Positions 1 to 64,000 of a DNA stretch of 64,000 nt are shown here, piece after piece. The number at the start of each line of letters is the position of its first letter. The stretch's first letter is position 1. The translations under genes were made by a program, and so were the position numbers. The notes beneath the pieces are model-generated. The model was not told the origin of the DNA. It did no database searches and worked only from the letters and a program-made list of their open reading frames with translations. This DNA comes from Methylomonas albis (GTDB taxonomy: Bacteria > Pseudomonadota > Gammaproteobacteria > Methylococcales > Methylomonadaceae): positions 434,001 to 498,000 of the forward strand of contig NZ_JACXSS010000001.1 in NCBI RefSeq assembly GCF_014850955.1. The letters are read 5' to 3'.

Positions 1-1
1 A

Positions 2-784
2 AGTACCCAAATCAAGAAATTGGAAGACGAGTTAGGTATCCAGATTTTCGAGCGCACCAACAAAAAGGTGCTGCCCACCGAGTTGGGCGAGCAGATTGTG
101 GCTTCGGCAAGGCGCATCTTGAAGGAGCAAGACAATATCAAGGAAATGGCGGCTACTGCCCAGGATCCGCTGGCCGGCAACCTGCGTTTTGGTGCGTTTC
201 CGACCCTGGCGACGTATCTGTTTCCGCAATTGGTGCCGTTGATCAAAAGGGACTTACCGCGCATTCGGCTAATTCTGGTCGAGGAAAAAACCGAGCAATT
301 GTTACAACAACTTAGAAGCGGGCAGATGGATTGCGCCTTGCTGGCCATGCCGATTTACGAGGATTTTCTGGAAAGTCGGGTCTTGTTCGACGATGAGTTT
401 TTACTGGCGGTCGCCGACACTCATCCGTTGGCGGCCAAGCCGCAAATCGAACAGCACGACCTGAATGGCGAACATTTATTATTGTTGGACGAAGGCCATT
501 GCCTGCGCGGCCATGCCTTGCAAATCTGTCAAACGGTCGGCGCCGAGGAAGAACAAGATGTGCGCGCCACCAGTCTGGAAACCCTCAGGCAAATGGTGCT
601 TGCCGGAACTGGCATCACTTTCATGCCGCGCATTGCGGTGCGCGATGAGCCGGGCATACGCTATCTACCGTTCGCGGCGCCGGCGCCTGGCCGGACCATA
701 GGTTTGGTTTGGCGCAAGACCAGCGCTAGGGGAGCTTTGATTCAACAATTGATCGGCTTGATTGCGGCTGCAAGCAAGCACTAG
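2..784 (+). CDS. oxyR: Hydrogen peroxide sensor OxyR, LysR family (5' end outside window)
   Basis: This is a LysR-type regulator cut by the window start; the reading frame is open to base 2. The first visible residues are the end of the helix-turn-helix (TQIKKLEDELG...FERTNKKVLPT), followed by a complete effector domain. Two cysteines nine residues apart (codons 500-502 and 527-529, in GHCLRGHALQIC) match the peroxide-sensing Cys199/Cys208 pair of E. coli OxyR. The following RATSLETLRQMVLAG segment is also typical of OxyR. In the family, oxidation of this pair to a disulfide activates transcription of catalase and peroxidase genes. A TTG at base 20 is not the true start because the helix-turn-helix continues upstream. 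The gene converges on the fae-like gene. Confidence 0.88.
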   Translation, partial: STQIKKLEDELGIQIFERTNKKVLPTELGEQIVASARRILKEQDNIKEMAATAQDPLAGNLRFGAFPTLATYLFPQLVPLIKRDLPRIRLILVEEKTEQLLQQLRSGQMDCALLAMPIYEDFLESRVLFDDEFLLAVADTHPLAAKPQIEQHDLNGEHLLLLDEGHCLRGHALQICQTVGAEEEQDVRATSLETLRQMVLAGTGITFMPRIAVRDEPGIRYLPFAAPAPGRTIGLVWRKTSARGALIQQLIGLIAAASKH

Positions 785-872
785 TTGGCCTTACATGGCT
801 GCCTGTTATGTGCCTGGGTAATCTGCTGCTGATAACGAGTTTTTTGGGGGGTATTCAGATTTTTAGCTGGCA

Positions 873-907
873 AAGTCAAGTTGTCAAGGCAAACGGCAAC
901 TTGACTT
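873..907. terminator. Inverted repeat between convergent oxyR and fae-like genes
   Basis: A perfect 11-bp inverted repeat (AAGTCAAGTTG at 873-883, CAACTTGACTT at 897-907) with a 13-nt loop sits between two convergent genes. It has no long T tract, so a role as a bidirectional terminator is inferred from its position and stem. Confidence 0.5.
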
Positions 908-924
908 ACGGCAAGTTTAAACGC

Positions 925-1476
925 TTACCACTGCGACTCGCCCGTCTCCGGGTCGTACATTTCGTGGAAGATTTTGTGGCGGTTGGCGATTAGTTCGTCG
1001 ATGCTCGGCGAGTTGCTCATTGCTCTGGAAATAGCCAGTTTCATGGCTTCGTAGTTGGTGCGGTACAAGTCCTTGCGGTCTAGTTCCGGGTTGTTCGCGC
1101 AGGAGGGATCTATCCAGATCATGGCAATGATGCACAACTCATTGGCTTGCAGGCGGGGAATAACGCCATCGGCGACGCTATCGATCACCGCGTCGGCTAC
1201 CGCAGACTGTACCGGGCCGCCCAACAAGTTAACGTAAGCCGAAGATTTGATAGTGACTTTAGGCACCATGATGGTGGCCGGACGCACTTGTTGGTTGGTG
1301 GCGCGGATCGCGAACATGCGAGTGTGGCCGGCGGTTTGGCCCATCAGGTTGGCGAAAGCGTGACCGGCAGGGCCTTTGACGTCGCCGATCAGAATTTCCG
1401 GCATGGCGTCGGTGCCCTGGCCGTCGCTGGAAAATACGGTGGCTTCGCCGGTTCTAAACCAATACGAGTCTGACAT
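925..1476 (-). CDS. Formaldehyde-activating enzyme (Fae) homologue lacking the catalytic histidine
   Basis: The 183-residue protein matches Fae along its length. It keeps the N-terminal GEA motif, the LLGGPVQSAVADAV helix, DGVIP, and the NYEAMKLAISRA segment. Canonical Fae condenses formaldehyde with tetrahydromethanopterin in the C1 oxidation pathway of methylotrophs. By eye, the AHID segment that carries the catalytic His17 of Methylorubrum Fae aligns here to AMPE, so the histidine is replaced by methionine. Many methylotrophs carry extra Fae paralogues of unclear role, and this is probably one of them. It is preceded by no obvious operon partner and ends opposite oxyR. Family membership is clear; enzymatic activity is doubtful. 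Confidence 0.85.
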   Translation of the reverse strand: MSDSYWFRTGEATVFSSDGQGTDAMPEILIGDVKGPAGHAFANLMGQTAGHTRMFAIRATNQQVRPATIMVPKVTIKSSAYVNLLGGPVQSAVADAVIDSVADGVIPRLQANELCIIAMIWIDPSCANNPELDRKDLYRTNYEAMKLAISRAMSNSPSIDELIANRHKIFHEMYDPETGESQW

Positions 1477-1663
1477 GGTGCGTCCTCTGAGTATGTTAGG
1501 GAAGGCGGCATTCTATGCCCGTGCCGGGATTGCGGCAATAGGCGGGCTGGTCGGTCGCGGGGTTTGAGTTGGCGGTCTGCAGACAATGCTTCTATGACGC
1601 ATGCGATTTCGATACGCCCTCGCCGCAAGGGAGAGGGTGCAATTTAGGTGATAACGTGTTGAG

Positions 1664-2110
1664 TTAAGCTTGCAAAGCTTTTACGGCAGTGCGTAACAGT
1701 TGCAAGCATTGGCGATTGGCGGCCAAATCCAGCGCGCTGAAATCGTCCTGTGTACTGAGTAGCGGATTCGCACCGGCTTCCAGTAATTGTTTTACCGTCG
1801 CATGTCTGCCGCTGGATGAGGCATAGGTCAACGCACTGGCACCGCTCGGGTTTTGATAGTTAATATCGATACCCGCTTTTAGCAACAAGCCGATGCAGTC
1901 GCTAGCCTCCGCATAACAAGCGGCCCAAAGCGCGTTGTTGCCGTAGGCGTCCAGTGCCGTTAAATCGGCACCTTGTTTTAACAGATAGCTCAGTACGTCG
2001 GCCCGGCCTTGTTGCGCAGCCAGGATTAATGGATGTTTGCCGTGCGGATTGAGCCCCAGTTGAAAGCCGTTTTCCAGTAGCCAGGCGTCGATTTCGGGAG
2101 TAATAGTCAT
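1664..2110 (-). CDS. Ankyrin repeat protein of the nifF operon
   Basis: The 148-residue protein is made of about four ankyrin repeats, seen as HPLILAAQQGRADVLSYLLKQ, NALWAACYAEASDCIGLLLKA, SALTYASSSGRHATVKQLLEA and a shorter final unit. There is no signal peptide or membrane segment, so it should be cytosolic and bind a protein partner. It is the last gene of the leftward set nifF - LRV protein - SUFU-like - ankyrin, only 14 bases after the previous stop, so co-transcription is likely. A specific role in nitrogen fixation is inferred only from this context. Confidence 0.75.
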   Translation of the reverse strand: MTITPEIDAWLLENGFQLGLNPHGKHPLILAAQQGRADVLSYLLKQGADLTALDAYGNNALWAACYAEASDCIGLLLKAGIDINYQNPSGASALTYASSSGRHATVKQLLEAGANPLLSTQDDFSALDLAANRQCLQLLRTAVKALQA

Positions 2111-2124
2111 GCGAGTAGGGTGGT

Positions 2125-2805
2125 TTAGACCAGCGAGGGTCGGTGGAGTAAGGACAGATGGCCGACGCCGGCTGTCTTCAGTTTGTCGGCTAATTCGTGA
2201 CGGGCCAGTTCGCCTTTGCCGCGCAGATACCTTAATTCGGCGCCGGTCAGCAAGGTGATAGCAATCAGCTTTATCTCGCCACCTGCCAGTGTTAAAGTTT
2301 TGGCGGGTTCGCTGTTAGCACCCAATAAGGCGCCGATTTGACCGCGGCCGTCCTTGATGTGATCGATAGCGAATTCCATCGATAGCAATTCGCCGTTCAA
2401 TAGTCGTTCGCTCAAACGCGGAAAGCCGGCTAGCGTATGGCTGACTTCGGCGGTCAGTGGAAATAACCAGGTGTCGGCGAATTTGGCCGGCGGTGCATTA
2501 TCGGCGGCGCCGGAATCCGGGCTTTCTATAAACACTTCCAGGCCCAGGCCGGTTTCCGGTCTGTCGCGCTCCACCCAGGGGTCGGATAAGCCATCGGATA
2601 TCACGCAGGCGTTTAGGCCGTGACGCGCGGCCAGCCACGCTGCACCGGCCGGCCATTCCGGGCCGTCGCTCATCGGGCCCATTAAGGAGGTCAGGGCTGC
2701 CAAGTCCGAGCCCAAGCTCTGCCGGAGCGCTTGGTGCCGAGATTCGGTCGCCATCCGCAAACGGTCCGCATAGGTGAGGCCAACGATGTGTTCAGGCTGC
2801 AGCAT
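2125..2805 (-). CDS. Suppressor-of-fused-like domain protein (nif-associated)
   Basis: This 226-residue soluble protein has no obvious catalytic motif. Two stretches, ACVISDGLSDPWVERDRPETGLGLEVF and IKLIAITLLTGAEL, resemble bacterial suppressor-of-fused (SUFU) domain proteins, which are thought to act as protein-binding modules. Recognition is by eye and moderate. Its ATG lies inside the last codons of the upstream LRV gene (14-bp overlap), which implies translational coupling. A role linked to nitrogenase electron supply or assembly can only be inferred from the operon. Confidence 0.5.
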   Translation of the reverse strand: MLQPEHIVGLTYADRLRMATESRHQALRQSLGSDLAALTSLMGPMSDGPEWPAGAAWLAARHGLNACVISDGLSDPWVERDRPETGLGLEVFIESPDSGAADNAPPAKFADTWLFPLTAEVSHTLAGFPRLSERLLNGELLSMEFAIDHIKDGRGQIGALLGANSEPAKTLTLAGGEIKLIAITLLTGAELRYLRGKGELARHELADKLKTAGVGHLSLLHRPSLV

Positions 2806-3574
2806 GCGTGGCCTCCATCGCTAAAGCGTCCAAGCGCTGCCGCGCGGTTAGGCTGACTTCTTCGTCGGCGTCATCGAGCATTTGTTTGAGCAGTTCCGGC
2901 TCGGCGCGCAACGCCACTTCGTAGCGCACAGTCCAGTCTTCATCTGCGCTCATCATGGCCAGATCGTCTACCTCCATACGTTGCGCGACGATACGGCGAA
3001 TGTTCACTTCTTGATCGTTGGCCATCAGCCCCAAGCTTACACTGGGTATGCGTTCCGCGACGGTACGGCGCACTTCAGTGTCCGAGTCGGCGACCAAACG
3101 GAACAAGCGGCCCTTGGGTAAGCGTTTGGCGACATAAGCACGTACCAAGTAATCCGGATCGTTGGCCATCAATTCTAGCTGGGCTTCCGGCAGGCGGTCG
3201 GCCACGGTTACCCTAACTTCTCTGTCGCTGTCCTTGCTTAATTCCAATAGCCAGTCCAGGGGTACCCTATAAGCCAGAACTCTGCGTACGGCTTCGTCGG
3301 GGTCGGTCAGCAAGGGCCGTAAATGATTGGTCGGTAAATACTGGGCCGCAATCGCGCGTCGTTCCCAAAAAGGGTCTTGGGTGTAATTTAACGCGTAAAC
3401 CGGATGGGCTTTAAAAAATCGGTCGATTTGCCGGCCGCTTTCCGCCACCACGCAGCGATCACCCGGTTTGCAGGTGCCGATGGCCAGTAATGTATCCCGG
3501 TAAGCGCAGTTTGAGCAGTCGGCAAGCGGCGTTAGATCCAGGGCGTCCTGTTCCGCTAAGGATGAGGCGACCAT
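2792..3574 (-). CDS. 4Fe4S-binding leucine-rich-repeat-variant (LRV/HEAT) protein
   Basis: The 260-residue protein starts with a cysteine cluster (C20, C23, C35, C41; CX2CX11CX5C) followed by tandem helical repeats of about 24 residues. The repeats carry motifs such as DPDEAVRRVLAYRVP, DREVRVTVADRLP, DTEVRRTVAERIP and DEDWTVRYEVALR. This is the architecture of the Azotobacter LRV protein, a small FeS module fused to an alpha-helical repeat solenoid that occurs beside nif genes. Its function is not established. Its ATG directly abuts the TAG of nifF (TAG|ATG), so it is co-transcribed. The Fe4S4 cluster is inferred from the family. Confidence 0.85.
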   Translation of the reverse strand: MVASSLAEQDALDLTPLADCSNCAYRDTLLAIGTCKPGDRCVVAESGRQIDRFFKAHPVYALNYTQDPFWERRAIAAQYLPTNHLRPLLTDPDEAVRRVLAYRVPLDWLLELSKDSDREVRVTVADRLPEAQLELMANDPDYLVRAYVAKRLPKGRLFRLVADSDTEVRRTVAERIPSVSLGLMANDQEVNIRRIVAQRMEVDDLAMMSADEDWTVRYEVALRAEPELLKQMLDDADEEVSLTARQRLDALAMEATHAAA

Positions 3575-4129
3575 CTAGGCGGCCTCCGCCAATACCGGCA
3601 GTAACTGCGGCGTAACTTGCGCCAGCCAGACCCTGATGCGCTCGTCGGTCAAATGCGGTTGGCCGCGTTGATCCAGCACCAGGCCGACGAATTGGTCGTC
3701 GATCACCGAGTCGGAATGTTCGAAGGTGTAGCCTTCCGTGCTCCAGCGGCCGATCATTTCGGCGCCGTAGTCGTAGAATATCCGGTAAAGCTGAATCAAG
3801 GAACTGGCGAAACGCGAGGCATAACGTTCTTGATGGCCTAAGCCGAATAGTGCGATGCGTTTGCCTGAAAGATCGGCGCCGTGTAGGGAAGGCACAAACT
3901 CCTGCCAGCTACGTTCCTGGCACCCGGCTCCCAGGCCCGGCAAGTCGCCAATGCCATAGCTGGGGGTGCCCAATATCAGCGCGTCGTATTGCAGTAGTTC
4001 TTCGGGTTTGACTCTGTTGATATTTTTGGGTTTGTCAGCCAACTCTTCGCCCAACAGACTGAAAATCTTTTTTGCCACTAGCCGGGTGCTGCCGGTATCC
4101 GTTCCGAAAAAAATGCCGATTTTGCTCAT
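3575..4129 (-). CDS. nifF: Nitrogenase-donating flavodoxin NifF
   Basis: This 184-residue protein is a long-chain flavodoxin. The N-terminal FGTDTGSTRLVAKKI loop binds the FMN phosphate, GTPSYGIGDLPG lies by the isoalloxazine ring, and FGLGHQERYASRF is the second flavin loop. NifF-type flavodoxins pass electrons to the nitrogenase Fe protein. The start is supported by AGGTGATTT directly before ATG. It heads a leftward operon with the LRV, SUFU-like and ankyrin genes. A sigma-54 promoter candidate lies at 4187-4202, as expected for NifA control. A general housekeeping flavodoxin is the alternative, but length and neighbours favour NifF. Confidence 0.87.
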   Translation of the reverse strand: MSKIGIFFGTDTGSTRLVAKKIFSLLGEELADKPKNINRVKPEELLQYDALILGTPSYGIGDLPGLGAGCQERSWQEFVPSLHGADLSGKRIALFGLGHQERYASRFASSLIQLYRIFYDYGAEMIGRWSTEGYTFEHSDSVIDDQFVGLVLDQRGQPHLTDERIRVWLAQVTPQLLPVLAEAA

Positions 4130-4572
4130 AAATCACCTGTGATCGAAAGTGCGGGATAAGGCCTGTGCAGCCGTTTTTAATTCCACAGCAAATTTTGATC
4201 CAGATTCAAAATAAACGGCTTGTCTATGATTTTTTGTTTAATATCAATTGGATGGGGATTTTTGTAGCATTTTCGTGTTGAGGTCTGTGCAGGCATGTCT
4301 ACAATTGCAGGAAGGATGGGGTGATTTGTGACATAGCTGCACGCGTTGTCTGTGCTGTTCAGGGCGGATTTATCATCGACATATATAGTTCCGAGTGAGA
4401 GCGACGAGATAAGCGTTTTGCAGTGGAGGCCGTTTCAGTCGCGATTGATAAGAAACGATCCGCTCCTGAAACAGGATTTGATACACGTCTGCTTTATTGT
4501 GAGCCGCTTAGGTGGTTAATCTTATTCCAGCCAAGTAAAACAATTACCGTAACAAACACTCAAGGAAGCTTT
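4130..4572. other. 443-bp divergent intergenic region, nifF / nuclease gene
   Basis: This region holds the nifF promoter candidate (separate entry) and the leader of the rightward nuclease gene. An open frame with a GTG at 4423 leads into the nuclease gene, but the zinc ribbon starts right at the ATG at 4573 and that ATG has its own ribosome site. I found no exact TGT-N10-ACA NifA site; the closest is TGT-N10-CAC near 4329. Confidence 0.6.
4187..4202 (-). promoter_or_regulatory. Sigma-54 (-24/-12) promoter candidate for nifF
   Basis: On the minus strand the sequence reads TGGATC-AAAAT-TTGCT. Compared with the consensus TGGCAC-N5-TTGCW, the -12 box is complete, four of six -24 positions match, and the GG/GC spacing is exactly right. 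It lies 58 bp upstream of the nifF ATG. No exact NifA upstream site was seen. Confidence 0.55.
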
Positions 4573-5571
4573 ATGGCAATTTTGCGCTGTAACAATTGTT
4601 CATATTTACGCGAAGTGCCGAATGAGCATGTGGGAAAAACCGTTAAATGTCCGGTTTGCGAGCAAGCATCGGCAATTCACGATACCGTGGTTTTTGTGAA
4701 GAAACTGATCGATAAATACGGCGTATTATTGGGCAAATATCGGGAGTTAGAGCAGGCGGGTAATCCCGTGGCGGAAGTGGCACGATCAGATATTCGCTTG
4801 CTTAAAGGTGAAGAAATAGATTTGCATAATACTGCAGTGATGACTAACAGCATGCAGTATAAACCCATAATTAGCTGGTTTGAGCGTAAAAACATTCAGG
4901 TTGAAGTGAATCATAATGCCTTGGATACACAAGGTTTTTATGATGAAGTGGCTGTAGAGCTGGGTGATAACTTTCCCGCTTTACAGGATGTGTTGGATAA
5001 AATTAGAAAAGCCCAGAGAAATAACTACGCATCCGTAGTCTTGAATTTAAACGATTACAGTCAAAAGGAAATTAAAACCATTACTAGCTTTTGTAAAAAC
5101 CTGTATGAGTTTTCGTTTGTTGCCAAGTATTTTTATAATAAGAACGAAAAAAGAGTGCATTTGACTTTACAAAGTATGTCGGCCATCGTCGGTTTTTTTA
5201 ACGGCGAATGGTTGGAATGGTATGTGTTTATGAAACTGCTAAAACATTTCTTTGAAAGCAAGGGGCTTTTCTCCTGTTTAAGGAGTTTTAATATTCAGTT
5301 TGCCAATGAAGATAAATATGAAGTGGATGTGTTTTTTCTAATTAACGGGCGTATACCGGTATTTATAGAATGTAAATCCGGAGAGTTTCGTTCCTTCATC
5401 GAAAAGTACAGCAAAATGCGGCGCAGGTTGGATATCGAGAAGGAAAACTTCTTGTTACTGGTGTTGGGCGTTAGTGATGAGCAGGTGTTGGGGTTGACCA
5501 AAATGTACGATATTACTTTCGTCAATGAAAGCGGCTTTATCAAGCATATAGTTGGGCTGGTGACGCAATAA
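4573..5571 (+). CDS. Zinc-ribbon protein with C-terminal PD-(D/E)XK nuclease-like domain
   Basis: From the ATG at 4573 (AAGGA site 6-10 bases upstream) the protein has 332 residues. It opens with a zinc ribbon (CNNC ... CPVC). A middle region of no recognised fold follows. The C-terminal part resembles the DUF1887/Card1-type nuclease fold: WLEWYV, then EVDVFF with D252, then IECKSG with E266 and K268, which fit a D...ExK active site. No CARF sensor domain is visible. The gene is visibly richer in A+T than its neighbours, which suggests acquisition. A role in defence or DNA processing is possible but not shown. Confidence 0.65.
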   Translation: MAILRCNNCSYLREVPNEHVGKTVKCPVCEQASAIHDTVVFVKKLIDKYGVLLGKYRELEQAGNPVAEVARSDIRLLKGEEIDLHNTAVMTNSMQYKPIISWFERKNIQVEVNHNALDTQGFYDEVAVELGDNFPALQDVLDKIRKAQRNNYASVVLNLNDYSQKEIKTITSFCKNLYEFSFVAKYFYNKNEKRVHLTLQSMSAIVGFFNGEWLEWYVFMKLLKHFFESKGLFSCLRSFNIQFANEDKYEVDVFFLINGRIPVFIECKSGEFRSFIEKYSKMRRRLDIEKENFLLLVLGVSDEQVLGLTKMYDITFVNESGFIKHIVGLVTQ

Positions 5572-5752
5572 TTTATCCCTTTTAACGCTTGTGGTAATTA
5601 AGCTATTTTTTCCCTGTTTTGCTGCTATTTTCAGATTCTATGGTAGGATGAAAAAGCTTTGAGCAAGCAACCGGATTAAAATATACAGTCATAATTTTGT
5701 AATTTTAATGTGGTAATAAAAAAACACTTAAATATCAATTGATAGGATTTGT

Positions 5753-6130
5753 ATGAACACAGTAAAAAAAACCTTGGCTTCATTTTTGGTGATTGCCGCA
5801 GCATTGGTTTCCACATCCGCTAATGCAAACAGTGCTGGCGACGCTAAAGTTCGCGCAGCTGGTGAAGCTACTGTTGCCAAAGTAGAAGAAGCAGTTAGTT
5901 TGTTGGACAAAGGCGATAAAGACGAAGCTTTGAAAGCTCTGGGTGACGTTCGCCAGCTGCAAAAAGAGTTCCGTTATGAGCAAACCGAGCGTTTGCGTCA
6001 AAGAGCCGGTGACAAATTGAAAGTTGCCCGCGATGAGATTGAAAAAGGCGATGCCAACGCCGTAGCCAGCTTGAAAGCGACACTGGACCTTTACAAAGAA
6101 ATGATGAAAGTTTATAGCGCCGCTCACTAA
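5753..6130 (+). CDS. Small exported helical protein, function unknown
   Basis: The 125-residue product has a clear Sec signal peptide (KK, a hydrophobic core, then STSANA|NS, cleaved near residue 25). The mature part is charged and almost wholly helical, with two similar halves rich in Lys, Glu and Ala. It has no cysteines and only a terminal histidine, so it is not one of the His-rich small metal-binding proteins. It should be periplasmic. AGGA lies upstream of the ATG and a hairpin follows the gene. I do not recognise a function. Confidence 0.7.
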   Translation: MNTVKKTLASFLVIAAALVSTSANANSAGDAKVRAAGEATVAKVEEAVSLLDKGDKDEALKALGDVRQLQKEFRYEQTERLRQRAGDKLKVARDEIEKGDANAVASLKATLDLYKEMMKVYSAAH

Positions 6131-6170
6131 GGACGCATCTAATCAATTCAGTCAGGATTGATTAACGGCT

Positions 6171-6199
6171 GCCACCGGAAGACGTGTTTTCTCGGTGGC
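6171..6199. terminator. Hairpin after the small exported protein gene
   Basis: A perfect 7-bp stem (GCCACCG at 6171-6177, CGGTGGC at 6193-6199) lies 40 bp past the stop of the rightward gene and 72 bp past the stop of the convergent gene. The T tract is poor, so termination is inferred from position. Confidence 0.5.
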
Positions 6200-6270
6200 T
6201 CCCAACTAAATTCTTTTCGATGCTTATGCCTACTTGGCATGTTTTCCTTATTTCCTCAGCTGTCGATTTT

Positions 6271-8694
6271 TCAAAGCTTACAATCGGCAAACAATTTCTC
6301 AAATTCCTGAGCCGGTAATGGCTTTGCGAACAAATAGCCTTGTCCGAAATCGCAACCTGCAGCAGTAAGCAAATCCCGTTGGCTTGAGGTTTCTATGCCT
6401 TCGGCAATCACTTTTATTCCCAGTTTGTGAGCCATCACGATGATTGCCTCGCATAAGGCCATGTCGTCGGAACCAATCGCCAGATTGCGGACGAAACTCT
6501 GATCGATCTTCAGGTAGTCGATGTCGAATTTTTTCAAATATGACAGCGACGAATAGCCGGTGCCGAAATCATCCAGCGACACCTGAATGCCGGCGTCGCG
6601 GAATGAGAGCAGTTGCTCGGCGACACTGCTATTGGCATCCAGAAGTAGGCCTTCGGTAATTTCGATGACTACGCTTTGTCCGGAGAGGCTTAGTGCCTCC
6701 AATCGATTCAGCCAATCGCGATGGCTATCGCGTTCGTTACGGAACTGTACCGGCGACTTATTAATGCTGATCTGGAATTTCTCGTGTATCGATTGGCGCC
6801 AGCGGCAGGTTTGCTCGGCGGCTTCCTGAAAAATCCAATTGCCTATACTGCAGATCAAACCGGTTTCTTCGGCAATCGGAATAAAATCCGCAGGGCTGAT
6901 CAGGCCGCGCGTCGGATGTTGCCAACGAATTAGCGCTTCGGCTTTATGCACGGTATTGGTGGCCAGCTCGACGATGGGTTGGTAACACAAATAAAACTGC
7001 TGCCCGGCCAGAGCCTGTCTTAGATCGTTGCTCAGCCGCAGCCGTGTCTGCGCGGATTCCTGCATAGTCGGGATGAAGAAACAATACTGATTCCGACCCT
7101 GGCGCTTGGCGGCATACATTGCCTGGTCCGCATGCTTTAACAAAGATTTCAGGTTATCGGCGTCGTCCGGGTAAAAAGCGATGCCGATACTGGTGGAAAT
7201 ATAAGCAATTTCGTTACCCAGCTGAAAACATTCGGTCATTTTGTGCAACAGGTTGCCGGCTATACGCTCGGCGTTGCCAGGGTCGCCGACATCGCTCAGG
7301 ATCACAGTAAACTCGTCCCCGCCCAGACGAGCCACGGTATCGGTTTCCCGCACGCTGGCCAAAATGCGCTGGGCGGCGATTTGCAGTAACTCGTCACCCA
7401 TGTCGTGTCCAAGGGTATCGTTCACTTCCTTAAATAAGTCCAGATCGATAAACAACAGGGCCAGACGCTTATGCTCCCGGTGGGCTTTTTTGATGTCCTG
7501 GCCCAACCGGTCGTAAAACATGCGCCGATTCGGCAATTGGGTTAATGGGTCGAAATTGGCTTGTTGCCAGATCACGCCTTCGGTTTTTTTCTTTTCGGTA
7601 ATATCGGAAAACAATGCCACCCGGCGTTGCATGGTCTGCTGAGCATCGAAGATGGTATTGACGGTTAACCACTTGGCATATAACTCGCCGTTCTTACGCT
7701 TGTCCCAGATTTCGCCCTGCCAACTGCCATTGCTTTGAATGGCTTGCCACATGGCCTCGCTGTGGCTGCTGCTGTTTAGAGTGCCTATGTGTTTGCCAAC
7801 AACTTCATCGGATTGGTAGCCGGTAATGGTGGTGAACGCCGCGTTGACTGTCAGGATGCGATCGTCCGAGTCTGCCAACAACATCGCTTCACTGCTGTTT
7901 TGATAAATCAGCGCGGCCTGTTGCAGGGCTTCTTCGATGCGTTTACGCTCGCTAATGTCCCGAGCAATAGCCAAGTTATAGCCGACGTTGGCGTATTCGA
8001 AATAATTGGCCACCACTTCTACCGGAAATAGCCTGCCATCCTTGGTTTTGTGGATGGTTTCCAACTTGTTCGAACGCTTAATTTTCAGCTCCGCCCAATG
8101 CGCGGCCCAAACTTGGCGTGGAAAGCAAGGGTCTACATCGAATACGCTCAACCGCAACAGCTCTTGATGGCTATAGCCCAAAGCCTTGCAGGATTGGTTG
8201 TTGACATAGATGAAGCTGGCATTCTCGGCAATCAAATAAGCGCTGTCATGCATTTGATCCATACCAAAGCTCAATTGGGCTAAACGCCTGCGCGAAGTTT
8301 TTTGCTCGGTGATGTCCCGAAAACTCCAGACCCGGCCAGCCGGTTGCCCGTCCAGATATTGTGGTTGGCAATAGCTTTCGATAAAGCGGCCGTCCTTAAA
8401 TTCCAGTTCGCAGGCGTAGCGTTGCTTGGGGTATTTATAAATCTCTTCGATTCTGTTTAGGAAGGCGGTTCGATCTTTTAGGAGTTTCAGGGCATAACTC
8501 AGCGATTTTTCATCGTCACCGATCTTTAAAGAGCCTGCCGGTATGCCCCAAATTCGCATGAATTGAGGATTGAAGGTGGCGATTTTGCCGAACAGATCGA
8601 CTACCAATATAGCGTCGGTGCTGGAGTCGAGCGCGGCTTGAAGGATTGATAGCGATTTTTGCAAACTGGCTTGTTTCTGCTTGGATTGGACCAT
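6271..8694 (-). CDS. PAS-GGDEF-EAL cyclic-di-GMP turnover protein
   Basis: This soluble protein of about 807 residues has three PAS domains in the first ~400 residues, then a GGDEF domain (intact LGGDEF near residue 458) and an EAL domain. The EAL domain keeps EALIRW near residue 585 and DDFGTGYSSL, the residues needed for metal binding and catalysis. Both synthesis and hydrolysis of c-di-GMP are therefore possible, as in many dual proteins, with the PAS domains sensing redox, oxygen or ligands. No membrane segment is present. The ATG at 8694 is preferred; a TTG at 8730 would add 12 residues. Palindromes lie just upstream of the ATG. Confidence 0.9.
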   Translation of the reverse strand: MVQSKQKQASLQKSLSILQAALDSSTDAILVVDLFGKIATFNPQFMRIWGIPAGSLKIGDDEKSLSYALKLLKDRTAFLNRIEEIYKYPKQRYACELEFKDGRFIESYCQPQYLDGQPAGRVWSFRDITEQKTSRRRLAQLSFGMDQMHDSAYLIAENASFIYVNNQSCKALGYSHQELLRLSVFDVDPCFPRQVWAAHWAELKIKRSNKLETIHKTKDGRLFPVEVVANYFEYANVGYNLAIARDISERKRIEEALQQAALIYQNSSEAMLLADSDDRILTVNAAFTTITGYQSDEVVGKHIGTLNSSSHSEAMWQAIQSNGSWQGEIWDKRKNGELYAKWLTVNTIFDAQQTMQRRVALFSDITEKKKTEGVIWQQANFDPLTQLPNRRMFYDRLGQDIKKAHREHKRLALLFIDLDLFKEVNDTLGHDMGDELLQIAAQRILASVRETDTVARLGGDEFTVILSDVGDPGNAERIAGNLLHKMTECFQLGNEIAYISTSIGIAFYPDDADNLKSLLKHADQAMYAAKRQGRNQYCFFIPTMQESAQTRLRLSNDLRQALAGQQFYLCYQPIVELATNTVHKAEALIRWQHPTRGLISPADFIPIAEETGLICSIGNWIFQEAAEQTCRWRQSIHEKFQISINKSPVQFRNERDSHRDWLNRLEALSLSGQSVVIEITEGLLLDANSSVAEQLLSFRDAGIQVSLDDFGTGYSSLSYLKKFDIDYLKIDQSFVRNLAIGSDDMALCEAIIVMAHKLGIKVIAEGIETSSQRDLLTAAGCDFGQGYLFAKPLPAQEFEKLFADCKL

Positions 8695-8705
8695 GACTCG
8701 GCTGC

Positions 8706-8760
8706 ACGTGCGAGCACGTAACTTTAGCAAAGGCTTATTTAAAAGGTTGTTTTATAAGCC
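8706..8760. promoter_or_regulatory. Two palindromes upstream of the GGDEF-EAL gene
   Basis: ACGTGC-GA-GCACGT (8706-8719) lies 11 bp before the ATG at 8694. GGCTTAT / ATAAGCC (8732-8738 and 8754-8760) lies further upstream. Their position fits an operator or a leader hairpin that affects ribosome access; no factor can be named. Confidence 0.35.
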
Positions 8761-8811
8761 TAGCCGATTCCGACAGTGCCGTACCTTTTTATATCTGTCA
8801 ATACGAAATGC

Positions 8812-9795
8812 TTATTGACCGGCAAAGTAATGCATCGCCCCCAGCAAGGGCGTGCGCGGGTTCAAAGCCAGCTTCACCGATAATTTGGCGAGCATGGGTT
8901 GAAATCGGCCTTTGGCGACAAAAGCCTGGATAAATTCGCCAGACTCCAAAACCGATCTGATTTTGGGACCTATACCACCACCGATGAATACGCCGCCGGT
9001 AGCGAACGCTTTTAAAGCCAAGTTACCCGCTTCCGCGCCGTAAAGTTCCGCAAACAAGCGCACGGTTTCCCGGCACAAGGGATCTTCGCCGTCCACGCCC
9101 AAGCGCGAAATCAGTGCATTGCGGTCAACGCCACGGGCTTCGGCCGCAACCGGTACTGCCGGACAGGGCGGTGCGAAGCGGATGTGCGCCAGAAAATCGT
9201 AGATATTACTGAAGCCGATACCGGACAACACTCGCTCGCAGCTAACATGAGCCGGATAACGGCCGCGCAGGTAGCTCAGCAGTTGGTCTTGTTGCGGGTT
9301 TTGCGGGGCAAAATCGCAGTGACCGCCCTCGGTGGCAATCGGATGATACTGTTCGCCGTCCCAATGCAACATGGCTTCGCCCAAGCCGGTGCCGGCGGCG
9401 ATTACGGCAATATTGCCGGTTTGCCGCTCGGCGTCGGGATTCAGTTCGATGAAGTCCTGTTCCTGCAGGTGCAGCATGCCGATTGCCATGGCTTCCAGAT
9501 CGTTCAGCAATTTAACGCGGTCGGTGCCCAGTCGGGCTTTGAGTTGTTCTCCATCCAGCAGCCAGGGCAGATTGGTGGTTTGGCAGCGTTGCTTCACAAC
9601 TGGGCCGGCGATGCCGAAACAGGCCGATGTCACCGCCGGACTATCGCTCAGAAACAAATCCAGAATTTCCTCAAAGGTCTGAAACTCGCCGCTGGCAAAG
9701 GTTTGTTCTTGCAAACAGCTCAGCGTGCCGTCGGCTTGTCTGTCGAGTAAAGCCAGAACCGTTTTGGTTCCGCCAATGTCGCCGGCTAGAATCAT
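8812..9795 (-). CDS. glk: Glucokinase
   Basis: Glucokinase phosphorylates glucose to glucose-6-phosphate with ATP in the cytosol. The ATP-binding LAGDIGGTKT motif is at the extreme N-terminus, the GIAGPV motif follows, and LLNDLEA carries the catalytic aspartate. A glycine-rich FIGGGIGPK loop is near the C-terminus. The 327-residue length from the ATG at 9795 fits the E. coli enzyme (321). This start is chosen because GAGGA sits five bases upstream. An in-frame ATG at 9807 overlaps the upstream stop (ATGA) but has no ribosome site. Coupling to the GH15-like gene suggests that both act in glycogen or glucose metabolism. Confidence 0.9.
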   Translation of the reverse strand: MILAGDIGGTKTVLALLDRQADGTLSCLQEQTFASGEFQTFEEILDLFLSDSPAVTSACFGIAGPVVKQRCQTTNLPWLLDGEQLKARLGTDRVKLLNDLEAMAIGMLHLQEQDFIELNPDAERQTGNIAVIAAGTGLGEAMLHWDGEQYHPIATEGGHCDFAPQNPQQDQLLSYLRGRYPAHVSCERVLSGIGFSNIYDFLAHIRFAPPCPAVPVAAEARGVDRNALISRLGVDGEDPLCRETVRLFAELYGAEAGNLALKAFATGGVFIGGGIGPKIRSVLESGEFIQAFVAKGRFQPMLAKLSVKLALNPRTPLLGAMHYFAGQ

Positions 9796-9803
9796 ATGCG
9801 TCC

Positions 9804-12800
9804 TCATGAGGTTGGAGTGGCGTTGTTGACGAGGTGAATCAAGGCATCGAGTATCGCGTTGGCTAGTGCATGCGGTGGCAGTTGGTAAAACGCTTGCCAG
9901 GCCAGCGATACGCATTCTTCGTAATGGTCGCGGTATTGCGGGTGCTGTTGCAACCAGCTGATTCTGACCGCATGGCCGATTAAAATATCCGTCACCAAGG
10001 TGTCGTCGATGTACAGATCCGGATAGTCGCGGACGATGGACGCCAACGCGCGCAGGGCTTCTACGCTTAATTGTCGATATACCGGCGCCTGAATTTTATT
10101 CAAAATATGGTTGATATGCAGCCTAAAGCTTTGCTCGCCGGCGGTCATTTGCGCCAGCATAATTTCGCTGTCGATACGGCGGTTGCTATTGTATTTTTCA
10201 CCGACCATCAAGCCTTTGCAATGATGCAATAAGTCCCAGACCCCGGCGAAAAACACCTCGTTTTCGCGGCCGACGCTGCCTTGCTGCTCGCGCCAGGCAT
10301 ACCAATCGTCGGCGTCGCCGCGGTCTTTTGGATTCATCGATTCCGGAAAGCGTGCGGCCGCCAGGTCGCGGTGCGGGCCTTCGCAGTTCAGGGTTTCGAC
10401 TTGGCCGAGTTGGTTTTCGCTATTGTTGTAATCTTCCAGGGTTTCTTGCAGTAAGTCCGCCACTTGATGCGGCGGCAGAGACAAAATGTCGCTAAAAGCC
10501 TGATCCAGCGAGGTGCTGTTCAGGCGCTTTTGCCTGGCGATGATCAATTGCAGGATGTGACCGACCCGAATGGTGTGCATATCGGCGAACAATTCCGGTT
10601 TTAACTTGATTAGCATACCCAAGTAGATAATCAACTCCTGGATGATGATTTGTTGACTATTGTCGTTGGGGTTGAAGTTCCGGATAGTGGCGAGGATTTG
10701 CCAGGAGTCGGTGGGTCTACGCAAGGTGGCTTTGCCGCTGTATGCACGACCCACGGTCAATCCGTGTTGGCGGACTAATATTTCCGTGGTGGCCTGCTCC
10801 AGATTGATGTCGTATTTACCCAATAAGCCGGCGCAGCGGCGCACGATATACCATTCGTGACGGTCGCCAGCCCGTACATAAACTTCCTCCAACAAATCTC
10901 GTACCCGGCCAGGCGCACCGTCGTCGCTGCGTAAGCCGGTGTCGTGGTCTATCCCGTGCCGTTGGTAGAGCAAGGCCAGCGCTTCCAATTGTGCATGTAG
11001 GTTAGGGTTGTTTTGCAGCTGTGCAAGCAATTGGCCGTCGTCACCGATTTCCCATTCGGTCAACACGAAACTGTCCAATGTTTGCGGGGCTTGGCCGTCA
11101 TAAGCCAGCGAATTGGCGAACGGCCGTTCGACTTCTTCCCAGCTGGCTTCGGAAAAGCTAAAGTCGTGCAGATAGCCGATTTTTTCGCGGCTGGAGGTTT
11201 TCACAAAATCGGTCAACAGCCCCAGCTTTACCGGCGTGCCTTGCACATTGCCTTGACTGAGTTGTTCGATAAAACCCAGCAACACCTGCCGGTCTTCGTT
11301 GCCCAGCATGTTGTGCTTGATGTTGATCACCAGCAAAGGCTGGGCCGGATTGTCCCAATGGCGAATGATATAGGCCAGTTCCATGCGCAGGCGCTGAATC
11401 AGCAATTGGTTGTCCATCGCAATGTAGAAACCTTTTTGGTTCATAAATTGCGGTAAAAACAATAAAGGCTCGCCGGCCAATACATAGAGCTTGGAGGTGG
11501 CCAGGGTGCGCAATTGTCGTAACGGCCTACCGCTGAGGCCAATGCGGTCGTTGCGGCCGACTTGGGTGTAGGCGTCGGCCAATTCGCTGGCGTCGCGGAC
11601 TTGAATCGGCGCAATCTCGGTCAGGGTTTGGGAAGGAATGCCGCGCTCACGCAGTTCGCTTTGCACCTGTTCGTCTTCGGCCAGCAAGGCAATCTGCAGC
11701 GTGGAGTCGGGATGCAGGCGGGTGGCTTTGTAACGCCCCTGTGGGTCGATGTCGTCCACGTCGATCAAGCCGTCTTGCAGCAAGCCTCCCAGGATATAGA
11801 GGCTCTGTGCCCAGACCAGCGGTACGTTTTCGTTGGCGACGCGAGTCTGGCTATGCGGATGGCGTTTTTCCGCGGCGATGGCGCTTTCCGGCACGATGTA
11901 AAGTTCCGGCAGCAACCACTGGCCGTTTTGCTCGACCAGCAAGTCTTCCAGGCGGCGGCGATAGTCACCAACCCCTTCCGTATCGCCGGCAAACAGTTTA
12001 TTCAGTAATAAGTAGCAGAAAAACAGCGGCCATTCGCATTCTATGTCCATGAATTGTTTCAACTCATTGGGTTCGTAATGCAGACGCTGATGATCTTCGA
12101 TAACGGTTTGGTGGCCGTCCAGCAGGAAGCGTTTGCAGCCGTAGCGGCCTTGCAATTTTTCGACGATCAGGTTTTCGGTCTTTTCCCGCAGCGCTTTGTT
12201 GTCCACCGCGAAGGCCGGAAAGCCGGTGACGCTGAGCACCGCCGAATCGACTTCCTTGGAGATAGACTCGCGCGGTAGCAGGGCTTCCAGAGTAATCCGG
12301 GTGCGGGCGATGTCGTCGCTGATCACGTGAATAATGGCGGTTTGGCCGCCATCCTTACCGAACAAATTGCAGCCGGACATGGCTTCCAGCGCCGCTTTGG
12401 CCATGCCTATCGAGCTGGCGTTCAATTCCGCCAAGCCGTGATTCATCTTATTGCCGCGCTCCCAGATGCCGTAATCCGGGGTGCGATACGCCCGGCTGAC
12501 ATAATGCACCAGGTTTTGTACGAAATTGACTTCGTCGATGCTGAACACAATCCGCAAGCCGGAGGCGGTCATTTGCGCCAGCATCAATAAGAACAAGGAC
12601 GTGGCGTCGAGCTGTAAATGGCCCCATTCGCTGTCGCCCACCACGACTTCGCCGCTGGTGGTTTTATATTTGGCATGCAGCGCGTCCAGGGGGTCTTGGC
12701 TGTGCTTGAATTTTTCCACTTTTGCCGCTTGCCGCATCATCGCTGTCAGCAGGCCGCGCATCAGTTTGACGACGCTTTGTTCCAGTAAATAGGTGCGCTC

Positions 12801-13061
12801 CTGCTGTCCCTCTACTTTGCGGTACGCCAGCCCCAGGCCCCAGGCCGCCAAAATGCTGTAGACATTGTCCCGCACCCAGGCGTCGGTGTAATTGCCGTGG
12901 GTGGTGACGGCGGTACTGGCGGGTAGCAGGCCGCTGATCCAATCCTGGCGTTTGAGGATAATGTCGTTAACTTGTTGGTAATACTGGTCGAGCGTCTCGG
13001 TTTGACTGGTCGGCATCATGTATTTAGTGGAATATGAGGTGGCGTTTAAAAAATTGGGCAC
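9804..13061 (-). CDS. GH15-family protein related to phosphorylase b kinase regulatory subunits
   Basis: The 1085-residue protein matches the GH15/phosphorylase-kinase alpha-beta group. The N-terminal half has the (alpha/alpha) barrel landmarks: YTDAWVRDNVYSILAAWGLGLAYR, GDSEWGHLQLDATSLFLLML, YGIWERGNKMNHGLAELNASSIGMAK and WPLFFCYLLLN. The rest is a long helical region of the kind found in kinase regulatory subunits. Bacterial members are large cytosolic proteins of uncertain activity, either glucan hydrolase-like or regulatory. The annotated GTG start directly follows the dcd stop (TGA|GTG). ATGs at 13019 and 13016 are alternatives without clear ribosome sites. Adjacency to glk supports a link to glycogen. 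Confidence 0.8.
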   Translation of the reverse strand: MPNFLNATSYSTKYMMPTSQTETLDQYYQQVNDIILKRQDWISGLLPASTAVTTHGNYTDAWVRDNVYSILAAWGLGLAYRKVEGQQERTYLLEQSVVKLMRGLLTAMMRQAAKVEKFKHSQDPLDALHAKYKTTSGEVVVGDSEWGHLQLDATSLFLLMLAQMTASGLRIVFSIDEVNFVQNLVHYVSRAYRTPDYGIWERGNKMNHGLAELNASSIGMAKAALEAMSGCNLFGKDGGQTAIIHVISDDIARTRITLEALLPRESISKEVDSAVLSVTGFPAFAVDNKALREKTENLIVEKLQGRYGCKRFLLDGHQTVIEDHQRLHYEPNELKQFMDIECEWPLFFCYLLLNKLFAGDTEGVGDYRRRLEDLLVEQNGQWLLPELYIVPESAIAAEKRHPHSQTRVANENVPLVWAQSLYILGGLLQDGLIDVDDIDPQGRYKATRLHPDSTLQIALLAEDEQVQSELRERGIPSQTLTEIAPIQVRDASELADAYTQVGRNDRIGLSGRPLRQLRTLATSKLYVLAGEPLLFLPQFMNQKGFYIAMDNQLLIQRLRMELAYIIRHWDNPAQPLLVINIKHNMLGNEDRQVLLGFIEQLSQGNVQGTPVKLGLLTDFVKTSSREKIGYLHDFSFSEASWEEVERPFANSLAYDGQAPQTLDSFVLTEWEIGDDGQLLAQLQNNPNLHAQLEALALLYQRHGIDHDTGLRSDDGAPGRVRDLLEEVYVRAGDRHEWYIVRRCAGLLGKYDINLEQATTEILVRQHGLTVGRAYSGKATLRRPTDSWQILATIRNFNPNDNSQQIIIQELIIYLGMLIKLKPELFADMHTIRVGHILQLIIARQKRLNSTSLDQAFSDILSLPPHQVADLLQETLEDYNNSENQLGQVETLNCEGPHRDLAAARFPESMNPKDRGDADDWYAWREQQGSVGRENEVFFAGVWDLLHHCKGLMVGEKYNSNRRIDSEIMLAQMTAGEQSFRLHINHILNKIQAPVYRQLSVEALRALASIVRDYPDLYIDDTLVTDILIGHAVRISWLQQHPQYRDHYEECVSLAWQAFYQLPPHALANAILDALIHLVNNATPTS

Positions 13062-13628
13062 TCAAGCCTTGGGCAAGGTTACTCCGGTTTGGCCTTGATA
13101 CTTGCCGCCGCGATCTCGATAAGAGGTTTCGCAGACTTCGTCGCCGCCGAAAAACAGCATCTGGGCGACGCCTTCATTGGCGTAGATTTTCGCGGGGAGA
13201 GGGGTGGTGTTGGAAAATTCTAAAGTCACATGGCCTTCCCACTCCGGTTCCAACGGGGTGACGTTAACGATAATGCCGCAGCGGGCATAGGTCGATTTAC
13301 CCAGACAGATCACCAGCACATCGCGCGGAATCCGGAAAAACTCCACGGTGCGCGCTAGCGCAAACGAATTGGGCGGAATGATGCAGACATCGGATTTCAC
13401 ATCGACAAAGCTGCCTTCGTCAAAGTCTTTGGGGTCGACGATGGTGGAATTGATGTTGGTAAAGATTTTAAACTCGTTGGAGCAACGTACGTCGTAGCCG
13501 TAACTGGAGGTGCCGTAGGAAATGATGCGGCCTTGCGCGGATTCACGGACTTGCCCGGCCTGAAACGGCTCTATCATGCCGGTTTGCTCGGACATGCGGC
13601 GTATCCATTTGTCTGATTTTATGCTCAT
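13062..13628 (-). CDS. dcd: dCTP deaminase
   Basis: Dcd deaminates dCTP to dUTP for thymidylate synthesis in the cytosol. At 188 residues it is close to the E. coli enzyme (193). It carries the family landmarks [13 protein letters not shown], the active-site stretch [24 protein letters not shown] with the catalytic glutamate, and the C-terminal GKYQGQTG lid that closes over the triphosphate. It is the first gene of a leftward set, directly abutting the GH15-like gene. The dut gene that would consume its product is elsewhere in this window (49.1 kb). Confidence 0.95.
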
Positions 13629-13858
13629 GTTGCTGGTTGGGTAGGGAAAAATAACAGAGCGTTCAAAATAGCATATTAGGGCGGAAAAATCGCTAGTTGG
13701 CGTGGCGAATGGCGCTAATTTGTTGATGTTTGGCGATCTTGAAAATCATTTTAGGCAGGTCAGCTTGTTCCGAAAGCGCTTATCGGAGTAGAGGTCTAAA
13801 TCCCCAGGGAGTGCCATCGCGCACTCTGGCATGCAGAATCAATACCGTTAAATTATGT

Positions 13859-13915
13859 CGTTCGCTGAGCGGAGTCGAAGCGAATTTGCTGGCTTCGGCT
13901 GCACTCAGCCAACGG
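13859..13915. repeat. REP-like imperfect palindrome
   Basis: The left arm CGTTCGCTGAGCGGAGTCGAAGC (quoted as positions 13859-13881; key core GCTGAGCGGAGTCGAAGC) pairs imperfectly with 13892-13915, whose core is GCTTCGGCTGCACTCAGC. Arms of this kind recur as dispersed extragenic palindromes in many proteobacteria. Only one copy was noticed here. Confidence 0.5.
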
Positions 13916-14009
13916 TTTATCCTGGCAATGGGTTTTTAACCGAACAGCATTTTCTATCTTGAGTGCGGGGAGTTTTATAGAAAATTAGAAAAAACTTATT
14001 TACAAAATA

Positions 14010-14022
14010 AGACGACCGGTCG
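14010..14022. promoter_or_regulatory. TetR operator candidate at the tetR start
   Basis: AGACGACCGGTCG contains the palindrome CGACCGGTCG (14013-14022) and ends four bases before the first ATG of the tetR gene. The same 12-mer, AGACGACCGGTC, recurs at 15866-15877 upstream of the DUF4242 gene. GACCGGTC cores are typical of TetR-family operators such as that of NemR, so autoregulation is likely. Confidence 0.6.
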
Positions 14023-14026
14023 CATA

Positions 14027-14632
14027 ATGCAGCCCATGGCGAAATTGGCACCCAAACAGCTCAAAAAAGATAGGCTCCTGGAGCAGGGCGTCAGCTTGCT
14101 GCTGGAAAAAGGCTACCACGCCACCGGTTTGAAAGAGATCCTGGATACGGTACAAATCCCGAAAGGCTCGTTTTACAGTTATTTCGGCAGCAAAGAGCAA
14201 TTCGCCGCCGAAGCGATACACCATTACATCGAACCCTTCATCGTGCGCTTGTCCGGCCATCTGCAAAATCCGGAATTGGACGGTTTGGCCGCCTTGAAAG
14301 CCTATTACACCGGCTTGATCGGCGAAGTGGCGATAAGTGGTTTCAAAGGCGGCTGCTTGCTGGGCAATCTGATGGGCGAGATCGGTGACACCAGTCCCTT
14401 ATGCCGCGATGCCTTATTGGATGCCGTCGGTCGCTACAGTGCCTTGCAGCAAGCGGCGTTGGAGCGCGGACAAAAGCAAGGCTCGGTGCGGCTGGATCGC
14501 TCGGCGAAGAGCATGGCGGATTTGATGTTGAACGGCTGGCAGGGGGCGTTGTTAAGGATGAAAGTCGAGCAATCGGTTGAGCCGTTGCAGGCGGTTTGTC
14601 GGGATTTGTTGGATGATTATTTTCGGGTGTGA
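14027..14632 (+). CDS. TetR-family transcriptional repressor
   Basis: The 201-residue protein has a TetR helix-turn-helix in residues ~15-60 (GYHATGLKEILDTVQIPKGSFYSYFGSKEQF). Its ligand domain has the GGCLLGNL signature seen in NemR/AcuR-like members, some of which sense electrophiles or small thiol-reactive compounds. Its own start is overlapped by a palindromic operator candidate, and the same sequence lies before the DUF4242 gene 1.9 kb downstream. It therefore probably controls itself and the DUF4242-mtoX unit. No ribosome site is visible before either ATG (14027 or 14036), so the start is uncertain and the message could be leaderless. Confidence 0.88.
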   Translation: MQPMAKLAPKQLKKDRLLEQGVSLLLEKGYHATGLKEILDTVQIPKGSFYSYFGSKEQFAAEAIHHYIEPFIVRLSGHLQNPELDGLAALKAYYTGLIGEVAISGFKGGCLLGNLMGEIGDTSPLCRDALLDAVGRYSALQQAALERGQKQGSVRLDRSAKSMADLMLNGWQGALLRMKVEQSVEPLQAVCRDLLDDYFRV

Positions 14633-14686
14633 ATGGGTTCAGTTTTTTGATAACTGTTATGAGCCATTTTCTTTGGGAGGAATCTT

Positions 14687-15196
14687 TTGAACATCCGATT
14701 TATCCTGTTTCCATTATGTTTATATTTAGGAGGATGTTCCGAACAATCGGAAACAAGTTCCTCAACTAAATCAACGCCACCAGTTGTTGAACGTGTTGAA
14801 AAGCTGGAAGAGGTGACAGTTGCTGTTTCAGAAAGCCCGACGGAACCCTTAAAACAATCGAAAGCTATCAGTTCAGCACTTACCTCTGATGCAGCGGTAG
14901 CAAAGATTTATGAACTTCCTGAAATCAAAGCTTGGTCCGATTACATAGAGCAAAAATCGCAAGGTAAGGTGCATGGCGCAATATTGACTTCATCGAAAGA
15001 GCCAAAGGATGTAGATGGAAAACAATATTGGCCGGTTGATTTCTTCGAGAGTCAAGAAACTCATATGCATCGTTGGGAATCCTTTTGGGTGCGCATTGAT
15101 GGAAAGGAAATATTGGTAGATGATTTGGCCGACGGTCCGATTAGCTTGCAGGACTGGCGGGATCAAAAGAATCCGTTGGAACGGATAAAGTCTTAA
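14687..15196 (+). CDS. Putative lipoprotein, function unknown
   Basis: The 169-residue product has a lipoprotein signal with a lipobox (LYLGGC, Cys at residue 17). A Ser/Thr-rich linker and an acidic segment follow. The C-terminal part contains WPVDFFESQETHMHRWESFWVRIDGKEILVDDL, which looks like a small folded domain I cannot name. The start is TTG, supported by GGGAGGAA four to five bases upstream. It lies between the tetR gene and a toxin-antitoxin pair and has lower G+C than the dcd-glk block, consistent with an accessory region. Confidence 0.7.
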   Translation: MNIRFILFPLCLYLGGCSEQSETSSSTKSTPPVVERVEKLEEVTVAVSESPTEPLKQSKAISSALTSDAAVAKIYELPEIKAWSDYIEQKSQGKVHGAILTSSKEPKDVDGKQYWPVDFFESQETHMHRWESFWVRIDGKEILVDDLADGPISLQDWRDQKNPLERIKS

Positions 15197-15277
15197 AGAA
15201 CCTTAGACGTGTTGGACGCAGGAAGCGCTACTTGTATAGAGGTAACAAATGTGGATATTACACCGGAGCAACGAATT

Positions 15278-15508
15278 ATGAACAACGACCCTAAATGCAT
15301 CATCGACGCCGCGATGCAATTGGAACCTGCAATTCGCGCCTTCATTGCTGAAACGCTATTGGAATCCTTGGATTTTGAGGAAGACTTCCCCGTCTCGGCA
15401 GCATGGCAGGAAGAAATTCAGCGCCGTTGTGCTGCCATTGATAGCGGAACGGCTCGACTCGTCGATCACGAATCAGCAATGGCTCAACTGCGCGCAAGCC
15501 TTGCCTAA
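15278..15508 (+). CDS. Addiction module antitoxin (TIGR02574/PF09720-like)
   Basis: The 76-residue acidic protein starts at ATG 15278. Its LEPAIRAFIAETLLESLDFE segment and the W..EI.RR..AIDSG.A.LV stretch are typical of the short antitoxins paired with ParE/RelE-like toxins. It should bind and neutralise the next gene product. Its TAA stop shares one base with the toxin ATG (TAATG). The spacing from a weak GGAG is long (11). Confidence 0.8.
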   Translation: MNNDPKCIIDAAMQLEPAIRAFIAETLLESLDFEEDFPVSAAWQEEIQRRCAAIDSGTARLVDHESAMAQLRASLA

Positions 15509-15804
15509 TGCGTGTTGTTTGGAATGATGAGGCATTGACCGAAGCGAATGCCGCTACCTTGTACTATCGGGAGAAACAAGCGGAGTTGGGACAGCGTTTT
15601 GTCGATGCAATCGAGGACGCGGCAGCGAAAATCGCTTACCGGCCATTGCTGTATCGGAAACTAGCGGACGATGTTCGCAAATGTAAACTACCTCACTTTC
15701 CTTTCGGTATTGTTTACAGTGTTCGAGAGGATGCAATATACATCCTCGCCGTGATGCATATGCGGCAAGAACCGGGTTATTGGAAGCATAGGATTAAATC
15801 GTAA
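15508..15804 (+). CDS. RelE/ParE-family toxin
   Basis: The 98-residue protein has the compact ParE/RelE fold signature: an N-terminal strand (MRVVWNDEALTEANAATLYY), a helical pair, then FPFGIVYSVREDAIYILAVMHMRQEPGYW with the usual C-terminal strands and basic end. RelE members cleave mRNA at the ribosome and ParE members poison gyrase; the sequence alone does not decide which. It is translationally coupled to the antitoxin and followed by a strong terminator, so the pair is a self-contained module. Confidence 0.85.
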   Translation: MRVVWNDEALTEANAATLYYREKQAELGQRFVDAIEDAAAKIAYRPLLYRKLADDVRKCKLPHFPFGIVYSVREDAIYILAVMHMRQEPGYWKHRIKS

Positions 15805-15827
15805 ATCAGACGTGACAAATAAAAACC

Positions 15828-15852
15828 GCTGCCCACCCGGCAGCATTTTTTA
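15828..15852 (+). terminator. Rho-independent terminator after the toxin gene
   Basis: GCTGCC-CACCC-GGCAGC is followed by A and seven Ts, and preceded by an A tract. This closes the toxin-antitoxin unit and separates it from the DUF4242 gene. Confidence 0.85.
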
Positions 15853-15865
15853 ACGCCGGTAAATT

Positions 15866-15877
15866 AGACGACCGGTC
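15866..15877. promoter_or_regulatory. Second TetR operator candidate, upstream of the DUF4242 gene
   Basis: AGACGACCGGTC, identical over 12 bp to the site at the tetR start, lies 18 bp before the DUF4242 ATG. Its position would let a repressor block transcription of DUF4242 and possibly of mtoX further on. Confidence 0.6.
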
Positions 15878-15895
15878 ATTTATTAGGAGATCATC

Positions 15896-16168
15896 ATGCC
15901 CAAGTACATTATCGAACGCGACATTCCCGGCGCGGGCAAGCTGACGCCAGCCGAGTTGCAAGGCATTTCGCAAAAATCCTGCGGTGTGCTTCGGAATATG
16001 GGGCCGCAGATTCAATGGCTGCATAGCTATGTGACCGGCGATAAAGTCTATTGCGTCTACATCGCCGACAGCGAACAAGCGATTCGCGAGCATGCCGAGC
16101 AAGGTGGGTTTCCGGCCAATCGGATCGAACAAATTACCAGCATCATCGACCCGACTACGGGCGATTAA
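15896..16168 (+). CDS. DUF4242 domain protein
   Basis: This 90-residue protein belongs to the DUF4242 family, small ferredoxin-like-fold proteins some of which bind nickel. It begins MPKYIIERDIPGAGKLTPAEL and ends with the FPANRIEQITSIIDPTTGD segment typical of the group. The start is supported by AGGAGA, six bases before the ATG. The TetR operator candidate just upstream and the following mtoX gene suggest joint regulation, though a 155-bp gap full of palindromes separates the two genes. The biochemical role is unknown. Confidence 0.85.
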   Translation: MPKYIIERDIPGAGKLTPAELQGISQKSCGVLRNMGPQIQWLHSYVTGDKVYCVYIADSEQAIREHAEQGGFPANRIEQITSIIDPTTGD

Positions 16169-16178
16169 GCTGAGTTTA

Positions 16179-16296
16179 TGGTTCCCACGCTCCGGTGTAC
16201 CCGCCGGGCATAAATGGGAACCAGGCCTGGGACGCTCTAGCGTCCCCGAACCGCAGAGCGGTTCAACATGCATTCCCACGCTGGAGCGTAGGAACG
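16179..16296. repeat. Cluster of extragenic palindromes before mtoX
   Basis: Several palindromes are packed here: TTCCCA...TGGGAA arms (16184-16220), GGGACGCT-CT-AGCGTCCC (16229-16246), GAACCGC-AGA-GCGGTTC (16248-16264), and a CATTCCCACGCTGGAGCG unit from 16269. The last unit recurs before the SCO1-MauG gene at 20421. These are REP-like dispersed repeats. Confidence 0.7.
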
Positions 16297-16323
16297 ATAA
16301 CAACAACCAGGGGAGAGAACACC

Positions 16324-17634
16324 ATGACATTTAAACTAAGCACCTTCACCGCCGCGTTACTACTCGGCACCGCCAGCCTGTCGGCCAACGCCGACGAAAC
16401 CTGCGCCTCGCCGTACATGGCGAAAATTACCGGCCAGGAAGATTTTGTATACATCTGGACCTTGGGCGCGGAAGGCGTCGGCGATGAGCAGGACAAGTTG
16501 GTCACCGTCGACGTTAATCCCAAGTCCAAGCAATACGGCAAGGTCATTGGCAGCCTGTCGGTGGGTGGTCGTAACGAAGCCCACCATTCCGACTTTACCG
16601 ATGACCGCAAATTTCTATGGGCCGGCGGTCTGGATACCAACAAGATTTTCATCTTCGACGTGGCCACCGACCCCGCCAAGCCTAAGCTGAGCAAAACCAT
16701 CACCGATTTCGTTGCCAAAAGTGGCGGCGTGGTCGGCCCGCACAGCTTGTACGCCTTGCCGGGGCGGATGATCATCACCGGCCTGTCCAACAACAAAGAC
16801 CACGGCGGCCGCACCGCGATTGTGGAATACAGCAACGCCGGCGACTACATCGCCACCTACTGGCTGCCGACCGACAGCAATCTGGAAGGTGCGATCAAAT
16901 CCGGCAAATACGCGGACGGCTATAACTACGATGTGCGGGTATTGCCGCGCAAAAACCTGATGCTGACCTCGTCGTTTACCGGCTGGTCGAATTACATGAT
17001 GGACTTCGGCAAAATGCTGGCCGACCCGGAAGCGATGAAACGCTTTGGTAACACCGTGGTGCAGTGGGATTTACATAGCCGCCAACCGAAGAAAGTCTTC
17101 GACGTACCCGGTGCGCCTCTGGAAGTCCGTTGCGCCTGGGCGGAAGACCACAACTACTGCTTCACCAGCACCGCGCTGACTTCGAAAATCTGGCTGATTC
17201 ATCAAGACGACAAGGGCGAATGGCAGGCCAAGGATGTGGCGGACATCGGCGAACCCGCCAAAATCCCGCTGCCGGTGGACATCTCCATTTCCAGCGACGA
17301 CAAAACCCTGTGGGTTAACACCTTCATGGACGGCATGACTCGCCGCTTCGACATCAGCGACCCGTTCCACCCTAAGCAAGTGTTCGAGCAAAAAATCGGC
17401 GCGCAAGTGAATATGGTGTCGTCGAGCTGGGACGGCAAGCGTTTGTATTACACCTCTTCGCTGCTGGCTAATTGGGATAAGAAAGGCGCGGACAACGAGC
17501 AGTTCTTCAAAGCCTATAGCTGGGACGGTAGCAAGTTGACCGAGCAGTTCTCGATTGATTTCAATAAAGAGAAACTGGGCCGGGCTCATCAGATGCGGTT
17601 TGGGGCATATTCTTTGTATGGTAAAGCGCCTTAG
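16324..17634 (+). CDS. mtoX: Methanethiol oxidase, selenium-binding-protein (SELENBP1) family
   Basis: From the ATG at 16324 (GGGGAGA site) the protein has 436 residues. A Sec signal peptide (ends near SANA-DE) sends it to the periplasm. Family landmarks include WTLGAEGVGDEQDKLVTVDV, GGRNEAHHSDFTDDRKFLWAGGL, GPHSLYALPG, VRCAWAEDHNYCFTSTALTSKIW and the C-terminal RAHQMRFG. Known members such as Hyphomicrobium MtoX are copper-dependent and oxidise methanethiol to formaldehyde, H2S and H2O2. In those clusters mtoX is followed by SCO1/SenC and MauG-like genes. Here a fused SCO1-MauG gene lies 2.7 kb downstream. A longer open frame from 16195 only reads through a repeat. Confidence 0.9.
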   Translation: MTFKLSTFTAALLLGTASLSANADETCASPYMAKITGQEDFVYIWTLGAEGVGDEQDKLVTVDVNPKSKQYGKVIGSLSVGGRNEAHHSDFTDDRKFLWAGGLDTNKIFIFDVATDPAKPKLSKTITDFVAKSGGVVGPHSLYALPGRMIITGLSNNKDHGGRTAIVEYSNAGDYIATYWLPTDSNLEGAIKSGKYADGYNYDVRVLPRKNLMLTSSFTGWSNYMMDFGKMLADPEAMKRFGNTVVQWDLHSRQPKKVFDVPGAPLEVRCAWAEDHNYCFTSTALTSKIWLIHQDDKGEWQAKDVADIGEPAKIPLPVDISISSDDKTLWVNTFMDGMTRRFDISDPFHPKQVFEQKIGAQVNMVSSSWDGKRLYYTSSLLANWDKKGADNEQFFKAYSWDGSKLTEQFSIDFNKEKLGRAHQMRFGAYSLYGKAP

Positions 17635-17645
17635 GAGGCTTTTTA

Positions 17646-17901
17646 GTGTCGCTATCGCGACGGCTTAATTTAATGTCGGGTCTCGGCCCGACGGCCGAGA
17701 TACTTTCTTTTGCTTGGCCAAAAGAAAGTATCCAAAGAAAAGGCCACCCGGACGCCGCTTGTTTCCTGCGCGCCGAAGCTTTTATCGAGGGTCGGCAGAA
17801 GGGGCTTCCCAGCCCCTCCGCCGACGCAGCGCATCCATGCGCTGCCCCTTCGGGCTGATCTCGATAAAAGCTTCGGTGCTCGGCGCGGCATACGGGAGGA
17901 A
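17646..17901 (+). repeat. Structured repeat, copy 1
   Basis: This 256-bp element starts 11 bases after the mtoX stop. It is a chain of stems: TCTCGGCC/GGCCGAGA, ACTTTCTTTTG/CAAAAGAAAGT, and a long-range stem GAAGCTTTTATCGAG/CTCGATAAAAGCTTC. The long-range stem encloses GTCGGC/GCCGAC, GGGGCT/AGCCCC and GCAGCGCAT/ATGCGCTGC. Copies 2 and 3 keep the same layout with different stem sequences. No coding frame is conserved across the copies. Confidence 0.9.
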
Positions 17902-17918
17902 CCCCGTCCCAAGTATCG

Positions 17919-17961
17919 TAGGGCGCATTAGCGATAGGGTACGCATCGGGTACCCTACCTA
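17919..17961. repeat. Short palindromic repeat (GTAGGG type)
   Basis: A unit bounded by GTAGGG and CCCTAC contains GGGTAC/GTACCC arms. Related GTACCCTAC sequences lie at 18907-18923, so this looks like another dispersed extragenic palindrome. Confidence 0.45.
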
Positions 17962-18055
17962 ACTTTATGATGTTTTTTATAAAGGTCACGAGGTATGCAG
18001 TATTATCTGAGAGGCGAAATAAGAATGTGTTAGTCGTGTGTCGTGGAGAATAGTC

Positions 18056-18232
18056 ATGAATGCTCAACCTCAGTTTATTACCAATGCGAATGGCGAAAAA
18101 ACGGCAGTCATTCTGCCAATCGCCGACTATCAAGAACTCATGGAAGACTTGGCTGATTTAGCCGCAATTGCTGAACGAAAAGACGAACCCAATATTCCAT
18201 TTGAGGCGGCGTTGTCAGAAATAGGCTTATGA
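18056..18232 (+). CDS. Antitoxin of a RelBE-type pair (Phd/YefM/RelB-like)
   Basis: The 58-residue protein begins MNAQPQFITNANGEKTAVILPIADYQELMEDL. This is the usual N-terminus of small antitoxins that bind their own promoter and the partner toxin. The ATG at 18056 has GGAG eight bases upstream. Its stop overlaps the toxin start (ATGA). The pair sits between two copies of the structured repeat. Confidence 0.82.
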   Translation: MNAQPQFITNANGEKTAVILPIADYQELMEDLADLAAIAERKDEPNIPFEAALSEIGL

Positions 18233-18489
18233 CGGTCTATGTCCTAGAGATAAAGCGGAGCGCGCAAAAGGAGTTGTCGCAATTGCCTAAGTCGATTGCC
18301 GAAAAGGTCGTTACACAAATTAGAGCGCTTGCCGACGATCCGCGGCCTAATGGGTGCAAAAAGTTAGTAGGAACCGAACATAGTTATCGAATCCGAGTAA
18401 ACGATTACCGTGTGGTGTATTCGGTTTTGGATAGCCGCTTGATTATCCAAGTCATAAAAATTGGGCATCGCAAGGATGTGTACCAATGA
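18229..18489 (+). CDS. relE: RelE-family toxin
   Basis: The 86-residue basic protein has the RelE pattern. It starts YVLEIKRSAQKELSQLPK, followed by a helix ending in IRALADDPRPNGCKKL and the C-terminal strands YRIRVNDYRVVYSV and QVIKIGHRKDVYQ. These contain the Arg and Tyr residues used by RelE to cleave mRNA in the ribosomal A site. It is translationally coupled to the antitoxin by a 4-base overlap. The second structured repeat follows 46 bases after its stop. Confidence 0.88.
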   Translation: MTVYVLEIKRSAQKELSQLPKSIAEKVVTQIRALADDPRPNGCKKLVGTEHSYRIRVNDYRVVYSVLDSRLIIQVIKIGHRKDVYQ

Positions 18490-18535
18490 TTTTGTTGGTG
18501 GAGAAGTTATAGGCAGCGAGGGGCAAGAATAGTTA

Positions 18536-18790
18536 GTGTCGCTGTCGCGACGGCTTAATTTAATGTCGGTTCGCGGACAGACAACCGCGATACTTTTCTT
18601 TGTTTGGCCAAAGAAAAGTATCCAAAAGAAAAGACACCCGGACGCCGCTTTTCCCTGCGCACCGAAGCTTTTATCGAGGGTCGGCAGAAGGGGCTTCCCA
18701 GCCCCTCCGCCGACGTGCGGCATCCCTGCCGCACCCCTTCGGGCTGATCTCGATAAAAGCTCCGGTGCTCGGCGCGGCATACGGGAGGAA
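18536..18790 (+). repeat. Structured repeat, copy 2
   Basis: This 255-bp element is a direct repeat of copy 1 at about 85-90 percent identity by eye. Where it differs it stays paired: TCGCGG/CCGCGA replaces the CTCGG/CCGAG stem, and TGCGGCA/TGCCGCA replaces GCAGCGCAT/ATGCGCTGC. The GTCGGC/GCCGAC and GGGGCT/AGCCCC stems are unchanged. Confidence 0.9.
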
Positions 18791-18939
18791 AACCTCACCT
18801 GGAGATTGGAAGGTGATTAGGAGATTTATGTGAGAGGTAGAGTACACATCGCGTACCATCTTGAATTCATTGCTTGTTCAAAGCATAAAGTAGGTGCGCA
18901 GGGCGTACCCTACCGCACTAACTTAGCAAAAGGTTTTAC

Positions 18940-19881
18940 GTGAACATTCCATTTTTCGATGCGTTGGCAAATGGGCAACGCTTTTTAATTGCTGGGGTTG
19001 GCGGAGGATTCGACATTGTCAGTGGCGTCCCCATTTACCTATATTTGCGTCGCCTTGGTAAGCAAGTGGCGATGGCCAATCTTTCTTTCACAGCGTTGGG
19101 TTTTTCTAAATGTGAAGAAATTCGCCCTGGCGCTTATCTTGTCAACAAACGATCTGCCGACTTGCCGTATTTTCCAGAGAGGTACATTTTGGAGTGGTTG
19201 TCGTCTCGGGGAGAAGAGCCGGCAATGTATGCGTTTTCGAATGAAATTGGCGTCTTACCCTTAAGAAGTGCATACGCCGAAATAGTTGAACGTCATCAAA
19301 TCGATACGCTGGTATTGGTTGATGGCGGTACCGACAGTCTGATTTTTGGGGATGAACCGGGGATAGGAACAGTTGTTGAAGACGCATGTTCAATGATTGC
19401 TGCCAATGGCGTAACCGTAAAACAAAGTTTAATGGCGATGGTAGGTTTTGGAATAGATCATTTCCACGATGTCAATCACCACGCCTGTCTTGAAAATATT
19501 GCGACTCTAATCAAGGACGATGGCTATTTGGGAGCTTTTTCTTTAACCAAGGATATGTATGAGGGCAGAGGGTTCCTGGAATTGGTTGATTATCTAAATC
19601 AAAATATGCGCGTTAGGCATTCTATTGTTACAAATTCCGTTGCTAGCGCGATAAAGGGTGAATTTGGGGATCACCAAGTGACATCTCGAACCAGTGGTAG
19701 CGAATTATTTATAAATCCACTGATGAGTTTGTATTGGACTTTTCACTTGCCTGCTGTCGTTCGGCGAATGGGGTTTGCTGCAAAAATTGAGAACACTACT
19801 GAAATGGTCGAAGTTGCTAAATTGATCCGTTCTTTCCGGATTGGAAGTAGGCTAAGGGATCGTAAGGGTATTCCATTGTAA
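18940..19881 (+). CDS. DUF1152 family protein
   Basis: The 313-residue protein begins with a GTG and shows a nucleotide-binding-like N-terminus (FLIAGVGGGFDIVSGVPIYLYLRRLGK), then TLVLVDGGTDSLIFGDEPGIGT and HFHDVNHHACLENIATL. This pattern fits the DUF1152 family, cytosolic proteins of unknown function best known from archaea and scattered bacteria. The aspartate-rich GGTDSL loop suggests a catalytic or metal site, but nothing is established. It lies between copies 2 and 3 of the structured repeat and is less G+C rich than mtoX, which suggests acquisition with the island. Confidence 0.7.
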   Translation: MNIPFFDALANGQRFLIAGVGGGFDIVSGVPIYLYLRRLGKQVAMANLSFTALGFSKCEEIRPGAYLVNKRSADLPYFPERYILEWLSSRGEEPAMYAFSNEIGVLPLRSAYAEIVERHQIDTLVLVDGGTDSLIFGDEPGIGTVVEDACSMIAANGVTVKQSLMAMVGFGIDHFHDVNHHACLENIATLIKDDGYLGAFSLTKDMYEGRGFLELVDYLNQNMRVRHSIVTNSVASAIKGEFGDHQVTSRTSGSELFINPLMSLYWTFHLPAVVRRMGFAAKIENTTEMVEVAKLIRSFRIGSRLRDRKGIPL

Positions 19882-19935
19882 AAACTCATGGCGCTCGCGC
19901 AGATCATGCATTGAAATTTTGATCCCGAGAGGGTT

Positions 19936-20331
19936 TTCCTCCCGTATGTCGCGCCGAGCACCGGAGCTTTTGGACGGACAAATCGGCAGGATAGCCGATT
20001 TGCATGCGCAGCACCCGAAGGGCAAGGTACATGGATGTACCGAGTGAGCAGCCCGTAGGGGCGATGCAGGGATGCATCGCGTTGCCGAAGGGGCAGGAAG
20101 CCCCTTTCGGCAACCCCGTTCAAAAGCTTCGGCGCGCAGGAAAAAAGCGGCATCCGGGTCGCCTTTTCTTTGGATACTTTCTTTTGGCCAAGCACAAATT
20201 CGCCTGGAGCGAATTTGAACAGCCGATAGGCTGGCCCGCAGGGCGAAAACCAGGGACGGTTTTCGTAGCGAAAGTATCTCGGCTGTCGGGCCGAGACCCG
20301 ACATTAAATAAAGCCGTCGCGGTAGCGACAC
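19936..20331 (-). repeat. Structured repeat, copy 3 (inverted, expanded)
   Basis: This 396-bp copy is inverted relative to the other two and is longer because it has extra hairpins (AAATTCGC/GCGAATTT, CGAAAAC/GTTTTCG, CAGCCGAT/AGGCTG). On its own strand the central stem is GTTGCCGAA/TTCGGCAAC instead of GTCGGC/GCCGAC. The inner palindrome is GCGATGCA/TGCATCGC, and the closing stem is AGCTTTTG/CAAAAGCT. Base pairing is kept while sequence changes. It ends 26 bp before the next gene. Confidence 0.88.
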
Positions 20332-20356
20332 CACCTCAAGAGTAAACAGCAATCTA

Positions 20357-22354
20357 ATGAAGCTCCCTTATCGCCGTAGTTTATCTTGTCTGAAAGCCGA
20401 CGCTGGAGCGTCCGCCGCGGCATTCCCACGCTGGAGCATGGGAACGATAGCGTTACTATGCTTTCTCTTTAACTTGGTAACGCCATTAAGCCAAGCTCAA
20501 GAAACCAAACCCTTAGCCCCCGGCTACACCGCATTACCATTTGAACCCGCAAAACCCGGCACCTACACGCTGCCAGTCATCACCAAAGCTGCCGACGGCC
20601 AAGTAATAACCAGCAACAACCAACCAAAAAACCTCCACGACTTAATGGGCGACAAGCTGGTGTTGCTCAGCTTCATCTACGCCGCCTGCAGCGATGTCAA
20701 CGGCTGCCCGCTGGCGACTCAGGTGTTGCACAAAATCAGCCGGCAATTGCAAAAACAGCCGGAATTGGCGGACAAACTCAGGTTGTTGACGCTGAGCTTT
20801 AACCCCGCGCAAGACACCCCGGAGATGATGCGCCATTACGGCGAGGGTTTTAAAACCGGTGACTTCGATTGGCAATTTTTGACCACCAAAGACGAGGCCA
20901 GCTTGCAGCCCATCCTCGGCGGCTACCAGCAAAACGTGCAAAAGGTCTACGATGATAAAGGCCAGTTTACCGGCACGTTTTCGCATTTGTTGCGGGTGTA
21001 TCTGATCGACAAAGACAAGAACGTCCGGAATATCTATAGTGTGGATTTTCTACACGCCGACACGCTGATCAACGATGTAAAGACCTTGCTGGCCGATGCC
21101 AAGCCGGAAGTCGCGCCGGGGCTGGTCCAGGCGGAGATGTTGTTTCAGCCTGGTGACAACAAACAAAATTACCAGCAGACTGATTACCAAACCCGCTCAC
21201 TGGCGTTGGCGCAGCGGCGTGGCATTCCGGCAAAGCTGATTGAGTTTGCTCAAAAACCTCCGCTGGGTTTGCCGAAGTTACCGGTGCCGAAAGACAATCC
21301 GCTGACCAACGCCAAAATCGAATTGGGCCGCAAGTTGTTTTTCGACCGCCGGCTGTCGCTGAACAATACCTTTTCCTGTGCCATCTGCCATATCCCGGAA
21401 CAAGGCTTTAGTAATAACGAAATGACCTCGGCGGTGGGCATCGAAGGGCGTAGTGTGCGGCGTAACAGTCCGTCTCTGTATAACGTCGGTTACGCGCAAT
21501 TGCTGTTTCACGATGGCCGGGAAAACAGTCTGGAGCAACAAGCCTGGGGGCCATTGCTGGCGCATAACGAGATGGCGAATCCGTCAATTGGTTATGTGGT
21601 GGACAAGCTGAAAGTCAGCGCCGATTATCGCGGGTTGTTTGAAAAGGCCTTTAACAAAGGGCCGACGATGGAAACTATCGGTCAGGCCTTGGCCAGCTAT
21701 CAGCGCGCCTTGAATGCTGCTGATTCGCCGTTCGATCGTTGGTATTTTGGAAAACAGAAATCTGCACTCAGCGAGGCAGCGCAGCGCGGTTTTAGCTTGT
21801 TTACCGGCAAAGCCACTTGCAGCGCTTGCCATACGCTTGACGACAAGTCTGCCTTATTTACCGATCAAAAACGGCATAACACAGGGATCGGCTATGCTGA
21901 GTCCATGCAAAAGTCTCCGGAACAGCAAAAAGTGCAAGTGGCGCCAGGCGTATTTGTGGACGTGAATAGCGCCAATCTGAAAGGTCTGAATGCCGAGAAA
22001 CCCGGCGACTTGGGCTATTACGAGATTAGCCAAAATCCCGCTGACCGCTGGGCCTACAAAACCCCGTCGCTGCGCAACGTCGCACTCAGTGCGCCCTACA
22101 TGCATAACGGTTCCCTGCCGACTTTGGCGGAGGTGGTGAAGTTTTACAATCAAGGCGGCGCGGTGAACGAAAATTTGTCGCCCTTGCTCAAGCCGCTGGG
22201 TTTGTCTGATCGGGAAAGCGCTGATCTTGTAGCGTTTTTAACAGCGCTGACTGGCGGCAACGTAAGCACTTTGATTTCCGATGCGTTCGCCGCACCGGTC
22301 GGCGATAGCGGCACGATGGCGCTGCCTATGTCGAGAGCTAGTAAAGGTAGATAG
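20357..22354 (+). CDS. Fused SCO1/SenC - dihaem peroxidase (MauG/CcpA-like) protein
   Basis: The 665-residue protein joins two copper/haem maturation modules. Residues ~60-250 are SCO1-like, with a cysteine pair C111/C117 in CSDVNGC (CX5C rather than the usual CX3C) and H210 in the expected HxxxxYLID context. Residues ~300-640 are a dihaem cytochrome c peroxidase/MauG domain with haem motifs CAICH (C341-H345) and CSACH (C488-H492) and the TPSLRNVALSAPYMHNG motif (M582). SCO1 and MauG genes accompany mtoX elsewhere and are thought to mature it, so this protein probably does so in the periplasm. The true start may be ATG 20438, because the first 27 codons read a dispersed repeat. Confidence 0.88.
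   Translation: MKLPYRRSLSCLKADAGASAAAFPRWSMGTIALLCFLFNLVTPLSQAQETKPLAPGYTALPFEPAKPGTYTLPVITKAADGQVITSNNQPKNLHDLMGDKLVLLSFIYAACSDVNGCPLATQVLHKISRQLQKQPELADKLRLLTLSFNPAQDTPEMMRHYGEGFKTGDFDWQFLTTKDEASLQPILGGYQQNVQKVYDDKGQFTGTFSHLLRVYLIDKDKNVRNIYSVDFLHADTLINDVKTLLADAKPEVAPGLVQAEMLFQPGDNKQNYQQTDYQTRSLALAQRRGIPAKLIEFAQKPPLGLPKLPVPKDNPLTNAKIELGRKLFFDRRLSLNNTFSCAICHIPEQGFSNNEMTSAVGIEGRSVRRNSPSLYNVGYAQLLFHDGRENSLEQQAWGPLLAHNEMANPSIGYVVDKLKVSADYRGLFEKAFNKGPTMETIGQALASYQRALNAADSPFDRWYFGKQKSALSEAAQRGFSLFTGKATCSACHTLDDKSALFTDQKRHNTGIGYAESMQKSPEQQKVQVAPGVFVDVNSANLKGLNAEKPGDLGYYEISQNPADRWAYKTPSLRNVALSAPYMHNGSLPTLAEVVKFYNQGGAVNENLSPLLKPLGLSDRESADLVAFLTALTGGNVSTLISDAFAAPVGDSGTMALPMSRASKGR
20397..20449. repeat. 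REP-like repeat inside the 5' end of the SCO1-MauG frame
   Basis: GACGCT-GG-AGCGTC (20400-20413) is followed by CATTCCCACGCTGGAGC and GGGAACGAT (20421-20446). It is the same unit as at 16269, upstream of mtoX. In both places the open frame through the repeat encodes AFPRWS(V/M)GTI, which argues that this segment is not a conserved protein part. Confidence 0.7.
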
Positions 22355-22440
22355 CTTCGGGGGGGTGACCGGTTTTTTGTCACAAAATGGTAATATAGCA
22401 CTGCTAAATTAGCTCAATCCTTGGACCCTTTAGACTAAAC

Positions 22441-23139
22441 ATGCTTATGTCGAACTTGAAAATCCTGGTCGTGGAAGACGAAGAAGCTATCAGGGAGATG
22501 CTGGTTATGGTGTTGGAGCAGGCGAATCTGAGCGTGATCGCCGTTGGCAGTGCCGAGCTGGCAAGGGAGAGTCTGGCCGATAACATGGTGGACCTAATTA
22601 TTCTGGATTGGATGCTGCCGGGGATCAGCGGTGTGGAGTTGGCTCGACGCTTGAAAAACGAACCGGGTTACAAGGATTTACCCATTATCTTGCTTACCGC
22701 GCGCGGCGAGGAAGAGGACAAGATTCGCGGTTTGGAAATCGGTGCCGACGATTATGTGACCAAGCCTTTTTCGCCGAAAGAACTCATCGCCCGGATCAAG
22801 GCCGTGATGCGCCGCAGCGGCAAACTATCGGAATCCGGCCAGCTTAGTGTCGGCGACCTGACTCTGGATGCCGAGCAACATAAACTGACTATCGCCGGGC
22901 GCAGTCTGGAAGTCAGTCCCACCGAGTTTAGATTAATGCAGTTTTTTATGACCAATCCCGATAAGGTCTACAGTCGCACCCATCTGTTGGATCAGGTCTG
23001 GGGTCGTAGCGTGTATATCGAGGAACGTACCGTCGATGTGCACATTCGCCGTTTGCGCAAAATTCTGGCTACATACGGTCGAGAGGAGCTGATTCAGACC
23101 GTACGCGGTTTCGGGTACCGCTTTTCGATGGCAAACTGA
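22441..23139 (+). CDS. phoB: Phosphate-type response regulator PhoB
   Basis: The protein of 232 residues (230 from the second ATG at 22447) has a receiver domain with the acidic VVEDEE pocket, the phosphorylated aspartate in LIILDWMLPG, and the conserved KPF. An OmpR-type winged helix follows (SPTEFRLMQFFMTNPDKVYSRTHLLDQVWG). The match to PhoB is close along its length. PhoB activates phosphate-starvation genes when phosphorylated by PhoR, whose gene follows six bases later. No pst transporter genes are near. Neither ATG has a clear ribosome site. Confidence 0.9.
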   Translation: MLMSNLKILVVEDEEAIREMLVMVLEQANLSVIAVGSAELARESLADNMVDLIILDWMLPGISGVELARRLKNEPGYKDLPIILLTARGEEEDKIRGLEIGADDYVTKPFSPKELIARIKAVMRRSGKLSESGQLSVGDLTLDAEQHKLTIAGRSLEVSPTEFRLMQFFMTNPDKVYSRTHLLDQVWGRSVYIEERTVDVHIRRLRKILATYGREELIQTVRGFGYRFSMAN

Positions 23140-23145
23140 TTATTC

Positions 23146-24420
23146 ATGCAGCGTTGGCAGAGGGAAATAAATATCGCTGTTGCTGTACTGATACCGGCTG
23201 TACTGCTGAGTTTTTTTGTCGGGCACTTCAGTTATTTTTTATTGGCGATTACGCTATTTCTGTATATCAGGCAGACCATCAGCGTTAATAAGCTGGAGCG
23301 TTGGCTGAGCCAGGGCGGGATTGGTGAACGGCCGGATTTTAAAGGGATCTGGGGAGATATTTACTATCATCTGTATAAAATCCGTAAAAGTCAGAAACGC
23401 CGCAAGAAAAAGCTGGGCAAGATGCTGGATAGCTTTCGCAAGTCTACCAGCGCCTTACCCGATGCGATTGTGGTGTTGGGCGTTTACGGCGAGATTGAGT
23501 GGAGCAATAAAGTTGCCCACGATTTTTTGGGTCTGAAAAGGTCGGATAACGGCCAGCGAATTCCCAATCTGGTGCGTCATCCACTATTCGTTCAATACCT
23601 GAAAGATCAGGACTACCATAACAAAATCTGTATCCCGTCACCGGTCAACGAAAACATGTTCTTGCAAATCGGCATCGTTCCGTATGGCGTCGGTCTGCGC
23701 TTGTTAATGGCTCAGGATGTGACGCATCTAAAGAATATCGAGCGGATGCGTACCGATTTTGTTGCTAACGTTTCCCATGAATTACGCACCCCGATCACCG
23801 TACTGCGCGGCTATCTGGAAACGCTGCAGGAAATGGATGAGGGCAATAGTCCTTATACGCGGTCCTTCCAAAACATGGCCGCGCAAACCGAGCGCATGCA
23901 GGTATTGATAGACGATCTGCTGCTGCTGGCGCGCCTGGAAAGCAAGGCCAAAAAATTCGAATGTGTGCTGATAAAGGACTTGCTGGCGCAGGTTTGTCAG
24001 GAAAGCGATCTACTGGAAAGAGACGAGCGCCGGGTCGAGCTGATTGTGGACAGCCAAGCCAATCTGCGTGGCGATATGGAGGAATTACGCAGCGCGTTCA
24101 GTAATCTGTTAGTTAATGCAATGAAATATTCGCAGCCTGATTCGCCGGTTAAAGTGAGTTGGCGCGGTAAGCCGGATGGCAGCGTTTATTTTGAGGTGGA
24201 AGACTTTGGCGATGGGATCGCCAGCGTGGATATTCCCAGGATTACCGAGCGCTTTTATCGCGCGGAAGTTAAACGCAATCAAAAAATCGCCGGTACGGGG
24301 CTGGGCTTGGCCATAGTGAAGCATGTGCTGGTCAGGCATGATGCCAAGCTGGATATCGAAAGTCAGCTGGGCAAAGGCAGCAAATTCCGCTGCGTGTTTC
24401 CGCGGCAACGTGTGTGCTGA
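23146..24420 (+). CDS. phoR: Phosphate regulon sensor histidine kinase PhoR
   Basis: The 424-residue membrane kinase has two N-terminal hydrophobic helices (residues ~8-45), a basic linker and a PAS domain (ALPDAIVVLGVYGEIEWSN). The HisKA box is FVANVSHELRTPI with the phosphorylated histidine. The HATPase domain shows SNLLVNAMKYS, DFGDGI and GTGLGLAIVKHV. This is the normal PhoR layout without a large periplasmic domain. It forms an operon with phoB and converges on the MASE1 gene, with seven bases between the stops. Confidence 0.92.
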   Translation: MQRWQREINIAVAVLIPAVLLSFFVGHFSYFLLAITLFLYIRQTISVNKLERWLSQGGIGERPDFKGIWGDIYYHLYKIRKSQKRRKKKLGKMLDSFRKSTSALPDAIVVLGVYGEIEWSNKVAHDFLGLKRSDNGQRIPNLVRHPLFVQYLKDQDYHNKICIPSPVNENMFLQIGIVPYGVGLRLLMAQDVTHLKNIERMRTDFVANVSHELRTPITVLRGYLETLQEMDEGNSPYTRSFQNMAAQTERMQVLIDDLLLLARLESKAKKFECVLIKDLLAQVCQESDLLERDERRVELIVDSQANLRGDMEELRSAFSNLLVNAMKYSQPDSPVKVSWRGKPDGSVYFEVEDFGDGIASVDIPRITERFYRAEVKRNQKIAGTGLGLAIVKHVLVRHDAKLDIESQLGKGSKFRCVFPRQRVC

Positions 24421-24427
24421 GGGGCGG

Positions 24428-26569
24428 CTAGAGTTCGGTAGGCGGATTGGCGAATCTGTAACTTTGCGACGCGCATTTTTTGGCGGCGTCCATCGCCGAT
24501 TGCTTCAGCACTTCGGTAGTATCCGCATCATCAGGGTAAATAGCGATACCGATACGGCAATTGAGTTGGGCTATGTCGTCTTCCAGCGCAAACGGTTCGG
24601 TGAGTTTATGAATAATTAGTTTCGCGATGCGCTCCACGCTGCCGATTTTTTCCAGCTCGGTCAGAATAATCGCAAACGCCGCACCATCCATCCGCGCGAC
24701 TAAATCGGTTTCCCGCACATTAGCCAGCACCCTTTGCGCTGCTTCCTGCAAAATGCAATCACCGTTCGCATAGCCGAAGCGTTCGTTTATCTCTTTGAAG
24801 TGTTCGATGTCTATCACCAGCAGTGCCAAGAACCAGCCGCCGCGCTGCGCTTTTTTAATGTCTTGCTCCAGTCTGTCGTAAAACAGGCGGCGATTGCCGA
24901 TACCGGTTAGCGGATCAAGATTAGCTTGTTTCCACAGCTGTTCCTCACCCAGCTTGCGCTGAGTAATATCGAAAAACAGGCCAATGCGCCGCAGCGGTAT
25001 ACCGTTGCTGTCGAAAATGGTGTTGATGCTGAGTTGCTCGACATACAGTTCGCCGTTTTGGCGTCGATTCCAGATTTCGCCTTGCCACTGCCCCACGGTA
25101 TTGATGGTTTGCCACATGGCTTCGAAAAAACTTTCGTCCTGGCGGCCCGAGCCCAATATGCTGGCGTTCTTGCCTATCACGTCCTCGGCGGGGTAGCCGG
25201 TAATGCGGCTGAATGCCGGGTTAATCGAGACGATGGTGGCGTCTGCGTCGGTGATCATCATCGCTTCGTTGCAATTCTGATAAAACAACATGCCTAGTTG
25301 CCCATCTTCGTCGGCCAATTTGTATTCGGTGATGTCTTGCAGAATGCCTGCCATGCGCGTGCTGTTGCCGAGCTGATGACAACCGGAGCCGCGAATCCAG
25401 CGGATTTCACCGTCGATTCGACGAATGCGGCATTCGAAATCCCAATTGCTGTGAGCGGCGCGCGCTGTGTGGAAACCGGCATTGACCATGTCGCGATGTT
25501 CCGGTACGACATGGCCGAGAAAAGTGTGGTAAGTCCATTGCGGCAACAGCTGGCTGTAGCCGAATATTTGATCGTGTATGTTTGTGCGTTGCACCGAATA
25601 GTCTTGTAAATCCAGATCCCAAGCGCCGGTGCCTATGGTTTCCAATGCAAAACTCAAGCGGGCTTCGCTCTGCTGTAATGCTTGGTTAGTTTGTTGTTGA
25701 TGGAATAAGGTCAGGGCCAGCGGTAAGCCGACACTCGCCAGGATGGACAGATAAAACCAGATATTTAGTAGGCCGCTTTGTAGGTTTTCGGTAGCAAATG
25801 GGCCTAACTGATGCAGCAAGCCCCACAGGGATTGAATGGCCGTCATTGTAATTAATAGCAATACGCCGTGACGGCCGAATCTGACCGCGGCCCATACGAT
25901 AAACAGGAAGGCCCAATAGGCTTGGCCGTAAACGCTCAGCAGGTTTGGAAACCAGCTTAAAAACACTGCTTGGCCGCTCAGAAAACTTAGTCCTAAAAAC
26001 GCTAGTGTTTCCAACAAGCGTTTGGGGGCGAACCAGTTCTTCGGCCTGTTTCGCCAGACCAAAATCAAAGGCGTGACCAAGGCAATGCCCAAGACGTCGG
26101 CCATCCACCAGTGCAGCATGCTGGGCAGTAAAGCTTCCGGTGGCAGATACTTGTTTAAAAGCAAGGTCATGGGGCCGATCAGCGCACTGAAACAGGCGGT
26201 GATGATGCCTATCAGCGTCAGCCAGGCAAAATCGCGAGGCTGACGTAGCGATAAGGAGAAATTCGGGTTGCCGAGTAGTAACCAGGCGCCAATCCAGGGT
26301 TCCAGGGTATTGCCGATAGCGATACAGACCGAAATTAGCCAGGCGTCGTCGACCAGCATACCGCCAACAAATGCGCCAATAAACACACCCGGCCAATAGC
26401 GCTTACCGCCTAACAGAAAGGTGGCCATACCCAGGCCGGCAGGAAACCAAACCAGCGTGACGTTGCCGTTGTCGGAAAAAAAAGCCAGTACCAGTTTGGC
26501 CAACAGCGCGTACAAAAGGGCTATGCCAACGATTTTTAGTCCAACGATACAGCGCGGAGTATGGCCCAT
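24428..26569 (-). CDS. MASE1-PAS protein with degenerate GGDEF domain
   Basis: The 713-residue protein has a MASE1 membrane sensor in residues ~1-290 (about eight helices, beginning LLYALLAKLVLAFF and WFPAGLGMATFLLG), then two PAS domains and a C-terminal diguanylate-cyclase fold. At the GGDEF position (about residue 625) the sequence is MDGAAF: the first Gly is Asp and the two acidic residues are both Ala. The general fold motifs (DPLTGIGNRRLFYDRLEQD, LLVIDIEHFKEIN) remain. It therefore probably no longer makes c-di-GMP and may act as a receptor or scaffold. It is divergent from cydAB. Confidence 0.88.
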   Translation of the reverse strand: MGHTPRCIVGLKIVGIALLYALLAKLVLAFFSDNGNVTLVWFPAGLGMATFLLGGKRYWPGVFIGAFVGGMLVDDAWLISVCIAIGNTLEPWIGAWLLLGNPNFSLSLRQPRDFAWLTLIGIITACFSALIGPMTLLLNKYLPPEALLPSMLHWWMADVLGIALVTPLILVWRNRPKNWFAPKRLLETLAFLGLSFLSGQAVFLSWFPNLLSVYGQAYWAFLFIVWAAVRFGRHGVLLLITMTAIQSLWGLLHQLGPFATENLQSGLLNIWFYLSILASVGLPLALTLFHQQQTNQALQQSEARLSFALETIGTGAWDLDLQDYSVQRTNIHDQIFGYSQLLPQWTYHTFLGHVVPEHRDMVNAGFHTARAAHSNWDFECRIRRIDGEIRWIRGSGCHQLGNSTRMAGILQDITEYKLADEDGQLGMLFYQNCNEAMMITDADATIVSINPAFSRITGYPAEDVIGKNASILGSGRQDESFFEAMWQTINTVGQWQGEIWNRRQNGELYVEQLSINTIFDSNGIPLRRIGLFFDITQRKLGEEQLWKQANLDPLTGIGNRRLFYDRLEQDIKKAQRGGWFLALLVIDIEHFKEINERFGYANGDCILQEAAQRVLANVRETDLVARMDGAAFAIILTELEKIGSVERIAKLIIHKLTEPFALEDDIAQLNCRIGIAIYPDDADTTEVLKQSAMDAAKKCASQSYRFANPPTEL

Positions 26570-26731
26570 GAGGATTTGCTATCTGTGTAGGTGAAAGAAA
26601 AGTGTATAGCAGTAGTCTGCATTCTCCAGTTTTTCACAGCGGATTTAATGCGAGGCAGTCGAGAAAATCGCAGACAAGCAAGCGGATAACTCTATAATTG
26701 CCGGCATTTTGAGCTTGACCGAGGAGTGGGG

Positions 26732-28138
26732 ATGATTTCCGAAACGGTTGTTGCGTTATCGCGGGCGCAGTTTGCGCTGCATGCTGTGCAATATTTTCTA
26801 GTCGTACCGTTGACGCTGGGTTTGTCGCTATTGTTGGCAGGCATGGAATCCTGGTTTGTCGTCAGCGGGCAGGGTATCCACCAGCGGATGGCGCAGTTTT
26901 GGGGCAAACTGTTCGCCATCGGTTTTGGCTTGAGCATCGCTTCTTCTCTGGCGATAGCCTGTCAATTCGGTGCCAATTGGTCGTATTTTTCGCATTATGT
27001 CGGCGACGTATTTGCCATCCCTTTATTGCTGGGTTTTGCCGGCTTATTTATAGCCGCCAATGGGTTGGGCTGGTTTTTGTTTGGTTGGCAGTGCTTGGGC
27101 AAGGGGGCGCACCTTTGTGTCACCTGGCTAATCGCTATCGGCTGTCATTTGAGTTTATTCGGTTTTCTGCTGGCCAGCGGCTGGATGCAAAATCCGCTGG
27201 GTGCGGAGTTAAACACCCAAACACTGCGGCTGGAGTTGATCGATTTGTCTCAGGTGCTGAGCAATCCTTTGGCGTGGGCGAAATTTGTGCATAGCTTGCT
27301 GGCCAGTTATGTAGTGGCTGCTGGTTTTGTGTTGGCTATCAGTGCTTACTACTTACTCAAGCAGCGCGAAACCGAATTGGCGCGGCGTTCTTACCGTATT
27401 GCGGCCGTATTCGGTTTGGTGACGGTGATTGCCACCATGGCGATAGGTGATTCCAGCGTTTATGGCTCCGGCGTTATGCAGCATAACAAGCTGGCGGCAA
27501 TTAACGGTCTGCCCAATGATGCGGCTGTGGAACAAAATCGCCAGCGCATCGGCAATGGCGTAAAAGCCTATGCCTTGCTGCAAGAATTGCGCGATGACAA
27601 AAAGGAACCGGAATTGCTGGCGGCGTTTGCCGCTGCCAAAATCGATTTGGGATATGCCTTATTGCTGAAACGTTGGCGAGAGAGCGTGACCGATGCCAGT
27701 CCGGGGCAGATAGAACAAGCCGTGCACGCCAGCGTGCCGGCTTCCACTCCACTATATGGGGGATATAGGCTGATGATCGCCGCTGGTGTTTTGCTGTTGG
27801 TTCTGTTTGCAGCGGCGAATGCCGTCAATATTATCGGTTGGCGCCATGCCTGGTTATTTAAAGTCAGTCTTTATGCCTTACCTTTACCGTGGTTGGCGAG
27901 TGCTAGTGGCTGGTTTATCTCGGAATTTGGCCGGCAGCCTTGGCTGGTCGCGGACATTTTACCCACCTGGCAAGGTGTATCCACGCTGAGCAACATTGAC
28001 TTAATCATCAGTCTTGCCGCTTACGCTGTGGCGTATGCCGGGCTGTTGGCCTTGGCAGTGATGTTAACTTTAAAATTTATCGAGCAAGGCAGCGCCGACG
28101 TGTTGCCGATTGAGCAGGAGCCAAGTTATGTGGCTTGA
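26732..28138 (+). CDS. Divergent cytochrome bd-type oxidase subunit I (CydA-like)
   Basis: The 468-residue membrane protein (GAGGAG five bases before ATG 26732) aligns with CydA throughout, including GTNWSYFSHYVGD-like and GRQPW motifs. Haem b558 ligands are kept (H187, M348, with R346), as are E398 and R401. But the E. coli H19 position is Y21, with a histidine one helical turn earlier (H17). Both channel glutamates E99 and E107 are lost (G101, A108/A109). The Q-loop is about 46 residues shorter, and of the quinol pair K252/E257 only the lysine remains (K253, N258). It is thus a bd-superfamily member of non-canonical type. Oxygen reduction and quinol oxidation cannot be assumed. Confidence 0.85.
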   Translation: MISETVVALSRAQFALHAVQYFLVVPLTLGLSLLLAGMESWFVVSGQGIHQRMAQFWGKLFAIGFGLSIASSLAIACQFGANWSYFSHYVGDVFAIPLLLGFAGLFIAANGLGWFLFGWQCLGKGAHLCVTWLIAIGCHLSLFGFLLASGWMQNPLGAELNTQTLRLELIDLSQVLSNPLAWAKFVHSLLASYVVAAGFVLAISAYYLLKQRETELARRSYRIAAVFGLVTVIATMAIGDSSVYGSGVMQHNKLAAINGLPNDAAVEQNRQRIGNGVKAYALLQELRDDKKEPELLAAFAAAKIDLGYALLLKRWRESVTDASPGQIEQAVHASVPASTPLYGGYRLMIAAGVLLLVLFAAANAVNIIGWRHAWLFKVSLYALPLPWLASASGWFISEFGRQPWLVADILPTWQGVSTLSNIDLIISLAAYAVAYAGLLALAVMLTLKFIEQGSADVLPIEQEPSYVA

Positions 28139-29219
28139 TTATGAAATGCTGCGTCTGGTCTGTTGGGGCGTGTTGGGCTTGTTTGTCATCGGTTTTGCAC
28201 TGAGCAGCGGTATCGAAATCGGCGTCAGCATACTGCTACCGTTTTTAAATGCCTCCGAACCGCAGCGCGCCGGTCTAGTTGCCAGATTGGCGCCCACCAG
28301 TACAGGCAATCAGGTTTGGCTGCTGGTAAGTGTGGGAGTGTTGTTTGCCGGTTGGCCGACGGTGTATGCGGCGAGCTTTGCCAGTTTTCAGTCTTTATTG
28401 TTATTGACGCTGCTGTCGCTGTTTGTACGGCCTTTCGGCTTATATTTCAGAGCGAGTATTGGCCCCGAGACCTGGCTGGAAAAATGGGATAAAGCCTTGT
28501 TTATTAGTGGTTTGCTGCCTGCGGCATTGCTGGGCGTGATGGTTGGCAATCTGTTAAAAGGCGTGCCTTTTCATTTGGCCAGCGACATGCATATTGCCTT
28601 TCTGGGTAGTTTTTCCGGTCTATTCAGTCCGTTTGCATCACTGGTTGGCGCTACCTGCGTGGCATTATTGACAACGCATGGCGCTATTTATTTGCAAACG
28701 CATACCCAAGACGACCTTTATCAGCGTAGCAAAGCCCTCGCGATGTCCACTGGCATTGGTTTTTTAGTGTTGTTTGCCTTGGCGGGTGGCTGGATTACCC
28801 ATCTGGAAGGCTATCACGTCAGTACCGACATTCTGCCGAATGGCGTTTCCAATCCCTTGACCAAATTTGTGAAGCGCGGCGATGGTTTGTGGTTGGACAA
28901 TTACGAGCACGAGCCGGCCTTGTGGGCGTTGCCGGCGTTGGCCTTTGTTTGCGGGATAGCCGCGTTGGTGCTGTCCCGTCTGGATAAGGCTTATTGGGCG
29001 CTACTGGCCAGTGCCGTGATGGTGGTTATGGTAATTCTGACCATGGGTGTTTCCATGTTTCCGTTTTTGGCGCCGTCCAATATCTCCTTGAACAGTTCGC
29101 TGACTATTTGGGATGCCAGTGCCAGTGAAAACACGTTAAGCTCGTTGTTGTGCTTGACCGGCTTACTGTTACCGGTTATGGCCATCGCCACGCGCGGCCT
29201 ATACAAAATGTTACCTTGA
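28128..29219 (+). CDS. Cytochrome bd-type oxidase subunit II (CydB-like)
   Basis: The 363-residue protein has about nine membrane helices and the CydB landmarks LDYEMLRLVCWG, GNQVWLL, LFAGWPTVYAA, NPLTKFV and MFPFLAPSN..LNSSLTIWDA. It pairs with the CydA-like subunit; its ATG lies 11 bases inside that gene, with AGGAG seven bases upstream, so the two are translationally coupled. Acidic residues used by E. coli CydB are changed: TDGFD becomes SSGIE, and the aspartate before GNQVW is threonine. No cydX-like small gene was seen after it. The family call is firm; the activity is uncertain. Confidence 0.87.
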   Translation: MWLDYEMLRLVCWGVLGLFVIGFALSSGIEIGVSILLPFLNASEPQRAGLVARLAPTSTGNQVWLLVSVGVLFAGWPTVYAASFASFQSLLLLTLLSLFVRPFGLYFRASIGPETWLEKWDKALFISGLLPAALLGVMVGNLLKGVPFHLASDMHIAFLGSFSGLFSPFASLVGATCVALLTTHGAIYLQTHTQDDLYQRSKALAMSTGIGFLVLFALAGGWITHLEGYHVSTDILPNGVSNPLTKFVKRGDGLWLDNYEHEPALWALPALAFVCGIAALVLSRLDKAYWALLASAVMVVMVILTMGVSMFPFLAPSNISLNSSLTIWDASASENTLSSLLCLTGLLLPVMAIATRGLYKMLP

Positions 29220-29329
29220 GTACAGTGAGGTACTTTCGAATGCGCCGATTACGTTTAGGCTTCCTTAACCGGCATAACTCTGATAAAACCTGGTTTCTTA
29301 ACAACTATAACTAAAAAGGTAGGCGCATC

Positions 29330-29908
29330 ATGAAGAAAATCCTTAATCACACCCTGATCGGCATTCTGGCGTTTATACCGATTATGGTGATTGTACAAAT
29401 CGTGTTGTTCGTGAAAGACCGACTGACCGATTTGTTTCAATTCGTTTACGGTTATTCCGATAATTATCTGGTGACATTTTTGTTGTTTGCCGCCAGCTTC
29501 GCGACCATTACCTATGTGGGAGGTCGGGTGAGCATGGGCCGGTTTTCCATCATCGCGATGTTTGAACACCTGGTCGAGCGTATTCCCTTGTTGAGCACCA
29601 TTTATCGCGTCACCAAAAAACTGGTGAATATGATCGCCGGGCATCAGCTGCAAGAGCCGCGCGAAGTGGTTTATATCGAATATCCCAAGGATGGCATTTG
29701 GGTGCCGGCCTATGTCACCAACAAGACCGAAGACCGTTATGTGTTGTTTGTGCCGACATCGCCCAATCCCACCTCGGGTTTTGCGGTGATTATCCACGAA
29801 TCGAAAGTGATCAAGTCGGACATGAGTATCGAGCAAGTCACCAGTTTTATCATCAGCGTTGGCGCCGATTTCGAAAAAGTCTCGGAAATTTCCAAGCTAC
29901 CCAAGTAA
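29330..29908 (+). CDS. DUF502 family membrane protein
   Basis: The 192-residue protein has two N-terminal membrane helices (residues ~8-28 and ~45-66) and a soluble C-terminal part with the family motifs ERIPLLSTIYRVTKK, PREVVYIEYPKDGIWVPAYVT and VLFVPTSPNPTSG. DUF502 proteins are widespread and unassigned. No operon partner is evident: it sits 110 bp after cydB and 85 bp before pncC, all on the same strand. Confidence 0.85.
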   Translation: MKKILNHTLIGILAFIPIMVIVQIVLFVKDRLTDLFQFVYGYSDNYLVTFLLFAASFATITYVGGRVSMGRFSIIAMFEHLVERIPLLSTIYRVTKKLVNMIAGHQLQEPREVVYIEYPKDGIWVPAYVTNKTEDRYVLFVPTSPNPTSGFAVIIHESKVIKSDMSIEQVTSFIISVGADFEKVSEISKLPK

Positions 29909-29993
29909 CTTTGTCCGTTTGTTGCAGCGATGACCTATCTGCTGCAACAAAACCCCTTCTCGGCTTTATGCCGTATCAGCTAATCGGATTGCC

Positions 29994-30494
29994 ATGCATG
30001 ATCCAATTTATCTACTCGCCGAAGCGCTCGGTACCCGTTTAAAAACGCTGGATTTACGCCTAGCCCTGGCGGAATCATGCACGGGCGGGGGCATAGCCAA
30101 GGCCATTACCGACGTGCCGGGCAGTTCCGGCTGGTTTGATCGCGGTTTCGTCACCTACAGTAATGACGCCAAAATCGACATGCTGGGCGTTAAGCCGGAG
30201 ACCTTGGCGAAAGTGGGCGCGGTCAGCGAAGAGGCTGCTTTGGAAATGGTGGCCGGCGCTTTGACGCATAGCCATGCCGATGTGGCCCTAGCCGTCACCG
30301 GCATTGCCGGGCCGGATGGAGGTACGCCGACAAAGCCGGTGGGAACCGTATTTATTGCTTGGCAAGCACGCGGCGCTGTAGGCGTTTGCTTGCAAAAACA
30401 ATTCAGCGGCGACAGACAGTCGATAAGGCAGCAGGCGACGCTGTTTTGTTTGCAGCAGCTTTTGCAATGGTTAGAACCCCCCACAAGCCCCTGA
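29994..30494 (+). CDS. pncC: Nicotinamide-nucleotide amidohydrolase PncC (CinA C-terminal family)
   Basis: The 166-residue protein is a stand-alone CinA C-terminal domain. The catalytic serine is in LAESCTGGGIAKAIT, and GWFDRGFVTYSNDAKIDMLGV and VTGIAGPDGGTPTKPVGTVFIA complete the family pattern. It deamidates NMN to nicotinate mononucleotide for NAD recycling in the cytosol. Its length fits the single-domain E. coli enzyme (165). The recA gene that often follows it is absent here. Confidence 0.93.
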   Translation: MHDPIYLLAEALGTRLKTLDLRLALAESCTGGGIAKAITDVPGSSGWFDRGFVTYSNDAKIDMLGVKPETLAKVGAVSEEAALEMVAGALTHSHADVALAVTGIAGPDGGTPTKPVGTVFIAWQARGAVGVCLQKQFSGDRQSIRQQATLFCLQQLLQWLEPPTSP

Positions 30495-30718
30495 GGTTTT
30501 ATGCCTGCGGGATTCGCTATCAAGGATGTTCACGCGGTTTTTGCATAGACATGGTCGTTGGGTGGCGTCTATCCTGCTTAGCGCAAATCTACAAATAGCC
30601 TAAGTTCACTCTTGTCCGTATGGTCTGAGTTGGCCGGGTGGACCCATCAAAAAGCTTTTAACTCCGGCCGACAAGTTAAGCTAAAATGCCGCTTCTTTTC
30701 CTTGCGGATGTTATCGCC

Positions 30719-31504
30719 ATGTTGAAAAAACTCCTTCTTTCTGCGGCTGTTTCCCTATTGTTGAACGCTTGCGCTACCAGTCCGACTGGTCGCTCGCAGT
30801 TTATTTACATGTCGGATAATCAGGTCGATCAAATGGGTTTGCAGTCCTTTAGTGACATGAAAAGTAAAAACCCCATCAGTCAAAACAGTCGTTACAGTCA
30901 GTTTGCCAGTTGCGTTGCTCAGGCCATTACCCAGCAGACCGGCGGCCAGTGGGAGGTCGTGGTATTCGAAGACGAGACCCTGAATGCTTTCGCGTTACCC
31001 GGCAATAAAATAGGCGTGCACACCGGTCTGATCAATCTGGTGGATAACCAGGATCAACTGGCGGCTGTCATCGGCCACGAAGTGGGTCACGTATTGGCGC
31101 GTCACAGTAACGAACGTTTATCGCAGGAAACCGCCGTCAGCACCGGTTTGTCGATGGTGCAAGCCGTTTCCCAGCCGCAAACCGCGTTGGGTCAAACCGC
31201 ATTGGGCTTGTTGGGTGTAGGTGCGCAATATGGGGTGATTTTGCCGTTTAGCCGGGTTCACGAGACCGAAGCCGACACCATTGGCTTGGATTTAATGGCC
31301 AAAGCTGGTTTCGATCCGCGCCAGAGCGTTAATTTATGGTTGAAAATGGACAAAGCCTCACAAGGCGGCCAGCCTATCGAGTTTATGTCTACCCATCCCT
31401 CGCATGGTAGCCGTATCGATAATTTGAATCAAAATATGAGTAAAGCCGTCCAGCTACAGCAACAAGCCTGGGGTGCCGGCAGACAACCGCGTTGCACTAA
31501 ATAA
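30719..31504 (+). CDS. M48-family metalloprotease, lipoprotein
   Basis: From the ATG at 30719 the protein has 261 residues. Its signal peptide ends in a lipobox (LLLNAC), so it is a membrane-attached periplasmic lipoprotein. The zinc site is HEVGH, with the third ligand in HETEADTIGLDLM, and ALPGNKIGVHTGLI is a standard M48C segment. The closest known relatives are the LoiP/YcaL-type peptidases that degrade misassembled outer-membrane proteins. The stop shares one base with the dapC start. A longer frame from 30686 lacks a signal peptide at its N-terminus and is less likely. Confidence 0.9.
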   Translation: MLKKLLLSAAVSLLLNACATSPTGRSQFIYMSDNQVDQMGLQSFSDMKSKNPISQNSRYSQFASCVAQAITQQTGGQWEVVVFEDETLNAFALPGNKIGVHTGLINLVDNQDQLAAVIGHEVGHVLARHSNERLSQETAVSTGLSMVQAVSQPQTALGQTALGLLGVGAQYGVILPFSRVHETEADTIGLDLMAKAGFDPRQSVNLWLKMDKASQGGQPIEFMSTHPSHGSRIDNLNQNMSKAVQLQQQAWGAGRQPRCTK

Positions 31505-32703
31505 TGAATCCGCATTTATCTCAACTGCATCCGTACCCGTTTGAAAAGCTTGCTACGCTGAAACAAGGCATAACGCCGCCGACCGACAAAGCGCATATCG
31601 CGCTGTCGATCGGTGAACCGAAACACACCACCCCGCACTTCATCCAGGAAGCCTTGCTCCAGCACTTGCACGGTTTGACCCAGTATCCCACCACTAAAGG
31701 CTTGCCGGAACTGCGCCAGGCCATAGCCGACTGGACTTGCCGTCGTTTTGGTATTCCTGTTGGTGGTGTCGATGCCGAGACCCAGGTGCTGCCGGTCAAC
31801 GGCACCCGCGAAGCCTTGTTTTCGCTGGCGCAAGCCGTGGTCGATCCCGTCGACAAGCCGGTGGTGATCATGCCCAATCCGTTTTATCAGATTTACGAAG
31901 GTGCGGCTTTGTTGGCCGGTGCCGAACTTTATTATCTGAACACGACGGAAGAAAATGGCTACCTGCCGGATTTCGACAGCGTGCCGGAAGCCATCTGGCA
32001 ACGTTGCCAGTTGATCTTTATTTGCTCGCCCGGCAATCCGACCGGCACAGTGCTGTCGCCAGCCGAGCATTTGAAATTGTTGGCCTTGGCTGAAAAGTAC
32101 GATTTCGTCATCGCTTCTGACGAGTGTTATACCGAACTCTACGATGACGAAGCCAATCCGCCGCAAGGCTTGTTGCAAAGCGCTTATCAGGCTGGCAACA
32201 CCGATTTCAAACGCTGCGTGATCTTTCAAAGTTTGTCCAAGCGTTCCAACGCGCCCGGCTTGCGTTCCGGTTTCGTGGCCGGCGATGCCGAAGTGTTGAA
32301 GCAGTATTTCAAGTATCGAACGTATCACGGTTGCCCCATGCCAGTGCCGACCCAGCATGCCAGTATCGCCGCCTGGAACGACGAGGAGCACGTCAAGCAC
32401 AATCGCCAGTTGTACCGGGAAAAGTTCTCGGCCTTTATCGACATTTTGCAGGACGTCTGCGAAATCAGCCGGCCGCCGGCCAGTTTTTATATTTGGCTGA
32501 AGACGCCGATTGATGACGCTGAGTTTGCTAAACAATTATTTGCCCAGCAAAACATTACCGTGTTGCCGGGTAGTTATCTGTCGCGCGATAGCGGCGGCAT
32601 AAACCCCGGCGCTAACCATGTGCGCATTGCCTTGGTTGCGCCGATCGAGGAATGTGTCGAGGCCGCGCAGCGGATTAAAACCTTTATCAATAGTCTTTCG
32701 TAG
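31504..32703 (+). CDS. dapC: Succinyldiaminopimelate aminotransferase DapC
   Basis: The 399-residue protein is a fold-type I PLP aminotransferase of the DapC group (PYPFEKLATLKQG..., IALSIGEPKH). It has PGNPTGTVL, SDECYTELY and the PLP lysine in SLSKRSNAPGLRSGF. It converts N-succinyl-2-amino-6-ketopimelate with glutamate to N-succinyl-LL-diaminopimelate. DapD, the enzyme before it in the pathway, is encoded next, and dapE, the following step, lies 3.9 kb on. The 77-bp inverted repeat begins at its stop codon. Confidence 0.92.
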   Translation: MNPHLSQLHPYPFEKLATLKQGITPPTDKAHIALSIGEPKHTTPHFIQEALLQHLHGLTQYPTTKGLPELRQAIADWTCRRFGIPVGGVDAETQVLPVNGTREALFSLAQAVVDPVDKPVVIMPNPFYQIYEGAALLAGAELYYLNTTEENGYLPDFDSVPEAIWQRCQLIFICSPGNPTGTVLSPAEHLKLLALAEKYDFVIASDECYTELYDDEANPPQGLLQSAYQAGNTDFKRCVIFQSLSKRSNAPGLRSGFVAGDAEVLKQYFKYRTYHGCPMPVPTQHASIAAWNDEEHVKHNRQLYREKFSAFIDILQDVCEISRPPASFYIWLKTPIDDAEFAKQLFAQQNITVLPGSYLSRDSGGINPGANHVRIALVAPIEECVEAAQRIKTFINSLS

Positions 32704-32777
32704 GCTGGGTAGAGCGTAGCGAAACCCAGCGTGGAGAGCTTCAAGCTGGGTTTACGCTATCGCTTCTACCCAGCCTA
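32701..32777. repeat. 77-bp inverted repeat starting at the dapC stop codon
   Basis: The outer arms TAGGCTGGGTAGA and TCTACCCAGCCTA differ by only one extra base and are followed inward by partly paired GCGTAGCGAAACCCAGC / GCTGGGTTTACGCTATCGC. The left end coincides with the TAG of dapC, so the element supplies the stop codon. It may act as a terminator or message-stabilising hairpin between dapC and dapD. Confidence 0.8.
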
Positions 32778-32805
32778 CATTATTTCAACTTAACCCCGAG
32801 AAATC

Positions 32806-33624
32806 ATGTCAAATCTGGAAACCATCATTAACGACGCGTTTGAAAACCGCGCCGAAATCAGCCCGTCCACTGTCTCTACTGAAGTTCGCAACGCGGTCGC
32901 CGAAGTCTTGAATATGCTCGACAAAGGCGAAGCTCGCGTCGCCGAGAAAAAAGACGGCGATTGGGTGACCAATCAGTGGCTGAAAAAAGCCGTGTTGCTG
33001 TCGTTCCGCATCAACGAAAACAAAGTCATCGAGAGCGGCGATGTGCGTTATTACGACAAAGTACCGACCAAATATGGTCAATACAGCGAAGCCGATTTTG
33101 CTCAAGCTGGCGTTCGTGTAGTGCCAAATGCGGTAGCCCGTTACGGTTCCTACATTGCGCCCGGCGCGATCTTGATGCCGTCTTATGTCAACATCGGCGC
33201 TTACGTCGACAGCGGCACGATGGTCGACACCTGGGTAACCGTGGGCTCTTGCGCGCAAATCGGTAAAAACGTGCATTTGTCCGGCGGCGTGGGTATCGGC
33301 GGCGTACTGGAACCGCTGCAAGCCAATCCCACCATCATCGGCGACAACTGCTTCATCGGCGCCCGCTCCGAAATCGTCGAAGGCGTCATCGTCGAAGACA
33401 ACTGTGTGGTGTCGATGGGCGTCTACATCGGCCAAAGCACCAAGATCTTCAACCGCATGACCGGCGAAGTGACCTACGGTCGCATCCCGGCCGGTTCCGT
33501 AGTCGTCTCCGGCAACTTGCCATCCAAAGACGGCAGCCACAGCCTGTATTGCGCGGTGATTATCAAGCAAGTTGACGAGAAAACTCGTAGCAAAACCGGG
33601 ATTAACGAGTTGTTGCGGGATTGA
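32806..33624 (+). CDS. dapD: Tetrahydrodipicolinate N-succinyltransferase DapD
   Basis: DapD transfers succinyl from succinyl-CoA to tetrahydrodipicolinate, the committed step of the succinylase route to lysine and peptidoglycan. The 272-residue protein (E. coli 274) has the left-handed hexapeptide-repeat core. It includes [50 protein letters not shown], and [38 protein letters not shown]. The cytosolic enzyme is a trimer in the family. It follows dapC after the 77-bp inverted repeat. Confidence 0.96.
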
Positions 33625-33635
33625 TTCTTGATTTG

Positions 33636-33665
33636 TTGCGCGGTGGACCAGTCTCTGCCGCGCAA
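33636..33665. terminator. Hairpin after dapD
   Basis: TTGCGCGG (33636-33643) and CCGCGCAA (33658-33665) form a perfect 8-bp stem 11 bases after the dapD stop. No T tract follows, so termination is uncertain. Confidence 0.5.
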
Positions 33666-33790
33666 TATGGCCGCAGGAAGAAAATTTAATGGGACGGAAA
33701 ATAAGCGCTAGTATTTCATGCGGCTAAGTTACTCTCGAAGTACATGCCGGCTTACATGACACTAATACTCTGACAAATTAAAGGATTCCC

Positions 33791-34204
33791 ATGTTTTATT
33801 TGTTACTCACGCTTGCAGGTTTAATTTTCATAATTTGGGCGCCCCTAAATGTGACGTTAATCACCGGCTCCATCCTGATTCTGATACCTACTGTTGTCCG
33901 CTACAGTACAAAATTGATGACAGGGTTCGATATTTCTTTTGGTGAAGCCTTTAAAGCAGTTGCTCTTTCATTGATTCTCCCCATTCTCGCAGTCCTTTGG
34001 TTAGTTTCTTCTCTAGCCGGCACTGGGACTACTATTGAGTTTTCTGGCGTGGGTTCACTCATTTTTTCATTAGGCTTTTTTGCAGCCTATGCGCTGGGGT
34101 ACAAGATAAGCCTTGGTCTGGACTTCAAACCCAGCATGGCAATTGCAGCCTTATCGACACTGCTTTCTGCTGTCGCGCTAATGTTTATACGCTCGTTTTT
34201 TTAG
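33791..34204 (+). CDS. Small integral membrane protein, function unknown
   Basis: The 137-residue protein has about four hydrophobic helices (residues ~1-35, 53-75, 85-105 and 112-135) and few charges. I do not recognise a family. AAGGA lies seven bases before the ATG. It sits alone between dapD and the convergent mutarotase-like gene and is less G+C rich than both. Confidence 0.6.
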   Translation: MFYLLLTLAGLIFIIWAPLNVTLITGSILILIPTVVRYSTKLMTGFDISFGEAFKAVALSLILPILAVLWLVSSLAGTGTTIEFSGVGSLIFSLGFFAAYALGYKISLGLDFKPSMAIAALSTLLSAVALMFIRSFF

Positions 34205-34230
34205 TTTGTTCGACCGGCGACGCTGTAGCG

Positions 34231-34965
34231 CTAATTAGAATTTGGCAATGTGCCTGCGCACTTCAATCTCTCTGCCCGAATCGTAAACACCATCACCAAC
34301 TCCTCATCCTGTTGCAAGGTCAACGGTGTAGGCAGGCCGTCCGGGCCGGGTTGTTTGCCGATGACCGGCTCGATACAGACATACTCCGCTTTTTTATCGC
34401 TCCAGACCCCAAATGCCATTGCGATTGGCTGCGTGACAGGGTTGATCTCGCAGGTCATAGTTGCGGTAAATTCTTCTGTACTCAGTTTGACCGGGTCGCT
34501 CGGCGATACCACCGGATAAGGTCGCATGCTGTCATGCGGCAGAGCAGACACATCGACCCGTGTGCCCTCGATGTCGAGAACACTGTTCGGCGTCACCGAG
34601 AAATACGGGTGAAAACCTGGTCGTACCAAGGCGGTCTCCGACACCGCGCGAATCCGGGTGCTGACGGTCAGGGTTTTGCTGTTGGCTTCTGTCAGCTCTT
34701 GCCAGTCGGTAATCACTTCGACGGAGCCCCAATTCACATCGGCTGGCGCGGACAGGTTTTTTTGATGCGGTAAATCGCTGTCACAGGGCGTTATGCGATA
34801 TTCGCCGTGTTTAAGCGCGAAAGGCGGCGATAATTCTTCAAAATTGGGGATGCACAGGTAGACGCCGCCGCGCGAACCGCCATCTTGTTTGTCGTGTAAC
34901 GGATGGATAATATTGATGTCGTCTAATTGCCAATTGATTAAGGTACCTGTGTCGGTGAATTTCAT
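34231..34965 (-). CDS. Aldose 1-epimerase / hexose mutarotase family protein
   Basis: From the ATG at 34965 the protein has 244 residues. It resembles galactose-mutarotase-fold enzymes (aldose 1-epimerase, glucose-6-phosphate 1-epimerase). RGGVYLCIPNFEEL is near the N-terminus, TALVRPGFHPYFSV is the active-site histidine region, and EYVCIEPVIGKQPG carries the expected catalytic Glu region. Such enzymes interconvert sugar anomers. An in-frame ATG at 35049 would add a Cys/Arg-rich 28-residue extension that looks non-native. Neither start has a clear ribosome site. The exact substrate cannot be read from sequence. Confidence 0.72.
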   Translation of the reverse strand: MKFTDTGTLINWQLDDINIIHPLHDKQDGGSRGGVYLCIPNFEELSPPFALKHGEYRITPCDSDLPHQKNLSAPADVNWGSVEVITDWQELTEANSKTLTVSTRIRAVSETALVRPGFHPYFSVTPNSVLDIEGTRVDVSALPHDSMRPYPVVSPSDPVKLSTEEFTATMTCEINPVTQPIAMAFGVWSDKKAEYVCIEPVIGKQPGPDGLPTPLTLQQDEELVMVFTIRAERLKCAGTLPNSN

Positions 34966-35246
34966 TTGGGAAAATGTATCCTGTACTTGAATGGTTTTAC
35001 GGTGTGGGGTGCGGCGAGCTCCGTTGCATGTGTAGCAAGTGAGCTGCATTGAGCGGGTTGCTCGGTTAAAAAAACGCTTTGGCGGCTATTGTAAACAACG
35101 GGGCTGAGAAAATGGCGGATTTCGGTGTGCCTTGCCGAGGTGTCGGCAAAGCGATGTATCCAATAGACTAAAAATTAGCGCCAATTTGTTAGACTATCGA
35201 CTATCAGAAAATCAATTCGCAAACTCGTTTTTTCCAGGTCGATTTG

Positions 35247-35684
35247 ATGCAGGCAATTGAAATTTTTTCCTTGAAAAGTCATGCCGGAGAATATCAAGAC
35301 TGGCCACTGCGCACGCAATTGCTGATAAACGGTTTAGCTACTTCAAGTTATGTGCCCGGCTACCGGCTGTTGCATCAATTTAAAACCTCGGCCGATGAGT
35401 ATTTGTTAATTTGCGATTGGGATTGCCCGTTTGAAGAAGCTACGGAGATAATCTTGTTGGGTAGCCAGCTCAATGTCTTGGCGGTACGTTCGCTTGGCGT
35501 CCCCTACGGCTCGTTTTGGCTTGATGAGGTGTTGGTGCTGGACAATGTCAATTTAAAGCTTACTTTTTTTCGAGACGAGCATTGGCAAGTGACTGTTACT
35601 TCGAAAAACCTGGCCTGTCTGCATTTTTCAAGCAGAAGTTGGCTGCCGGCGTTAACAACGCGCATACAGTTGAAACGGCTTTAA
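35247..35684 (+). CDS. Hypothetical protein of 145 residues
   Basis: This soluble protein starts MQAIEIFSLKSHAGEYQDWPLRTQL and has no signal peptide. It is rich in alternating hydrophobic residues, suggesting a beta-rich small domain (EYLLICDWDCPFEEATEIILLGSQ, FWLDEVLVLDN, HWQVTVTSKNLACLHFS). I recognise no family. ATG 35247 has a weak AGG site and a TTG three bases before it. A terminator follows the gene. Confidence 0.6.
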   Translation: MQAIEIFSLKSHAGEYQDWPLRTQLLINGLATSSYVPGYRLLHQFKTSADEYLLICDWDCPFEEATEIILLGSQLNVLAVRSLGVPYGSFWLDEVLVLDNVNLKLTFFRDEHWQVTVTSKNLACLHFSSRSWLPALTTRIQLKRL

Positions 35685-35722
35685 GCGCTTAGATTGATTA
35701 GCTAATTGGGTCAATCAACCTC

Positions 35723-35753
35723 GCCCGCTGAAAGTGTTGAGGTGGCGGGCTTT
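35723..35753 (+). terminator. Hairpin terminator
   Basis: GCCCGC (35723-35728) and GCGGGC (35745-35750) form a stem followed by TTT. It lies 38 bases after the preceding stop codon. Confidence 0.55.
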
Positions 35754-35871
35754 GTCCGGTTGTGAATTTTCGGAGCCGACCGATGTATTTGAAAATGGAG
35801 CTGGTAAGCTAGCGCTTGCGAGTCACAAAAAGGGAAAGCCAGGCGGTTGAATGCTGTTCGAGGCGGTGCGT

Positions 35872-35904
35872 TAACGCATGGCAAGGATTAGCCGCTATGC
35901 GTTA
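35872..35904. promoter_or_regulatory. Stem-loop in the leader region
   Basis: TAACGCAT-GGC and GCC...ATGCGTTA form an interrupted stem around an AAGGATTA loop. It overlaps the weak promoter and precedes the AAGGAGG ribosome site. Confidence 0.35.
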
Positions 35905-35939
35905 CAATGTTTGTATTAGTTCCAAGGAGGCCAGACAGC

Positions 35940-35981
35940 ATGAATGCGAACCCTTTCGATACGCTGCATCCGCGCACCTGA
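35940..35981 (+). CDS. Possible 13-codon leader peptide (MNANPFDTLHPRT)
   Basis: A perfect AAGGAGG (35924-35930) sits nine bases before an ATG that opens a 13-codon frame ending in TGA. This ribosome site is stronger than that of the following 81-residue gene. The overlapping ATG at 35944 (ATGAATG) is in frame with that gene and could instead give a 113-residue version. Whether the short peptide is made cannot be told from sequence. Confidence 0.35.
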   Translation: MNANPFDTLHPRT

Positions 35982-36039
35982 TTTTAACGCCGCTTTGCCG
36001 GCCCCGTTTTTCTCTTCAATCTTAACCTGCGAGCACATC

Positions 36040-36285
36040 ATGCCAGAAAATATTTCTAATAATGCCCTAATCCTTGCCCTGCTGTCCTTGAACGGCGAGA
36101 TCGCTATCCAAAAAGATTATCTGGAATCCGGAGAGATCCCGGAAGACGAAGTGACCGACGAGGAAGAAGTGCTGGAGGATTTGGAGCAAGCTTTCATGGA
36201 ATTCGTCGATGTATACAAAGCGCGCGCCAAAGCCGACGAATTGCTGCCCAGCATCGAAGAATTGTTGGCCGGCGAAGAAGGCTAA
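36040..36285 (+). CDS. Small acidic protein, function unknown
   Basis: The 81-residue product has a helical N-terminus (MPENISNNALILALLSLNGEIAIQKDYLES) followed by a very acidic stretch (EIPEDEVTDEEEVLEDLEQ) and a helical end. It may bind a protein partner. The start at 36040 has only a weak ribosome site; a longer frame from 35944 would add 32 residues that look non-native. It lies six bases before the ArsC/Spx-like gene, so it is probably in an operon with that gene and dapE. Confidence 0.65.
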   Translation: MPENISNNALILALLSLNGEIAIQKDYLESGEIPEDEVTDEEEVLEDLEQAFMEFVDVYKARAKADELLPSIEELLAGEEG

Positions 36286-36291
36286 TACTGC

Positions 36292-37760
<1,469 letters not shown>

Positions 37761-37956
37761 TCCGCTAAATAAGGCCTGCCTCAACGGTTAGCTGCTCCCG
37801 TTATCTCATTCAAAATTTCGCAAGGCACTAATGGGGTGGTGCTTGCGAGCCTATGCTTGCCTCACGGGCCAAAATCCGGCTATTTTCCATAGCGAGCTGG
37901 AATGTTACGGCGCGCGCCGTATCGCCTGGGCCGAAGCGCTGAAACCATTGTGCCAA

Positions 37957-40900
37957 TCAAAAGCGAGTTTCTTCGGATGTGCCAAGATAAATCGCCAGTC
38001 CGGAAAAATCGGCAATGGTCTTATGGAAACTCTGCTTAGCTGCGGCCAAACCCAATAAAATAATCTGTTCACGGCTTAATTCTGCCGAACTATTTGCCAG
38101 TTGCATAGACAAGGCATCGTCCCCGGTCAAGCTGATTTTCAATTCAAGCTGATGATCACCCGCCAGTTGGATGGTGGCAGTACTCGTCTGGCTGACCATG
38201 GCATCGCTATGCATCGTTGTTGGCTTGCTGGCGGCTTCCAGCTTATGGATGGTTAAGACGCCTTTGTAATCCGCCAGGGTGCAATTCAGCCGTTGACTGG
38301 TGCCCAAGTCGTTAAAAATATCAACCGACAAGTTAACTCTTGTGGTCTCCGGCTCCGGTGTGCCCGTTTCCGGCGATGCTAGTGTCAAGCCTTGCGCACT
38401 GGTAGTGAAAGAAACAAGTGCAGAGCTGTCTGGCGTGCCTAAGAAAATGACGTCATTCGCCAAACCTGGCAATGCCTGGGCAGGGTCTATGGTGATTAAT
38501 TCCGCACTTTGCCTTAAGGCGCTGGTTGGCATGATAGCGATGTAGTCACTAACTGGCGGTACGATAATACTGCTACGGACGGCCTCCACTTGATTATCCA
38601 GCAAGGCTGTGCCTCCAAACAGCGTGGCAAAATTGACTGCATTGAGTTGACCCAGCTTAAAGCCATCCACGTCGGCCAAGTCCAGACGTCTACCTCTGGC
38701 AATCACGTTAACGAAGTTATTGCCGGGGTTGACCAAAATAATATCGGCCGGCTGCTGGCCTTGTTGTGCAGAGAGAGCGGTCGTGCCATAGTTAACAACA
38801 CCGGTACCAGCGTGTTGGCTGATGCCGCCATCGGTGCTGTTGATGGTCAAGGCCCCAAGGCTGGTCAAGTTACCCAGCATCACTCCGCCGTTGCTGTCGG
38901 TAATGTAGGTGTCGCCGCTTACGGTCAACGTGCCGCTGCCCGTTTGGTTGAAATCATGGGTGACGGTGAACGAACCCGCGTCGGTCAGGTCGCCGCCGGT
39001 TTGGGTATAGTCGGTCAGGCTGAGGCCGCCATTGCCGACATTCAATGTGCCGTTGCTTATGCTGAGGCTGCCTGCGGAGCCGATACCGTCAACATTGACA
39101 GTGCCGTTTGCCGCCGGGCTGACTACTTGGGTATTGTCAAAAGTGACGGTCACGCCGCTAGGGATCAGGACGTTGGCGACGTTTGAGAAATCCGGCACCG
39201 CCGCGCCAGCCCAGTTGGCTGGATCAAACCAGTTGCCGGTGCTGCCGCCAATCCAGGTTACGGTATCGAGTCGGGTAATATCGGCACTCGTAATTCCGGT
39301 GGTGGCTACGGTGTAGTTGCCGGCATCTCCGCCACTCAGGCTCACGCCCGTCACGTCGATTTGTTTACCGGTAGCGACATTTTTATCTTGAAATGCCGCA
39401 GTCCAGTTTATCGTCAGTGCGTCGCCGCTGATGCGGTTGTCACCAGTCGTGACAGTTGCACGGGTGTTGCCGTCATAGACCTTGTTTATACCGTTGTAGG
39501 TCACCGTCAGCGCCTTAGGCGTGATGTCCAGCGTACCGCTATTGACGTAGGCGATGCTGTAGCCGCTGTTGGCGACGCCGGCGGCGGCGGTGATCGCGTA
39601 GCTGCCCACGTCGGCGGTATTGACCGTGCCGGTGGAACTCACCGTAGGTAGTGTGCTCAGGGCATCGCCGATCACGTTGTCGAGGTAGAGGTTGCCGTAG
39701 GTCGCCGCGCTCGACAGTGCGAGGCCTGTATAGCCTACGTTGCCGGAGACGTTCACCGTCTGCCCATAGACCTTGGCGGTGGCGTCGGTGGTGGTCGCGG
39801 TGATGGTCGCGTCCGCTGCATTAGCGAACACATAACGATTGCCGCTGCCGACGCTCGCAGGTGCAAGCGTGGCGTAAGTCCGTCCCCAGATTGCCTTGTT
39901 GCTGCTGTTCAGGCTGCCGAAAGTATCGAGTGAGGGGCGGGCGCTGTAAACAATCCAGCGGTCGGTCGAACCGGCGTCGGTAGTCTGCACCGCTGTTGCA
40001 CCGCCGTTGTTAATGAAGTTGCCGGTCGCCGCCAGCGCCAGCGTGCCGCCGGACTGGCCGTCGCTGATGGATGAGGCGGCGTTGATAGTGAGGTCGCCGC
40101 CGGTGACGAGATTGGCCGAATCGGTAAATACCAGCGCGCCGCCGACGATGATGTTGCCGCTAGTGGCGTTGCCTATGGTGATGTTGGAAAAGCCGTCTTG
40201 GAATACCCGCGAGCCGCCGCTGAACAAACTGCCCGCTAATTGCAACGCGCCGCTGCCGCCGGCCAGACCGATTGTGGCTCCGGTCGTTGCTGGGGCAATG
40301 GTCAGGGTGCCGGTCCCCTCAACAATGGTGGTGTAGCCGCCGTTAGTGACCAGCCCGTCGGTTTGTAGCAAAACGTTCCCGCTCGTGACGGTGCTGCCGT
40401 TGCCGCCGATGCGTACGGTGCTGAGGCTGTTCAGGAGGCCGGTGTCACCGCTGCTGCCTATCCCGGTGAGCGCGATGTTGCCGCTGCTTGAAAAGATGCT
40501 GACCGGCCCGCCATCAAAGTTCACGCCTGCGTGAAGACGGGCGCTGCCGGTTCCTGCGGTGCCGGTGATGACGATGTCACCCCCCTGCGTGCTGATGGTA
40601 TTGGTGGCGCCGGCGTTGTAGAAATTGACGCCAACGCCATGCGTGCCGCCGTCATAGTTTTTGCCGCCGATGCCATCCAGATGGATGCTGCCGCTGCCAC
40701 TGGTCGCGATGGTTGAGGCGCCTACGGGACCGGCAATATCGATCCCGATGGAGTATTGCGAGAGAACGCCCGAGCCGCCTTGCCAGCCTTTGCCGCGCAG
40801 CGCGATGTCGCCGCCTGCCGCATTCAGCGTCACCTGGCTGAACCAGATGCCTCGCTGTGAGCCGGCGCCATACGAGGTGCTCGACCCTTCTGCATAGCCG

Positions 40901-43900
40901 GTGCCGTCGCTGCCGCCGCCCAAGGTGATGTTACCGCCGCTGCTGGCCACCGTGACCCGGTCCAGCATGATGGCGCCGCCGTTGCTGCCATCGCTGTTGG
41001 CCGACAGCACGATGTTGCCGCCATTACTGGCAATCTGCGTACCGCTGGCCCCTAAAATGCTGTCGCTGGATACCAGGCTGATCGTGCCACTGCCGCCGCC
41101 GGTGCTGACCAGATTAGCATTGAGGTTGACTGTGCCGCCGGAGATACTGATCGGTCCGGCAACGGTACTCGCGCTATTCAGGGAGATTGCCGCAGTGCCT
41201 GCATTGGCGGTATAGGCGGTCAGCGGGCTGGTGCCGCCGAGCACGCCGCTTTGGGTGTAGGCGGCATCTGTCGTGCCGGCGGTGGTAACGGTCAAAGCAT
41301 GGGCACCGTTGATCGCACCGCCAAGGGTCAGGGCAGCGCCTGCGGTGGATTGGATCAACGCATCGGCGTTGAGTGTCAGCGCGCCGGCCAGGGTCGCTGC
41401 GGTGTTGGTTGAGTTGTAGAGGGCGCCGCTACTGCTGACGCCGGTGCCGCTGAGCGAAAAGGCGTTGGCAATGGTTTTGCCATTGACATCCACCGCAGCG
41501 CCAGAGTTGACAGTCACCACGCCGGTGCCAAATGGGCCGTTGGTGACGCTGCCGCTCGTACCGATCCCCGCCTTGAGCGTGCCGCCGCTGACGGTTGTGC
41601 CGCCGCTGTATGTGTTGGCGCCGCTCATCGTCAGGGTGTTGCTGCCGCTTTTGGTCAACGTTCCCAGGCCGGAAACCACGCCGGATAAGGTTTGCGCAAC
41701 GGAGGCGGCCTCGTCGAACGTCGCGCCGGAGGCAATGGATATATTGCCGGCATAGTTGCCGGCATTGAGCGAACCGGTGCCGGCGATTTGCAGCGTGCCT
41801 GCGTTGACTGTTGTCGCGCCGGTATAGGTGTTGATGCCGGTTAGGCTGGCGGCGCCGGCACCAGTCTTCACCAATGCACCGGAATTCCACAACAAAGCGC
41901 TCACAGCCAGACCGCCGCCCGCAGCGGCGACATCGAGAGTCAGCGTATGCATGTCGATATTTATGCCAATCCCGCTGCTACTTTTGATCAAATCCTGAGC
42001 GCCACCATGGGTGGTGATGTTGAGATTGCCAGGAGTCATGGTGACACCTCCGCCGACCGAGCCGCCCGTGATATCGACCGTTCCACCGCCCACCGAGTCA
42101 AAGGATATCTGCGTATTCGCGCTAAAATCCAGCCGCCCCGCCGAATTGAATGTCAGTGTTGAAGGGCCATTGACATTGAATGCGGTGCTGGTAATGGTGG
42201 TAACGCTCGGCTGGCTGATGGTGAGGCCGCCCGCATTGAGGGTGGTGGCACCGGTATAGGTGTTGGTGGAGCTGAGTGTGAGTGTGCCCGCGCCATCCTT
42301 GGTCAGTGCGCCGGTGCCGGAAATGACGCCGGACAGGGTTCCTGCCGTGGCCTGTTGGATGCTTAGCAAGCCGCCGTTGGTGTTGATGGCCCCGCTGCCG
42401 CTGAGCGATCCGGTCGAGGCCGTAAGTGTGGTGGCCAGCGCGCTGCTGGTTGCCGAGATGCCGGCGTTGAGCACAATGTTGCGGTCGGCGGCTAGCGTCA
42501 GCGTGGCGTTGCTGCCCGCCGTCTTGCTGACGGCGCCGTTGACAGTGATGTCGCCCGCTTCAGCCCCTCCGCCCGTGGTGGTGATGGTGACGTTCTGGCT
42601 GTTGTTGAGCGCCGCGTTGAGCGTAGTGTTACTGATGGTGGAGCCGCTGGCGTTAGGCGTCCAGGTGCCCCCGGCGCTGGTGCTGACACCGCTGCCGTTC
42701 GTGTCGGCTCCGGCATTGCTGATGGTGACGTTGTAGGGATCCAGCAGCCACAGGCCGCCCTCGCCGGCATTGATCCGGCTACCTTCGACATTGAGGGCAT
42801 GGCCAGAGGTTTCGATGCGCCCGCCCACACCGCCACCCGCGCCTAGCGCCAACACCGTGCCCTCCACATCAGTGGTCGAGCCGGCGCTGAGGACATCCGA
42901 CCACAACACTACCTCGCCACCGTCACCGGTTTGCGTGGCGCTGGCGTCAATCGTGGCATCCGCTGCCATTTTTACGGTGTTGGCCTGATGAAGCGATCCG
43001 CTGCCTTGCCAATCGCCGCCGACCAAGACCTTGCCGCCGCCGGTTGTACCTTTAGCTTGCAGTTGGCTGTGCTGCTGCAATTGGATGTTCTTGCCCAAGA
43101 TGGTGATGTCGCCGCCTTTGCCGTTGGCATTGTTGGCAACCAGGCTGCCATCGATGCGGGTGTTGCCGGCATTGCCGCTGTCCAGCATGATGCCGGTTTG
43201 TGCGCCAACGGCGCTAGCTGTACCGGTGTGGCTGATGCTGTCGGTGGCGGATATGTTGATTTCAGCTTGGCCGTTTTCAGCGCTAGCGGTCAATTCGCCG
43301 CTGTTGCGGACCTCGTCGCCTTCCAAAAGGATGCGCCCATTTTTGTGTTGCAAAGCTTGGGCTTGAACGATGCCGTCATTGTTGACCACGCTGTTGATCA
43401 ATTCGCCGGCGGCTTTGGCGGTCATCACCACGGCACCATCGGCTTGCACCAGACCGCGATTGTTGATTTGGGCTTGGACGTCGCTGCCGTCGACTTCAAC
43501 TTGGATCAGGCCGTCGCCATTAAAATCCAGGCTGACTTTTTTGCCTGCCGCCAGGACCACGTCGCCGTTTACGGCCTGGATACTGCCGCTGTTGTCCACA
43601 TGGTCGGCGATCAACGCAATTACACCATGGTTGGCGACGATTTGGCCCTGGTTGTCTATTTTGGCTTGGCTGTCGCCGTGGAAACGGGCGATGCCGGCGT
43701 TGAAGTCGGCATCGCTGATGGCTAGGGTGGAAGCCACCAAGCCGCCGACATTAACTTGGGCGGTTTTGCCAAACACCACGCCATTGGGGTTAATCAGGTA
43801 TACCTGACCATTCGCATCAAGCTTGCCCTGGATGTCCGAGGCATTTTGGCCTACCACGCGATTTAAGGCGACGTTGGAAGTAGATGGCTGTTGGAATTGC

Positions 43901-44205
43901 ACGCTGGCATTTTGGCCGATGTCAAAGCTGTCCCAGTTGGCGCTCATCCGGTCGGTATCTTGATAGACAACTATTTGATTGCCGGTTTGGCTGATCCGGC
44001 CGCTGCCGCCGGTAATCTGGCCGCCGCCAGGCAGGGCGTCGGCGTCTAAAGCCAATGCAGATCCGCCATAGAGCAATCCGCCCAAGGTAAAAATAAACGG
44101 CTTCAGTTTACTTGAGCTGCATTTACTGCGGGTTTTGGCCGTTTCAGGTGCCACCATCCAGGTGCTGCGGGTAGAATTCCAGATGAGTCTGTACAGGTGA
44201 TTCAT
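37957..44205 (-). CDS. Two-partner secretion exoprotein (TpsA), filamentous haemagglutinin type
   Basis: The 2082-residue protein starts with an extended signal peptide (ESPR: MNHLYRLIWNSTRSTWM...), cleaved after about residue 53 (SALA|LD). A TPS secretion domain follows, with GQITGGSGRISQ, NWDSFDIGQNASVQFQQPS and LINPNGVVFGKTAQVNVGG. The rest is a predicted beta-helix. It contains three autotransporter-type repeats near residues 648, 795 and 865 (NTYTGATTL and variants), plus MBG/YDG-type domains near 1480 and 1570. It would be exported by Sec and then by the partner transporter TpsB, encoded 115 bp upstream. Likely roles are adhesion or biofilm. No cysteine-rich toxin C-terminus is seen. 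Confidence 0.9.
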   Translation of the reverse strand: MNHLYRLIWNSTRSTWMVAPETAKTRSKCSSSKLKPFIFTLGGLLYGGSALALDADALPGGGQITGGSGRISQTGNQIVVYQDTDRMSANWDSFDIGQNASVQFQQPSTSNVALNRVVGQNASDIQGKLDANGQVYLINPNGVVFGKTAQVNVGGLVASTLAISDADFNAGIARFHGDSQAKIDNQGQIVANHGVIALIADHVDNSGSIQAVNGDVVLAAGKKVSLDFNGDGLIQVEVDGSDVQAQINNRGLVQADGAVVMTAKAAGELINSVVNNDGIVQAQALQHKNGRILLEGDEVRNSGELTASAENGQAEINISATDSISHTGTASAVGAQTGIMLDSGNAGNTRIDGSLVANNANGKGGDITILGKNIQLQQHSQLQAKGTTGGGKVLVGGDWQGSGSLHQANTVKMAADATIDASATQTGDGGEVVLWSDVLSAGSTTDVEGTVLALGAGGGVGGRIETSGHALNVEGSRINAGEGGLWLLDPYNVTISNAGADTNGSGVSTSAGGTWTPNASGSTISNTTLNAALNNSQNVTITTTGGGAEAGDITVNGAVSKTAGSNATLTLAADRNIVLNAGISATSSALATTLTASTGSLSGSGAINTNGGLLSIQQATAGTLSGVISGTGALTKDGAGTLTLSSTNTYTGATTLNAGGLTISQPSVTTITSTAFNVNGPSTLTFNSAGRLDFSANTQISFDSVGGGTVDITGGSVGGGVTMTPGNLNITTHGGAQDLIKSSSGIGINIDMHTLTLDVAAAGGGLAVSALLWNSGALVKTGAGAASLTGINTYTGATTVNAGTLQIAGTGSLNAGNYAGNISIASGATFDEAASVAQTLSGVVSGLGTLTKSGSNTLTMSGANTYSGGTTVSGGTLKAGIGTSGSVTNGPFGTGVVTVNSGAAVDVNGKTIANAFSLSGTGVSSSGALYNSTNTAATLAGALTLNADALIQSTAGAALTLGGAINGAHALTVTTAGTTDAAYTQSGVLGGTSPLTAYTANAGTAAISLNSASTVAGPISISGGTVNLNANLVSTGGGSGTISLVSSDSILGASGTQIASNGGNIVLSANSDGSNGGAIMLDRVTVASSGGNITLGGGSDGTGYAEGSSTSYGAGSQRGIWFSQVTLNAAGGDIALRGKGWQGGSGVLSQYSIGIDIAGPVGASTIATSGSGSIHLDGIGGKNYDGGTHGVGVNFYNAGATNTISTQGGDIVITGTAGTGSARLHAGVNFDGGPVSIFSSSGNIALTGIGSSGDTGLLNSLSTVRIGGNGSTVTSGNVLLQTDGLVTNGGYTTIVEGTGTLTIAPATTGATIGLAGGSGALQLAGSLFSGGSRVFQDGFSNITIGNATSGNIIVGGALVFTDSANLVTGGDLTINAASSISDGQSGGTLALAATGNFINNGGATAVQTTDAGSTDRWIVYSARPSLDTFGSLNSSNKAIWGRTYATLAPASVGSGNRYVFANAADATITATTTDATAKVYGQTVNVSGNVGYTGLALSSAATYGNLYLDNVIGDALSTLPTVSSTGTVNTADVGSYAITAAAGVANSGYSIAYVNSGTLDITPKALTVTYNGINKVYDGNTRATVTTGDNRISGDALTINWTAAFQDKNVATGKQIDVTGVSLSGGDAGNYTVATTGITSADITRLDTVTWIGGSTGNWFDPANWAGAAVPDFSNVANVLIPSGVTVTFDNTQVVSPAANGTVNVDGIGSAGSLSISNGTLNVGNGGLSLTDYTQTGGDLTDAGSFTVTHDFNQTGSGTLTVSGDTYITDSNGGVMLGNLTSLGALTINSTDGGISQHAGTGVVNYGTTALSAQQGQQPADIILVNPGNNFVNVIARGRRLDLADVDGFKLGQLNAVNFATLFGGTALLDNQVEAVRSSIIVPPVSDYIAIMPTSALRQSAELITIDPAQALPGLANDVIFLGTPDSSALVSFTTSAQGLTLASPETGTPEPETTRVNLSVDIFNDLGTSQRLNCTLADYKGVLTIHKLEAASKPTTMHSDAMVSQTSTATIQLAGDHQLELKISLTGDDALSMQLANSSAELSREQIILLGLAAAKQSFHKTIADFSGLAIYLGTSEETRF

Positions 44206-44320
44206 GTCATGAACTCCTACATTTGTGCGGCTTGGCGTAGCCGCTCAACACACCAGATTATTCGTTCATTTTAGTGCAAAGATTGCCGGGCGGGGACTAT
44301 ATATTCGATGCGCATTGCGC

Positions 44321-46054
44321 TTAAAACCAGAGCATGGCTTGTAGCCAAAAACGGTTTTCGTCGGCATCTTTGGCTGTGCTGCGGTCATTGCCGGTGCGGC
44401 CGGGATTGCCGCCGATAGGCGCGGCCCAGGTGCCGCTGATTTGATAGCGGTTATATTGGGTCAGGTTTATGCTGATGCCGCCGCCCGATAGTTGGTAATT
44501 GTTTTTTCCGCTAAGGTTATTGATGGCGTTTGCCCAGGCGTGGTCATGCAGGGTGATGTGCCCGGTATCGATAAAACTGAGCATTTGCAGTTTGCCGATA
44601 GGCGTGGCATATGGCAGATCCCAGCGTAGTTCGGTGTTGATCACCCAGCCGTGGTCGCCGCTGGCTTCACCTATTGGATAAGCCCTAACCCCGGCCGGAC
44701 CGCCTAAAATAAATTTTTCGGAAGAATCGAGATTGCCGTTGGCTTGCTGGCCGTTAAGGGCGCCGTACAGAGAAAATTGCTCGTTAAGTTTTTGCAATCG
44801 CGCCAGGATATAGGTGAATTTGGCAAAACCGCCTTGGGTTTTCGGACCTTGTAGATCGTTGTATAAGTCGTCGGCATTGTCGCTACGGTCTAAATCGCCC
44901 GCCACCATGCCGATGCGGCCGTTGCTGATGCCGCCGCCAAACCAACTATCCAGGGTATTCGCGGTTAAGCTGACAAGTGCTTCATTGATTTGCCTGTCGC
45001 TAAGGTTTCCTGTCGACCAATTGTCGCGCAGGGCACGATGGTCGAAGCCGACACTTCCCCATAGGCTAGGTTGCCGACTGCGGATAAACGGATAACTAAA
45101 GCCCGTGCCAACGGTATTGGCTTCCCCGGCAAATTTTGCGCCTGGAAAATAGCCGTCCAGCAAATGGTATTGCAGATTGCTGTAATGCAGATCCATGCCC
45201 AGACCGTTTGCCGTTAGCGGTACGGTATAGCGGGCGCTGCCTAACATGGTGCCTTCCGAGCCGGTCATGGTTAACCTTAGCTGGTCGCCAATTCTTAACG
45301 GATCGTTGATATTCAGTAGGCCGTTACCGCGCCATGTCCCGGCATATCGGTTGCCGAAATTATCGCTCCAAACACCGCCTGTTAACAAAGAGCCCTCTTT
45401 AATGTTCACCGTCACTTTGGATGTGCCCGCCGCAGTGCCGCCGCCTAAGCTGGCCTGCGCATTTAGGCCGGGCATGTCGTTAATCAACAGTAAGGAGCGC
45501 TCCAATTCATCTTTACGTAAGGCTTGTCCGGCCCTAACGCTTTGTTGCAAGACATCTTGCAAGCGCAATTCATTTATTCGTAAGCCGTCGCCTTTGATAG
45601 TCAAGCCGTCTTTATCGACCTGGCCTTGGAGGATATTGATTTGGATTTCGCCTTCTGTGACGTCTTGTTTGGGCAGATACGCTTTAGAAAGCAGATAACC
45701 AGAGTTGCGTAATTGTCGGGTGACGTGTTCAGCAAGTTGCTGCAGCTGGGCAAAACTTAGTTCTTTGCCTATCGCCTCGGCCACCCATTGCGATAGTTGC
45801 GGATCAAGGTTTAAGTGTTCCGCACCTTGAAAACGGATGGTTTTAATTTTGATTTTGTCCGTTGCCTGCACGTCGTCAAACTTTAATTCCTGTGCAGGCC
45901 GTTCTATTTCGTTAAGTTGCGGCTGATTAGGTGGCTGCGTCCGTTGCTGTTCATTCAGCAATTGCCCGGCATCCAAAGCACTGGCCGATATACAGTATCC
46001 GGCGAGCGAGATAAATGTCAGCGGTTTCGTAAGATAGCTGGTGTTGATTTCCAT
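44321..46054 (-). CDS. Two-partner secretion transporter (TpsB), FhaC/ShlB family
   Basis: The 577-residue protein has a signal peptide (cleaved near ASA-LDA) and a POTRA region, residues ~65-220, containing IKTIRFQGAEHL and GYLLSKAYLPKQDVTEGEIQINILQG. The C-terminal 16-strand barrel shows SLWGSVGFDHRALRD, GPAGVRAYPIGEASGD (the conserved VRGY-like loop) and a terminal phenylalanine. It sits in the outer membrane and translocates the TpsA protein encoded just downstream on the same strand. Both genes are probably co-transcribed. Confidence 0.92.
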   Translation of the reverse strand: MEINTSYLTKPLTFISLAGYCISASALDAGQLLNEQQRTQPPNQPQLNEIERPAQELKFDDVQATDKIKIKTIRFQGAEHLNLDPQLSQWVAEAIGKELSFAQLQQLAEHVTRQLRNSGYLLSKAYLPKQDVTEGEIQINILQGQVDKDGLTIKGDGLRINELRLQDVLQQSVRAGQALRKDELERSLLLINDMPGLNAQASLGGGTAAGTSKVTVNIKEGSLLTGGVWSDNFGNRYAGTWRGNGLLNINDPLRIGDQLRLTMTGSEGTMLGSARYTVPLTANGLGMDLHYSNLQYHLLDGYFPGAKFAGEANTVGTGFSYPFIRSRQPSLWGSVGFDHRALRDNWSTGNLSDRQINEALVSLTANTLDSWFGGGISNGRIGMVAGDLDRSDNADDLYNDLQGPKTQGGFAKFTYILARLQKLNEQFSLYGALNGQQANGNLDSSEKFILGGPAGVRAYPIGEASGDHGWVINTELRWDLPYATPIGKLQMLSFIDTGHITLHDHAWANAINNLSGKNNYQLSGGGISINLTQYNRYQISGTWAAPIGGNPGRTGNDRSTAKDADENRFWLQAMLWF

Positions 46055-46372
46055 CGTCTATTCGGGTAATAACTGGGGTCTATTGCCATTTTGCAAGCAA
46101 AGGTGTTCTTGATCCGGGAAACTAGGGCTGATTGACGGCGTGGGATATTGGCGTATTTTTCGGCGTATCGCAACGGCAGTTTTCCGCAAGCTACGCTGCC
46201 GGGCGGAGCGTATATTGCGTAGCGCATGAATAATTTGGTGAAAGCCATACTAGGACAGCTGAACAGGCTATGTGTCTGCTGAAACAGCACCGTAGAAACC
46301 GCTATGAGTGTTTTGAGCTCGGTTGTGATGCCGGCAGGGTTTAATTTTTCAATCAAACAAGAGGATGTTGTT
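46055..46372. other. 318-bp divergent region, tpsB / AIM24 gene
   Basis: This holds the 5' leaders of both genes. A leftward open frame across it (46356-46018) overlaps the tpsB start, has no recognisable domain and lacks a ribosome site, so I do not call it. GAGGA before the AIM24 ATG is the only clear signal. Confidence 0.5.
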
Positions 46373-47107
46373 ATGCGTTGCCACCAAGTTGACTATCAGA
46401 TTATTGGTCATGACATTCAAATGGTCGAAGTCGAACTCGATCCCAACGAAACCGTGATTGCCGAAGCGGGGGCGATGACCTACCTCGAGCAGGATATAGA
46501 CTTCGAAGCCAAGATGGGTGACGGCTCGGGCGGTGTGATGGATAAATTGTTTGGCATAGGCAAACGCATGCTGACCGGCGAGTCGGTATTTTTGACCCAT
46601 TTTACCAATCACGGGGCGCAAAAACGCCGGGTGGCTTTTGCCGCGCCGTTTCCGGGTTCCATCGCGGCATTGAATATGGCTGAATTGGGTGAAGAGGTGA
46701 TTTGCCAGAAGTCGGCATTTTTGGCCGCCGCCTACGGCACCCAAGTGGATATTGCCTTTAACAAGCGCCTGGGCAGCGGCTTTTTCGGCGGCGAAGGCTT
46801 TATTCTGCAACGCTTGCGCGGCGATGGCATGGCCTTTATTCACGCCGGCGGCACGGTGATTCGCAAGGAATTGCGCAACGAAACCTTACGCTTGGATACC
46901 GGCTGTCTGGTGGCGTTCAGCGGTGACATCGATTACAACATTGGCATGAGCGGCGGTTTGAAAAGCATGCTGTTCGGTGGGGAAGGATTGTTTCTGGCGA
47001 CGCTGAAAGGTACAGGTTCGGTGTGGATCCAAAGCATGCCGTTTTCGCGTTTGGCTGAGCGGGTGTTGAGTCAATATAAACCGCTGCTTGGTCAGGATAG
47101 CCAATAA
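46373..47107 (+). CDS. TIGR00266/AIM24 family protein
   Basis: From the ATG at 46373 (GAGGA seven bases upstream) the protein has 244 residues. It matches the AIM24 family in [78 protein letters not shown] and the glycine-rich middle. These are beta-sandwich proteins related to tryptophan-RNA attenuator-like folds with no defined bacterial function. There is no signal peptide. It converges with radC. Confidence 0.88.
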
Positions 47108-47120
47108 AGACTGTCGAATA

Positions 47121-47795
47121 TTACAGTAAGCCGTGTTCTGCGAACGAAAATGGCTGGCCGTCGCCGACGATGAAATGGTCCAGTACCCGGATGTCAAACA
47201 GGCCCAGTGCCTGTTTGAGTTTATCGGTAATTTGTCTGTCGGCCTGACTAGGTTCGTTGATGCCGGACGGATGGTTGTGCGCAAAAATGACCGCAGCGGC
47301 ATGATGAAACAAGGCCCGTTTGGCCACTTCGCGCGGGTAGACGCTGGCGCCGTCGATAGTGCCGCGAAACAATTCTTCCCATTGAATCACCCGATGCTGA
47401 TTGTCCATAAACAGGCAGGCGAATACTTCGTAACTGTAGCCGCGCAATTGGGCGCTAAGATAGGCCCGAGTGATGTCCGGGCTGGTTAAGGCGTTGCCGC
47501 GTTGCAGAATCTCGGCAAAATGCCGACGGGCCATTTCCAGCACCGCTTGCAACTGGGCGTATTTAGCCTCACCCAAACCGTTGCTCTGGCAAAAACGCTG
47601 TTGATCGGCGCCGAGCAAAGCCTGCAGGGAACCGTATTCGCTCAACAAATCGCGGGCCATGTCTACCGCTGATTTGCCGGGCGTGCCGGTGCGGAGAAAA
47701 ATTGCCAGCAGCTCGGCGTCGGTCAGTGCGGTAGCGCCGCGTTGCAACAGTTTTTCGCGGGGGCGCTCGTCGGTTGGCCAATCTTTGATGCTCAT
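47121..47795 (-). CDS. radC: RadC family JAB/MPN-domain protein
   Basis: The 224-residue protein starts at ATG 47795, which has AGGAGG five bases upstream. An N-terminal helix-hairpin-helix part ([28 protein letters not shown]) precedes the JAB metalloprotease-like domain. That domain has the ExnHSHxPxxxD-type motif as [23 protein letters not shown]. RadC was first linked to DNA repair, but its actual function is unsettled. It is divergent from coaBC, the order seen in Pseudomonas. Confidence 0.93.
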
Positions 47796-47875
47796 CAACT
47801 CCTCCTGGCCGTTAATAAAAGATTTAAGCATAGAAGAATCGGGTCGAGTTTGCCATAATTCCAGAAATCGATCTT

Positions 47876-49093
47876 TTGGGGACGAATATTAACAAGCGAA
47901 TTTTATTGGGGGTTTGCGGCGGGATCGCGGCGTATAAAGCGGCGGAACTGCTGCGCTTGTTGCGAAAGCAAGGCTATGAAGTGCGCGTGGTGATGACCGC
48001 GGCTGCCCGCCAGTTTGTCACGCCGCTGACCTTCCAGGCCTTGAGCGGCCATGCAGTGCATAGCGATTTGCTGGATGTCGAACAAGAACAGGCGATGAGC
48101 CATATTCATTTGGCCCGCTGGGCGGACCTGCTGCTGATTGCGCCGGCGACCGCCGATATGCTGGCAAAAATGGCGCATGGCCTGGCTGACGATTTGCTGT
48201 CTACCTTGTATCTTGCGGCGGAATGCCCGGTTTTCGTGGCGCCGGCAATGAATCAGGCGATGTGGAGCAAACCGGTAACGCAAGATAACATTGCCCGCTT
48301 GCAAGGTCATGGCGTGTATTGCCTCGGCCCGGTGGCCGGAGAGCAGGCTTGCGGCGAGCAAGGCTTGGGACGGATGGTCGAGCCTGCCGATATTTGCCGG
48401 CAATTGCTGGAACATACGCAGCCCGGTGTGCTTGCGGGGGTCAATATTGTTATCAGTGCGGGACCGACTCGCGAGCCGCTTGATCCGGTGCGTTACATCA
48501 CTAACCGCAGTTCCGGCAAAATGGGTTATGCCCTGGCGGCTGCAGCCTTGTCCTCTGGCGCCAATGTCACCTTGGTAAGCGGCCCGGTGAGCTTGCCGGT
48601 GCCAGCCGGAGCCAAACTTATTCCTGTGGAAACTGCGTTGCAAATGTATGATGCGGTGATAACGCATAGCCGAACGGCGGATATATACATTGGCGCGGCG
48701 GCGGTGGCAGATTACCGGCCGCAACAATTGGCTGAGCGTAAGATAAAAAAAGGCGACGACACCAGCAATATACCCTTGGCAAAAAATCCGGACATCATCA
48801 CCGCCGTCGCCAATTTGCAGCCAAAACCCTTAGTGGTGGGATTTGCCGCTGAAACCGACGATCTGGAAAATTATGCTAAACATAAGTTGCAAAGCAAAAA
48901 CCTGGACCTGATTGCCGCAAATTGGGTGGGACAGACTGAGGGCGGGTTCGAGAGCGATCGCAACGCCTTGCAAGTATTTTGGCCAGGTGGTCAACAAATT
49001 CTGCCGATGACTGATAAAAATACTTTAGCCGCACAGCTACTTAAACTGATAGCCGAGAAATTGCATGAAAAAAATCCAGTTAAAAATTCTTGA
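47876..49093 (+). CDS. coaBC: Bifunctional phosphopantothenoylcysteine synthetase/decarboxylase CoaBC
   Basis: CoaBC makes 4'-phosphopantetheine precursors for coenzyme A. The N-terminal flavin decarboxylase CoaC has [22 protein letters not shown], its active-site histidine in [11 protein letters not shown], and APAMNQAMW. The C-terminal CTP-using CoaB has [28 protein letters not shown] and FAAETDD. The frame is open from TTG 47876 (405 residues), but GGGGA at 47878-47882 lies five bases before an ATT codon (47888), which would make a 401-residue protein with a rare start. It overlaps dut by 29 bases. Confidence 0.94.
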
Positions 49094-49520
49094 TCCGCGC
49101 CTGGGTCGGGAGATTGCTTTGCCCGCCTATGCCACGCACGGTTCGGCGGGACTGGATTTGCGGGCCTGCCTGGATCAGGCTTTGACCTTGCTGCCGGGTG
49201 AAACCGCGTTGATACCCACTGGTCTGGCCATTCATATCGATGACCCGCATTTGGCGGCAGTATTGTTGCCGCGTTCCGGACTCGGCCACAAGCACGGTAT
49301 TGTATTGGGCAATTTGGTGGGTTTGATCGACTCTGATTATCAGGGGCAGATTTTTATCTCTTGCTGGAATCGCGGCAACAGCACCTTTACCGTCGAGATC
49401 GGTGAGCGCATTGCGCAAATGGTGTTCGTGCCGGTGGTGCAGGCCGAATTCGAATGCGTAGCCGAGTTTGACGAAAGCCATCGCGGTAGCGGCGGTTTCG
49501 GGCACAGCGGTCGGCATTAA
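49065..49520 (+). CDS. dut: dUTP pyrophosphatase
   Basis: The 151-residue protein hydrolyses dUTP to dUMP and keeps uracil out of DNA. All five family motifs are seen: the GSAGLDLRA motif, [37 protein letters not shown] and the C-terminal glycine-rich arm GSGGFGHSG that closes on the substrate. The length equals that of E. coli Dut. It starts inside coaBC, as in E. coli and Pseudomonas, so translation is coupled. Dcd upstream in the window makes its substrate. Confidence 0.96.
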
Positions 49521-49535
49521 GCGGAGCCGCGACGG

Positions 49536-52073
49536 ATGGGACGCATATTTAGCTTAGTGGCCGGCATCGCGGCGCTGATGGTGTTATTGGCCGGCGGCGG
49601 CGCCTATTGGTTTTCGGCGGCTCAGGTTAGGGAAACCCAACAAACCAGTACCACGGCCATTGCCAGCGGTATGACGGTCAGCATCGTCAGCCAGATCGAA
49701 ACGCTGCAGAGGGTCATCGATGGTCTGGCGCAGGCCCCGGATGTGGTGGCGGTACTTGCTAGCGATAGCCGCAATCAAACGGCGTTAGATAACGTTGCAA
49801 CCAGACTACAGAATACGATTCCACAAGCCATGCGTGTGCGCTTGTTGCCGGCGACGGTCAGTGAGCCCGATCTTACCCAAGTGCCGAATATGGGCTTTGC
49901 CGATTTGGAAATGGTGCGCGCCACACTCACCGCCAAGCAAAAGCCGTTTGTGCAAGGCGAGGGTGAACATCGGCATTTGGCTATGACTGCTGCGGTCAGT
50001 CAAAATCAGCAGGTGATTGGCGTGATTTTGGTTAGTTTGAAGCCGGATTTGTTGCAACAGCTGATCACCAAGACTACCGTCAGCAATGGTTATGTGGAGA
50101 TTAAGCAAGAACAGGCCGTATTGGCCAGCGCTGGCGTGCCGGAATTGAAGGGCGACGAACCGCAAGTGATGCCGCTGACTAACAGCCGCTGGTTGTTGGA
50201 GCTTTCCATCGGTGGTGGCACCAATGCCGGTGACATCGTTTTATTTTCCTGCATTATCCTAATCCCTACCTTGTTGGGGTGCCTGGCGTTTTTTGTCGGT
50301 TATCGTAAATTGGCCGATTATCTGCACCATGATCAACGCAGTATTTTAAAGGCCGCCAAGGACATGATGACCGGCAAGCAGGTCGGTCACTATCCGGTGC
50401 AACTCGACGAAATGCGGCCGATTATTTCTACGTTGGCGCAGTTTAAGCGCATCCTGGAACAAGAAAAAACCCCGAGTAAGGCGCCTGAAGAGTTGGGTGA
50501 AAACGACTTTTTCGATGAGTCATTCGATATAGATTTTCTCGAAGAGCCACCTAAAACAGCCGAACACTATGCCAGTGTGCCGGTCAGCTTGGGCACGGCG
50601 TCTATTAGCATGGCCGAGCAGGCGCCGCTTAGTGCTGCTGCTCCCGCCGAGAAATCTGCACCCGTCGCGATGCCGACCGTTGCGCCAACGGCGGGCGAGT
50701 CTTTTGCCGATATTTTCCGTACGTACGATATTCGCGGCATAGTTGGGCGTGGTTTGACGGCGGAAACAGTGCAAAATATCGGCCGGGCTTTAGCTAGCGA
50801 GGCCAGACAGCTGAATATCAAGACTATTGTGATGGGTAGGGACGGGCGCCTCTCTAGTCCGGGTCTGTCGGACGCGCTGGCAAAGGGCATTACCGAGGCC
50901 GGTTGTGATGTACTTAACATTGGCCTGGTACCGACACCACTGCTGTATTTTGTTACCCAGCACAGCGAAGGCCGTAGTGGCGTGATGATTACCGGTAGCC
51001 ACAATCCGGCCGACTATAACGGCCTAAAACTGGTTTTGAACGGTGAAACCTTATCCGGCGACAAGATTCAACAACTTAAAAAGCGCATCGAAGCCGGCGA
51101 TTTTAGCGCCGGAGCGCCTGGCTCAATAGAGCTGAATAGCTTATTCAGCAACGAATATATCGGCATGATCTCCGACGATGTGCATTTGGTTAGGCCCATG
51201 AAAGTGGCTATCGATTGCGGCAATGGTGCCGCCGGACAGTTGGCGCCGATTTTACTGCGCACGATGGGGTGTGAGGTGATTGAGCTGTATTGCGAGATCG
51301 ACGGCAACTTCCCTAATCATCACCCCGACCCCAGCAAGCCGGAAAATCTGGCCGATCTGATCAAGGCAGTGCAGCATTATGACGCTGACGTCGGGGTGGC
51401 TTTCGACGGCGACGGCGATAGGATAGGGGTGGTTGATTCCGGCGGTAAAATTATCTGGCCGGACCGGCAAATGATGCTGTATGCCCGCGATGTATTGGCC
51501 AATAAACCGGGCGCGGAAATTATTTACGATGTGAAATGCTCCCGGCATTTGCATGATCAAATCGTTAAGCGCGGCGGCCGGCCGTTAATGTGGAAAAGCG
51601 GCCATTCTTTAATGAAAGCCAAGCTCAAGGAAACTGCAGCGGCGCTGGCGGGTGAAATGAGCGGGCATATTTTCTTTAATGATCGATGGTTTGGTTTCGA
51701 CGATGCCTTATACGCGGCGGCGCGGTTGATCGAAATTCTGTCCGGCGATATGCGTAGTAGTAGCGATGTGTTTGCCGAACTGCCGGACAGTATCAACACA
51801 CCGGAACTGCATGTGCCGATGGCCGAAGGCGAAGGTGTACGTTTCGTAGAACAGCTATTCAGCCAGGCCAAATTTAAAGACGGCAAGATTATTAATATCG
51901 ACGGCATGCGCGTCGAATTTACCGACGGCTGGGGTTTGGTTAGAGCTTCCAATACCACGCCGGTGTTGACCGTGCGTTTCGAAGCGGATAGCCAGGACGC
52001 AATGCAGCGTATTCAAACTCAATTCAGGCAGCTGATGCTGCAAATTAAACCCGATATCAAACTACCTTTTTAA
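49536..52073 (+). CDS. algC: Membrane-anchored phosphomannomutase/phosphoglucomutase AlgC
   Basis: The 845-residue protein has an N-terminal membrane region (helices at ~7-27 and ~230-255 enclosing a periplasmic sensor-like segment), a cytosolic linker, and from ~387 a complete hexose-phosphate mutase. The catalytic phosphoserine is in MITGSHNPADYNGLK (about residue 488), the Mg site is AFDGDGDRIG (about 624), and the sugar loop is GEMSGHIFFND (about 705). It interconverts mannose or glucose 6- and 1-phosphates for polysaccharide synthesis. The long membrane form is also found in Pseudomonas, in the same gene order. Confidence 0.92.
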   Translation: MGRIFSLVAGIAALMVLLAGGGAYWFSAAQVRETQQTSTTAIASGMTVSIVSQIETLQRVIDGLAQAPDVVAVLASDSRNQTALDNVATRLQNTIPQAMRVRLLPATVSEPDLTQVPNMGFADLEMVRATLTAKQKPFVQGEGEHRHLAMTAAVSQNQQVIGVILVSLKPDLLQQLITKTTVSNGYVEIKQEQAVLASAGVPELKGDEPQVMPLTNSRWLLELSIGGGTNAGDIVLFSCIILIPTLLGCLAFFVGYRKLADYLHHDQRSILKAAKDMMTGKQVGHYPVQLDEMRPIISTLAQFKRILEQEKTPSKAPEELGENDFFDESFDIDFLEEPPKTAEHYASVPVSLGTASISMAEQAPLSAAAPAEKSAPVAMPTVAPTAGESFADIFRTYDIRGIVGRGLTAETVQNIGRALASEARQLNIKTIVMGRDGRLSSPGLSDALAKGITEAGCDVLNIGLVPTPLLYFVTQHSEGRSGVMITGSHNPADYNGLKLVLNGETLSGDKIQQLKKRIEAGDFSAGAPGSIELNSLFSNEYIGMISDDVHLVRPMKVAIDCGNGAAGQLAPILLRTMGCEVIELYCEIDGNFPNHHPDPSKPENLADLIKAVQHYDADVGVAFDGDGDRIGVVDSGGKIIWPDRQMMLYARDVLANKPGAEIIYDVKCSRHLHDQIVKRGGRPLMWKSGHSLMKAKLKETAAALAGEMSGHIFFNDRWFGFDDALYAAARLIEILSGDMRSSSDVFAELPDSINTPELHVPMAEGEGVRFVEQLFSQAKFKDGKIINIDGMRVEFTDGWGLVRASNTTPVLTVRFEADSQDAMQRIQTQFRQLMLQIKPDIKLPF

Positions 52074-53966
<1,893 letters not shown>

Positions 53967-53984
53967 GGGGATGTCGGTTGATGC

Positions 53985-54560
53985 TCAGCCCAGTAGGCTG
54001 ACCAATTGATGCAGGGGCGGCAATATCATCATTTTTGCCAATTGCAGTAACACTAGCGCGACCAAGGGTGATAAATCAATGCCGCCCAAGTCCGGTAGTA
54101 CTTTACGGCACACGTTCAATAGTGGATCGGTCAAGCTGTACAAAATCGACGAGGCAGAGCCATAGCTGCCGCGAGCGAACCAGCTGAGGATGGCGCTGGC
54201 AAAAATGGCGTAAACGAAAATGTCGATCAGCATTTTCAACAAATCGGTAAGCGACAATAGCGTCAATGCGACAAAGCTTACCGATAGGCCCTTAATGGCT
54301 AGTATCGAAAAGTTGGCGACCATTTGCAGCAGCAATGCCAGCACTAAAGACGAGCTGTCTATACGGCCGATGGCAGGAATAAAACGGCGCATGATTCGCA
54401 ACGGCGGGTGGGTGATCTTCACCAGAAATTGCGATACCGGGTTGTAAAAATCGGCCTGGGTCCATTGCAACAAGAAACGCAAGGCGACCGCCAAAATATA
54501 CAACGAAAACAGCGTGTCGATCAGGAACACTATCGGGTCGGTCATATAATTGCTGCCCAT
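53985..54560 (-). CDS. yggT: YggT family membrane protein
   Basis: The 191-residue protein is two tandem YggT units, each with paired membrane helices and a DPLLNV/PPLRI-type motif (FLLQWTQADFYNPVSQFLVKITHPPLRIMRRFIP and LYSLTDPLLNVCRKVLPDLGGIDLSPL). YggT proteins are linked to osmotic adaptation and cell envelope or division processes, but their activity is undefined. The ATG at 54560 shares a base with the proC stop (TAATG) and has GGGAG seven bases upstream, which decides it over an internal ATG at 54545. Confidence 0.92.
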   Translation of the reverse strand: MGSNYMTDPIVFLIDTLFSLYILAVALRFLLQWTQADFYNPVSQFLVKITHPPLRIMRRFIPAIGRIDSSSLVLALLLQMVANFSILAIKGLSVSFVALTLLSLTDLLKMLIDIFVYAIFASAILSWFARGSYGSASSILYSLTDPLLNVCRKVLPDLGGIDLSPLVALVLLQLAKMMILPPLHQLVSLLG

Positions 54561-55387
54561 TAGTTGGCTCCCAGTTGTTTTGACATTTCAATCGAACGGT
54601 CTCTGGCGGCATGCAAGGCTTTGGCAACCAGTTCGACGAAACCGTTTTGTACAAATGTTTCTATGGCTCGTTGAGTGGTGCCGCCAGGCGAAGTTACTCT
54701 GGCGCGTAATTGGGCGGGCGATTCGGCCGATTCCAAGGCAATTTTGGCGGCACCCAACGCGGTTTGTTGAATCAGCAGTCTGGCGGAATGTTCATCCAGG
54801 CCCAATTCCAGGGCGGCTTTTTCCATCGCTTCCATCAACAGGAAAAAATAAGCCGGTCCACTGCCGGAGACGGCTGTCACAGCGTCGAGTTGGCTTTCGT
54901 CATTGACCCATAGTGCCAAACCGACAGCGCGTAAAATATTTTCGGCCAGATCTTTTTGTTCGTCATCAACATTGGTGTTGGCGTGCAATGCTGTCGCACC
55001 GGTTTGCACCAGTGCCGGTGTGTTTGGCATGCAGCGCACGATAGCAACCTCGTTGCCCAACCATTGCGACAGGCTTTGCTGGGAAATGCCGGCGGCAATC
55101 GATACCACGAGCACGTTTTTTTGTTTTAGGCTAGGTGCAATTTGCAAAGCAACATCACGCAGAATTTGTGGTTTAACTGCCAGTACCACTACTTCGACTT
55201 CGTTAACCACTGATTCATTGCTGGTGGAAACGTTTACATGCATTTGATCGGCATGAGCCTGCAAGGTGGCGGGCGCGGTATCCGACACCCAGATCTGCTG
55301 CGGTGAATGACCACTGGCAATCAAGCCGCTGATTAGACTGGTTGCCATATTGCCGCCACCAATAAAACCGATTGTTTTTGTTTTCAT
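54560..55387 (-). CDS. proC: Pyrroline-5-carboxylate reductase ProC
   Basis: ProC reduces pyrroline-5-carboxylate to proline with NAD(P)H. The 275-residue protein (E. coli 269) has the Rossmann motif TIGFIGGGNMATSLISGL. VLAVKPQILRDV and MPNTPALVQTGATALHAN are typical. The C-terminal signature is TAVSGSGPAYFFLLMEAM...LGLD followed by SPGGTTQRAIETF. It forms an operon with yggT, a common arrangement. Confidence 0.96.
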   Translation of the reverse strand: MKTKTIGFIGGGNMATSLISGLIASGHSPQQIWVSDTAPATLQAHADQMHVNVSTSNESVVNEVEVVVLAVKPQILRDVALQIAPSLKQKNVLVVSIAAGISQQSLSQWLGNEVAIVRCMPNTPALVQTGATALHANTNVDDEQKDLAENILRAVGLALWVNDESQLDAVTAVSGSGPAYFFLLMEAMEKAALELGLDEHSARLLIQQTALGAAKIALESAESPAQLRARVTSPGGTTQRAIETFVQNGFVELVAKALHAARDRSIEMSKQLGAN

Positions 55388-55472
55388 AGCTTACTGATTA
55401 TTATGTTGAATCGTTACGGAAACCGCTGTTTGCGGTGCATTCTACATGACAATGGTGGCGTCGCAGAGAATC

Positions 55473-57020
55473 TCAAGTCGGTAAGGATTTTTGCAGGCCG
55501 ATATGTCGGGGGCGGATGCCCAGTAATACTAGCGCCAAACTATAAATCAAGATTGCTAAGCCGATTGCCATTCCCAGATGCAAGCTACGTTGCGTGGCGT
55601 TCCAATCCAGCCAGAGCGTGGCATCGACAAAATAATATAAAAAAGCCGACATAATTGCGTTGGCCGCCACAATCCGCAGGATGAATGATAGCCATTGCTC
55701 GCGAGGCCGGTAAATTCGGGTTTTTAACAAGTTAAGCAGCAGGAGTAACGCGTTTAGGTAAGCCGACAAGGTGGTTGCCAGTGCGATGCCGGCATGCGCC
55801 AAGGGAAATGCCAGCAATAGACTCAAAACAATATTCGCGATGATGGAATGCATTCCGAAACGCATCGGTGTTTGCGTATCCTGCCGTGAAGTAAAGCCTG
55901 GAACCAGGATCTTGATCAGCATAAATGCTAATAAACCCAGCGCGTAAGCCATCAGGCTTTTGCCGGCCATCCGCACATCTTTGCTGCCAAATTCATTATA
56001 TTGAAATAGTGTCGATAGCAATGGTTCGGCCAGCAGCGTCAAGCCCAGTGTGGCTGGCAAGCCGATCAACAATACCAATTTCAAGCCCCAGTCTAAGGCC
56101 TTGGAAAAGGCCAGGGCATCGTCCGCGGCATGATTTTCAGATAATCTGGGTAAAATCACCGTCGCCAGCGCCACGCCCAAAATGCCGAGCGGAAACTCCA
56201 CCAGTCGGTCGGAGTAATACAGCCAGGAAACGCTGCCGGAAGTCAAAAACGAGGCCACGAGGGTACCGAACAGTAAATTAACTTGCACCACGGATACCCC
56301 AAAAATTGCGGGGAGCATCTGCTTTAACATGCGTTGCACTGCGGGGTCTTGGTAGCCCCAGCGTGGTCGCGGTAACAAGCCGAGCTGCAGCAGTGCGGGG
56401 ATTTGAAACAGCAATTGCACTACGCCGGCGCCGAATACGCCCCAAGCCAGGGCCATAATGGGTTCTGCCATTAGCGGCGAAATCCAGATCGCTGCGGCTA
56501 TCATGCAAATATTCAGAAATACCGGGGTCAGGGCCGGAATGGCGAATTTACCTCGTGCGTTCAAAATCGCACCGGCGAACGCAACCAAGGTAACGAAGAA
56601 CAAATAGGGGAAGGTGATGCGGAGCATTTGCACGGCTAGCTCGTACTGGCCGCCTTCCCATAAAAATCCCGGAGCGAACAGCATAATCAGCAGCGGTGCG
56701 GCAATTACTCCTGCCAGGGTGATTAGCACCAATAAAGCGGCCAATGTGCCGGCAGTGCGGTCGATAAACAGCCGCAGTGCTTGGCGGCTGCCTTTTTCGT
56801 TATAATCCGACAGGGCCGGTACAAAAGCTTGGGCGAACGCGCCTTCCATGAATAAACGGCGTAGAAAATTCGGGATCCTAAAGGCTACAAAGAACGCATC
56901 GGTTGCCGCGTTAACCCCAAAGATGTTGGCAAACAGCATGTCTCGCACAAAACCCATGATCCGCGAAATCATGGTCATACTGCTAACGATTGCGGTGGAT
57001 TTAAATAGCTGCTTGCTCAC
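55473..57020 (-). CDS. murJ: Lipid II flippase MurJ
   Basis: MurJ flips lipid II across the inner membrane for peptidoglycan synthesis. The 515-residue protein (E. coli 511) has about 14 helices and the family's essential features. These are SRIMGFVRDMLFANIFG in helix 1, FFVAFRIPNFLRRLFMEGAFAQAFVPALSDY, PRWGYQDPAVQRMLKQMLPAIFGVSVVQVNLL, and FGMHSIIANIVLSLLLAFPLAHAGIALATTLSAYLNALLLLL. It is divergent from rpsT, as in many gammaproteobacteria. Confidence 0.95.
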   Translation of the reverse strand: MSKQLFKSTAIVSSMTMISRIMGFVRDMLFANIFGVNAATDAFFVAFRIPNFLRRLFMEGAFAQAFVPALSDYNEKGSRQALRLFIDRTAGTLAALLVLITLAGVIAAPLLIMLFAPGFLWEGGQYELAVQMLRITFPYLFFVTLVAFAGAILNARGKFAIPALTPVFLNICMIAAAIWISPLMAEPIMALAWGVFGAGVVQLLFQIPALLQLGLLPRPRWGYQDPAVQRMLKQMLPAIFGVSVVQVNLLFGTLVASFLTSGSVSWLYYSDRLVEFPLGILGVALATVILPRLSENHAADDALAFSKALDWGLKLVLLIGLPATLGLTLLAEPLLSTLFQYNEFGSKDVRMAGKSLMAYALGLLAFMLIKILVPGFTSRQDTQTPMRFGMHSIIANIVLSLLLAFPLAHAGIALATTLSAYLNALLLLLNLLKTRIYRPREQWLSFILRIVAANAIMSAFLYYFVDATLWLDWNATQRSLHLGMAIGLAILIYSLALVLLGIRPRHIGLQKSLPT

Positions 57021-57056
57021 TGCAGGCCTTGGATTAAGATTGTAAACACTAAAAAT

Positions 57057-57085
57057 TTGACAATCATAGCATCCAAATTGATAAT
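57057..57085 (+). promoter_or_regulatory. Sigma-70 promoter of rpsT
   Basis: TTGACA (57057-57062), a 17-bp spacer, and GATAAT (57080-57085) give a near-consensus promoter with a predicted start near 57092, about 30 bp before the rpsT ATG. Confidence 0.85.
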
Positions 57086-57122
57086 ACGCGGTTCCAGATT
57101 AACTCAAAAGAACTGATAGACT

Positions 57123-57386
57123 ATGGCTAATTCACCACAAGCTAGAAAAAGAGCGCGTCAGGCTGAGAAAAGCCGTATTCGCAATGCCGGACAGCGCAGC
57201 AACTTACGCACTTTCATCAAAAAAGTGATCGCCGCTGTTAGAGCAGGCGATAAAGAGCAAGCTCAAGCCGCGTTTAAAACCGCTGTTCCCATCATCGATT
57301 CGGCCGTTAACAAAGGCCTGATCCACAAAAATAAAGCTGCTCGCAACAAAAGCAGGCTTAACGACAGGCTGCGGGCGATGGCTTGA
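57123..57386 (+). CDS. rpsT: 30S ribosomal protein S20
   Basis: The 87-residue basic protein (E. coli 87) starts [35 protein letters not shown], the standard S20 N-terminus, and ends with [19 protein letters not shown]20 is a primary binder of 16S rRNA. The gene has its own near-consensus promoter and a strong terminator, so it is a single-gene unit. Confidence 0.97.
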
Positions 57387-57412
57387 TCTCGACTGAAAGT
57401 CGATAGATCAAC

Positions 57413-57448
57413 AAGGCCTGTGCAACAGATGTTGCTTGGGCCTTTTTT
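57413..57448 (+). terminator. Rho-independent terminator of rpsT
   Basis: AAGGCC and GGCCTT enclose an inner GCAACA/TGTTGC hairpin, and six Ts follow. It lies 27 bases after the rpsT stop. Confidence 0.9.
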
Positions 57449-57608
57449 ATGCGCGGTGTTTTTATATTGCGCAGGTACCCTGGTTTCTAGCCTCGCTGTT
57501 AGTCACGGACTGTACGCTCTCGTATAACTTTTTGGGTTGAGGTGCTTGCGGCGCGCGGACAAGCTGCTAATCTGATAGCTCTCAGCTCATCAGTCCAAAG
57601 GTACTGTC

Positions 57609-58625
57609 ATGAATAACCAAGATCAAGCCAAACTTCGATGGGGCATTCTCGGTGCAGCTCGTATCAACGAGCGCCTGTTGCCGGTAATAGTCGAAGCGTC
57701 CAACGCGAAGCTGGTTGGCATAGCCAGCCGTCGGGCTGGTGCCGCTGCGCAAACGCTCGCTCAATACGCCCCTTGTCATCCGGAAATACAGCCTTACGAC
57801 AATCTGGACGCGTTGCTAAACGACGAAGACGTGCAAGCCATCTACTTACCCATGGCTAATCATGAGCATGCGGAATGGGCCTTGCGGGCCATTGAGCACC
57901 GTAAGCATGTGCTTTGCGAAAAACCGATGGCGTTGACGGTGGAGGACATTGAGGCGATCGAAACCGCTGCTCGCCGTTACCGGGTGACCGTGATGGAAGG
58001 TTTTATGTACCGATTCCATCCGCAGCACGCCCGTGTATTGGAGTTGATCCGGTCCGGTTTGATAGGCGAAATCCGTTCGGTGCGCGCCAGTTACTCGTTC
58101 ATGATGCGGCCGGCGCGAATGTATCGATTGGCTGAGGATGTCTCGCGAGGCGGCGGGGCGATGTGGGACATCGGCTGTTATGCAATCCATTCATTGCGCA
58201 TGTTCTTTCAACAAGCGCCCCGCACTGTGACGGCTGTATCCAAATATGTGGAAAGCGGTGCCGACATCACGACTAGCGGCATACTGGATTTTGGCGACGG
58301 AAAATTCGCGCATTTCGACTTCAGTTTCGAGCGGGCGCGGCGCTGCGAGTACGAAATTATCGGTACTCAAGGCGGGATCAAATGCCATTTAGTTTGGCAG
58401 TTGCCTGGAGATGTGCCGGTCATCTCCTGGTGGACCGAAGACGGTCGGCAGTCAGAAGAGCGCTTGCCTGCTGCTAATCACTTTCGCTTGGAAATAGAGC
58501 ATTTCAGCGATTGCGTGTTAAATAATAAGGATCCGCAATTGTCATTCAACGATGCCCGAGACAACTGTCGGACCATTGTTGCCGCGCTGCAATCGGCCGC
58601 CGAGGGCAGGGTAATCAAAATATGA
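57609..58625 (+). CDS. Gfo/Idh/MocA family oxidoreductase
   Basis: The 338-residue protein has an N-terminal NAD(P)-binding Rossmann fold (LRWGILGAARINERLLPVI) and the family lysine in HVLCEKPMAL. The C-terminal beta-sheet domain contains MEGFMYRFHPQHARVLELI and GGGAMWDIGCYAIHSLRMFF with the conserved Asp and His. Such enzymes oxidise or epimerise sugars and polyols, or reduce trans-dihydrodiols. The exact substrate is not readable. No signal peptide is present. It precedes the exported ankyrin gene by 51 bases. Confidence 0.9.
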   Translation: MNNQDQAKLRWGILGAARINERLLPVIVEASNAKLVGIASRRAGAAAQTLAQYAPCHPEIQPYDNLDALLNDEDVQAIYLPMANHEHAEWALRAIEHRKHVLCEKPMALTVEDIEAIETAARRYRVTVMEGFMYRFHPQHARVLELIRSGLIGEIRSVRASYSFMMRPARMYRLAEDVSRGGGAMWDIGCYAIHSLRMFFQQAPRTVTAVSKYVESGADITTSGILDFGDGKFAHFDFSFERARRCEYEIIGTQGGIKCHLVWQLPGDVPVISWWTEDGRQSEERLPAANHFRLEIEHFSDCVLNNKDPQLSFNDARDNCRTIVAALQSAAEGRVIKI

Positions 58626-58676
58626 TTCGGCATATCATGTGGTTGGCGACGTGGCTTATTTCCTGCGGAGGTTGAT

Positions 58677-59081
58677 ATGATCGGCAAGCTCTCATTTCAC
58701 AAGCGTCGAGCGGGTGTTGTAGTCGTTTTAACGTTGGCGGCGGCATGCCTATTTCAGGTCGACGTATCGTTTGCCGCAGATGCTGTCAGCGCTAGGAAAG
58801 AATTGCAGCAATTGGGTATCGAATATGCCGAGTCGCAATTCGCAGCATCGGCCGGTGCCGGCGATATGCTGGCGGTAAAGCTGTTTCTGGATGCCGGCAT
58901 GGATGTGAACGCGGGAGGTTCTGCTGCGCTGGGATTGGCTGCCGGTAGAGGGCAGTTGGAAATGGTAAAGCTATTATTGGCCAAGGGTGCAACGCCGACC
59001 GCGAATGCATTGCAGTTTGCCCGGACTCGCGGACATAAAGCAATTGAGGATATTTTGGTTCAGGCAGGGGCGAAGGAATAG
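58677..59081 (+). CDS. Exported ankyrin repeat protein
   Basis: The 134-residue product has a long basic N-region (KLSFHKRRAGVVV) and a hydrophobic core ending in VSFA|ADA, so it is probably periplasmic. Three short ankyrin units follow (QFAASAGAGDMLAVKLFLDAG, AALGLAAGRGQLEMVKLLLAKG, ALQFARTRGHKAIEDILVQAG). GGAGG five bases before the ATG supports the start. The function is unknown; ankyrin folds mediate protein contacts. Confidence 0.8.
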   Translation: MIGKLSFHKRRAGVVVVLTLAAACLFQVDVSFAADAVSARKELQQLGIEYAESQFAASAGAGDMLAVKLFLDAGMDVNAGGSAALGLAAGRGQLEMVKLLLAKGATPTANALQFARTRGHKAIEDILVQAGAKE

Positions 59082-59132
59082 TAGTCGGGAGCCGGGTTAG
59101 ACCTTGGTCCAGCCTGGCTCCCGGCGTTATCG

Positions 59133-61706
59133 TTACTTACTAAAAGTCAGTCCATCGTGAGCGACATCGATTTTTATTACATCCCCGGAAAGGAAATGCC
59201 CCGACAGAATTTCATTAGCCAACGGATTTTCCAACTGCCGTTGTATGGCTCGTTTTAGTGGTCGCGCGCCATAAACCGGGTCGAAACCGGCTTCCCCGAG
59301 TAAATCCAACGCGGTTTCGCTGATCTCCATGCCGACGTCTTTTTCCTGCAAGCGACGGCGCAACAATTCGATCTGGATTTTGCAGATTGCCCGGATTTGA
59401 CCATGGGCCAGTGGGTGGAATACCACCGCTTCGTCAATCCGGTTGATGAACTCAGGCCGGAAATGTTGGCCAACGATGTCCATCACCGCATCTTTCATTT
59501 CAAGATAATTATCTTCCCCTGAAAGCTCCTGAATCAAGCTGGAACCTAAATTGGAGGTCATCACTATCACGGTATTTTTAAAATCTACCGTGCGGCCTTG
59601 TCCGTCAGTCAGTCGGCCGTCGTCCAATACCTGCAACAGCACGTTAAACACATCGGCATGGGCTTTCTCAATTTCATCCAGCAAAATTACCGAGTACGGT
59701 TTGCGCCGCACTGCTTCGGTTAGATGGCCACCTTCCTCATAGCCGACATAGCCCGGAGGTGCGCCTATCAAGCGCGCCACCGAATGTTTCTCCATAAATT
59801 CCGACATGTCGATGCGTATCATGGCGTCTTCGGTGTCGAACATAAACTCAGCCAAGGCTTTGCATAGTTCGGTTTTACCCACACCGGTTGGGCCCAAGAA
59901 CAGGAATGAACCGTTCGGTCGATTCGGGTCTGATAAGCCGGCGCGGGAGCGGCGGATCGCATTGCTGACGGCTTTTAAAGCCTCGGTTTGGCCTATCACC
60001 CGCTTGCCTAGTTCTTCTTCCATACGCAGCAGTTTTTCGCGTTCGCCTTCCATCATTTTCGAAACCGGGATGCCGGTCCATTTGGAAACGACTTCGGCGA
60101 TTTCTTCCTCTGTGACTTTGCTGCGCAGCAGTGTTGTTTCCTGCATTTCGGCTTGTGAGGCCAGATCAAGTTCTTTTTCCAGCTTGGGAATATCGCCGTA
60201 TTGCAGTTCCGACATCCGCGCGTAATCCTGGTTACGCCGTGCAGCTTCCAACTCAAGGCGGGCCTGTTCCAGATGCTCTTTTATGGTGGCAGTGCCTTGT
60301 AGCGCGGCCTTTTCCGCTTTCCAGATTTCATCCAGATCGGAATACTCTTTTTCCAGGTCGGCAATTTCCACCTGCAAAATATCCAGGCGTTTTTTCGAAG
60401 CCGCGTCGGTTTCATTCTTCATCGCTTCGCGCTCGATTTTTAGCTGAATCAAACGCCGGCCCAGTTTATCCATGGCCTCTGGCTTGGAGTCCATTTCCAT
60501 CCTAATCCGACTGGCTGCTTCATCGATCAAATCAATCGCTTTGTCTGGCAACTGGCGGTCGGAAATATAACGGTGAGACAGCACGGCAGCAGCGACGATG
60601 GCAGGGTCGGTGATGTCGACACGGTGATGAATCTCATAACGCTCTTTCAAGCCGCGGAGAATGGCCACGGTGTCTTCAACCGACGGTTCATCGACCAGCA
60701 CCTTTTGAAAGCGTCGTTCCAGTGCGGCGTCTTTTTCGATGTATTGACGATATTCATCCAATGTCGTAGCGCCCACGCAATGTAGCTCGCCGCGCGCCAA
60801 GGCTGGTTTAAGCATGTTGCCGGCGTCCATTGCGCCTTCGGCCTTGCCGGCCCCGACCATGGTGTGCAACTCATCGATAAACAAGATTACTTGGCCTTCC
60901 ATTTTAGCGACGTCGTTCAGCACCGCTTTCAAGCGTTCTTCAAACTCGCCGCGAAATTTGGCCCCGGCAATCAGCGCAGCCATATCCAGCGACAGCAATT
61001 GCTTGCCCTTGATACCCTCGGGTACTTCGCCGTTGACGATACGTTGCGCCAACCCTTCCACAATCGCAGTTTTTCCGACGCCAGGTTCGCCGATCAATAC
61101 CGGATTATTTTTGGTACGACGTTGCAACACTTGAATGGTGCGGCGGATTTCGTCGTCGCGGCCGATTACCGGGTCGAGCTTGCCAAGTTCTGCGCGTTCG
61201 GTCAGGTTGATGGTGTATTTTTTCAGGGCCTGACGTTGATCCTCGGCATTGGCGTCGTTGATATTCTGACCGCCGCGCATGTTTTCGATGGCTTTTTCAA
61301 CCGAGGAGGCGGTGACGCCGGCCTGTTTTAGGAGTTTTTGCAAGGAGCCGCTGGCTTCCATTGCAGCCAATAGAAACAACTCGCTGGAGATAAACGCGTC
61401 TTTACGTTTTTGCGCAAGTTTGTCGGTCAGATTCAGCATCCGCGATAGTTCGTTGGAAATCTGCACATCGCCGCCAGCACCGGAGACGCTGGCCAGACTG
61501 TCTATTTCCTTGGTCAACTCGTTGCGCAGCGCGTTGACTTGAATACCAACCTGCATCAGTAACGGCTTGATACTGCCACCTTCCTGATCGATTAACGCCA
61601 ACATCACATGCAAAGGCTCTATGAATTGGTGGTCCTTACCTAGCGCCATGCTTTGCGCGTCGCTGAGCGCTTGTTGAAATTTACTGGTTAATTTATCCAT
61701 TCGCAT
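59133..61706 (-). CDS. clpB: Protein disaggregase ClpB
   Basis: ClpB is a hexameric AAA+ chaperone that pulls aggregated proteins apart together with DnaK. The 857-residue protein (E. coli 857) has the N-domain repeats (residues 1-150), NBD1 with Walker [11 protein letters not shown] near 204, the coiled-coil middle domain (~400-525), and NBD2 with Walker [11 protein letters not shown] near 605. The M-domain separates it from ClpA and ClpC. A consensus heat-shock promoter lies 41 bp upstream of the start at 61706, which is supported by an AGAGG site. Confidence 0.97.
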
Positions 61707-61746
61707 GCTGCGTACCTCTTTTGGAATATCAATTGTGTTGGCGCAG

Positions 61747-61775
61747 AGATGGGGCGTTATGCGACGCTTTTCAAG
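61747..61775 (-). promoter_or_regulatory. Sigma-32 heat-shock promoter of clpB
   Basis: On the minus strand, CTTGAAA, a 14-bp spacer and CCCCATCT match the sigma-32 consensus (CTTGAAA, 13-15 bp, CCCCATNT) exactly. Confidence 0.9.
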
Positions 61776-61999
61776 CGATGACTGGCAGATAAGTCCACAA
61801 TTTTACGGATGAAATTATTGCTGTTGTTTGCCGGGTTTGCATGGACATCGTTGGTAGCCTTGCTAAATGTTTCAAAGTACAATGTCGCCGCTCAGATAAC
61901 AGATGTTGAGGGATTATGGCCATTGCTAGTCAGCAGGTCCGGTTGTCAATATTGTCGGTCTGCGTAACCATTAGTTTTATTTTGTAGGAGTTTTTAAAA

Positions 62000-62203
62000 A
62001 TGGCAACAGGCACTGTAAAGTGGTTCAACAATACCAAAGGGTTTGGATTTATCGAGCCTTCCGAAGGCAAAGAAGATGTGTTTGTGCATCATTCTGTTAT
62101 TAAGGGCGATGGTTTTAAAACCTTGTCTCCAGGCCAATCGGTGCAATTCGATATCGAGTCCGGTCCTAAGGGTTTAACTGCTGCGAACGTCCTGCCCAGA
62201 TAA
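62000..62203 (+). CDS. Cold shock domain protein, CspA family
   Basis: The 67-residue protein is one OB-fold cold shock domain with both RNA-binding motifs ([15 protein letters not shown]). It binds single-stranded RNA or DNA and melts message secondary structure. TAGGAG lies nine bases before the ATG, and a long A/T-rich leader upstream is typical of csp messages. A strong terminator follows, so it is a single-gene unit. It could be a constitutive or stress-induced member; the sequence does not decide. Confidence 0.95.
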
Positions 62204-62221
62204 GCGTTAACGGTTACGGGT

Positions 62222-62251
62222 AAAAAGGCTCTTGCTTGCAAGGGCCTTTTT
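62222..62251 (+). terminator. Rho-independent terminator of the csp gene
   Basis: AAAAAGGC (62222-62229) pairs with GCCTTTTT (62244-62251), with an inner CTTG/CAAG pairing. The T run forms part of the stem, giving a classical bidirectional terminator. Confidence 0.9.
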
Positions 62252-62339
62252 TATGCCCGAAACAAAATGGATTTATTGATCGATGGCAATATAACCAAGT
62301 TATAATGCAACCATCCCTTCCAAACCGGCGTAACTAATT

Positions 62340-63263
62340 ATGGCACGCGAATTTTCCTCTTTAAAACAAATGGATACCCCTGTCAAAGTGCTGTTTACCG
62401 GCTACTTGACTACCGTTGCGGTCGGGTATTTGATGGCTCTAATCCAGATTCTGTTTACTCACGGTATGGCTGACGGCAAGTTTGGCTTGTCCATAGACGA
62501 TATTGTCTACAGCTATTACGGCAATCGCTCGGGAACCGTGCTGGAAACTAAACTGAACGGCTCCATGAAGGAGAACGCCTCCGAACGGGAACGTTTCGCC
62601 ATTATTCAATGGGTGCGCGATGGTGCCGATAAGGATGATTTTATCGATAACGGTGTCGATAAAATCATTCAGGAACGGTGTGTGATGTGCCACAACAAAG
62701 ATGCGTCGGTTCCCGATTTGAGCGATTTTAAAGTGTTGAAGGAATTGACCAAGGAAGACGAAGGCGCCACCTTTAGTTCGCTGACCCGGGTTTCGCATAT
62801 TCACTTGTTCGGCATTAGCTTTATCTTCATGTTTGTTGGTTTGATTTTCAGTTTTTCGGAAACCAGTACCATCAAATACAAATGTATCGCGATCGGCATG
62901 CCTTATGTGTTTTTGCTGGTAGATATTTTGTCGTGGTGGTTGACGAAGCTGGATCCGATGTTCGCGTGGCTGGTGATCGTGGCGGGCGGCGGCATGGCGG
63001 TGTCGTTTGCGTTTATGTGGACGGTGTCCGTCGCGGAAATGTGGCTGTTCGATAGTGTATTTCTCGATGCGGGCGGTCAGCCTAGACAGCAGTGGAGCAC
63101 CGTAGTCGAGGCTAAATTTAAACAGATTGGCGGAGAATCTGCCGCTAAAAAATTAGGTGAGTTTCTGCAGCAAACCGGGGCCTATGGCTGGTCGAAATTT
63201 CAGAGCCAAGGTTTGCCGTTGTTGAAGGCGCTGTACCTGAAAATATTCAAAAAAGACAAATAG
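62340..63263 (+). CDS. Membrane protein with one c-type haem site
   Basis: The 307-residue protein has an N-terminal helix (residues ~17-40), a large loop (~41-150) and three further helices (~155-235), then a charged C-terminal tail. The loop carries one CVMCH haem motif (C114, C117, H118) in DKIIQERCVMCHNKDASVPDLSDF, the usual mono-haem cytochrome setting, so the loop should face the periplasm. HIHLFGISFIFMFVG and SWWLTKLDPMFAWLVIVAGGG are distinctive membrane segments. I do not recognise a named family; it may be an electron-transfer subunit. Confidence 0.7.
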   Translation: MAREFSSLKQMDTPVKVLFTGYLTTVAVGYLMALIQILFTHGMADGKFGLSIDDIVYSYYGNRSGTVLETKLNGSMKENASERERFAIIQWVRDGADKDDFIDNGVDKIIQERCVMCHNKDASVPDLSDFKVLKELTKEDEGATFSSLTRVSHIHLFGISFIFMFVGLIFSFSETSTIKYKCIAIGMPYVFLLVDILSWWLTKLDPMFAWLVIVAGGGMAVSFAFMWTVSVAEMWLFDSVFLDAGGQPRQQWSTVVEAKFKQIGGESAAKKLGEFLQQTGAYGWSKFQSQGLPLLKALYLKIFKKDK

Positions 63264-63375
63264 TTAGCTAAGTGTGACTAGGTAGTCAAAACGGCGTTGA
63301 GAAGTTAAAGTTCCGCGCTTGGCAAGCCGATAGCCGGAGCGGTATGATGCAAATTCGATTTGCAGGAGGTGTACC

Positions 63376-63630
63376 ATGATTAGCAACGCACTGAGTAGCG
63401 CAACCAGTCTGATCAGCAATGCTCAGCAAAAGGCCAGCACGGCCGCACAAACCGTCGCCAATTTGCCGGTGCAAGCCCAGGAAGTCGGCGGCTCAAAAGA
63501 TGTCGGTGCCGCCGATTTATTCAAGCCGGTGTTAAGCCTGAAAGAGGCTGAGTTGGAAACGTCGGCTGGCGCCAAAGTTATCAAGGCTCATGAAAAAATG
63601 TTGGGCTCAATAATTGATATTAAAGCCTAA
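63376..63630 (+). CDS. Hypothetical protein of 84 residues
   Basis: This small Ala/Ser-rich protein (MISNALSSATSLISNAQQKASTAAQTVANLPV...) has no signal peptide or recognised domain. Its C-terminus, ELETSAGAKVIKAHEKMLGSIIDIKA, looks like a helix of the kind seen in small motility or surface-associated proteins, but that is only a resemblance. AGGAGG lies six bases before the ATG, a strong ribosome site that supports it being real. It overlaps the convergent gene by four bases. Confidence 0.6.
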   Translation: MISNALSSATSLISNAQQKASTAAQTVANLPVQAQEVGGSKDVGAADLFKPVLSLKEAELETSAGAKVIKAHEKMLGSIIDIKA

Positions 63631-64000
63631 TGGCTAACGCTGACATCATAGCCCAGAGCTTTGATGTCAGCGGCAAAGGCATTCATCTCTTCAAAACTCA
63701 TCCTTTCTAAATTGTCTGCTTCCGCTTGGCAAGATTGTCTGGCCACACTGTAAAGCATGATTTCGTGCAGTTTGATCTTGCTAACCTGTAATTCCTGCAA
63801 AAGCGCCAAATAGGCCTGTTTTTCGCTGTCCAACCAGGCTTGCTGATAATGCAGCATGCAGGATTGTAATTTGGTTGGGCATAAGCTGGTGGCAATCTTC
63901 AGGTGTTCCAATAACTTTTGCTGGCTTTGGCCGGTGTTGTTGATCAGCTTGCGGCCCTGTTCTGTCGCGCTGTCCAGTTTGAACCATAGTTCGCCGTCAT
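63627..64000 (-). CDS. Probable radical SAM protein, C-terminal part (runs off window)
   Basis: The frame is open from the stop at 63627 to the right edge of the window, so only the last ~124 residues are seen. A TTG at 63911 is internal, because the frame continues upstream with DGELWFKLDSATEQGRKLINN. The W.KLDS...G...IN pattern resembles the mid-barrel part of small radical SAM proteins, whose CX3CX2C cluster motif would lie outside the window. The remaining part is helical with several cysteines. The family call is tentative. Confidence 0.5.
   Translation of the reverse strand, partial: DGELWFKLDSATEQGRKLINNTGQSQQKLLEHLKIATSLCPTKLQSCMLHYQQAWLDSEKQAYLALLQELQVSKIKLHEIMLYSVARQSCQAEADNLERMSFEEMNAFAADIKALGYDVSVSH

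Follow-up and report, generated by a model that had tools for sequence, protein, structure and literature searches.

What is the role of a large, hairpin-rich repeat that occurs three times in the gap between two genes, with other genes enclosed between its copies? The question is raised by a 64,000-nucleotide stretch of the 5.4-Mb genome of Methylomonas albis (the window, to which all positions refer), for which a preliminary description had reported three repeat copies with a common layout of nested stems, and had suggested that they could be a non-autonomous mobile element, a structured RNA, or both. Our analysis confirms the observation and finds it to be larger than first stated. The repeats and their stems had been recognised correctly; a second pseudoknot, the pairing of the repeats as boundaries and the exchangeable cargo between them had been missed. 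The reading that we consider probable is that the repeats mark out gene sockets as paired boundaries that face outward, and that the cargo of these sockets is exchanged by homologous recombination.

Three boundary repeats at one site

The three copies, with the stems quoted for them, were found at 17646-17901 (copy 1, forward strand, the left boundary with its tip outward), 18536-18790 (copy 2, forward strand, the left end of an inner cassette) and 19936-20331 (copy 3, reverse strand, the right boundary with its tip outward). Copy 3 is longer because two inserts (approximately 19994-20043 and 20198-20266) separate its matched repeat pieces. Each insert has hairpins of its own, and the stretch spanning the second one also aligns with the right boundary of the same site in the related genomes G017, G023 and G028. 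The context of copy 2, a left boundary that follows relBE-like sequence, is found again in G031, G017 and G028. Just inside copy 1 lies a GTAG-headed, REP-like palindrome (17918-17959), and REP-like repeats adjoin the inner side of many boundaries. Several different families of such palindromes, many of them GTAG-headed, are present in the inner 40-150 bases of the boundaries.

The site is flanked on the left by an SBP56 family gene (16195-17634, forward strand, start codon uncertain), which we take to be of the methanethiol-oxidase type, and on the right by a gene for an SCO1/SenC plus di-haem cytochrome c peroxidase (MauG-like) protein (20357-22354, forward strand). Between these, copies 1-3 enclose three forward-strand genes, namely a toxin-antitoxin pair of RelB/ParE type and a gene for a DUF1152 protein: the RelB/Phd-type antitoxin (18056-18232; Pfam RelB-like, 2.8e-08), the ParE/RelE-type toxin, whose gene overlaps that of the antitoxin (18229-18489; Pfam ParE_toxin, 2.7e-13), and the DUF1152 protein (18940-19881; Pfam, 4.2e-20).

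A covarying fold with two pseudoknots

In copy 1, on the forward strand, pairing defines the helices P1 (17648-17652/17657-17661), P2 (17675-17680/17687-17692), P3 (17700-17712/17719-17731), P4 (17747-17750 and 17752-17758 with 17885-17891 and 17893-17896), P5 (17778-17789/17860-17871), P6 (17791-17796/17820-17825), P6b (17800-17805/17812-17817) and P7 (17826-17833/17838-17845), together with the pseudoknots P2pk (17682-17686/17695-17699) and P3pk (17715-17718/17743-17746). The CTCGG/CCGAG stem had been named before, while its interleaving with GTCGGG/CCCGAC had escaped notice.

Covariation was counted over P1-P8 with P2pk, with helix limits trimmed by hand after inspection of the pair counts, in 87 copies obtained by thinning 131 full-length ones to less than 93% identity, and was compared with 500 shuffles. 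Standard pairs made up 97.4% of the 6430 pair cells, versus 87.5% after shuffling, and 593 cells were doubly changed, versus 179 ± 9; none of the 500 shuffles reached either value. Double changes were seen in 35 pairs (22.3 in the shuffles), and the count of further pair types did not exceed the shuffles (65 versus 63.4, reached by 159 of 500). Taken alone, the two interleaved helices were 98.2% paired, versus 83.9% after shuffling, and had 85 doubly changed cells where the shuffles gave 22 ± 3.6; their numbers of changed pairs and of pair types were not above the shuffles. A structure that includes P3pk was scored in copy 1 together with the 22 near-full-length copies, from 11 genera, that were obtained from 30 loci outside the genus; here 96.3% of cells were paired and 195 were doubly changed, versus 54 ± 6; since P3pk was noticed on this other-genera alignment, only the other counts are independent where P3pk is concerned. 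Loci sorted by hand as lying outside Methylococcales, among them two viral contigs, gave 37 distinct P3 modules; of these, 31 had at least 4 bases of complement downstream of the loop, versus 9.4 (maximum 20) in 1000 shuffles.

The earlier proposal that the fold is under selection is supported by the covariation, which is very strong, recurs in other genera and extends to the interleaved helices. Covariation, for which statistical testing had been suggested with that proposal, was tested here by shuffling, and doubly changed cells stood far above the shuffles in the 87 copies. The covariation of interleaved helices implies a molecule that works as one strand, either RNA or DNA. Palindrome correction by template switching was considered and rejected, as it would not be expected to create the interleaved P2pk and P3pk, and a coding explanation was rejected as well: open reading frames span the repeats on both strands, in several frames, and the changes appear to follow the pairing.

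Comparison with known repeats

No Rfam family matched any part of the window at its gathering score, in agreement with the initial impression that no named family fits. The best weak match was to ncS011, a Burkholderia sRNA family in Rfam, with a score of 18.7 against a cut-off of 48 (19978-20169, on the outward-reading strand of copy 3); this identity was rejected, the score being below the cut-off and four boundary-repeat loci having no match at E≤1, and ncS011 is kept as a lead only. A search of titles and abstracts, covering journals other than subscription ones, found no published description of the repeat family. REPs are short, GTAG-headed hairpins, whereas the boundary repeat is a pseudoknotted multi-helix fold of about 250 nt, with another sequence and no GTAG head at its tip. 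REP/BIME elements with RAYT (PMC2817692) and the present family are alike in being palindromic intergenic repeats. With MITEs, as outlined in PMC10969869, and Correia elements (PMC2649163), the family shares dispersed intergenic repeats that are able to fold; it differs from them in that a repeat of about 250 nt stands at either end of enclosed genes, that different species have the sites in common, and that no target duplication is clear.

Copies are paired with their tips outward

Four genomes of the Methylomonas group each have at least about 40 copies of the repeat, which is about 250 nt long, the copies considered being the best 40 of 66-70 candidates per genome, so that these counts are lower bounds. 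With copy 1 as the query, 44 matches were found in its own genome, including itself and a few fragments, a number that excludes chance. A search of related genomes, as had been suggested, was made with the same query and gave matches in 45 of 61 genomes, own included; three of the 37 genomes of the genus (G001, G022 and G032) gave none in it.

Orientation was compared in four genomes (G000, which is that of the window, G036, G011 and G025), using 162 of 176 listed copies, with short partial ones left out. Random placement would give fewer than two close neighbours per genome; at least 64 neighbour pairs less than 6 kb apart were found in the four genomes, 50 of them with tips outward (+-), 9 in the -+ arrangement, 3 -- and 2 ++. 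The tips facing outward in the +- pairs read GTGTCGC. In 81 fetched loci, which like those of the site comparisons were picked partly for holding pairs, there were 68 tip-outward pairs with 68 to 5127 bases between their inner ends. A point against the reading of paired boundaries is that the partner was the nearest copy in the genome for only 21 of 88 copies. An asymmetry between left and right repeat haplotypes was also considered and is unsupported (the types were based on simple string rules and left 28 of 131 copies unclassified). On the strand leading to the tip, over the last approximately 200 bases of 130 flanks, C falls from 0.27 to 0.10 and T rises from 0.22 to 0.41; the depletion of C beside the tip is seen in both left and right flanks, for example at 17450-17645 of the window. 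Possibly, this C loss and T gain reflects single-strand deamination or a preference for certain sites.

Conserved sites with different cargo

The window site was compared in 21 loci of the genus, the window and 20 others. Both flanking genes were present in 11 of these, and boundary repeats in 10 of the 11; G005 has both genes and no boundary repeats. The cargo differs between loci except for G011 and G006, which have a common 230-aa ORF (96.8%). In place of the relBE and DUF1152 genes of G000, there are ORFs of 139 and 188 aa in G023, of 474 aa in G031, of 273 aa in G024 and of 160 aa in G025; G036 has an ORF whose HNH match falls below Pfam's cut-off, G017 a Tae4-family amidase with a second ORF, and G028 an empty boundary pair. 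The DUF1152 gene of the window recurs in Methylomonas sp. LW13 (93% DNA identity), M. fluvii (92%) and locus L267 (87%), there in another socket that is the same in all three.

In the set of 68 pairs, 19 flank-defined sites were present in at least two genomes and 5 in one, the first number being approximate because two of the 19 site clusters join two sockets of one genome. When cargo of more than 300 bases was compared between orthologous sites, counting as shared at least 150 bases by blastn, 71 of 80 site pairs shared none and 9 shared some; six of the nine come from one site with a common REP-associated transposase region, and the seventh has another REP-associated transposase gene in common. 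Of the sockets, 58 are large enough to hold a gene; together they contain 83 cargo ORFs, which fell into 67 clusters, the largest being those of a REP-associated transposase (5 of the 83) and IS110 (4), and among these ORFs there is no recombinase or mobility gene common to the sockets. Family scans, which took in 67 of the 83 ORFs, detected, among others, a retron St85-type reverse transcriptase and effector, a KAP/Qat-like ATPase, Mrr, PIN, GNAT, DUF5677, IS110, IS256 and REP-associated transposases, these last in 4 of the 67 scanned proteins; no IntI integrase was among the top 25 families listed. Loci L030 and L039 differ in cargo and have in common an IS256-type insertion (99.6% over 1.3 kb) within it. 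The GC content of the cargo is 41.9%, versus 54.2% in the flanks, and is lower in 55 of 56 cases, which suggests that the cargo consists of foreign genes.

Minimal mobile elements are not known to have a mobility gene common to their cassettes, and none was found among the 83 cargo ORFs in their 67 clusters. In Neisseria, as outlined in PMC3082526, these elements are whole-gene cassettes that homologous recombination brings in between two conserved genes and that vary from strain to strain. Varying cassettes at one conserved gene pair are also what we find here. Unlike them, the Methylomonas sites have paired, structured inverted repeats that frame many sites per genome, and some cargo occurs at more than one site. 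By function, the Neisseria elements are the closest known kind, with the Methylomonas sockets adding structured boundaries of their own.

How cargo may be exchanged

Junctions could be read in two recent exchanges only. One is a 2.2-kb cargo that is present twice in G036, at unrelated sites and with 99.87% identity: on one side, 100% identity runs from the cargo into the right boundary repeat and ends inside it, and on the other it ends inside the inner REP. In the other, a site compared between G036 and LW13, the flank is 99.9% identical and the boundary repeat practically identical, while identity falls to about 0.9 over an inner REP, past which the cargo is unrelated. Such junctions within repeats and REPs, together with the lack of a clear target-site duplication (mean longest match 1.34, versus 1.20 ± 0.11 in shuffled controls; 62 pairs), point to homologous recombination. 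Boundary copies would hold fixed intergenic sites whose flanking genes stay, and the AT-rich foreign genes between two boundaries would be replaced over time. Exchange would then proceed through ordinary homologous recombination, with the common repeat family acting as portable homology and incoming DNA probably as the recombination partner. In 79 orthologous boundary comparisons, excess identity was lowest in columns 21-100 and highest in columns 141-180 and 221-240; the inner part of the repeat tends to stay with the site. Since this profile is the opposite of that expected from frequent crossovers in the repeat, many exchanges must have used something else.

The 2.2-kb cargo carries an IS110-type transposase gene, and thus a transposase is possible for that exchange. 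Another reading makes the repeats the long terminal inverted repeats of a transposon that carries cargo and is moved entire by an enzyme from elsewhere, such as a REP-associated tyrosine transposase; the tip-outward pairs with cargo at many sites, the subterminal hairpins, the REP-associated transposase genes of some sockets and the IS110-type gene in the cargo copied in G036 are consistent with this. However, target duplications are not apparent, the sites are common to different species, a recent junction lies inside the repeat and not at its tip, and even the largest clusters of cargo ORFs, both of transposases, are small; we consider such a transposon unlikely. The non-autonomous mobile element proposed at the outset is correct only in part: a single repeat is not the unit, and it is the inverted pair that frames exchangeable genes, at a site that is fixed. 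Empty sites in relatives, the check suggested for that proposal, were sought and no clean one was found, the joined flanks of one socket matching a flank that is itself repeated, and around copy 1 the comparison with G028, G031 and G017 indicates sequence that was replaced and not precisely inserted. In view of these negative results, on target duplication and on empty sites, transposition is not established.

The integron offers another precedent for exchange. Its attC sites form directly oriented arrays next to an integrase. The sockets share with integron cassettes exchangeable cargo beside sites with a conserved single-strand fold, but their inverted pairs are dispersed, with no common recombinase, and a direct, attC-like array is not what we observe, 5 of the 64 close neighbours being direct and 50 inverted with tips outward. 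Folded single-stranded DNA sites, attC-like in principle and used by a putative site-specific recombinase, would account for the exchangeable cargo, for a single-strand fold conserved down to two pseudoknots, and for the near absence of G.U pairs described below. Nevertheless, the dispersal of the inverted pairs, the lack of a recombinase common to the sockets and an exchange whose breaks lie in a boundary repeat on one side and in a REP on the other make this quite unlikely, and exchange between paired boundaries by homologous recombination is the reading that we retain as probable.

Strand and possible role of the fold

The evidence on which strand folds is mixed. Among the 6430 cells of the 87 copies, A.C mismatches, which are wobble pairs on the complementary strand, number 91 versus 20 G.T, and the complementary strand is the more stable as an RNA fold in 83 of the 87 copies; P3pk has 3 G.T and no A.C. 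The near absence of G.U (the same 20 of 6430 cells) is unusual for RNA. Between 17600 and 20400 there are 9 terminator-like sites, versus 3.5 ± 1.6 in shuffled sequence, of which seven, two of them overlapping, are inside the repeats, and six of these seven are on the inward-reading strand. The conserved single-strand fold, a multibranch stem with two pseudoknots, may be at work mainly as RNA at the edges of the cassettes, where it could serve as a two-way transcription terminator or insulator, allowing genes to be exchanged without disturbing their neighbours. We put this role forward tentatively, as the least certain step of the model.

Spread beyond the genus

In the order, 102 of 251 genomes (24 of 48 genera) have a match to the 151-nt inner part of the repeat, and a 79-nt core matches 34 of 369 genomes and 30 of 272 genera in the class, own included. 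A strict core pattern was found in 14 of 398 genomes of the phylum, namely the own genome and 13 of the same class, with none in a backwards control; E. coli genomes had no match to the 79-base core, and a match was also found in Ilyobacter, a fusobacterium. The core hairpin-pseudoknot occurs across Gammaproteobacteria. A Pasteurella multocida record (L378, 2500-2915) has an inverted pair of core hairpins in the dapF/DUF484 gap, with no annotated gene between. Inverted pairs about 0.4-0.5 kb apart are also found in L387, L390, L405 and L446, and in G925 an inverted pair has PAAR and Tae4 genes between its copies. Tae4-family T6SS amidases are cargo both in Methylomonas (L087, 2702-3214) and in another family of Gammaproteobacteria (L444, 3913-4527). 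A phage origin was rejected (the boundary 22-mer is in 0 viral contigs, with no similarity in phages), as was a plasmid origin (4 plasmid records matched, over short stretches of the core only). The core hairpin pattern is present in two viral contigs (L412 and L413).

The wide occurrence of the core hairpin-pseudoknot, and pairs with as little as 0.4-0.5 kb between them, would be expected of a repeat that is primarily a structured RNA, or a selfish repeat landing near gene ends, with the pairs and the differences in cargo as by-products of gene-flow hotspots. The strong bias in orientation and the coincidence of cargo limits with boundaries at many sites argue against it, and we regard this explanation as very improbable. 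Under our preferred reading of paired boundaries around exchangeable genes, it is conceivable, although we would stop short of calling it probable, that the Methylococcales elements are the studied version of a gene-exchange platform extending through the class Gammaproteobacteria, in which pseudoknotted pairs mark and insulate fixed sockets and AT-rich genes for defence, toxin-antitoxin systems and competition move in and out.

Present by the dozen in this methane-eating bacterium and its relatives, at fixed chromosomal places and with genes that vary between species, the sockets look like an unrecognised platform for the swapping of foreign genes. The boundary pairs would be a physical marker of where such genes enter and leave genomes, and accessory genes, among them a retron, toxin-antitoxin pairs, T6SS effectors and many unknowns, could therefore be listed by looking between them. 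As a structured family, too, the repeats are new, with two pseudoknots that covary and a role that is directly testable, and they open the way to experiments, in methanotrophs, on how foreign genes may be exchanged without breaking the neighbouring ones.
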